This document shows, piece by piece, positions 1 to 29,407 of a stretch of DNA of 29,407 nt. The position numbers and the translations under genes were made by a program. Under the pieces are notes generated by a model. The model saw nothing but the letters and a program-made list of their open reading frames with translations, was not told the origin of the DNA and did not search any database. The first letter of the stretch is position 1; every line of letters starts with the position of its first letter. This stretch comes from a virus, in the IMG/VR virus record IMGVR_UViG_3300009152_000153, positions 1 through 29,407 of that record. One strand, given 5' to 3'.

Positions 1-115
1 AAAAGCCAGCCTGTTTATCAGGCTCAGGGAGTAGTTCTGGGAGCTGCCACTGTTTAGGACGCTCTGTTACTTCACGACTTTCTAATTCACGAGTAATTCT
101 ATTGTTGCCAGCCAT
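1..115 (-). CDS. Virion structural protein, N-terminal fragment (cut by window edge)
   Basis: The minus strand opens with an ATG at 113-115 that overlaps the TAA of the scaffold-like gene (TAATG). Thirty-eight codons are visible, beginning MAGNNRITRELESRE and continuing into a proline-rich stretch (QLPELLPEPDKQ), and the frame stays open to the window edge. Similar N-termini occur in structural proteins next to the scaffold and capsid genes of other phages; this is recalled, not searched. It is the last visible gene of the leftward head operon. The capsid gene is expected further left. The frame and start are clear; the product name is tentative. Confidence 0.6.
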   Translation of the reverse strand, partial: MAGNNRITRELESREVTERPKQWQLPELLPEPDKQAGF

Positions 116-1074
116 TATAGGGCCTCCAATTTCATAAGTTCACGAGCGTATTGCTCTGGGGTTAATCCTAGTTTCTTAGCAATTGCTTGCTGAGAAGTTT
201 TAAGCTTGACCTGTTTAGAGGCCGTACTTCTAGTCGCCGGAGCTACTACCGTGCTTGGCTTAGCTTTTGGAGCAGGTTTCTGGACCTCTTCATTTGGCTC
301 GGCCTTGTCTTCCAAAGTATCAAAATACTCAGGAAATTTCTCACGCATAGTTCTGTCTATGCGTCTAAAGTATTGGTCAGTACCCACAACTGTCTGTCCG
401 TACTCATCCAATAATTCTTCATGTATCCCAACAGCATAGCTGGACATAGCTTTTTTAGTGCCATACCATGGATTCTGTTCCAACCAAGACTGAGTTTTTG
501 GATCAATCTTAGGGCGTTGTTGCTCTACTTGTTGCATTTGTACATCATTTTCTTCCGCTTGTAAAGTACTAGGCCTAAAATCCTTTGCTTTCTGTACTTT
601 ATAGCCAGCGTCATTTAACTCAGTTTGCGCTGCAACAATGCGATCTGGGTCTCCAGACTCTAAAGCCTCTTTATAAGCCCGTTGAGCCACTTGGACTTGT
701 AGGTCGGCTTGGCTTTGTACGGTCTCAATGTAGGTTTTCTCGCCTGCGGAATACTGGGCACGGAGCTTTTTATTCTCTTCCATTACCCGTTTGGCAAGCT
801 CAACAGCCTCTTTTTGCTCTCTAAAAGCAGCTTCTTTGGCACGTCGCTCGTCGTGGTAAACCTTCTTATACTGCTTTAAACGTAAGGCTTGGGCTTTTTC
901 ATCGAGCTCATCTTCGTCGTCGGCGGCGTCAAACTTATCCACCATTTCTTTAGGAATTGGTTCTTTACCCTTGTCTTTTTCGGGGGTATCGTCTTCAATC
1001 TCTAATTCAATGTCTAGAGTGTCTTCTGGTAAATCTTTATCCTGCTCATCAGGAAATTTGTATTCTGCGTTCAT
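115..1074 (-). CDS. Scaffold-like head assembly protein
   Basis: This 319-aa protein is very acidic at its N-terminus (about residues 1-60, rich in D/E) and then has a long charged coiled coil (about 60-170). A middle segment contains WLEQNPWYG near residue 200. A Pro/Ala/Lys linker follows, and the protein ends in a short helical domain (about 290-319). An acidic, coiled-coil protein between the portal/chaperonin genes and the remaining head genes is typical of phage scaffolds, which are lost as the procapsid matures. The start has an AGGAG ribosome site about 7 nt upstream. It lies 9 nt after the GroES-like gene and overlaps the next virion gene. I see no protease motif. The role rests on composition and position. 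Confidence 0.65.
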   Translation of the reverse strand: MNAEYKFPDEQDKDLPEDTLDIELEIEDDTPEKDKGKEPIPKEMVDKFDAADDEDELDEKAQALRLKQYKKVYHDERRAKEAAFREQKEAVELAKRVMEENKKLRAQYSAGEKTYIETVQSQADLQVQVAQRAYKEALESGDPDRIVAAQTELNDAGYKVQKAKDFRPSTLQAEENDVQMQQVEQQRPKIDPKTQSWLEQNPWYGTKKAMSSYAVGIHEELLDEYGQTVVGTDQYFRRIDRTMREKFPEYFDTLEDKAEPNEEVQKPAPKAKPSTVVAPATRSTASKQVKLKTSQQAIAKKLGLTPEQYARELMKLEAL

Positions 1075-1083
1075 TTATAGCTC

Positions 1084-1518
1084 CTATACAGTTTTGCGTT
1101 TAATACCACGTGGATCATCTACTGTTGCCTCAACAGAATCGTCGTTAATAATTCTGAACTCTCGTCCGTGAATCACTAAGCGGGTTCCTGCATTTGGTCG
1201 CACTAGGATGAAATCGCCTTTTTGACACCAAGGCCCGTTGGGGTATCGTTCTGGATCTTTATAGCAATCTGGACCTAAATCCACAACAAACAGCACTGTG
1301 GTTAAAAGTTCGTCGTACCTTAAAGTTTCGTCGGCTTTGAGGATTCCGCCTTCATGCTCTTTCTCTGCTTCGGGAATAGCACAAAGAATCCTATATCCAG
1401 ACGGTTTAGGAAGCTGTTTACCTTTTTCTTCTTCGGTTTTATGTAGTAATGCTGATAAATCTACTGCTTGAGACAAATTCACACTGGGGTTTGAGCCAGC
1501 TAAATTATCAGTCGTCAT
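1084..1518 (-). CDS. GroES-like co-chaperonin
   Basis: A 144-aa protein with a GroES-fold pattern. A non-conserved N-terminal tail (about 1-37) precedes PKPSGYRILCAIPEAE, which corresponds to the first GroES strand. The mobile-loop segment EHEGGILK (about 54-61) carries the hydrophobic GIL tripeptide that GroES and T4 gp31 use to dock on GroEL. VVDLGPDCY and QKGDFILVRP match the later beta-barrel motifs, and the C-terminal part continues GREFRIINDDSVEATV. At 144 aa it is longer than the roughly 97 aa of bacterial GroES. Phage co-chaperonins adapt host GroEL for folding the capsid protein, and its place in the head operon fits that. It overlaps the 65-aa gene upstream by 11 nt. Confidence 0.85.
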   Translation of the reverse strand: MTTDNLAGSNPSVNLSQAVDLSALLHKTEEEKGKQLPKPSGYRILCAIPEAEKEHEGGILKADETLRYDELLTTVLFVVDLGPDCYKDPERYPNGPWCQKGDFILVRPNAGTRLVIHGREFRIINDDSVEATVDDPRGIKRKTV

Positions 1519-1705
1519 CTGAGGACTCCAAGTTTTTTCTAAGGTCTGTTATGTATAGACGAGCGGTTAATAGACCCTGCACTTCCCCGCACATCTTTTG
1601 GTACTCGGAAAAATCTTTTGCTGCTCCGGCACCAACGGCTTCCTGTAGCCGTCCTACTTTTTCGTCTAGTTGTTTGACTACACGATCAAGATACTTTTCA
1701 ATCAT
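1508..1705 (-). CDS. Small helical protein between portal and co-chaperonin genes
   Basis: A 65-aa, mostly helical protein (begins MIEKYLDRVVKQLDEKVGR, ends in an acidic DDD tail). It is start-stop coupled to the portal gene (ATGA at 1702-1705) and overlaps the GroES-like gene. Tight coupling inside the head operon suggests a head or assembly accessory, but I recognise no domain. The predicted helices have heptad-like spacing of Leu and Val, so oligomerisation is plausible. Confidence 0.7.
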   Translation of the reverse strand: MIEKYLDRVVKQLDEKVGRLQEAVGAGAAKDFSEYQKMCGEVQGLLTARLYITDLRKNLESSDDD

Positions 1706-4245
1706 TTATTACCTTTCTGAGGTTTTTGTGATTTTTGCTGCTGTGACTGTCTGTTTTGATAAGACTGGTCTTTTTGGTGATCTATTTGTTGCTTTGTTTT
1801 TGCAAGCTCAACTCCTAGTCTTGCTCCTGCTTCTTCTTGCTTAGCCATGCGGTCTTCTCTGTCTTTCTGGGACTTAAGAGTAGCGTTCATACCAGCAATC
1901 TTTTCTTGTGATTCAATACGTTGCTTCTCGATTTCAAGTTGGTCTGCTTTAGCAGCTGAGTCTGAGGCAAGCTTACGGTTCTTAATATCAACTTCCATTT
2001 GCTTGATCTTAAGTTCTTGCATTTGCATCTGGATGATTGGATCTTGCGCAGCTTGTTGTGCTTGCTGAGCAGCCATTTCGGTTTTGTCTCTTTGGAGAAG
2101 CACTTGAGACGCTTGAGCGGCAAGTTGAGAGATCTGAACTTCCATATCTTCTGGAATGGCGCGTTCGTCTGCATCGTCTTCGTCTGGGTGGAACGGTAAA
2201 GTAACTCCCATTTGCTCTTCCATTTGCTTGCGGTATTCGTACGCAATGTGCTCATTAATATGGGCTTGCATTGCAGCCTGCATCGCTTGGGCATTTGGAT
2301 TTTGACCTACTAGCTTCATGATTTTTGGATCTTGCATTGCCGCCTGATGGACAACAATATGAGCTTGGTGGTCTTGATACAAAAACGCTTTGACTGGTTT
2401 CATCATCAGAACATTTTGGTTCTCTGAGATGGGGTCTTCGGGTCTTTGATCTTCTGGCAGCTTAACTAATTTATTAGCATTCTTAATTCCTAGTACATCC
2501 AACATCTGGCGATGGAGGTAAGGGAGGTTGTAGAGCTGTGGCGCTCCTTGGGCTAACTGTAGTGCTGCTTGATACTGAGTAACTTTCTGTGCCATTGTTG
2601 CGGCATTTGGGTCACTTACTGGTATTACATCAACGTTGTCATAGTCGGCTTGTTTTGCGCGGCGTGGGCCTTCAACTGGCTCATAACTATACTCATCGGG
2701 GGTGTAATCACGAATAATGTCACGCAGGAGACAGAGCTCCTTCTTAAACGAGTAGTGGATGCGAGCTTGTACTGCGGACATGACTTTGAGGGTACGTTCT
2801 AAAATTGCTAGTGTTGTACCTACGGGAGCTTGAGCGCTCATGTCGCTTATGTTCAGATCTGCTGCTGAAGCAAAACGACGACCTTCTTCAATAATTTTAT
2901 CTAAGAGACCTGCGAGAACCATTGAGGGTTCTTTGTAAGGCAAGGGAACGATATTGTCCCTGATCGACCCGGACGGCACATCAACATCCCTAAATTCGCC
3001 GGGGGCAATCGGGGTATCATCTCCTTTAACTCGCAATCCACGGGTCTTAAAGCCACCTGGCAAGTTTGAGAGGGACCCTGCATCAACCAACTGACGGAGG
3101 ATGGAAGTTCCTGATTTAGCAAACGCACCGATAAGATGAATAAGACCAAAACAGTAGAAGCCAAAGCCGGGAATATAGCCGTAGTGCACAAAATGATTGC
3201 GTTTCTTTTTATTATCATCTTCAGGTCTCCAGTTACGACGGATAGCCAAGACTTGCTGACTAGATTTCTCAATAGTCACTATATATGGCAGGGCAACGCC
3301 CGTAGGCTCGCCGTCTTCGTCTGTGTCCTCGTATCCTTCTAAATCGAGATCCACTTGTACTTCAAGGATTTTGTAACGATCATCCGTAGTGGCTCTGAAG
3401 CCCATTTTTTCGGCGATCTTCTTTTCTACTTCATCAAAACTATCAACAGGCTCACCAAGGTCTACATCTAACCAAAAGCCTGCTACTTGTAATTTGCGAA
3501 CTTCGTTCTCGGTCTTGCGCATGACGTGCGCTACGCGAGGGGCTTGTTCTAAACTAGATGCACCGTAAGGAACAATTAAGTCCTCTGCTGGTACAAACAT
3601 ACTAACTTGACGTGCTAAGGTTGGGTCATAGTAAACCTTCTTAAACGCATTACCTGATAAACCCAAGCCCCATAACATTCTCTCTGTCTCAGGGCGGAAC
3701 TCATCCATCTTCTCTGTAAGCTGGTAGTTCATGTCATCTGCAACCCGCTCGGCAGATTGTTTTTTCTCAGGTGTTTCTTTTCCTATTACTTGAGTCTTAA
3801 CAGGACCTTGAGCAGGGAAGATCTCCATGATGGTCTCTGCTTGGAACTTAACTAGGGTTTCAGATAACAAAGGATGATATACACCACAGGCACCGGGCCA
3901 TGGTTCCATACGTTCTTCAATCTTCATACCCAAAAGTTGCAAACCATCTACATAAGTCTGCATCCAATCTTTTCTGGCGCCCATGTCGTCTTCAACATCG
4001 CCAATAATGTCACTAGCAATTTCTGTTAGCTGGGAGTCTGATATGTACTCGGCAAGGTTGTCATCAAAGCCTTCTTCGTCTTCGCCTTTTTCTATTTTAA
4101 AAATTGGCTTACCATCAATGCCAATCTCTACAGACTCTGGGTCCTCAATAGTAATCTCTAAGTCCGGCTCGGTGTTATCCACGTCCGCCATATTGATTGC
4201 GCCTAAACCCATTGGGGCTTGTGAAAGTGACTTATCTATTGCCAT
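1702..4245 (-). CDS. Portal protein, long P22/SU10-like type
   Basis: An 847-aa protein, the longest in the window. The N-terminus is acidic (about 1-80). The portal core includes ARKDWMQTYVDGLQLLG, RMEPWPGACGVYHPLL, LWGLGLSGNAFKKVYYDP and VPAEDLIVPYGA, which are typical of large podovirus-type portals. A central block with SLSNLPGGFKTRGLRVKG leads to ARIHYSFKKE in the crown/stem region. From about residue 640 the protein is Gln/Lys-rich coiled coil, as expected for an extended barrel. The portal forms the dodecameric DNA entry ring at one capsid vertex and is the docking site for the terminase. It lies 8 nt after TerL. The length favours a P22/SU10-like family over an HK97-like one. The function is well supported; the exact family is not. 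Confidence 0.9.
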   Translation of the reverse strand: MAIDKSLSQAPMGLGAINMADVDNTEPDLEITIEDPESVEIGIDGKPIFKIEKGEDEEGFDDNLAEYISDSQLTEIASDIIGDVEDDMGARKDWMQTYVDGLQLLGMKIEERMEPWPGACGVYHPLLSETLVKFQAETIMEIFPAQGPVKTQVIGKETPEKKQSAERVADDMNYQLTEKMDEFRPETERMLWGLGLSGNAFKKVYYDPTLARQVSMFVPAEDLIVPYGASSLEQAPRVAHVMRKTENEVRKLQVAGFWLDVDLGEPVDSFDEVEKKIAEKMGFRATTDDRYKILEVQVDLDLEGYEDTDEDGEPTGVALPYIVTIEKSSQQVLAIRRNWRPEDDNKKKRNHFVHYGYIPGFGFYCFGLIHLIGAFAKSGTSILRQLVDAGSLSNLPGGFKTRGLRVKGDDTPIAPGEFRDVDVPSGSIRDNIVPLPYKEPSMVLAGLLDKIIEEGRRFASAADLNISDMSAQAPVGTTLAILERTLKVMSAVQARIHYSFKKELCLLRDIIRDYTPDEYSYEPVEGPRRAKQADYDNVDVIPVSDPNAATMAQKVTQYQAALQLAQGAPQLYNLPYLHRQMLDVLGIKNANKLVKLPEDQRPEDPISENQNVLMMKPVKAFLYQDHQAHIVVHQAAMQDPKIMKLVGQNPNAQAMQAAMQAHINEHIAYEYRKQMEEQMGVTLPFHPDEDDADERAIPEDMEVQISQLAAQASQVLLQRDKTEMAAQQAQQAAQDPIIQMQMQELKIKQMEVDIKNRKLASDSAAKADQLEIEKQRIESQEKIAGMNATLKSQKDREDRMAKQEEAGARLGVELAKTKQQIDHQKDQSYQNRQSQQQKSQKPQKGNK

Positions 4246-4253
4246 GTTTTAAC

Positions 4254-5789
4254 CTATACGTTATAGTAACCCTGATTGCGCCTTGATTTGAACATCTTAG
4301 GTTCATCTTGCTCATCGGAATCTAACTGCACAAACCCACCCCTACGGAACCGTAACAACGCTTGACTCATCGAGTCTACTAAGTCGTCATGCTCGCCCGA
4401 AGGAAAACTTGCTACTTCTTCTACTAATTCTTCTGCCCAAGATGTACATGGTACCCAAACCCTGCCAGACGCAAAAAGATCTGCGCAGGCATTTAATCTC
4501 GCTATTTTATCATTACCTTTGCTTGGAGTGTACTCTTGAACCGGAATACCCATTGCTCTCAGTTCAAAAACTAAGGGGGCCCCGGAAGCTTTTGCCTCAA
4601 CAATAATAGAATCAGGTTCCCATTCCTTATAATGTTCAAACGCCGTTTGCTTTAATTCGGGAAACTCCATACGTCTTTTAAAAGAATTTAGCAAAATTAT
4701 GTTAGCTACGTCAACTCCTCGATCGTTTGGCCTATAGAACACTCCCCAGGTCGTGCATGCAGAATAGTCTGACCGTTGGGTCTTTAAAAACGCCGTGTCC
4801 CAAGACTGTATTAAAAACTCACAATACGGTGGATCTTCGTGTTCCCATTGCTTCCACCACTCCCTTTTAATAATAGCGCTGACATCTGAGGTTGGCTCTT
4901 GCATGTACTGAGCCATCCATTTTGCATTTGGAAGTTCGTTTTTAAGTGCTAGAAGTTCGCTTAGCTTCCAAAACTGCGGCCATAGGGGTTGGTCGTCCGG
5001 CAAGATTGCAGGAAAGTTAATTACCTCCCATTCCTCCCCAGAACGTTGCATTGCTGATTTTAATACCTGTCCTGTAAGGTCCTTTTTGGACCACCTTGTC
5101 ATAACTACGATAATCGCGCCACCCGGTTGTAGACGTTGACGAGGGCCTGACGTATACCATTCATAAGTTTTGTCATAAATTTCAGGGTTATTTTCAGATA
5201 AAGCAGCCTCTTGTTCTGAATGAGGGTCGTCAATAATGAGGACATCCGCGCCCTTACCCGTAACTGCGCCTCCCACACCGATAGCAAAATAGTCTCCCCC
5301 TTGGTTAGTTGCCCACCGCCCAGCAGCTTTAGAGTCACTCTGCAGTCCAACTCCCGGGAAGATAGACTTATAAAGGTCGGAATCCACCAAATTACGGACT
5401 TTACGTCCGAAGCCAACAGCAAGCTCCGCTGTATGAGAGGTCTGAATAACTTTCTTTTTAGGAAACCTACCAAGAAACCAAGCTGGGAGAAGGTATGATG
5501 CAAACTCAGACTTAGTATGACGAGGAGGCATATTAATAATGAGGCGTTTAATTTTTCCATTTGCTACCCTTTCAAATGCTGCTGCCATCTCCGAGTGGTG
5601 TGCCCCGTCAATAAAATCCGGCCATACTCTATGAACAAAATCCATGAAGTTATCTTGACAATTTTCTTTGTGTTTTACCTCTACTGCTACGTCTAGTTGC
5701 TCGTATAGGGCCCTGAGTTGGGCCTCGGACAGCTTGGTAATGTTCTTTTCAAGAGCTAGAAGCTCTTTTTTAGTCAGCTGCTTGTTCAT
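4254..5789 (-). CDS. Terminase large subunit
   Basis: A 511-aa packaging motor. The N-terminal ATPase has a Walker A-like PPRHTKSE at about 88-95 (the non-canonical terminase form), Walker B VLIIDDP at 183-189 and the coupling-type motif VMTRW at about 229-233. The C-terminal RNase H-like nuclease has its acidic residues in QSWDTAF (D331), VEAKASG (E398) and HDDLVD (D468/D469). All catalytic positions are present and the length is normal for the family. It overlaps TerS by 20 nt, so translation is probably coupled. It translocates DNA through the portal and cuts the concatemer. Confidence 0.95.
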   Translation of the reverse strand: MNKQLTKKELLALEKNITKLSEAQLRALYEQLDVAVEVKHKENCQDNFMDFVHRVWPDFIDGAHHSEMAAAFERVANGKIKRLIINMPPRHTKSEFASYLLPAWFLGRFPKKKVIQTSHTAELAVGFGRKVRNLVDSDLYKSIFPGVGLQSDSKAAGRWATNQGGDYFAIGVGGAVTGKGADVLIIDDPHSEQEAALSENNPEIYDKTYEWYTSGPRQRLQPGGAIIVVMTRWSKKDLTGQVLKSAMQRSGEEWEVINFPAILPDDQPLWPQFWKLSELLALKNELPNAKWMAQYMQEPTSDVSAIIKREWWKQWEHEDPPYCEFLIQSWDTAFLKTQRSDYSACTTWGVFYRPNDRGVDVANIILLNSFKRRMEFPELKQTAFEHYKEWEPDSIIVEAKASGAPLVFELRAMGIPVQEYTPSKGNDKIARLNACADLFASGRVWVPCTSWAEELVEEVASFPSGEHDDLVDSMSQALLRFRRGGFVQLDSDEQDEPKMFKSRRNQGYYNV

Positions 5790-6357
5790 CTATGGTGTCT
5801 AGTGAATTTGTAAGCCGTTCTGACTTAGGAGTGACGTCTATGGTGTTCATTTGCATCAGAATACGTATCTTTTCCCTAATAGCTTCTTGTAGCTCAGCAC
5901 TGTTTTTATGTGTAATAGTGATTTCAGAACGTTCTGTAAACAAATCACATGCTTTTCCTAGTAATTCTAGGCTTTTTAGCTCGTGTTTAGTATCGCCGCA
6001 CTGGGAAATCTCTAATAGCCGGTTAGTTACGACGGATCGTAGCTGTACTTTATCCTGAACTACCTGTTGATCGTACTGTGAGAGGTATCCTGACATAGCT
6101 AAAGCCGTTCCAGGCGTACTTATTGCCGCTTTTTCTTCTTTTTCTTGTTCTTTAGTGCGTTTTTTGCCAAGACTGTTAAATAGAGTAGTGGCTTTATCAA
6201 TATCATCGCCCGTCATTTCTATCCCAGAACCAAGTTCTTGCATAATCATTGCAGTATTTGCTTTGACACGAATGTCGTCGGCATGGTCCATTTCTGGGGG
6301 TCTTCCGAGCGTGTCGGGTAGGGGTATATTTAGTGTTGGTTCAACGTTGACCGGCAT
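5770..6357 (-). CDS. Probable terminase small subunit
   Basis: A 195-aa helical protein directly upstream of TerL with a 20-nt overlap. A short N-terminal segment (PLPDTLGRPPEM) precedes helices around DDIRVKANTAMIMQEL. A basic/charged stretch KKRTKEQEKEEK near 70-80 is followed by a long helical region containing LRSVVTNRLLEISQCGDTKHELKSLELLGK, here described in parts: LRSVVTNRLLEI then HELKSLELLGKA (about 108-134). TerS proteins diverge quickly, so the assignment rests on gene order and helical makeup. It would recognise the packaging site and regulate TerL. The adjacent HNH gene overlaps its start by 17 nt. Confidence 0.7.
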   Translation of the reverse strand: MPVNVEPTLNIPLPDTLGRPPEMDHADDIRVKANTAMIMQELGSGIEMTGDDIDKATTLFNSLGKKRTKEQEKEEKAAISTPGTALAMSGYLSQYDQQVVQDKVQLRSVVTNRLLEISQCGDTKHELKSLELLGKACDLFTERSEITITHKNSAELQEAIREKIRILMQMNTIDVTPKSERLTNSLDTIDEQAAD

Positions 6358-6736
6358 GTTCTGGCAGCAGGTTGGTTGTTAATGGCTGTATCTTAGCAGA
6401 GTTTTCTTCGTAGTGGTGGATTCGGTGGCAGTTGGCGCATAGAACAATACACTTTTGCACTTCTTCCATAGCTGCAGCAAAACAACCTTGGCTTACCAAA
6501 TGACTAACTATGTTCTCTTTTGCGCTTGGATCTACGTGGTGGAAGTCCAATGCTGCTGGATGGTTCTGTTCGCATTTCGTACATTTAAGTGTACGTTTAA
6601 ATGTATCCCACCTAGCTTTTCCTACCGCCCTGTTTGTCTTACTTAGGGCCATTACTTTATCTTTATTAGCCAGGTAATACTTGCGGCTTTGTTCTTTATG
6701 GTACGCTTTGCGTTGTTCTGGGTCTTTATATGGCAT
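6341..6736 (-). CDS. HNH endonuclease next to terminase
   Basis: A 131-aa protein. A basic N-terminal segment (about 1-30, KDPEQRKAYHKEQSRKYY) is of the type seen in phage HNH proteins. The zinc-bound HNH core has CTKC (C52, C55), LDFHHVDP (H66, H67) and LCANCHRIHH (C100, C103, H104). All metal and catalytic positions are present. HNH proteins beside terminase genes can take part in genome end cutting during packaging; a free-standing homing-type nuclease is the alternative. Both ends overlap neighbours (11 and 17 nt), so it is an integral operon member and not an intron-borne insertion. Confidence 0.88.
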   Translation of the reverse strand: MPYKDPEQRKAYHKEQSRKYYLANKDKVMALSKTNRAVGKARWDTFKRTLKCTKCEQNHPAALDFHHVDPSAKENIVSHLVSQGCFAAAMEEVQKCIVLCANCHRIHHYEENSAKIQPLTTNLLPEHAGQR

Positions 6737-7157
6737 CGTCTAACTTATAGGTTTTGATTGGTCCGCTGCTGTTCACATCCACATTACAGGCCCATTCTAC
6801 TCCTTCTTCGGCAGTTAGTCCCATACGCAGGCAAACTTCAGCAGCCATACTTCCGGATCCAATAGCCATAAAGGTTCTAATCCTTTCCCACTCAAGATCA
6901 TCCCCGCAGGAAAACAATCCTTCTTTGGTTAGTTTTAGAAACGAACTGTCTGCTTTTAGTTTTGGTTTGACTTTAGTTTTCTTGTTTACGTACTCTATTA
7001 CTTTTTCCGCATCGCAATAATTACCAGCAACCCCGATAAAACCTCCGTCTACTGGGAAGATCTTATCCTCAAAATACTTTATGCCTGTATCGGAATCTGT
7101 AAACTGGCTATCTGCAACCAGAACTTTTCTTCTCCAGTCACCGATGATCGTAGTCAT
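6726..7157 (-). CDS. HslV-like (proteasome-family) Ntn-hydrolase
   Basis: A 143-aa protein starting MTTIIGD, so Met removal would expose a catalytic Thr as in HslV (ClpQ). The HslV active-site set appears in order: Thr2, Asp16 in VADSQ, Lys32 in FEDKIF and Ser101 in MAIGSGS. AIGSGS corresponds to AIGSGG of HslV, and LTAEEGVEWACNVD to the following helix. It is shorter than HslV (about 175 aa). Its start is coupled to the 48-aa gene upstream (ATGA). No HslU or other unfoldase gene is visible in the window. It could be a head-maturation protease, act with the host HslU, or be a stand-alone protease; the sequence does not decide. The fold assignment is fairly strong. Confidence 0.75.
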   Translation of the reverse strand: MTTIIGDWRRKVLVADSQFTDSDTGIKYFEDKIFPVDGGFIGVAGNYCDAEKVIEYVNKKTKVKPKLKADSSFLKLTKEGLFSCGDDLEWERIRTFMAIGSGSMAAEVCLRMGLTAEEGVEWACNVDVNSSGPIKTYKLDDAI

Positions 7158-7300
7158 TTTGTAGCCATAAGATAGAGCCCTACGTTAGAGAAGGCGTAGC
7201 CAGAATAAATAATAAGCAGTGAGGTGTTGCCCTTAAGTCCTTGCTCAGCAGCTATGTAGGCATAGATCACACCTGTAACAATAATAAGCCATGCGCTCAT
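7154..7300 (-). CDS. Small membrane protein (48 aa)
   Basis: The minus-strand ORF starts at the ATG complement of 7298-7300 after an AGGGGAT ribosome site. It encodes MSAWLIIVTGVIYAYIAA followed by a polar turn (EQGLKGN) and a second hydrophobic stretch (SLLIIYSGYAFSNVGLYLMA). Two transmembrane helices in a hairpin are likely, so it should sit in the host inner membrane. It is start-stop coupled to the HslV-like gene. There is no recognised family. Small two-helix proteins at the head of a late operon can be holins, but no endolysin is visible, so no function is assigned. Confidence 0.7.
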   Translation of the reverse strand: MSAWLIIVTGVIYAYIAAEQGLKGNTSLLIIYSGYAFSNVGLYLMATK

Positions 7301-7369
7301 TTGAATCCCCTGTTTTGCGTATTATATTACACATTTTGGGGTTCAGTTTTATTGACGTTTCATGCACTT

Positions 7370-7385
7370 GGGGGCCGTAGCCCCC
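7370..7385. terminator. GC-rich hairpin after the first leftward gene
   Basis: A perfect 6-bp stem, GGGGGC-CGTA-GCCCCC, lies between the 45-aa gene and the 48-aa membrane gene. Read leftward no T-run follows, so it may be a weak terminator, a processing site or a stabilising hairpin. Read rightward it is followed by TGATTTTATTACTTTTTC. Confidence 0.45.
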
Positions 7386-7393
7386 TGATTTTA

Positions 7394-7531
7394 TTACTTT
7401 TTCTTGCTATACAAGTCTTTCCAAGTGTCCATTACGCAGTTGTACCAAAATTCATACGCTTGCTTAGTCTGCTTGGTTACAGTCTCAAACTTCTCTAGTG
7501 CATCTTTGTATTGTTTTTCAAAATCAAACAT
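7394..7531 (-). CDS. Small helical protein (45 aa), first leftward gene
   Basis: The minus-strand ORF starts at the ATG complement of 7529-7531, with AAAGGAC about 7 nt upstream. The protein starts MFDFEKQYKDALEKF and continues as a single amphipathic helix with aromatic residues (EFWYNCVMDTWKDLY), ending in KKK. It is the first gene after the leftward promoter at 7588-7616. It loosely resembles phasin-type helices, but that is too weak to name it. Function unknown. Confidence 0.6.
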   Translation of the reverse strand: MFDFEKQYKDALEKFETVTKQTKQAYEFWYNCVMDTWKDLYSKKK

Positions 7532-7587
7532 AGTTTAGTCCTTTAGGTTAGTTAGGGTTTACCCCTGGTTTGTTTCTCATAGTTTAC

Positions 7588-7616
7588 ATTATACGATACT
7601 TTTTGGTGCAGTGCAA
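7588..7616 (-). promoter_or_regulatory. Leftward sigma70-type promoter
   Basis: On the minus strand, TTGCAC (complement of 7611-7616), a 17-bp spacer and a perfect TATAAT (complement of 7588-7593). Transcription would begin near 7581, about 50 nt before the first leftward start codon at 7531. It probably drives the whole head/packaging operon. Confidence 0.75.
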
Positions 7617-7770
7617 CACATGTACACTTTTTGGCTTTTTTTAAACACGTTTTTTTGATATGTATAGATTTTGCGATTTTTTGTACATTATAAGAAACGT
7701 TTTGGCGTTTATAGGAATCTTATGTAGGTTTATCCTTTTTACTTATATAAGTACTTGTATATTTTTTATA

Positions 7771-7785
7771 TACCCCCCGGGGGTA
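7771..7785. repeat. 15-bp G/C palindrome in the divergent region
   Basis: TACCCCC-C-GGGGGTA, a perfect inverted repeat with a 1-bp centre, surrounded by AT-rich DNA. It may be a protein-binding site between the two divergent transcription units. It is too short of loop to be a normal RNA hairpin. Confidence 0.55.
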
Positions 7786-8010
7786 GGAGTCCCTTTTGGT
7801 GCATGACGTACCCCTTTCTCTAGAACCAGGTGTGCTTTGTTGCGTAAAAACAAAGAAGGGGGTGGGAGTAATTTTATTTTTGAAGTATCTATTGTGCAGA
7901 TTAATGTGTATGTATTGCTCTTGGTTCCATCAATCCCTATCTTGGGGGGTGGGGTGTACTGGGTGACACATAGTCATATTGTCGTTGGCGTGGGGTATTT
8001 AAAATATATG

Positions 8011-8038
8011 TTGACACAGTAAGGTATATGTGAGATAT
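8011..8038 (+). promoter_or_regulatory. Candidate rightward promoter
   Basis: A perfect TTGACA at 8011-8016, a 16-bp spacer and GATATT at 8033-8038 (4 of 6 matches). The leader that follows can pair TGTGG (8045-8049) with CCACA (8056-8060) just ahead of the AGGAG ribosome site of the gene at 8081. The -10 match is moderate. Confidence 0.5.
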
Positions 8039-8080
8039 TCGGGGTGTGGGCTTTTCCACATACACATAGGAGTATTAGAT

Positions 8081-8737
8081 ATGAATGCAACAACTAACTC
8101 AGTAGTAGAAGTAACAGTATCAGAGCAAGACTTGCTCGGCTTTAAGGCTAACGGCTCGGCTTTCGGGGAGTCAGAGTTAACAGCGGATGGTGCGTTGTTT
8201 GACTTTACTAAGCGGGTTTGTCCTAACGGCGGGACAACTGCCAACTGGTATGTGCTAGAAGCTGGTGCTAAGTCTTGGAAAGCGGGCTATGCTGAAGTTA
8301 AGAGTATCCCGTTGACTGGTGATGATGGTAAGGAAAACAATACAGTCACCAAGGCTTACTCTAGATTCTTGGCTCAATGCTGTGACAAGTACGGGCTCAT
8401 CAAGCCAACCAAGCCAACAACAACTGCTCAGGATAAGAAAGAGCAACGCAGTAAAGCGCAGTTGGCTATGGATGAACTCAAGGCTAAACCAATGGAGGAC
8501 TTGATAGCCGAGGTTCAGATGTTGTCGGCGTCACCAACATTGGATAATCTAAAAAAGGCTAGTAAGGTTCAAAAAGCCGTAGAGTCCAAGCGCAAGGACT
8601 TGCTTGCTGATCGTTTAGATGGTATTAAAGCCAAGCAGAAAGAGGTTAAGGACTTAATAGGTAATTGTATGGATGAGTCCAAGCTTGATATGGTTTTAGA
8701 TATATTGTTAGATAATGTTGATGTTGCAGTAATGTAA
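8081..8737 (+). CDS. Two-domain protein of unknown function, paralogue A
   Basis: A 218-aa protein. I chose the ATG at 8081 because AGGAG lies 8 nt upstream; the frame is open further left but without a ribosome site. The N-terminal part (about 10-105) has aromatic and Gly residues (GGTTANWYVLEAGAKSW) and may be a compact globular domain. After a Thr/Lys linker, residues about 118-218 are highly charged helices. Residues about 130-165 contain AEVQMLSASPTLDNLKKASK, which matches AEIAMLSKVPNSKNLAQAQK in the protein at 9540. The pair looks paralogous. Being first in the rightward arm suggests an early role, perhaps nucleic-acid binding. No family is recognised. Confidence 0.8.
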   Translation: MNATTNSVVEVTVSEQDLLGFKANGSAFGESELTADGALFDFTKRVCPNGGTTANWYVLEAGAKSWKAGYAEVKSIPLTGDDGKENNTVTKAYSRFLAQCCDKYGLIKPTKPTTTAQDKKEQRSKAQLAMDELKAKPMEDLIAEVQMLSASPTLDNLKKASKVQKAVESKRKDLLADRLDGIKAKQKEVKDLIGNCMDESKLDMVLDILLDNVDVAVM

Positions 8738-8743
8738 TAACAG

Positions 8744-8770
8744 GGTCGGCTTGGTGATACTGAGCCGACC
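8744..8770 (+). other. Intercistronic stem-loop
   Basis: An 8-bp perfect stem, GGTCGGCT (8744-8751) with AGCCGACC (8763-8770) and an 11-nt loop, lies between the genes at 8081 and 8800. No T-run follows, so an mRNA stability or attenuation element is more likely than a full terminator. Confidence 0.55.
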
Positions 8771-8799
8771 TATCTTAACTAAATAGAAAAGGAAATACC

Positions 8800-8991
8800 A
8801 TGTTTTTAGCCGAATGGAATGAAGAGGGCAAATACCATAGCAAGATGTTTGATTCTGAATTATCCGCTACTGAATTTGCTGTTGATGCTTACCTTGATTG
8901 TTTAGTATCAGTATCAATAAGACCTTACTCTTTTGGTTCTAGAGAATTGGATACGGAATTTGAATACCACATCGAGGCTAACCAAGACTAA
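8800..8991 (+). CDS. Small acidic protein (63 aa)
   Basis: ATG at 8800 follows AAAGGAAATACC, a good ribosome site. The 63-aa product is acidic and aromatic (MFLAEWNEEGKYHSKMF at the start, ELDTEFEYHIEANQD at the end). A terminator begins at its stop codon, so it closes the first rightward unit. Function unknown. Confidence 0.7.
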   Translation: MFLAEWNEEGKYHSKMFDSELSATEFAVDAYLDCLVSVSIRPYSFGSRELDTEFEYHIEANQD

Positions 8992-9015
8992 ACCCCGAAA
9001 GGGGTTTTTTATTTT
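8991..9015 (+). terminator. Rho-independent terminator
   Basis: AACCCC-GAAA-GGGGTT stem (8991-9006) with a stable GNRA tetraloop and a following TTTTATTTT tract. It overlaps the stop of the 63-aa gene and ends the first rightward unit. Confidence 0.85.
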
Positions 9016-9060
9016 CCTAAGGAACTGGTTGTAAGCGACGCTTTAGCCTTTTGCTCCGCA

Positions 9061-9089
9061 GGACAAAGTGACACGAAGTCATAATGTCC
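9061..9089. promoter_or_regulatory. 29-bp dyad, copy 1
   Basis: GGACA-AAG-TGAC-ACGAA-GTCA-TAA-TGTCC: both arm blocks match perfectly. It lies about 45 bp beyond the terminator of the first unit and just ahead of the octamer cluster, upstream of the promoter at 9419. Confidence 0.85.
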
Positions 9090-9092
9090 CCT

Positions 9093-9406
9093 ATTGTTCT
9101 GCGAATTTTATATCGTTCTATGCAATGTTCTGTAAAATATCCTTATAAATCAATAATGTCCGTAATGTTCTATTGTTCTGTACCGAAAAATTGAAAATCC
9201 AAAAGACAAAGACCCCCTTCGCATAGTGTAAGCACAAAGCACACTTAGGAATTTAGAATCTGAATTTCATTTTTTTAGTAGTAGAACAATAGAACATTAT
9301 ATATATATAGAGGTTTTTGCTTTCCATCCCCTTGATTTTATTGGGTTTGTATTGTTCTATTGATTACAGAACATTGACAGAACAATACCCGTATTTATAG
9401 AACAAA
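9093..9406. repeat. Cluster of AGAACAAT/AGAACATT octamers (candidate origin or control array)
   Basis: The octamer occurs as ATTGTTCT or AATGTTCT at 9093, 9124, 9164, 9172 and 9351, and as AGAACAAT, AGAACATT or AGAACAAA at 9283, 9291, 9368, 9379 and 9399; a diverged GTTCT is at 9115. The tandem pair at 9164-9179 is the exact reverse complement of the tandem pair at 9283-9298 (16 bp). A TA-only run (about 9296-9308) adjoins the second pair. Iterated short sites beside an AT-rich stretch are typical of phage and plasmid replication origins, but an operator array is equally possible. Confidence 0.75.
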
Positions 9407-9418
9407 GCGGACAAACGC

Positions 9419-9447
9419 TTGACATTGTCATGATTCTCTGTTATACT
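9419..9447 (+). promoter_or_regulatory. Strong sigma70-type promoter, copy 1
   Basis: Perfect TTGACA (9419-9424), 17-bp spacer, TATACT (9442-9447). An extra GGACA lies at 9409-9413, 5 bp upstream of the -35, and TGAC-ATT-GTCA (9420-9430) overlaps the -35. The promoter and flanks are nearly repeated at 10319-10347. The start site would be near 9454, which places dyad copy 2 in the leader. Confidence 0.88.
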
Positions 9448-9489
9448 ACAAGGGTAGTAAGGCAATACAGAAGCACCTTTTCATTTAAC

Positions 9490-9518
9490 GGACAAACTGA
9501 CATCTAGTCATAATGTCC
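9490..9518. promoter_or_regulatory. 29-bp dyad, copy 2
   Basis: GGACA-AAC-TGAC-ATCTA-GTCA-TAA-TGTCC, identical over all 29 bp to copy 6 at 13597. It lies in the transcribed leader, about 36 nt after the predicted start site and 21 bp before the start codon at 9540. Confidence 0.88.
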
Positions 9519-9539
9519 AAATTTACGGAGAATCACACT

Positions 9540-10133
9540 ATGCTACAAACTATCAAAACCGCAGAAATGCTAAACCAATTTAGCGAAACCGAAACCGCTA
9601 GTCTTATCTCTGCATCCATCGCCTATCACGAAGCAGGAATTGAATCAGGCAATGCTGTAAAAACCTATCAGACCATCATTGGTGCAAAACCTACCTACGA
9701 ACGCTACGAAATGGGTCGTATCATTTTTATCGAATCGTTGGAAAACGAGGGTCTGTCCGAAGATGCAGGGAACAAAAGATGGGAGCGCTTGCGCAAGGAA
9801 ATGGGTTTAACCGCTATCCCTAAATCTACTAATCCTGATTCTATCCGCAAGGCAGAACAAAGGGCAGAAGCTAAAGAGAAGCAAAGGGCAGAATTTGCAG
9901 GCAAAACCGATGACCAATTAAAGGCGGAAATTGCTATGCTCTCAAAAGTGCCTAACAGTAAAAACTTAGCACAAGCCCAAAAAATCAGTAGAGAAATAGA
10001 CTTACGCTTTAAAGAAGAAACCAAAGGCGAAGAAGAAGCACGAAAAACCCTCATTGCCGAAATCAATGAGTGGCTTAAAACCCAAAACCTAGAAACAATA
10101 AAGAATTACGCAAGAAGCATGAATCTAGTCTAA
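9540..10133 (+). CDS. Two-domain protein of unknown function, paralogue B
   Basis: A 197-aa protein. The frame also contains an ATG at 9513, but that lies inside dyad copy 2 and lacks a ribosome site. The ATG at 9540 has GGAG 9 nt upstream and is preferred. The N-terminal half (about 15-95) is helical with aromatics (TYERYEMGRIIFIESLENE). Residues about 100-125 are Ala/Lys/Glu-rich coiled coil. Residues about 127-150 (LKAEIAMLSKVPNSKNLAQA) match the C-terminal motif of the protein at 8081. It is the only gene between its promoter and two terminators, so it is separately controlled. A small regulator or DNA-binding protein is plausible; no known family is recognised. Confidence 0.85.
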   Translation: MLQTIKTAEMLNQFSETETASLISASIAYHEAGIESGNAVKTYQTIIGAKPTYERYEMGRIIFIESLENEGLSEDAGNKRWERLRKEMGLTAIPKSTNPDSIRKAEQRAEAKEKQRAEFAGKTDDQLKAEIAMLSKVPNSKNLAQAQKISREIDLRFKEETKGEEEARKTLIAEINEWLKTQNLETIKNYARSMNLV

Positions 10134-10135
10134 CC

Positions 10136-10153
10136 ATAGGGGGAAACCCCTAT
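10136..10153 (+). terminator. First hairpin of a tandem terminator
   Basis: ATAGGGG-GAAA-CCCCTAT, a 7-bp stem with a GNRA tetraloop 2 nt after the stop of the gene at 9540. Only a weak T content follows; the second hairpin at 10162 supplies the T-tract. Confidence 0.6.
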
Positions 10154-10161
10154 TCACTACG

Positions 10162-10184
10162 AACCCCCTTTATGGGGGTTTTTT
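10162..10184 (+). terminator. Rho-independent terminator
   Basis: AACCCCC-TTTAT-GGGGGTT stem followed by TTTTC. It ends the transcription unit of the gene at 9540. Confidence 0.88.
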
Positions 10185-10318
10185 CTTGTCCAAAATCCAA
10201 GCAGGGAACTGGCGGAATATCGCAGGCGACGCCACAGAGCCAAACAAAAATCGGCAATAAGTACCAAAGGACAAAACCCTACGCAACAAAACATAGCCGA
10301 CTAAAGACGGACAAGGAC

Positions 10319-10347
10319 TTGACATTGTTAGCTTTCTGTGTTATACT
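10319..10347 (+). promoter_or_regulatory. Strong sigma70-type promoter, copy 2
   Basis: Perfect TTGACA (10319-10324), 17-bp spacer, TATACT (10342-10347). It shares GGACAA at the same upstream offset, CTTGACATTGT, GTTATACT and AAGGGTA with copy 1, exactly 900 bp to the left. It heads the operon that starts at 10431 and may reach the terminator at 18367. Confidence 0.88.
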
Positions 10348-10385
10348 GTAAGGGTAAGTCGAGCTATGCAATCACACAAACCACA

Positions 10386-10414
10386 GGACAAGATGACCAA
10401 ATGTCAGTATGTCC
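10386..10414. promoter_or_regulatory. 29-bp dyad, copy 3
   Basis: GGACA-AGA-TGAC-CAAAT-GTCA-GTA-TGTCC. It lies in the leader, about 32 nt after the predicted start site of promoter copy 2 and 16 bp before the start codon at 10431. Confidence 0.87.
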
Positions 10415-10430
10415 CAACAAAGGAGAGCAA

Positions 10431-10697
10431 ATGTCCCAACACCTCACCCAACGAGCAACCCACGAATCCCACCGCTATTTCTGTATAGCCAACATCGCCA
10501 AAGACTGCCAAATTTATGTAAACGGCAGACGAGCCAACTTTCTTATCGACAAATCCAAACCCCTAACTTGCATGAAGTGTGGCGACGCCATAGCAAAGAA
10601 CAGGAAGTTTACTGTCGCACCCATGAACAAAAGCAATTACTACCATGTCTACAACCCTGACATGCTCAAGCAACTCAACCCAAAGCGTACAACATGA
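10431..10697 (+). CDS. Small Cys-containing protein (88 aa)
   Basis: ATG at 10431 with AGGAG 5 nt upstream. The frame extends left to about 10338, but that would run through the promoter and the dyad. The product is basic. It has RYFCIANIAKDCQIYVNGRR (about 15-34) and LTCMKCGDAIAKNRKF (about 46-60), where the CxxC pair with C18 and C26 could bind zinc. It ends in ATGA overlap with the HTH gene at 10694. It is the first gene of the long rightward operon. A small nucleic-acid-binding protein is plausible but unproven. Confidence 0.78.
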   Translation: MSQHLTQRATHESHRYFCIANIAKDCQIYVNGRRANFLIDKSKPLTCMKCGDAIAKNRKFTVAPMNKSNYYHVYNPDMLKQLNPKRTT

Positions 10698-10930
10698 CAT
10701 TTGCAAAAAAAGACCTAAGAGCAAGGGGTGAGCCGACATGGTTAAAAGAAGTGTCGCCTCATTCCGCTTTAAACGCTAGGGACTTCCAAGAGTTGCTAGA
10801 TATAAGTCATGGGTTTTTTAACGAAAAGATAGCAACGGGCGAGATACCTCCGCCTGACAAAAGAATACGCAACCATAGGTTTTGGTATGTTGAAACAGTA
10901 AGGAAGTTTTTTAAAGGAGAAGCAAAATGA
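10694..10930 (+). CDS. Excisionase/MerR-like winged helix-turn-helix protein
   Basis: A 78-aa protein overlapping the previous gene by ATGA. Residues about 27-72 (LNARDFQELLDISHGFFNEK, then ATGEIPPPDKRIRNHRFWYV) fit the AlpA/Xis-type layout: helix, turn, recognition helix, a Pro-containing wing with basic residues, then an aromatic strand leading to the last helix. Such proteins bind DNA as small regulators or recombination directionality factors. No integrase is visible, so regulation is the likelier role. Its operon starts with dyad copy 3, making it a candidate ligand of that site, with no direct evidence. Confidence 0.72.
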   Translation: MTFAKKDLRARGEPTWLKEVSPHSALNARDFQELLDISHGFFNEKIATGEIPPPDKRIRNHRFWYVETVRKFFKGEAK

Positions 10931-11079
10931 TTTATATATTTGGAGCATTATCAATCGTAGTATCTATCATGACAATCTGTGTTTCTATAATACTGGATAA
11001 CAACGGACTCATACCTGTAATCGGCTTAACCATAAGTTCCTTTACATTCGGCTTCATTATGGGAGAAAACCGTGAATAG
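10927..11079 (+). CDS. Small membrane protein (50 aa)
   Basis: ATG at 10927 overlaps the previous stop (ATGA), with AAAGGAG upstream. The product has two hydrophobic segments, FGALSIVVSIMTICVSIIL and IPVIGLTISSFTFGFIMG, joined by DNNG, and a polar GENRE end. It is probably a two-helix inner-membrane protein. Its 3' end overlaps the GTG start of the next gene. No family is recognised. Confidence 0.72.
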   Translation: MIYIFGALSIVVSIMTICVSIILDNNGLIPVIGLTISSFTFGFIMGENRE

Positions 11080-11293
11080 GGACAAAATGACAATCGGTCA
11101 GTATGTCGTGGAAGAAGTAGAAGAAGGGTCAATAAACGACATTGCCATCGTTAAAAGCTACGCATACTGCGACGAATACAACACAAACACAGGAAAAGTA
11201 GAGCCAAAGCAAGGTGCTAGGTTTTTAAAAGAAGGTTATATCGACGGATTCTTAGCAGGCTTTGCCTACAAATTTACAGGAAAAACAGAATGA
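11072..11293 (+). CDS. Small protein (73 aa) with the dyad across its start
   Basis: The likely start is GTG at 11072, with GGGAG about 6 nt upstream; ATG at 11087 is the alternative. The product begins MNRDKMTIGQYVVEE and ends with ARFLKEGYIDGFLAGFAYKFTG, which suggests a small alpha/beta fold. It overlaps the membrane gene by 8 nt and the next gene by 4 nt. Dyad copy 4 covers codons 3-13, so the site is coding here. Function unknown. Confidence 0.7.
   Translation: MNRDKMTIGQYVVEEVEEGSINDIAIVKSYAYCDEYNTNTGKVEPKQGARFLKEGYIDGFLAGFAYKFTGKTE
11080..11108. promoter_or_regulatory. 29-bp dyad, copy 4 (inside a coding start)
   Basis: GGACA-AAA-TGAC-AATCG-GTCA-GTA-TGTCG: the last base differs from the consensus and the core is intact. 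It lies in the first codons of the gene at 11072 and includes the alternative ATG at 11087. Confidence 0.78.
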
Positions 11294-11481
11294 CAACGCA
11301 CTACAAAGGCGAACGCATCGCCGACTTACTACAAATCATAGCTGAGATGGAGCAAAGGCTTAGGTTAATAACTGCTGACACCGACCCCTTTTCTCTAGCA
11401 CAGTATGAAGAAGTGGCACATGGCTATTCATCGCTTGCCATAGCAAAAGCGAAACTAACGGCATTACAAGGAGAGAAATGA
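11290..11481 (+). CDS. Small helical protein (63 aa)
   Basis: ATG at 11290 overlaps the previous stop (ATGA), and the stop overlaps the next start. The product is helical and charged (ERIADLLQIIAEMEQRLRLI in the first half; SSLAIAKAKLTALQGEK at the end). An antiparallel helical hairpin is plausible. Function unknown. Confidence 0.7.
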   Translation: MTTHYKGERIADLLQIIAEMEQRLRLITADTDPFSLAQYEEVAHGYSSLAIAKAKLTALQGEK

Positions 11482-11630
11482 TGAAGAAGAAAGTCGTATC
11501 GTGGGTAATAGAAGTGGAGTGGGAAGATGGGACTATCGAAAAGATTGCTGATGTGGGTGATCTTGTTGCAGGGTATGTAGATGGTCACTTGTCCTTTTTA
11601 GAAGATGAACTTAACGGAGAGAACGAATGA
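11478..11630 (+). CDS. Small protein (50 aa)
   Basis: ATGATG at 11478 with GGAGAG just upstream; both ends are coupled by ATGA overlaps. The product begins MMKKKVVSWVIEVEWEDGT and ends in an acidic helix (HLSFLEDELNGENE). The first half looks like a beta hairpin. It is too short for automatic gene lists but fits the operon perfectly. Function unknown. Confidence 0.68.
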   Translation: MMKKKVVSWVIEVEWEDGTIEKIADVGDLVAGYVDGHLSFLEDELNGENE

Positions 11631-11845
11631 GCAAGACGGATCTACACCAAGAACTATCGGAGTTTATTACCGATGAACGAGATCAAGATACGGTTTTAGA
11701 ACTGTTCTGGGAACTCAAAGACGCACCCCTTAACTCAGAAGGACGAAAAGAATCTGCTCGTAAGATAGTAGACCTACGCAGTATCTATGGGGAAAACCTT
11801 GACCACGCAATCAATCTATTACTCGACTACAAGGAAGGTAAATGA
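11627..11845 (+). CDS. Small acidic helical protein (72 aa)
   Basis: ATG at 11627 follows GGAGAG and overlaps the previous stop (ATGA). The product is acidic and helical (LHQELSEFITDERDQDTVLE, then LDHAINLLLDYKEGK). It is coupled to the next gene by ATGA. No domain is recognised; acidic small early proteins of phages often target host enzymes, but nothing here identifies a target. Confidence 0.7.
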   Translation: MSKTDLHQELSEFITDERDQDTVLELFWELKDAPLNSEGRKESARKIVDLRSIYGENLDHAINLLLDYKEGK

Positions 11846-12027
11846 CTGAGGACGAACTCAAGCTAGTAAGAAAAGCCATTAACGATTTGGAAACAGGGAT
11901 GCACTTCAATGCACCGAAATCCTTTTTGCGAATCATGTCGTGGCAGGCTAAAGAAACACTTAACGAACTATTAGAAAGGCAACACGATGACAACTTGGAC
12001 AATGCAGGACTTGACCCCCACGCCTGA
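11842..12027 (+). CDS. Small protein (61 aa)
   Basis: ATG at 11842 overlaps the previous stop, with AAGGAAG upstream. The product begins MTEDELKLVRKAINDLETG and continues with a second helix (KETLNELLERQ). The last 41 nt also code, in another frame, for the start of the gene at 11987. The C-terminal HDDNLDNAGLDPHA may therefore be shaped by that overlap. Function unknown. Confidence 0.62.
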   Translation: MTEDELKLVRKAINDLETGMHFNAPKSFLRIMSWQAKETLNELLERQHDDNLDNAGLDPHA

Positions 12028-12385
12028 GGAAGAAGAAGCATGGGCAATGATGGAAAAAGAGCAGGAATACCAACAACTAAAGCAACAACAGAAAGAAAAG
12101 AGGGACGACATGTATTGGAACAATCGCATTGTTAAAGAAACAATTAAGTATCTGCACGATGGTAAAGAGATGGTCGAGCATTACTACGAGATCAGCGAAG
12201 TTTATTACAACGACAAAGACGAACCATGTGGGTACTGCAAATCTACTGCGGGCGGAGAAACATTTGATGAGATGCGTGAAGTGTATAGCCGTATGGCAGA
12301 AGCATTTAAGTTTGATGTGCTAGATGCAGACAAAGACTTTAACCACAAATTTAATGAGGACGAAGAAGATGGTAAGGAAATCTAA
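11987..12385 (+). CDS. Acidic protein (132 aa), unknown
   Basis: ATG at 11987 lies inside the previous gene; no other start with a better ribosome site is clear, and the ATG at 12110 would remove the N-terminal coiled coil. Residues about 10-40 are Glu/Gln-rich (EEEEAWAMMEKEQEYQQLKQ). The middle contains a CGYC pair (about 81-84) in YYNDKDEPCGYCKSTAGG. The C-terminal part is acidic (DEEDGKEI). A zinc or redox role for CxxC is possible but unsupported by further Cys. Confidence 0.65.
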   Translation: MTTWTMQDLTPTPEEEEAWAMMEKEQEYQQLKQQQKEKRDDMYWNNRIVKETIKYLHDGKEMVEHYYEISEVYYNDKDEPCGYCKSTAGGETFDEMREVYSRMAEAFKFDVLDADKDFNHKFNEDEEDGKEI

Positions 12386-12623
12386 AAAGACTGCGAAGTG
12401 GCAATACTTAGGCGAGACCGACCCCGCCGAGTATATACATAGCAACAAGACCCATCGAACTGCAAGCGAGGCATTTCGTGATGCCGACTACGCATACGCA
12501 GGGTGGAAACCAAAGTCGGAGTGGCAAGATTGCAAAGAGTTTATAAGTGGCATGATATTTATGTCGCCTATGATTGCTTTCTGTCTGTATATTTTATATC
12601 TAGTAATAGTAGCGACAAACTGA
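12369..12623 (+). CDS. Protein with a C-terminal membrane helix (84 aa)
   Basis: I chose ATG at 12369, 17 nt inside the previous gene and preceded by a purine-rich GAGGACGAAGAAG. The open frame further left lacks a ribosome site. The N-terminal part is basic and polar (MVRKSKKTAKWQYLGETDP, with TASEAFRDADYAYAGW near the middle). Residues about 60-81 form one strong transmembrane segment (MIFMSPMIAFCLYILYLVIV). The topology would place the N-terminus in the cytoplasm. Its stop codon falls inside dyad copy 5. Function unknown. Confidence 0.68.
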   Translation: MVRKSKKTAKWQYLGETDPAEYIHSNKTHRTASEAFRDADYAYAGWKPKSEWQDCKEFISGMIFMSPMIAFCLYILYLVIVATN

Positions 12624-12641
12624 CATGGTGTCAGGATGTCT
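12613..12641. promoter_or_regulatory. 29-bp dyad, copy 5
   Basis: CGACA-AAC-TGAC-ATGGT-GTCA-GGA-TGTCT: the two outermost bases differ and the 16-base core is intact. It covers the stop codon of the gene at 12369 and lies 18 bp before the start codon at 12660. Confidence 0.8.
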
Positions 12642-12659
12642 TTTTAAAAGGAGAAGTGT

Positions 12660-13595
12660 ATGAGTTGGGGAATAGGTAGGTACAACACCGCAGGGCTGCC
12701 TGCATTGATAGACTTTGCAGCTGCAAAGAGGCATTACGAATCAGTCGTTCCGATTCGTGGGAGAAGTCAAGTAGTCAGACCCGCAGGCAGTAATCGACGC
12801 TTTAGTTGGTACACCATCGAGAAGAACATGAAGTCAGTAGAAGATGGTAGCCCAGTAGGTAGGTGGGTAGAGTCGTATGGTATTAAAGTATACGGCTCTG
12901 ATTTAGTGGAGTTCCACGCCGACGGCAACATCACGCTACGCACAAGCAAGTGGGCATCGCCGACTACGATGTCAGTCTTATATTATTCAACGGCATCATT
13001 CGGGTCGGTGTTTAGCGAGAGGGGCAAGTGGTATTTCACAAACAAGGCAGGCAAGTGCTATGTGTTTCATGGCGAACTACCGCTACACAATAAAGATGGG
13101 GTGTATGAACCGATAGATATAAAGCAAGAGCATAAGCATAGAGTTGACCGCAAAGCTATGAACGCAATAGCAAAGAAGTACAAGTTGTTCGTAGACTATG
13201 CGACGCAGATGCTTTTGATTGAACCCAATGTCACACGGCTAGAGATGGCTGAGTTTGTGCAAGGTATTGACTTTAAATCTCCTGACATTATTCCTGATAA
13301 TAGATGGCGAGGGGACAAAGTATCGGGAGAGAACCGAGCAAAGATGCTTAAGTATATAGATAAGTTTACGGCTACGGGCGATCTAGGTTTAGCTTACGAG
13401 TTAGCTTGTTATATGGCGATTTGCTTTGGTCGTTGGCAGTATCGTGCCAACCTGACTCATTGCACACCCGATAAGTTTAAGCGTGGTTTCAAAGAGATGT
13501 TGAAGTACAGCTTCAGAGATGAAGTGTTTGTTAAAGAAGCACAAGAAGTAGGTGTTCCGTTTCATGATGTAAACAAGAAGTATTTTTATTACTAA
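12660..13595 (+). CDS. Conserved-looking protein of the MoxR/VWA cassette (311 aa)
   Basis: ATG at 12660 with AAAGGAG about 6 nt upstream. The N-terminal half is rich in beta strands and aromatics (FSWYTIEKNM, GKWYFTNKAGKCYVFHGE), suggesting one or two beta domains. The C-terminal half (about 160-311) is helical and Lys-rich, ending in KKYFYY. I recognise no catalytic motif. It is bracketed by dyad copies 5 and 6 and lies immediately before the MoxR-like ATPase, so it probably acts with that cassette, perhaps as substrate or adaptor. That role is inferred from position only. Confidence 0.8.
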   Translation: MSWGIGRYNTAGLPALIDFAAAKRHYESVVPIRGRSQVVRPAGSNRRFSWYTIEKNMKSVEDGSPVGRWVESYGIKVYGSDLVEFHADGNITLRTSKWASPTTMSVLYYSTASFGSVFSERGKWYFTNKAGKCYVFHGELPLHNKDGVYEPIDIKQEHKHRVDRKAMNAIAKKYKLFVDYATQMLLIEPNVTRLEMAEFVQGIDFKSPDIIPDNRWRGDKVSGENRAKMLKYIDKFTATGDLGLAYELACYMAICFGRWQYRANLTHCTPDKFKRGFKEMLKYSFRDEVFVKEAQEVGVPFHDVNKKYFYY

Positions 13596-13596
13596 A

Positions 13597-13625
13597 GGAC
13601 AAACTGACATCTAGTCATAATGTCC
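13597..13625. promoter_or_regulatory. 29-bp dyad, copy 6
   Basis: Identical over 29 bp to copy 2 at 9490. It starts 1 bp after the stop codon of the 311-aa gene and ends 28 bp before the MoxR-like start codon. Confidence 0.88.
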
Positions 13626-13653
13626 ATAACTAAAACTGTAAAAGGAAATCAAA

Positions 13654-14748
13654 ATGTCTGAAGTATTTTTAAACAAAGTAGCAACCCTCAAAGAAGCAGA
13701 AGACCTAATCGTATCTCTTGGTTCTAACGGAACAGTTCATCTTATGGGTGAGCCGGGGGTAGGCAAGACATCCATGTTCAAAAATATTGTTAAGAGAACT
13801 GGTAAAAAAGGCATTTACATCGACGCACCAAACATCGAACTTGGCGAACTAGGCATCCCAATTCCTGACCATTCAACTAAAACGACGCGGATCTATCCCA
13901 ACGAACAATGGGGTTTCCATCTTAACGAGCCAAAAGTTATCTTCATTGACGAGTTCACAAAAGCACACACCGCAGTAAAGAATATGTTGCACCCAATGCT
14001 TAATGAGCCACGCATGATTATGGGAGTTCCACTACACCCCGAAGATATTGTCGTAACGGCAGGCAACTACACAGGCGATGGCGTTGGCGATAACATGATG
14101 GCACACAGTCGTAATCGTATCTCGGTGGTCGCAGTTAAAAAACCACACGCAGGCTTTAATCCCGATGGCTCTATTGATGCTGATTCATGGGGTTCATGGG
14201 CGATTGATAACGAGATAGCACCTGAGGTTCTAGCATGGGTTAAAGATACCCCGCATTGCTTAGCCTCATACCTAGACCCTGCACAGAACGGCAACAAGTA
14301 TATCTTCAACCCTAAAGAAGCACAGAAGTCTTTTGTTAGTCCTCGTTCCCTTGCTAGAGCATCAAGTATTCTTAAGGCAAGAGCGGGAGTCACAACCAAC
14401 GCAACTGTTTGTGCGTTAGAAGGAACGATTGGTGCTCCAGCAGCACGAGATCTGATGGCGTTCGTGGAAGTCGCCGACTCGCTACCGACTTGGGAAGCTA
14501 TATGCAAATCACCGCAAACTGCTCAAGTTCCGAACTCACCCGCTGCGTTATGCTTACTTGCTTTCTCAGCAGTACAAAAGGTAGATCGTGAAACCATCAG
14601 TAAGTTCTTTGAATACCTCAAGCGTACACCGAAAGAATTGCAGTCTGTATTCTGCTTGACTGGTATGAAGAACGACGAGAAGAAGAAACTCTTTTTGACA
14701 AGCCAATCGTTTGTTGATTGGATGCGTACTAATCAGTATTTATTCTAA
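13654..14748 (+). CDS. MoxR-like AAA+ ATPase
   Basis: A 364-aa protein; ATG at 13654 follows AAAGGAAATCAAA. The AAA+ core has Walker A GEPGVGKT (32-39), Walker B VIFIDE (95-100), sensor-1-like TAGN (about 135-138) and an Arg-containing SRNR segment (152-155). The rest (about 190-364) is helical and corresponds to the lid and a family-specific tail. MoxR ATPases act with VWA-domain partners as chaperones that load metals or remodel complexes. The VWA partner is at 15213. Its target in phages is unknown. Its own dyad (copy 6) precedes it. Confidence 0.9.
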   Translation: MSEVFLNKVATLKEAEDLIVSLGSNGTVHLMGEPGVGKTSMFKNIVKRTGKKGIYIDAPNIELGELGIPIPDHSTKTTRIYPNEQWGFHLNEPKVIFIDEFTKAHTAVKNMLHPMLNEPRMIMGVPLHPEDIVVTAGNYTGDGVGDNMMAHSRNRISVVAVKKPHAGFNPDGSIDADSWGSWAIDNEIAPEVLAWVKDTPHCLASYLDPAQNGNKYIFNPKEAQKSFVSPRSLARASSILKARAGVTTNATVCALEGTIGAPAARDLMAFVEVADSLPTWEAICKSPQTAQVPNSPAALCLLAFSAVQKVDRETISKFFEYLKRTPKELQSVFCLTGMKNDEKKKLFLTSQSFVDWMRTNQYLF

Positions 14749-14757
14749 GGAGAAGCC

Positions 14758-14922
14758 ATGACATATGAAGAAGAAGCTAAACAGTTGAGAGAAGCATTGG
14801 TTAACTTAGTGCGTGTTGGTGAGATGTGTGCTGACCCTGATGAGCCGTTTAATGAATGGGTTGATGGGTTAGTGCAAGCATTAGACGAAGCACAGGATTT
14901 ATTAAGGAGAACTAAATCATGA
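14758..14922 (+). CDS. Small acidic helical protein (54 aa)
   Basis: ATG at 14758 with AAGGAGAAGCC upstream, 9 nt after the MoxR-like stop. The product begins MTYEEEAKQLREALVNLVRV, contains a loop CADPDEPFNEW and ends with a second helix (LVQALDEAQDLLRRTKS). A helical hairpin is likely. Its stop overlaps the start of the next small gene. No family is recognised. Confidence 0.7.
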   Translation: MTYEEEAKQLREALVNLVRVGEMCADPDEPFNEWVDGLVQALDEAQDLLRRTKS

Positions 14923-15011
14923 TAGGTTTATCTATATTTGTGTGGTCGCTAACCGCTTTTTGTTTAGGTATGGTAGCTGGATTTTTAATTGCTTTTATAG
15001 GGAGTAAATAA
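14919..15011 (+). CDS. Single-pass membrane peptide (30 aa)
   Basis: ATGATA at 14919 overlaps the previous stop, with AAGGAG upstream. The product, about 30 residues, is almost entirely hydrophobic (SIFVWSLTAFCLGMVAGFL) and ends GSK. It fits a single transmembrane helix. The stop overlaps the next ATG (TAATG), and the double coupling supports it as a real gene despite its size. Confidence 0.6.
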   Translation: MIGLSIFVWSLTAFCLGMVAGFLIAFIGSK

Positions 15012-15220
15012 TGAAAGAAGTAATGGCAGACATATTGGCAAAGAATCGCCGTAATAAAGCAGAAGCAAAAGCTATTAGTCTAGAGTTTGTTCAGCTTGCA
15101 GTAGCAGTAGGTATGCCACAAGAAGAAGCACTTAAAACAAACCTACCTACATTTTTTGATGGTTACTTAATGGCAATGGGACACATGCCTGCTTATAGAA
15201 AGGAACAAATAGATGGCTAA
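15011..15220 (+). CDS. Small helical protein (69 aa)
   Basis: ATG at 15011 with GGGAG 6 nt upstream. The product is helical (MADILAKNRRNKAEAKAISL; then VAVGMPQEEALKTNLPTFFD). It overlaps the VWA gene by 8 nt. It may be an accessory of the MoxR/VWA cassette; no domain is recognised. Confidence 0.68.
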   Translation: MKEVMADILAKNRRNKAEAKAISLEFVQLAVAVGMPQEEALKTNLPTFFDGYLMAMGHMPAYRKEQIDG

Positions 15221-16400
15221 GATGACGGCAGAACAGAGAATAGAGAGGACTCATGTGCAGCTGATGAAGCACAAGAACTTCTGCTTGTTCTCAGGTTTAT
15301 TCATGGTGGGTAAAGTCAGCGTTGATGACGACTTGGAAACCGCTTGCACTAATGGTGTTGATGTGAGATACGGCAGACAGTTTGTCGATAGGTTGAATGA
15401 CAAGCAATTAGCTTTCTTAATCTTGCACGAAACTATGCACAAAGCGTATCGACATCTAGTTGTATGGGAATCACTACATAGAAAGAACGCACAGGTTGCT
15501 AACGCAGCATGTGATTATGTGATTAACTTACAGATTGCAGACTACGATCCTAACCATGAGATGACCGAGATGCCTGTTGATGAGAACGGCGAAGTCATGG
15601 GTTTGATTGACGAGAAGTATCGTGGTATGGACTCAGCCCAAGTATTCAAATTGATATACGAAGAAAACGGCGGGGGTGGTAGCGGTGGTAAAGGTTTCGA
15701 TGACCATGATTGGGATGGTGCAAAGGAAGCTACTGCTGAAGAAAAGGAAAAGGTTGCCAAGGAAATCGAGTCAGCGTTAAGGCAAGGTTCTATTCTTGCA
15801 GGCAAGATGGGCGGTAATGTTTCTAGAGAACTGCAAGACTTGCTTACCCCGAAGGTTGATTGGAAGGAAGCATTGCGTGATTTTGTTAAGACCACAACGC
15901 AAGGCAAAGATCAAACCACATGGAAGCGATTGCACAAACGCTATATCGGTATGGATATTATTATGCCGAGTAGCTATGACGAGAAGGTCGGCTCTATCGT
16001 GGTAGGTGTAGATACATCAGGCTCTATTGGCGGAGAAGAACTCGCACAATTCTTGGGTGAGGTGAAGTCTATCTGTGATGAGGTTAGTCCCGAGAAGATT
16101 GACTTACTCTATTGGGATACTAGAGTAGCAGGACATGAAACCTATCAGGGTTCTGAGTTAGCAAGCCTTGTGGAATCAACTCAAGCCAAAGGCGGGGGCG
16201 GTACTGATCCTGACTGTGTGCCAGCTTATATGAAGAAGGAAGATCTAAAGCCCGAGTGTGTAATCATGCTGACCGACGGCTATCTTGGTTCTGATAAAGC
16301 TAATTGGACTTCAGTCACTATGCCTGTCATGTGGTGCATCAAAGGTAATAGCCGATTCAATTCCGATACTGTGGTCGGTAAGATCGTTCATGTTGAGTAG
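15213..16400 (+). CDS. VWA-domain putative metallopeptidase (DUF2201-like)
   Basis: A 395-aa protein with two recognisable parts. The N-terminal domain has a zinc-peptidase HETMH (72-76) in ILHETMHKAYRH, followed by NAACDYVINLQIADY (about 97-111), which is typical of the DUF2201-type metallopeptidase family. A Gly/acidic linker (about 150-170) leads to the C-terminal VWA domain. That domain has a complete MIDAS: DTSGS (267-271), the Thr in GGGGTD (331) and the Asp in LTDGY (355). MoxR ATPases and VWA proteins are functional partners, and the ATPase is 465 bp upstream. Substrate and site of action are unknown. Confidence 0.88.
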   Translation: MAKMTAEQRIERTHVQLMKHKNFCLFSGLFMVGKVSVDDDLETACTNGVDVRYGRQFVDRLNDKQLAFLILHETMHKAYRHLVVWESLHRKNAQVANAACDYVINLQIADYDPNHEMTEMPVDENGEVMGLIDEKYRGMDSAQVFKLIYEENGGGGSGGKGFDDHDWDGAKEATAEEKEKVAKEIESALRQGSILAGKMGGNVSRELQDLLTPKVDWKEALRDFVKTTTQGKDQTTWKRLHKRYIGMDIIMPSSYDEKVGSIVVGVDTSGSIGGEELAQFLGEVKSICDEVSPEKIDLLYWDTRVAGHETYQGSELASLVESTQAKGGGGTDPDCVPAYMKKEDLKPECVIMLTDGYLGSDKANWTSVTMPVMWCIKGNSRFNSDTVVGKIVHVE

Positions 16401-16410
16401 TTAAACCAAA

Positions 16411-16439
16411 GGACATTCTGACATTATGTCAGTTTGTCC
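16411..16439. promoter_or_regulatory. 29-bp dyad, copy 7
   Basis: GGACA-TTC-TGAC-ATTAT-GTCA-GTT-TGTCC. The inner palindrome extends to TGACAT-T-ATGTCA. It lies 10 bp after the VWA stop and 15 bp before the start codon at 16455. Confidence 0.88.
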
Positions 16440-16454
16440 ACGAAAGGAAATCAA

Positions 16455-17354
16455 ATGCAAGACAATAGTATATCAATCGCATCATCAGCCATGTTAGTGG
16501 AGTTATCTATTAGCACATGGACTGCTAGGAAACTAGATAAGAAGGTATCAACTCAAGTTGACTTAGATCAGAACGCTAAGACTAGGGCAGGCAACTACAA
16601 CAAGAACCTACTCGCAGGCACGGGGTTTCTTGATAGCATAACGAAGTATGCTGCGAACGCAAGGGCATGGCATCTATCTCAAACCTTACCTTGGTCTGAC
16701 AACGGACTACGCTTACTGCCTATGTCTAACTTCATGGATTATAAAAAGCAGTTGCATACGCTTGAGACTAACTATGAAAACCTAGTCGATAAGTTTGTGA
16801 TTGCCTACCCTAACTTGGTCAATGCCGCAGCGTTTCAGTTAGGTAATTTGTTTGACCGAAGCGAGTACCCCGAAGCCGACACCATAGCAAGAAAGTTTAA
16901 GTTTAATGTGAACTACTTGCCTGTGCCAATGGCAGGGGATTTTAGAGTAGACATCAACGAAGAAGCAAAGGCTGAGATCATTGCGAGTTGCGAAGGACTA
17001 TATAAAGAACGCCTTGATAATGCAATGCGTGATGCTTGGTCTAGGTTGCATGATTGTCTAACCCGCATGAGTGACAGGCTTGGGGTTGATGTAGTAGACA
17101 GTGATGTGCCTGAGAGTCACGGACAAGTAATGAAACCTCGAGTATTTAGAGACAGCCTGCTAGAAAATGCTGTGGAGTTAGTAGATCTCCTGAAACATTT
17201 TAACCTTACAGGCGACCCCTCTATGGAGCAAGCCCGAAGGGACTTGGCTACTGCAATTATGAACCACGATGCCGACGACCTCCGAGAAAACTTCATAGCG
17301 AGAGAAGCAGTTAAGAACAAGGTCGATGCAATACTCGGCAAGTTTTCATTTTAA
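16455..17354 (+). CDS. MoxR/VWA-associated protein, possibly DUF3150-like (299 aa)
   Basis: I prefer ATG at 16455, which has AAAGGAAATCAA upstream and matches the ribosome site of the MoxR-like gene; the in-frame ATG at 16434 lies inside dyad copy 7. The protein is helical with a central YLPVPMAGDFRVDINEEAKA (about 155-175), then helices (ERLDNAMRDAWSRLHDCLTR) and a segment around PRVFRDSLLENAVELVDLL. This layout recalls DUF3150 proteins, which occur near MoxR genes in phages; the match is from memory and tentative. It may be an adaptor or substrate of the ATPase. Confidence 0.78.
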   Translation: MQDNSISIASSAMLVELSISTWTARKLDKKVSTQVDLDQNAKTRAGNYNKNLLAGTGFLDSITKYAANARAWHLSQTLPWSDNGLRLLPMSNFMDYKKQLHTLETNYENLVDKFVIAYPNLVNAAAFQLGNLFDRSEYPEADTIARKFKFNVNYLPVPMAGDFRVDINEEAKAEIIASCEGLYKERLDNAMRDAWSRLHDCLTRMSDRLGVDVVDSDVPESHGQVMKPRVFRDSLLENAVELVDLLKHFNLTGDPSMEQARRDLATAIMNHDADDLRENFIAREAVKNKVDAILGKFSF

Positions 17355-17363
17355 GGAGAAAGT

Positions 17364-18236
17364 ATGTTAGCAATAGATAAGTCAGCAGTTAATTTAAAGC
17401 ACAGGGATGTGCCATTCTTTGAGGAGTTGGAGAAGTTTGCCCACTTCATTAGGCTCGCTAAACCTTTACTTGATTTTAAAGTAGACGACGAGTGTGTAAA
17501 TCAGATGTGGTATCGCACCGATGAAGAGAAACAAACTAAGCCGAGCCACTTCATCAAGAGTTTGAAGGTCTATGAAAATGGGGAATACCTAGGCAGTATT
17601 GCGACTGACCGCCGACACCATCGTGGGGATTTAGAGTTAGTTTATATGGTCGAGAGCTTTCGTATTCGTAAAGAAAGGGGTAACTCCAACGGGACATTCT
17701 CTAAAGACATCAAGGTAGCACTACGCCATGCCAAGAAGGTATTTCATTCTAGAGCAGATGAAGAACTAAAAGAGTTAATTGGCAATACAGTTAGAAACCT
17801 TGTCAAGCAAACCTTTTCTTCTGCAAAGAGTCAGGTGCGTTGGATGTGTGACCAAGAAGATGAGTTGGTATTCTATGCAATGCTAGGGCATGATGCGTAC
17901 TTAAGGGGGGAAGATACAGTCAAACTACCATCAATACCGACAACAACAAACGATAAAGATAAATGGCTAGGGCATTGTGAGGTTCTTAAAAGTGCTGGTG
18001 CTTTGGAGATGGCGTACGATGCTAAGAAAGGCTACGCTATTAAAGCTAACGACGATAACAGTTTGGTTTGCTATGACTTAGAAGTCGACGCTGTTGTTAA
18101 ATACAAATCGTTTGATGAGTTGCCCGAGAGTATAGCTACTAAGTTTGCTATGTTTAAAGTTCTTAAAGAGGATGAGCCTATCGCACAGTTTGGTTGCAAA
18201 TACCGTGAAGGCTATTTCTTTATCCCGAGTGTCTGA
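17364..18236 (+). CDS. Last protein of the MoxR/VWA cassette (290 aa)
   Basis: ATG at 17364 with AAGGAG about 6 nt upstream, 9 nt after the previous gene. The product has charged helices near the N-terminus, a strand segment with GEYLGSIATDRRHHRGDLEL (about 73-92), a basic helical middle (FSKDIKVALRHAKKVFHSR) and an aromatic C-terminus (KYREGYFFIPSV). No motif is recognised. It ends the operon; the terminator at 18367 follows after 130 nt. Confidence 0.78.
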   Translation: MLAIDKSAVNLKHRDVPFFEELEKFAHFIRLAKPLLDFKVDDECVNQMWYRTDEEKQTKPSHFIKSLKVYENGEYLGSIATDRRHHRGDLELVYMVESFRIRKERGNSNGTFSKDIKVALRHAKKVFHSRADEELKELIGNTVRNLVKQTFSSAKSQVRWMCDQEDELVFYAMLGHDAYLRGEDTVKLPSIPTTTNDKDKWLGHCEVLKSAGALEMAYDAKKGYAIKANDDNSLVCYDLEVDAVVKYKSFDELPESIATKFAMFKVLKEDEPIAQFGCKYREGYFFIPSV

Positions 18237-18366
18237 TGTATAATCAGGGGGAGGTTGCCTTCGTTGGTAATTTCCTTTCACGGGGTTGGCTTAACTCATC
18301 TGGTATATGTGACTTAAGTTGATGTAACCCATAAATGCACTAGGGCATAATCTACTTCACCTACGA

Positions 18367-18391
18367 CCCCGCTTCGGCGGGGTTTTCTTTT
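18367..18391 (+). terminator. Rho-independent terminator
   Basis: CCCCGC-TTCG-GCGGGG stem with a UUCG tetraloop, followed by TTTTCTTTT. It closes the long operon that begins at 10431. Confidence 0.93.
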
Positions 18392-18407
18392 GCCCTTTTC
18401 TAGTACA

Positions 18408-18436
18408 GGACAGTATGACATTATGTCAGTTTGTCC
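18408..18436. promoter_or_regulatory. 29-bp dyad, copy 8
   Basis: GGACA-GTA-TGAC-ATTAT-GTCA-GTT-TGTCC, with the inner palindrome extended to TGACAT-T-ATGTCA as in copy 7. Unlike copies 2 and 3, it lies upstream of the -35 of its promoter (gap 26 bp), after the terminator. Confidence 0.88.
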
Positions 18437-18462
18437 TAAGGGTAAATCCCTACAAATATATC

Positions 18463-18491
18463 TTGCACATGGCTAGACTTATTGGTATACT
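18463..18491 (+). promoter_or_regulatory. Sigma70-type promoter of the replication operon
   Basis: TTGCAC (18463-18468), 17-bp spacer, TATACT (18486-18491). The start site would be near 18498, giving a leader of about 24 nt with AAGGAAACCG as the ribosome site. Confidence 0.82.
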
Positions 18492-18521
18492 CTGTCAATA
18501 CTATAAGGAAACCGAAACCAA

Positions 18522-18830
18522 ATGGCAACACCTGAGTCTAAGGTAAAAGCTTCTATCGTCAAGATACTAAAGAAGCACGATGTCTACTACTTCTTTCCCG
18601 CTACTGGCGGCTTTGGTCGCTCGGGCGTCCCTGATATTATAGCTTGCTTTCGTGGTCAGTTCGTTGGAATTGAGTGCAAGGCTGGCGATAACAAGCCGAC
18701 TGCGTTACAACAAAAAGAATTAAAAAAGATTATGACTGCGGGCGGTCATGCGTTTGTTGCGAACGAAGAAAACATTTCTTTCTTTGAATCTTATTTCCAT
18801 AGGTTTGACCTTGACGACGGTCGATGCTAA
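18522..18830 (+). CDS. VRR-NUC domain nuclease
   Basis: A 102-aa single-domain protein of the PD-(D/E)XK VRR-NUC family. The visible signature is Glu5 near the N-terminus, GRSGVPDIIACFRG (about 32-45) with the catalytic Asp38, then GIECKAG (49-55) with Glu51 and Lys53, and the Gln of TALQQKEL (about 60-67). Length and motif order match stand-alone phage VRR-NUC proteins, which cut branched DNA or serve in recombination and replication. It is first in the replication operon. All active-site residues are present. Confidence 0.92.
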   Translation: MATPESKVKASIVKILKKHDVYYFFPATGGFGRSGVPDIIACFRGQFVGIECKAGDNKPTALQQKELKKIMTAGGHAFVANEENISFFESYFHRFDLDDGRC

Positions 18831-18861
18831 CCAGTTCCCTCACTCTAGGATAAACAAAAAC

Positions 18862-19239
18862 ATGAATGATGGCGTAAAAATTTTGCTTGAACGGATGCAG
18901 ACCCACCCTGAGGAGTTTTTTGATTTTGGAAGTAAATGGGCTGGTGTAATTGGCGAACATAAAGACTTTTTAGAGGTAGAAGACCGCCAAGCCCTTACCG
19001 ACGGAATAAACAAACTTATGCAACAACGCTTTACCGAAAAAGTATTGGAGGAACTCGTTGACCCAACAGAAGAAAGTAATGTAAAAAAGTTGGGGAATAT
19101 GTTTACACAACGCAAAAGGGCTTTAGCGGCGCAAATTCCACCAATACCTTCTATAACTATTGAACAAAGCAAACATTTAGAAGCCCACTTAAAGGCTTTA
19201 GGGCAAACTCCTATTGCTGGAGTAACACAAACCCTATGA
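18862..19239 (+). CDS. Helical protein before the DNA polymerase (125 aa)
   Basis: I chose ATG at 18862. The open frame further left overlaps the nuclease in another frame and lacks support. AGGATAAACAAAAAC upstream is a moderate ribosome site. The product is helical and charged (MNDGVKILLERMQTHPEEFF; KLMQQRFTEKVLEELVDP). Its stop overlaps the polymerase start (ATGA), so translation is coupled. It may be a polymerase accessory; no family is recognised. Confidence 0.72.
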   Translation: MNDGVKILLERMQTHPEEFFDFGSKWAGVIGEHKDFLEVEDRQALTDGINKLMQQRFTEKVLEELVDPTEESNVKKLGNMFTQRKRALAAQIPPIPSITIEQSKHLEAHLKALGQTPIAGVTQTL

Positions 19240-21035
19240 ACATAATTACCCTAGACTTTGAAACCTATTACAGTAGAGAGTTCAGTCTTACTAAAGTCAC
19301 AACAGAGGAATATGTCCGTTCGGATATGTTTGAGGTCATAGGTGTAGCCGTTAAGGAGAACGACAATGATGCAGTTTGGTTTAGTGGGACACACGGGCAA
19401 GTTTCTGACTTCCTTCATAAATACGATTGGGATAACTCTTTTGCTCTTGCCCATAATGCTATGTTTGATTCCGCTATTCTTACTTGGGGGTTTGGTATTA
19501 AACCGATGGCTTGGTTGGACACGCTTAGCATGGCACGTTCGACAGATGGTTTGGAAGCTGGAAATTCCCTTGCTAAGCTTGTGGGGCGATATAATCTTGG
19601 CGCAAAAGGAACAGAAGTCCTTGACGCATTGGGTAAGAGAAGGTCAGATTTTTCTCCTAGTGAACTTAATGCGTATGGTAAATATTGCATTAACGACGTG
19701 GAACTAACCTACAAGCTATTCTTTATCCTCGCCGACCGCTTTTCAAAATCAGAACTACAACTCATTAGCCTCACGATCAAGATGTTTTCTGAGCCTGTGC
19801 TTCAACTAAATACACCGCTACTTGAACAACATTTAATGCAAGTGCGGACCCGCAAAGAAAAGTTACTTGATGCTTGCGTATCAGATAAAGATACCTTGAT
19901 GTCAAATCCAAAGCTGGCTGAACTACTTATATCTCTTGGGGTTGAGCCACCTATGAAGATAAGCCCTGCTAACGGAAAGGAAACTTATGCCTTTGCTAAG
20001 AACGACGAAGGATTTAAAGCACTCATGGAACACCCTGACGAGAGGGTTCAAGCCATCGTTGCCGCACGACTTGGAACTAAAAGCACACTTGAAGAAACTA
20101 GAACAGAAAGATTTATCCAAATATCCCTACGGGGAAGGATGCCAGTACCTCTTCGCTATTATGCTGCTCATACTGGTCGTTGGGGAGGCGATGACAAACT
20201 CAATTTACAAAACCTACCTCGTAAATCTCTTCTCAAAGATTCTATTGTTGCCCCTAAAGGATATGTTTTAATTGACGCCGACTCCTCACAAATTGAAGCA
20301 CGAACAGTTGCATGGTTGTCGGGTCAAACGGATTTGATCGAAGCGTTTGAAAGGAAAGAAGATGTATACAAGATCATGGCGTCAGCTATATATAACAAGG
20401 CAGAAGAAGAAATCGACTCGGGCGAAAGGTTCGTCGGTAAGACGACGATTCTCGGTGCGGGGTATGGCATGGGCAGTAAAAAATTTGCACTACAACTCAA
20501 AACTTTTGGCGTGGAAATTGCGGATGAGGAAGCGTCTAGAATTATCTCAGTTTACAGAGCCACTTACCCCCACATACCCCAACTGTGGAAAGAAGCTAAT
20601 AGCGCCCTTGATGCGCTCACACAAAAGAAAACTGCGCCTGTCGGGTGTCAACCCCAAGCACTTAGCCTTACGGAATCAGGTTTTTTATTACCTAGTGGAC
20701 TTTACCTAAACTACCGTGATTTACAGAAAGATAGCGACGACCAATATAGCTATGCAAGTAGGCGGGGTCGCATTAAGATTTACGGTGGGAAGATAGTAGA
20801 GAATCTTTGCCAAGCACTTGCTCGGTGCATTATTGGTGAGCAGATGTTGCGTATGGCTAGGAAATATAAAGTTGCTTTGACTGTGCATGATGCGGTCATG
20901 GTTGTAGTAAAAGAAGAGGAGCAAGAAGAGGCGGTAGCATATGTAGAAGAGTGCATGAAGTGGCGGCCGTCCTGGGCATTAACACTACCTCTTGCTTGTG
21001 AACTAGGTGTTGGTAAATCTTATGGAGAATGTTGA
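19236..21035 (+). CDS. DNA polymerase, family A with 3'-5' exonuclease
   Basis: A 599-aa replicative polymerase of the PolA type. The exonuclease motifs are DFE (7-9), NAMFD (74-78) and CINDVELTY (about 151-159). The polymerase has TGRWGG (313-318), motif A DADSSQIEAR (347-356), motif B KTTILGAGYGMG (402-413, fingers Lys and Tyr) and motif C TVHDAV (549-554). The 5'-nuclease domain of bacterial Pol I is absent, as in phage replicases, and the size fits the short phage form. It copies the phage genome, presumably with the primase-helicase at 27363. It is coupled to genes on both sides. Confidence 0.96.
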   Translation: MNIITLDFETYYSREFSLTKVTTEEYVRSDMFEVIGVAVKENDNDAVWFSGTHGQVSDFLHKYDWDNSFALAHNAMFDSAILTWGFGIKPMAWLDTLSMARSTDGLEAGNSLAKLVGRYNLGAKGTEVLDALGKRRSDFSPSELNAYGKYCINDVELTYKLFFILADRFSKSELQLISLTIKMFSEPVLQLNTPLLEQHLMQVRTRKEKLLDACVSDKDTLMSNPKLAELLISLGVEPPMKISPANGKETYAFAKNDEGFKALMEHPDERVQAIVAARLGTKSTLEETRTERFIQISLRGRMPVPLRYYAAHTGRWGGDDKLNLQNLPRKSLLKDSIVAPKGYVLIDADSSQIEARTVAWLSGQTDLIEAFERKEDVYKIMASAIYNKAEEEIDSGERFVGKTTILGAGYGMGSKKFALQLKTFGVEIADEEASRIISVYRATYPHIPQLWKEANSALDALTQKKTAPVGCQPQALSLTESGFLLPSGLYLNYRDLQKDSDDQYSYASRRGRIKIYGGKIVENLCQALARCIIGEQMLRMARKYKVALTVHDAVMVVVKEEEQEEAVAYVEECMKWRPSWALTLPLACELGVGKSYGEC

Positions 21036-21202
21036 TGATTGAAAAACTAATTGAACCCCAAGCGTTAGATAACGACATTGCGGTGATGAAGATAATGCAG
21101 TTGATGGGGCAGTTAACCCCTAACGACATTGAGTATGTTTTAAAAGCAACCAAGCAAGTCTACGACGCTATTGCGCTTGGAAGTTTGTATGAAGATTTAT
21201 GA
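21035..21202 (+). CDS. Small helical protein after the polymerase (55 aa)
   Basis: ATG at 21035 overlaps the polymerase stop (TGATG), with GGAG upstream inside the polymerase gene. The product is MIEKLIEPQALDNDIAVMKI followed by MQLMGQLTPNDIEYVLKATK and an acidic end. It looks like a compact helical bundle. Its 3' end overlaps the next gene by 14 nt. Function unknown. Confidence 0.7.
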   Translation: MIEKLIEPQALDNDIAVMKIMQLMGQLTPNDIEYVLKATKQVYDAIALGSLYEDL

Positions 21203-21368
21203 AGCCCTCTTTATTGTGCTTGCTGGATGCTTTATTGTTTATTTAGCGGCGTTTTATGGTCGTTATGAATCTAAAGTATACGCATGTTCTGAAGTTGGCT
21301 ACCCAGTAGCGATTGATGTACCTAAAGAAGTTATTGAAATGTGTAGAAAGGCAAAAAAATGGCAGTGA
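21189..21368 (+). CDS. Small membrane-anchored protein (59 aa)
   Basis: I chose ATG at 21189, with GGAAG 5 nt upstream. Residues about 6-28 form one hydrophobic helix (LFIVLAGCFIVYLAAFYG), and the remainder is a soluble tail with CSEVGYPVAIDVPKEVIEMC. The N-terminal helix could be an anchor or an uncleaved signal. Its 3' end overlaps the next gene by 10 nt. Function unknown. Confidence 0.7.
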   Translation: MKIYEALFIVLAGCFIVYLAAFYGRYESKVYACSEVGYPVAIDVPKEVIEMCRKAKKWQ

Positions 21369-21646
21369 AACCAAAACTAACACCAAAAAGAAAAACAACT
21401 GTTGAAGATACGCTTGGTATTAGCGTAGAAATTATTAAGGAAAACAAAGATGGCTCCGCCGATGCTCAGGTTAAATTTAATAAAGAAGGACTTGGAACAC
21501 TTGTACAGTGGGGTATTGTTGCTATGCTTGCCGCAGCAATTGATGAATACCGAGTTAGACCCGAGGAAGGTAGCAAAGCTGTTAGTAAGCGCACTAGACC
21601 AACCAAAACCAAGCCTGTGGCAAAAAAGAAAGCGAGTAAAAAATGA
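21359..21646 (+). CDS. Small protein with basic tails (95 aa)
   Basis: ATG at 21359 follows AGAAAGGCAAAAAA. The N-terminal 14 residues (MAVKPKLTPKRKTT) and the last 25 (SKRTRPTKTKPVAKKKASKK at the end) are highly basic. Between them lies a small folded region (LGISVEIIKENKDGSADAQV, then a hydrophobic helix WGIVAMLAAAIDEY). Lys-rich tails suggest nucleic-acid contact. It is coupled by ATGA to the next gene. No known family is recognised. Confidence 0.75.
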   Translation: MAVKPKLTPKRKTTVEDTLGISVEIIKENKDGSADAQVKFNKEGLGTLVQWGIVAMLAAAIDEYRVRPEEGSKAVSKRTRPTKTKPVAKKKASKK

Positions 21647-21882
21647 CCGCTAAAATCCTGCCCTTTACGGGCGAGACAACTGAAGATATCGACGCCGACA
21701 CCGTATTAGAAAACAATAAAGGTGAGTATGAGTGCGTTGTTATTGTTGGCTACACTAAGATGGGTGCTGAGCGTTTAGTATCTAGCACGGGTGACTCTGC
21801 GCTTATGGTGTGGCTATTAGAACGTGCTAAGAAAACAATACTTGAACACGCTGACTTGGACGACGATGAATGGGAACATTAA
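21643..21882 (+). CDS. Small acidic alpha/beta protein (79 aa)
   Basis: ATG at 21643 overlaps the previous stop. The product has strand and helix segments (ECVVIVGYTKMGAERLVSS; ALMVWLLERAKKTILEHA) and an acidic tail (DLDDDEWEH). The stop overlaps the next start (TAATG). I recall similar short proteins in other phage replication regions, without a known function. Confidence 0.72.
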   Translation: MTAKILPFTGETTEDIDADTVLENNKGEYECVVIVGYTKMGAERLVSSTGDSALMVWLLERAKKTILEHADLDDDEWEH

Positions 21883-22040
21883 TGGACTATGCTGAGTTCT
21901 TATTAGATATACGCAAAAACCTAAAAGATTTTGAAGATTGTATGTTAGAAAGAAAGTTTAAAGATGCTCAACTGTATGCAGAGTACGCATTGGTTGAAGC
22001 TCGACTGTTGTGTTTAATAGCTAAAGAAAGCAATTCATGA
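21882..22040 (+). CDS. Small helical protein (52 aa)
   Basis: ATG at 21882 overlaps the previous stop, and its own stop overlaps the next start (ATGA at 22037). The product is one or two long helices (MDYAEFLLDIRKNLKDFEDC; QLYAEYALVEARLLCLIAKE). The double coupling supports it as real. Function unknown. Confidence 0.68.
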   Translation: MDYAEFLLDIRKNLKDFEDCMLERKFKDAQLYAEYALVEARLLCLIAKESNS

Positions 22041-22708
22041 GTATTACTTGGTCATATTCCTCGCTTGGGTTGTTTCAACAATGTCCTAAAAAATACTACC
22101 ATCTAAGGGTAATCAAGGATATCAAAGAGCCTACAACTGAAGCTATCATATATGGCAAGGCAGTTCACGAAGCGGCTGAGCATTACATAGGAAAAGGTAC
22201 ACCAATACCTGAGAAGTTTTCTTATATGACTCCAATATTGGATGTGCTTAACGCTATACCAGGTGAGAAGCTAGTCGAATATAAGATGGGATTGACCAAG
22301 GATTTAGAGCCATGTGGTTTCTTTGACAAGGAAGTTTGGTTCAGAGGTGTAGGAGATTTAGTTATTGTAGAGGGGGACTTAGCCCACGTAGTTGATTACA
22401 AGACAGGAAAGTCTAGTCAGTATGCGGATACTAAGCAGTTGGAGTTGATGTCATTAGCGTTGTTCAAACACTTCCCTGATATTGAAAAAGTAAAAGCGGG
22501 TCTAGCGTTTGTAGTATGTAACGACTTTATTAAGGCTAAATACAACAAGAAGGACGAAAGTATTTATTGGTTGCGTTGGAAGCAGGAAACAGATCAGTTA
22601 GAAAAAGCGTATGAGAATGATTTGTGGAATCCAAAACCTAACTTTACTTGTAGGAAATTTTGCTCGGTAATGGAATGTGAGCATAACGGAAAAGGGAATT
22701 ACAGATGA
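22037..22708 (+). CDS. Cas4/RecB-like PD-(D/E)XK nuclease
   Basis: A 223-aa protein. The RecB-type nuclease motifs appear in order: IYGKAVHE (His44), GVGDLV (Asp107), VVDYKTGK (Asp120, Lys122) and the QLELMSLAL helix (Gln134). Cys16 in FQQCPKKYY and a C-terminal trio (Cys205, Cys209, Cys214) in FTCRKFCSVMEC resemble the four Cys that hold an Fe-S cluster in Cas4 and AddB. The spacing C-x3-C-x4-C differs slightly from the usual C-x2-C-x5-C. It probably processes DNA ends during replication or recombination. No cas genes are near, so a CRISPR role is unlikely. Confidence 0.88.
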   Translation: MSITWSYSSLGLFQQCPKKYYHLRVIKDIKEPTTEAIIYGKAVHEAAEHYIGKGTPIPEKFSYMTPILDVLNAIPGEKLVEYKMGLTKDLEPCGFFDKEVWFRGVGDLVIVEGDLAHVVDYKTGKSSQYADTKQLELMSLALFKHFPDIEKVKAGLAFVVCNDFIKAKYNKKDESIYWLRWKQETDQLEKAYENDLWNPKPNFTCRKFCSVMECEHNGKGNYR

Positions 22709-22893
22709 ACGATGAAGACTTGAGAGATTGTTTTGCTATGTTTGCTATGCTTGGGTGGACTATGAACGGAGACTACACCAAAGAAGAAATACCCCGCTTG
22801 TCTTACGATTTAGCGGAAGCAATGATTGAACAGAGAAACAAACAAGAAGTAGGCATTGTTGCAGCTAAACCTAGAAGGAAGAAGAGTGCCTAG
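22705..22893 (+). CDS. Small protein (62 aa)
   Basis: ATG at 22705 overlaps the nuclease stop (ATGA). The product starts MNDEDLRDCFAMFAMLGWTM, continues as helix and ends with a basic tail (AAKPRRKKSA). The last 8 nt overlap the GTG start of the AT-hook gene. Function unknown. Confidence 0.7.
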   Translation: MNDEDLRDCFAMFAMLGWTMNGDYTKEEIPRLSYDLAEAMIEQRNKQEVGIVAAKPRRKKSA

Positions 22894-23143
22894 AGGTAGA
22901 CCAAGAAAGTATCTACGCTTTGACGAGATAGTATTAGAGACACTTAGAAACCTGCCGCCGACTGTAACTGAATTTGGAAAGCTAACTGAATATGCTCCTG
23001 TACCTAGTTTACGACGAGAACCAAGAGCTGATGCGTCAGGTCTCAAGGCGAGAAGAAGCACGGGCGCTCGTAAGTGGGAGAGTTGGGTGGACGTTCAAAC
23101 AATTACGTTCGAAGAAGAAGTTGGTAGATTTATCAAAATTTGA
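22886..23143 (+). CDS. AT-hook-type basic protein (85 aa)
   Basis: The likely start is GTG at 22886, with AAGGAAG upstream; the open frame further left overlaps the previous gene in another frame. The N-terminus reads (M)PRGRPRKY, a textbook AT-hook core (RGRPRK) that binds the minor groove of AT-rich DNA. Residues about 45-65 are also basic (SLRREPRADASGLKARRS). The C-terminal part is hydrophobic and acidic (ITFEEEVGRFIKI). AT-hooks are unusual in phage proteins of this size. A transcription or replication factor is possible; its target is unknown. Confidence 0.68.
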   Translation: MPRGRPRKYLRFDEIVLETLRNLPPTVTEFGKLTEYAPVPSLRREPRADASGLKARRSTGARKWESWVDVQTITFEEEVGRFIKI

Positions 23144-23155
23144 GGATGCACTGAT

Positions 23156-23311
23156 ATGAAAACAAGATTATACGAAGCAAAGTTTGTATCTTACAGACCA
23201 GAACCAGACGAATTTAAAATGGCTAAAAGCAAGATACCTCCAGTATTTAAACCGTACGTGTCTCAGCCACACCCACAAGCACAACGTCTTAACGAGGCAT
23301 TGAAAAAATGA
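23156..23311 (+). CDS. Small protein (51 aa)
   Basis: ATG at 23156 with GAGGATG upstream, 12 nt after the previous stop. The product is basic and Pro-rich (MKTRLYEAKFVSYRPEPDEF; SKIPPVFKPYVSQPHPQAQR) and ends in a short helix. The stop overlaps the DUF3310 start (ATGA). Little predicted structure; function unknown. Confidence 0.66.
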   Translation: MKTRLYEAKFVSYRPEPDEFKMAKSKIPPVFKPYVSQPHPQAQRLNEALKK

Positions 23312-23523
23312 TAGACCCAGTAAACCACCCCGTTCACTACACCGACCACCCATCGGGTATAGAGTGCATACAGATTACTGAACATATGAATTTCAACCTT
23401 GGCAATGCCATTAAATATGTGTGGCGGGCTGGATTGAAGGGCAAGCATTTAGAAGACTTAAAGAAAGCGGTGTGGTACATCAACCGTGAGATAGCTAGAT
23501 TGGAGAAACAAAGTGGGCGATAA
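23308..23523 (+). CDS. DUF3310 family protein
   Basis: A 71-aa protein with the family pattern: DPVNHPVHYTDHPSGIECIQ at the N-terminus, NLGNAIKYVWRAGLKGK in the middle (about 29-45) and EDLKKAVWYINREI at the C-terminus (about 49-62). DUF3310 proteins are small, widespread in phages and of unknown biochemical function. It overlaps both neighbours, by 4 nt upstream and 11 nt downstream. Confidence 0.9.
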   Translation: MIDPVNHPVHYTDHPSGIECIQITEHMNFNLGNAIKYVWRAGLKGKHLEDLKKAVWYINREIARLEKQSGR

Positions 23524-23881
23524 AAGAGTAATAACAATCAAACCATACAACCCTGAGTGGTATCCACCGTGCTTTGAAAGCAGAGTTCAGTATCAAGACT
23601 ATATGTGGCAATCGCATAGGACTAACCAACCACATGATCCTATGAACCACTGCTTAGACTGCACTCGTGAATATAAGATAGAGATGCTTAAACAAAAAAG
23701 ATGTGAGCATCCTGAGACTATATTTGTAGTATGGAAAAGCTCCCATAAGAGAGACAAACCAATAGGATCTATTCTAGATGAACCAGATATTCTAGGCATA
23801 TCAAACAACAGTAAGTTTTGGGAAACCCCCGCATACGATCACGTCCCTGGCAAACCGAAGGAGCCACCTCCATGTCTTTAG
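23513..23881 (+). CDS. Small Cys/His-containing protein (122 aa)
   Basis: The start is probably GTG at 23513, overlapping the DUF3310 gene by 11 nt with GGAG upstream. The middle has a possible zinc knuckle, NHCLDCTREY (C48, C51) followed by RCEHPE (C64, H66). The N-terminal part is aromatic (YNPEWYPPCF; YQDYMWQSHR) and the C-terminus Pro-rich (PGKPKEPPPCL). No family is recognised. It overlaps the next gene by 10 nt. Confidence 0.7.
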   Translation: MGDKRVITIKPYNPEWYPPCFESRVQYQDYMWQSHRTNQPHDPMNHCLDCTREYKIEMLKQKRCEHPETIFVVWKSSHKRDKPIGSILDEPDILGISNNSKFWETPAYDHVPGKPKEPPPCL

Positions 23882-24186
23882 AACCAATCCCATTTGCAGG
23901 CATGGTAGAAACTGACCCAGAGATAGCGTATCTAGATGCTATTGTTGCGGAAATGTACGGCAAAAACCCCGAAAATATGCCAAAATACATAGTATTAGGA
24001 GATGGAAGTCTCTACATTTTCCATAAAGAGGAAGACCGCTATGCCTTACGTGAACAAACCACGCCCGTACAAGAAAGAATACCAGCAACAGAAAGCTCGG
24101 GGGGAGCAGCCAGCCCGCAACGCACGGGAGAAAGCCCGCTATGCAATGGACAAGAAGGGCATAGACCGAACGGGGAAGGATATTGA
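23872..24186 (+). CDS. Protein overlapping the HNH gene (104 aa)
   Basis: I prefer ATG at 23872, with AAGGAGCC upstream. The first 55 residues look like an ordinary compact protein (MSLEPIPFAGMVETDPEIAY; PKYIVLGDGSLYIFHKEE). From residue 57 on, the 146 nt also encode the HNH protein in another frame, and the product becomes low in structure (ESSGGAASPQRTGESPLCNG). The tail is therefore probably a by-product of the overlap. Function unknown. Confidence 0.6.
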   Translation: MSLEPIPFAGMVETDPEIAYLDAIVAEMYGKNPENMPKYIVLGDGSLYIFHKEEDRYALREQTTPVQERIPATESSGGAASPQRTGESPLCNGQEGHRPNGEGY

Positions 24187-24325
24187 CCATGTCATTCCCT
24201 TATCAAAAGGCGGTACAAATGCGGCAGGCAACCTTAAACTCAAGTCGCCTAGCTCCAACCGTTCGTTTAGCCGAAACTCAGACCACACAGTCAAACAAAA
24301 TAAGCCAAAAAATGGCAAAAAATGA
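24041..24325 (+). CDS. HNH endonuclease (94 aa)
   Basis: ATG at 24041 with GAGGAAG about 8 nt upstream. The N-terminal half is very basic (NKPRPYKKEYQQQKARGEQP). The HNH core is DIDHVIPLSKGGTNAAGNLK (about 47-66), with the DH pair, GG turn and the Asn of NLKL, followed by SNRSFSRN in the final helix. There is no CxxC pair, unlike the HNH at 6341. Its first half lies inside the preceding gene and its end overlaps the helicase start by 14 nt. It may be a mobile or accessory nuclease. Confidence 0.85.
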   Translation: MPYVNKPRPYKKEYQQQKARGEQPARNAREKARYAMDKKGIDRTGKDIDHVIPLSKGGTNAAGNLKLKSPSSNRSFSRNSDHTVKQNKPKNGKK

Positions 24326-25694
24326 TGTATATAAGTGGCCTGGGGTATACCCCCCAATGGAGCATCAAAAAGAAACATCAATATTTTTAGCAACAAATCA
24401 AAGAGCCTTCTGCTTTAACGAGCAGGGTACAGGCAAAACAGCATCAGCAATATGGGCAGCCGACTGCCTACTAGAACAGGAAGTTATAAACCGAGTTCTT
24501 ATTATTTGCCCGCTATCTATTATGCAATCCGCATGGCAAGCCGACTTGTTTAAGTTTGCAGTTCATCGCCGAGTCAATATTGCGTATGGAGATAGAGAGA
24601 AACGCAAAGCAGTTATCAGAGGCAGTGCCGAGTTTGTCATTATTAACTATGACGGCATTGAGATTGTACGCAACGAGATTGCTGAAGGCGGCTTTGATTT
24701 AATTGTAGTTGACGAAGCGAATGCTTATAAGACAATTACTACACAGCGCTGGAAAACACTCAATTCTTTAATAACACCAGACACATGGCTATGGATGATG
24801 ACGGGAACACCAGCCGCCCAAAACCCAACAGATGCTTACGGCTTAGCTAAGATGTGCGTAGCTCACCGAGTGCCTAAATTCTTTGGTAAGTTTAGAGATC
24901 AGACAATGGAAAACCTTAGTAGGTATAGATGGGTTCCTAGGGAAAACGCTAATGAAATTGTATTTGATGCGCTCCAACCAGCAATCCGATTTACTAAAGA
25001 ACAATGCTTAGACTTACCAGAGGTGACACATGTTTTCAGAGACGCCCCCCTTACTCCGCAACAGGCAAAATACTACAAACTCCTCAAAAAAGAAATGCTC
25101 ATGGTGGCTGCAGGGGAAGAGGTTACGTCTGTTAATGCCGCTGTTAATCTTAATAAACTGCTTCAAATTAGTGGTGGTGCTGTTTATTCTGACAACGGTA
25201 GCGTTGTTGAGTTTGATGTTTCTAATCGGTTACGAGTTATCGAGGAAGTTATCGAAGAAGCTAGTCACAAAGTTCTTGTATTTGTACCGTTCACTCACAC
25301 GATAGAGTTATTAAAAGCTCACCTAACAAAAGCAGGACATACTTGTGATGTTATCAACGGTGCGGTCCCAGTCACTAAACGCAACGACATATTTAAACGC
25401 TTCCAAGAAGATGAGAACCCACGAGTCCTTATAATTCAACCACAAGCAGCGGCGCATGGTGTTACATTGACTGCAGCTAACGTAATTATTTGGTACGCCC
25501 CTGTTACATCAATTGAAACATATTTGCAAGCCAACGCACGTATTGATAGAAAAGGGCAAAAGAATCCTATGACCATCGTGCATATTAAGGGTTCTCCCGT
25601 AGAAGGAAGATTGTATAACTTACTACAAAAGAAATTAGATGTTCATGATAAACTAATTGACCTGTATAAAAATGAAGTTGAAGAAAATACTTGA
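24312..25694 (+). CDS. SNF2/DEAD-like helicase
   Basis: A 460-aa protein with the likely start at 24312. An extension to 24189 or to the TTG at 24183 is open but would overlap nearly all of the HNH core. SF2 motifs appear in order: PPMEHQKE (14-21), Walker A NEQGTGKT (36-43), motif II VDEAN (133-137), motif III TGTPAAQNP (164-172) and motif VI LQANARIDRKGQ in the second lobe. DEAN in place of DEAH and the QxxaRxxRxGQ form fit the SNF2 group. Phage members are thought to remodel branched DNA or clear bound proteins. The ribosome site before 24312 is weak, so coupling with the HNH gene is likely. Confidence 0.9.
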   Translation: MAKNDVYKWPGVYPPMEHQKETSIFLATNQRAFCFNEQGTGKTASAIWAADCLLEQEVINRVLIICPLSIMQSAWQADLFKFAVHRRVNIAYGDREKRKAVIRGSAEFVIINYDGIEIVRNEIAEGGFDLIVVDEANAYKTITTQRWKTLNSLITPDTWLWMMTGTPAAQNPTDAYGLAKMCVAHRVPKFFGKFRDQTMENLSRYRWVPRENANEIVFDALQPAIRFTKEQCLDLPEVTHVFRDAPLTPQQAKYYKLLKKEMLMVAAGEEVTSVNAAVNLNKLLQISGGAVYSDNGSVVEFDVSNRLRVIEEVIEEASHKVLVFVPFTHTIELLKAHLTKAGHTCDVINGAVPVTKRNDIFKRFQEDENPRVLIIQPQAAAHGVTLTAANVIIWYAPVTSIETYLQANARIDRKGQKNPMTIVHIKGSPVEGRLYNLLQKKLDVHDKLIDLYKNEVEENT

Positions 25695-25719
25695 CAAGGT
25701 ATAGCTTTAGGTTTAGTAT
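25691..25719 (+). promoter_or_regulatory. Internal sigma70-type promoter
   Basis: Perfect TTGACA (25691-25696), 17-bp spacer, TAGTAT (25714-25719, 4 of 6). The -35 overlaps the end of the helicase gene. It would give extra transcription of the genes from 25765 on. There is no dyad here. Confidence 0.65.
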
Positions 25720-25764
25720 TACATAAATGGACAAAGATCCAATATAAATTATGAAAGGAAGTAC

Positions 25765-26163
25765 ATGGACGATAAACCGTCAGTTGATGCACTCGTTAAC
25801 GTATATATAAAAATACGAGACGCACGTGATACTGCTCGTAAAGAAGCGGATAGAATTGAAGCCGACTTTGAAGAGCAGCTAGATATTATTAACCAGCAAA
25901 TCTTACAGATCTGTGAAGAGACAGGCGCCGACAGTATTAAAACTGCGCATGGCACTGCTATCAGAACAGTTAAGTCAAGATACTGGACTAATGATTGGGA
26001 ACGATTCTACGATTTTATTTTTGAACATCAAGTGCCTGAGTTATTAGAGCGTAGAGTTCATCAAACAAATATCAAACAATTCCTAGAAGAAAACCCCGAT
26101 TTGCTACCCGCGGGGCTAAATGTGGATAGCGCATACTCAATAACTGTAAGGAGAAGCAAATGA
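25765..26163 (+). CDS. Phage protein paired with the ssDNA-binding-type gene (132 aa)
   Basis: ATG at 25765 follows AAAGGAAGTAC. Residues about 8-50 are a coiled coil (RDARDTARKEADRIEADFEE). A small domain follows with TAHGTAIRTVKSRYWTNDWE (about 60-79) and HQTNIKQFLEENPDLLPAGL (about 99-118), ending in ITVRRSK. I recall close look-alikes in many phages directly before the gene type found next, without a known role. It is coupled to that gene by ATGA and may be its partner. Confidence 0.8.
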   Translation: MDDKPSVDALVNVYIKIRDARDTARKEADRIEADFEEQLDIINQQILQICEETGADSIKTAHGTAIRTVKSRYWTNDWERFYDFIFEHQVPELLERRVHQTNIKQFLEENPDLLPAGLNVDSAYSITVRRSK

Positions 26164-27035
26164 GCGAACTAGCTCTGTTTAAAAAAGATTTACCCGACTA
26201 TCTTAAAAAGGTCGAATTAGATGACGCTACTAAAGCCCTTATGGGTAGTGGTGGTGGCGGTAGCAAACGTATTTCTTTGCGTGGCGGTAAGTTCCGCATG
26301 GTTGTAAATGGCGAAGAAGTAATGACTAGCAATAGCGAGACACTGAGTGTTGTTGTAGTAAACAATGCTAAGAAAGTATCCCGCACATTCTATGCTGGTG
26401 CTTATAACCCTAAAGCTGAAGCTACCCCTCCTGACTGCTGGTCTAATGATGGCGATCGTCCTGATGCAAGTATTGATGAGCCTCAGCACCATAATTGTAA
26501 CGAGTGCCCACAGAATATTAAAGGCTCAAGTGCAGGTGGTGGTCGTGCTTGCCGTCACTTCCGTCGTATTGCAGTAGCTCTTGCAGATAATGTCGGTGGC
26601 GATGTCTATCAGATGACTCTAGCTTCTAAGTCAATCTTTGGTAAAGGCGATTTAGATCACATGCCGTTTGAGCAGTTTGGTAGTTACGTAGCTTCACAAG
26701 GCTACAACTTAAACAACATGATTACTGAAATGCGCTTTGATCCAGATTCAGATACCGCTAAGTTGTTCTTTAAGCCTACAGATTTCTTGTCTGAAGAAGA
26801 TTGGGAATTAGCTAAGAAGCAAGGTATGTCTTCATCAGCACTAAAAGCTATTGAGATGAGCGTACCTAAAGGCGATTCAAATGCTCCTAAGTTGGCTGCA
26901 CCAAAGCCAGCAGCTAGAGAAGAAGCCGAGCCGATTGCTGAACCGAAGAAGCGCCCTGAGAAAAAAGCTGAAGCGCCGACACCTAAGAAAGACATTAAGT
27001 CGATCATGAGTGGATGGAGCCAAGAAGAAGCATGA
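26160..27035 (+). CDS. Probable ssDNA-binding-type replication protein (291 aa)
   Basis: ATG at 26160 overlaps the previous stop, with AAGGAGAAGC upstream. A Gly-rich GSGGGGSKRISLRGGKFRM (about 29-47) leads into beta strands. A Cys set (Cys93, Cys113, Cys116, Cys131) in CNECPQNIKG and GRACRHFRR looks like a zinc site. About residues 230-291 are a low-complexity Pro/Ala/Lys/Glu tail ending in SGWSQEEA. The layout of an OB-like core, a zinc site and a flexible tail resembles phage ssDNA-binding proteins, and the replication context agrees. No biochemical evidence is visible, so the role is inferred. Confidence 0.65.
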   Translation: MSELALFKKDLPDYLKKVELDDATKALMGSGGGGSKRISLRGGKFRMVVNGEEVMTSNSETLSVVVVNNAKKVSRTFYAGAYNPKAEATPPDCWSNDGDRPDASIDEPQHHNCNECPQNIKGSSAGGGRACRHFRRIAVALADNVGGDVYQMTLASKSIFGKGDLDHMPFEQFGSYVASQGYNLNNMITEMRFDPDSDTAKLFFKPTDFLSEEDWELAKKQGMSSSALKAIEMSVPKGDSNAPKLAAPKPAAREEAEPIAEPKKRPEKKAEAPTPKKDIKSIMSGWSQEEA

Positions 27036-27274
27036 GTTTAAGGGGCTACAGCCTTCGGCTTTACAAAGCTAACCAAGAAGCGGACTCTGCATTAATGGGA
27101 GTTCAGCTTGGTCGGTATTGTATGTCTAAAGATATCCCTGTTGTTCAGATTGCTGGCAAGTTCAACGTCTCACGCATGACGATATATCAGTGGTTTACTG
27201 GGGCTGCAAAACCTAGTAAAGCTAGGGCTGAAAAAATAAAAACAATGCTAGAGAAGGCTTGCTTTAGCGCATAG
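27032..27274 (+). CDS. XRE-like helix-turn-helix protein (80 aa)
   Basis: ATG at 27032 overlaps the previous stop (ATGA). Residues about 25-68 form a Cro/CI-type HTH: LGRYCMSKDIPVVQIAGKF, NVSRMTIYQWFTG (turn and recognition helix) and PSKARAEKIKTML. Such proteins bind operators as dimers. It is another candidate ligand for the 29-bp dyads or the 15-bp palindrome, with no direct evidence. The structured leader of the primase gene follows it. Confidence 0.8.
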   Translation: MSLRGYSLRLYKANQEADSALMGVQLGRYCMSKDIPVVQIAGKFNVSRMTIYQWFTGAAKPSKARAEKIKTMLEKACFSA

Positions 27275-27283
27275 TCTACCCCA

Positions 27284-27336
27284 GGGCAGCTAGTTTGACG
27301 GAACGAAAAGGGGGATGCCGACCCCCCCTGCTGCCC
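27284..27336 (+). other. Nested hairpin before the primase gene
   Basis: An outer 7-bp stem, GGGCAGC (27284-27290) with GCTGCCC (27330-27336), encloses an inner GGGGG (27310-27314) / CCCCC (27322-27326) hairpin with a 7-nt loop. A pyrimidine tract (TTCCTTTCTTTC) follows. It lies between the HTH stop and the GAGGTG ribosome site at 27355. It could be an attenuator, a partial terminator or a structured leader. Confidence 0.65.
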
Positions 27337-27362
27337 TTCCTTTCTTTCGGTTTTGAGGTGAT

Positions 27363-29407
27363 ATGGCAACAACAGACTTATTGACAGCGGTACTGCCTAC
27401 AGAAGGGTGGTATTGCATTGTCGGTTTAAAACAGGCGGGTATTCCTAGACAAGTATTTGTCGAGACGCTTATAGAAGCGCAAGATGAAATTAACAATCTG
27501 TTGTCTAAAAGTTTTGATGTTTATTTTGCTTGTGCCAAGTATGGCAACGACGTCGATGGACGTACGCAGAAGAATAGCACTTACTTTAAATCATTTTGGA
27601 TTGACGTCGATTGTGGCTTGGGCAAGCCATATGCAGACCAAGTTGAGGGCTTATCGGCTCTCAAGGAATTCTGTGCGAAGGTGCATCTACCTTTGCCGAC
27701 GGTCGTCAATTCAGGGCGTGGTATCCACGCATACTGGAGACTTACTCAAACCATTTCTCGCAACCAATGGAAACCCGTCGCCGACCGCATTAAATACTTA
27801 TGTGAAGAGCACGACTTCAAAGCCGATGGTTCTAGAACTGCTGAGAGTGCTTCTATTCTTAGAGTACCTGAGACATTTAACTATAAACAAACTCCACCGC
27901 TTCCTGTGGAAATACTGGACGTGGCGGACGAGTCTAACTACGAAGACATAAAAAAGCTACTTGGTGTGCTTGTGGGTCCCGACTATATTCCACGGCAGTA
28001 CAATCAAGATACAAACACCAAAAAGAACATTACTAGTCGGTTTAAAACCATCATGCTTAAAACCATTGATGGTACTGGATGCAGTCAGCTAAAGGATTTA
28101 GTAGAGAACCAAGCTACTCTTGACGAACCAAGATGGAGAGCGGTGCTTAGTATTGCTGCAAACTGTGTAGATAGAGATGAGGCGATTCATTTAGTAAGTA
28201 AAGATCACCCTGACTACTCTCACGCAGAAACAGAAAACAAAGCTAATAAAGTTCCTTACCCATACTCTTGCGAGAAGATGGAGTATTACAATCCTGGGCA
28301 CTGCAAGGGCTGTACCAATTTAGGTAAGATTAAAAACCCTATCCAGTTAGGTAATGAGATTCTTGTAGCTGAGCCTGATGCTCCTATTGTTGTAGAAGCA
28401 GATGACGGTGTTAAGCATTCGTATAAAGTACCTGAGTTTCCGTTCCCGTATTTTAGGGGCAAGACCGGTGGTGTCTATCGCCAGCCAGCAGAGGAAGATT
28501 CTGAACCAATAACAGTTTACGAGCACGACTTGTATGTTGTTAAGCGCCTTAAAGACCCGAGTAAAGGCGACTGCGTATGGATTCGGTTGCACTTACCTAA
28601 AGACGGAGTACGTGAATTCTCTATGTCTCAAACCGATGCACTTACATTTGATAAGTTGCGTGAGAAATTAGCGTGGCATGGTGTGGCGGCACACAAAAAA
28701 GAGATGGAAGGGATTATGTATTACATAACGACATTCATTAAAGATCTTCAATACAGAGAAAGAGTAGAAATTATGAGAACACAATTTGGTTGGACAGACG
28801 ATAATTCCAAATTTATTCTTGGGGATAAAGAAGTAGCTGCGGATGGTGCGACATATAGCCCGCCTTCTAGTGATACTGGTAACTTGGCAAACTGGATGCA
28901 GCCGACTGGGTCTTTAAATGACTGGAAAGAAATTGTTGCGGTTTATAACCAGCCAGGATTTGAGCCACATGCGTTTGGTTTCTTCACGGCATTTGGGGCA
29001 CCCCTACTAAAGCATTTAAATCTTAAGGGCGCAATTATCAACTTGATTAACAACACATCAGGTACAGGTAAATCTACAATCCTTAAGATGTGCAACAGCG
29101 TGTACGGTCATCCTGACGAGTTGATGCTCCAATGGAAAGATACTATGAACGCTATGATCCACCGTCTCGGTATCATGAACAACCTGCCTGTAACTATTGA
29201 CGAGATTACTAAGCTATCAGGAGAGCACTTCTCAGACCTAGCCTACGGTATTTCACAAGGGCGTGGTAAGAACCGTATGAAGTCTCAAGACAATGCCGAG
29301 CGGATTAACACAACCAAATGGGCAACCATTGCTTTATGCAGTTCTAATGCTTCCTTCCAAGATAAGCTAGCAGCTTTAAAGTCTACCCCTGATGGCGAGT
29401 TCATGCG
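27363..29407 (+). CDS. Primase-helicase: AEP-type primase with DUF927-like ATPase (3' end beyond window)
   Basis: ATG at 27363 after GAGGTGAT; 681 codons are visible with no stop. The N-terminal archaeo-eukaryotic primase (AEP) domain has FWIDVDCG (Asp81, Asp83), VVNSGRGIHAYW (His122) and ADGSRTAESASILRVPET with Asp155. A Cys group (C303, C314, C317) in YSCEKM and GHCKGC may bind zinc. Next comes FGWTDDNSKFILG (about 475-487), typical of DUF927. The helicase has Walker A NTSGTGKST (564-572), Walker B VTIDE (610-614) and a sensor-like LCSSN (658-662). One protein would thus prime and unwind DNA for the family A polymerase. It is too long to be closed in this window. Confidence 0.9.
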   Translation, partial: MATTDLLTAVLPTEGWYCIVGLKQAGIPRQVFVETLIEAQDEINNLLSKSFDVYFACAKYGNDVDGRTQKNSTYFKSFWIDVDCGLGKPYADQVEGLSALKEFCAKVHLPLPTVVNSGRGIHAYWRLTQTISRNQWKPVADRIKYLCEEHDFKADGSRTAESASILRVPETFNYKQTPPLPVEILDVADESNYEDIKKLLGVLVGPDYIPRQYNQDTNTKKNITSRFKTIMLKTIDGTGCSQLKDLVENQATLDEPRWRAVLSIAANCVDRDEAIHLVSKDHPDYSHAETENKANKVPYPYSCEKMEYYNPGHCKGCTNLGKIKNPIQLGNEILVAEPDAPIVVEADDGVKHSYKVPEFPFPYFRGKTGGVYRQPAEEDSEPITVYEHDLYVVKRLKDPSKGDCVWIRLHLPKDGVREFSMSQTDALTFDKLREKLAWHGVAAHKKEMEGIMYYITTFIKDLQYRERVEIMRTQFGWTDDNSKFILGDKEVAADGATYSPPSSDTGNLANWMQPTGSLNDWKEIVAVYNQPGFEPHAFGFFTAFGAPLLKHLNLKGAIINLINNTSGTGKSTILKMCNSVYGHPDELMLQWKDTMNAMIHRLGIMNNLPVTIDEITKLSGEHFSDLAYGISQGRGKNRMKSQDNAERINTTKWATIALCSSNASFQDKLAALKSTPDGEFM

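Follow-up and report, generated by a model that had tools for sequence, protein, structure and literature searches.

The described origins closest to the locus considered here are those of the PICIs, which always have two sets of iterons flanking an AT-rich region (PMC6092414), and in 2018 it was stated that a two-array iteron origin of this kind is common to no known replicon except PICIs (PMC6092414). For one of the related SCCmec helicases, Cch2, it is the C-terminal domain that binds the iterons specifically (PMC7581432). The passages of PMC5862659 that treat AEP primase fusions of the PrimQH type describe the domain order primase, DUF927 ATPase and C-terminal winged helix, and there the winged helix is suggested to serve origin recognition.

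The stretch of DNA that was analysed, here called the window, is 29,407 nucleotides long (IMG/VR virus record IMGVR_UViG_3300009152_000153). It is a fragment of a tailed phage, with the portal and the large and small terminase genes on the minus strand up to 6357, a strand switch at about 7.5 kb and rightward early genes that begin at about 8 kb, their products being a MoxR-type ATPase, a VWA metallopeptidase, a family-A polymerase, a PD-(D/E)XK nuclease and an SNF2 helicase. Positions 9093-9406 are, with a probability that we put at roughly 0.87, the replication origin of a family of lytic caudoviruses of about 55-67 kb, with the octamers acting as iterons to which the phage's own primase-DUF927 helicase binds through its C-terminal winged helix. 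Judged from sequence comparison, the array is very probably the replication start site of this whole freshwater family of bacterial viruses, for which no described origin was found. The features of the window to which the text refers are as follows.

9061-9089: 29-bp dyad GGACA-N3-TGAC-N5-GTCA-N3-TGTCC, left of the array
9093, 9124, 9164, 9172 and 9351 (minus strand), 9283, 9291, 9368 and 9379 (plus strand): starts of exact AGAACAWT octamers
9112 (minus strand) and 9399 (plus strand): starts of octamers with one mismatch
9093-9179, minus strand: left iteron array (9093, 9112 with its mismatch, 9124, 9164 and 9172), conserved in relatives
9210-9228, plus strand: central core AGACCCCCTTCGCATAGTG, from the alignment of relatives, between the left and right arrays
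9283-9298, plus strand: right tandem iteron pair AGAACAATAGAACATT, where conservation within the element is highest
9299-9309: TA-only run adjoining the right tandem pair, candidate DNA unwinding element
9351-9406: right outer iterons, at 9351 (minus), 9368 (plus), 9379 (plus) and 9399 (plus, one mismatch)
9419-9447, plus strand: sigma-70-like promoter TTGACA-17-TATACT, a consensus match only, at 11/12 consensus positions
9490-9518: second copy of the 29-bp dyad, right of the array
19236-21035: family-A polymerase, a phage gene
27032-27274, plus strand: small HTH protein of about 80 aa, accessory, the array of one relative (G012) being present without it
27363-29407, plus strand: initiator candidate with a primase-like N-terminus, a DUF927 helicase of the Cch/SaPI Rep type and a predicted C-terminal winged helix, running off the window

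A reading of the window made from the sequence alone had reported about ten octamers in both orientations in a gene-free 314 bp, and counting bears this out, with 9 exact AGAACAWT octamers and 2 one-mismatch copies within 9093-9406, a stretch that falls between the stop codon at 8991 and the start codon that comes next, at 9513/9540. The octamers at 9164 and 9172 form a period-8 tandem pair at the inner end of the left array, and this 16-bp pair (9164-9179) is the exact reverse complement of 9283-9298, as that reading had it; the TA-only run that it placed beside the right pair is likewise there. The octamer cluster is confirmed as real and not a product of chance. In 300 Markov-simulated windows the densest 314 bp held at most 2 AGAACAWT sites against the 9 observed, the best 8-mer class of any kind reached 3-4 copies in 314 bp per simulated window and never more than 4, and the expectation from the local AT-rich composition is 0.055 sites per 314 bp. 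Compared with a relative about 88% identical to the window (L007), substitutions number 3/88 in the sites, 19/229 in the rest of the element and 27/162 in the flanks, and all three changes in the sites remain within, or restore, the consensus.

The element is not peculiar to the window. A profile built from it matches 63 loci, 43 of them distinct (several of the matches are weak and some loci are cut), and a homologous noncoding element is present, one per genome, in 40-odd distinct relatives belonging to the freshwater lytic phage family, which answers the earlier proposal to search for the octamers in relatives with conservation across the family. The layout is near-constant: left-pointing sites are followed by about 110 bp containing the core AGACCCCCTTCGCATAGTG, a separation of the left and right arrays that is kept in almost all relatives, then by the tandem pair of period 8 with an AT-rich run next to it, by a single site pointing left and finally by 2-3 right-pointing sites at about 10-bp spacing. 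A motif-free k-mer search found an iterated array between terS and moxR in 20/23 records; two of the exceptions, G014 and G016, have terL at the contig end and so are probably missing the array region, and in the third, G019, the element is still matched by the profile. Each genome has its sites gathered at a single locus, and no other part of any genome has a cluster of similar density. When IMG/VR was scanned with exact patterns, contigs carrying marker proteins of the family made up 21/25 matches of the RGAACAWT pair, 49/54 of the TAACAWT pair and all 17 of the 17 contigs matched by the core pattern GACCCCCYTCGCATAGTGCA. Array GC is below genome GC in 19/20 relatives, and of all 25-bp stretches the one with the lowest computed duplex stability lies across or against the right pair in 29/30. 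The AT tract is beside the right pair and not at the centre. Searching the element by blastn against 50,697 phage records gave no match, and the isolate KPP25, which has a similar polymerase, showed neither the array nor a relative of the initiator in the stretch checked. Rhizobium phage RHph_TM3_14A has an initiator homologue of 24% identity and, at the same map position, a 770-bp gap with a few RAACATA copies beside an AT tract, which is suggestive, not significant.

The gene order around the element is kept in the relatives of 50-67 kb, with portal, terL and terS on the minus strand, then the switch, then moxR, vwa, pol, snf2, hth and duf927 on the plus strand. As terS is only 1.1-2.8 kb from the array, the element might be thought of as a packaging (cos/pac) or partition site, yet it sits beyond the strand switch and outside terS, and its coupling is to a replication protein and not to the terminase. 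Neither a tyrosine integrase nor a ParA-type ATPase was found in the 14 large relatives searched, an absence which makes the phages look lytic and also speaks against partition, and a packaging or partition role is considered very improbable.

Whilst the plan of the element and its map position are kept, the spelling of the octamer is not. Five spellings occur by lineage, namely RGAACAWT, TAACAWT (L024, L019, L358, L359 and one deep lineage), AGTGAACA (G005, G012 and G013), the TAWTAGAAA class (written TATTAGAAA/TATAAGAAA in G007 and G015) and YGGAACA (G008), and a change of spelling affects most or all sites of an element together, with a few elements of mixed spelling (e.g. G003, G017, G025). 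The orientation is also free: in the AGTGAACA and YGGAACA lineages the site order mirrors that of the window with the flanking genes unchanged, and the profile matches the YGGAACA-like elements of L066, L047, L051 and L077 on the opposite strand. Such inversion relative to the genes is tolerable for an origin, and freedom of spelling and orientation within a fixed plan and position is expected of an origin with a co-evolving initiator, not of a promoter region or leader. A noncoding RNA or structured leader is in any case extremely improbable; the 16-bp inverted repeat could pair in RNA, but no Rfam family was matched at threshold, the weak chance microRNA matches that the search returned are put down to the inverted repeat, the orientation relative to genes varies and the sites behave as independent 8-mers. 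The C-rich core, possibly a priming or strand-selection signal, keeps a CGCAnAGTGCA-like part in G007, G015, L064 and L085 although all of their iterons have changed. The alpha protein of satellite phage P4 is a fused primase-helicase that binds arrays of the octamer GGTGAACA in ori and crr, and the AGTGAACA iterons of G005, G012 and G013 resemble it, a likeness that is a lead only and may be chance; the P4 helicase belongs to another family than the one found here.

One point against an origin is the good early promoter that adjoins the array. The match at 9419-9447 is probably the early rightward promoter, going by its sequence, and the octamers could be an operator or enhancer cluster through which a phage regulator controls it, as repeated sites in both orientations would also fit an operator cluster and the array lies just right of the strand switch. 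Several observations make this quite unlikely. The gene downstream of the element varies among relatives whereas the element itself stays, in the AGTGAACA and YGGAACA lineages the complete element is turned round with respect to the genes, and the spelling of the octamers is coupled to the primase-helicase. Furthermore the octamers occur at one place per genome, and it is the 29-bp dyads that are scattered as operators would be. There are nine copies of the dyad in the window (at most 3 mismatches; none expected by chance), starting at 7956, 9061, 9490, 10386, 11080, 12613, 13597, 16411 and 18408, several of them just upstream of early genes, and the two flanking the array are probably an operator separate from the iterons.

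The control region has some further peculiarities. Near-identical promoters TTGACA-17-TATACT are found at 9419-9447 and 10319-10347, each having a dyad and, beyond it, a ribosome-binding site downstream, which suggests that an early control cassette has been duplicated. The role of the dyad is filled in relatives by other palindromes, TACTGTCNGACAGTA in 10-14 copies in G005, G012 and G013 and CTAACANTGTTAG in 21 copies in G007 and 8 in G015, and together these look like a lineage-specific operator regulon. The genes on either side of the array (8030-8737 and 9513-10133) resemble distant paralogues without a family match, and their presence and the side of the array on which they lie differ among relatives.

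The sequence-only reading had held that no initiator protein of a known iteron-binding type was visible, and here it has to be corrected: a candidate initiator is visible in the primase-DUF927 helicase at 27363-29407, whose solved relatives are Cch and SaPIBov1 Rep. The gene is complete in a near-identical contig (L088:14633-17446), where it encodes 937 aa, and it was found in all large relatives examined, with shorter contigs ending before the gene; it is about 18 kb from the array (9.1-9.4 kb vs 27.4 kb), a distance that is comparable in relatives. The product matches Pfam DUF927 (E 4.5e-33) and has PHROG similarity to primase/helicases. Its N-terminus carries the primase-like motifs D-x-D, SGRGIHAYW and LRVP with weak PHROG similarity to polymerase/primase (E 1e-5), and a Pfam search of this part gave no primase match. 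Sequence comparison with solved structures gave two strong matches and no others, SCCmec Cch (5dgk, E 3e-17) and the SaPIBov1 replication initiator (8tch, E 2e-9), and the same two were the only significant Foldseek matches of a model of moderate quality. AlphaFold modelled the AAA part poorly (mean pLDDT 57). A winged helix is predicted for the final 138 residues, with a core pLDDT of about 90, and for this C-terminal domain alone 5dgk and 8tch rank first among 350,542 chains, with weak E-values of 0.05 and 0.15. On these similarities and models the protein would be a self-loading helicase of the Rep/Cch type (DUF927), its helicase activity being predicted. An initiator of the Rep_3 or RepA type was found nowhere among the main conserved proteins scanned.

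Comparison with the known systems can now be made at both the protein and the DNA level. SCCmec Cch is the best solved relative of the helicase, and the iteron-binding C-terminal domain of Cch2 may have its counterpart in the predicted winged helix, which co-varies with the iteron class. Unlike the present system, SCCmec has a separate, unrelated primase and the repeats of the Cch2 origin are direct and lie immediately downstream of the operon (PMC7581432), and identity of Cch/Cch2 to the present initiator is low. The PrimQH fusions have a similar domain order, with DUF927 and a predicted winged helix both present here behind a primase-like N-terminus; in the passages that treat them no origin is assigned to the DUF927 members (PMC5862659). 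The pri-rep-ori of SaPIBov1 and other PICI/SaPI elements resembles the present locus in its two sets of short iterons flanking a region of low stability and in a homologous DUF927 initiator helicase (PDB 8tch) with the primase adjacent or fused. It differs in that the element here is found in a lytic phage of about 60 kb without integrase, has a conserved C-rich core and can be inverted. The PICI/SaPI origin also lies directly 3' of the rep gene and the present one about 18 kb from the initiator gene, so that by analogy the element would work like a PICI/SaPI origin without being one in the strict sense of position.

Changes in the predicted C-terminal winged helix go together with the class of iteron. 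At residue 891, on the margin of the predicted wing, 21/21 initiators of the RGAACAWT clade have K and 13/13 of the TAACAWT lineage have N; AGTGAACA phages have R there, YGGAACA phages K and TAWTAGAAA phages T. Most of this agreement is shared descent, and the informative case is one phage that has crossed between classes. In a tree built from the helicase domain, with the winged helix left out, L122 (with identical copies L115 and L120) nests within the RGAACAWT clade as sister to G011/G026 with strong support. A second contig, L358, overlaps it by 4303 bp at 99.21% identity and its origin has 12 TAACAWT sites; through this contig the phage is seen to have switched to TAACATT iterons. The two classes are separated by 74 columns of the initiator, and L122 crosses at only one, residue 891, where K has become N. 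It appears from this that iteron specificity co-evolves with the initiator, octamer base 2 (G or T) pairing with residue 891 (K or N). The evidence is strong, not final, as it comes from one switch event linked through two overlapping contigs, and against a strict K/N pairing the K-bearing RGAACAWT-clade phages G003 and G017 have several TAACAWT sites.

The same phage bears on the possibility that the locus is an origin whose octamers are read by the small HTH protein (27032-27274), which would then bring in the helicase. The HTH gene immediately precedes that of the primase-helicase in nearly all relatives and is well conserved, and the recognition helix differs in TAWTAGAAA phages. In L122, however, the HTH protein has kept the VSRMTIYSWF recognition helix of RGAACAWT phages and it is the winged helix of the initiator that changed, and G012 has a AGTGAACA array with no HTH protein by profile search, so recognition by this protein is unlikely. 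Recognition by the initiator's own winged helix would recall the lambdoid phages, in which the iterons of the O protein are type-specific and change together with that initiator's DNA-binding domain, a concerted switching also seen in the present phages. The O protein is not a helicase and its iterons are inside the O gene, unlike the present array. A wider proposal, to which we give even odds, is that PICI-like origins are not confined to satellites and islands and serve a large family of lytic phages as its standing origin. Specificity would be set by a small winged-helix code (at 891, K with GAACA and N with TAACA) and could switch at all of the approximately ten sites at once, giving separate replication types among close relatives.

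The array and its coupling to the predicted winged helix can be read off the compared genomes, and from them a possible sequence of events may be put forward. The initiator would multimerise on the two oppositely oriented arrays, and the AT tract beside the right tandem pair, of low computed stability, would melt. Helicase rings would then load and the primase domain prime, perhaps at the conserved core, after which the phage family-A polymerase (19236-21035) would extend, probably in both directions. The earlier suggestion of a candidate replication origin is strengthened through conservation across the family and an initiator that tracks the octamer class, with the function itself being inferred. 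It had also been proposed that genome-wide GC skew be used as a check. The cumulative minimum is indeed near the array, 1.1-3.3 kb to its left in 14/14 relatives of at least 50 kb, and the maximum is usually 17-26 kb to its right; but the minimum falls at the strand switch, and over the roughly 1.5 kb of the window from the switch (about 7.5 kb) to the array the skew has already turned strongly positive, matching the direction of transcription. As minimum and maximum follow gene orientation, the skew is rejected as independent proof; it is compatible with an origin at the array and does not locate it.

A plan very similar to the two-array iteron origin, with a homologous initiator, is now seen beyond the PICIs, in the lytic phages of a widespread family. 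Their natural pairings of origin and initiator, dozens in number and in five spellings, offer a way to read how specificity changes in an initiator helicase, and the natural variants supply a hypothesis on iteron specificity that concerns a single residue. The element can also serve as a sequence tag with which members of the family are recovered from raw metagenomes.

A search for the host in genome contigs gave two matches, a pond MAG and a Dehalococcoidia MAG, both of them doubtful. The latter (L280, CP070693.1, a 1.12-Mb chromosome) contains a terminase fragment 78% identical to that of the window phage, which could be a prophage remnant or a binning artefact. Lastly, the Rhizobium phage gene EVB41_076 of MN988472 (L186:30240-33323), annotated as a 'putative integrase', is homologous to the primase-DUF927 helicase along almost all of its length (24% identity, E 4e-61), and the annotation is on that account probably wrong.
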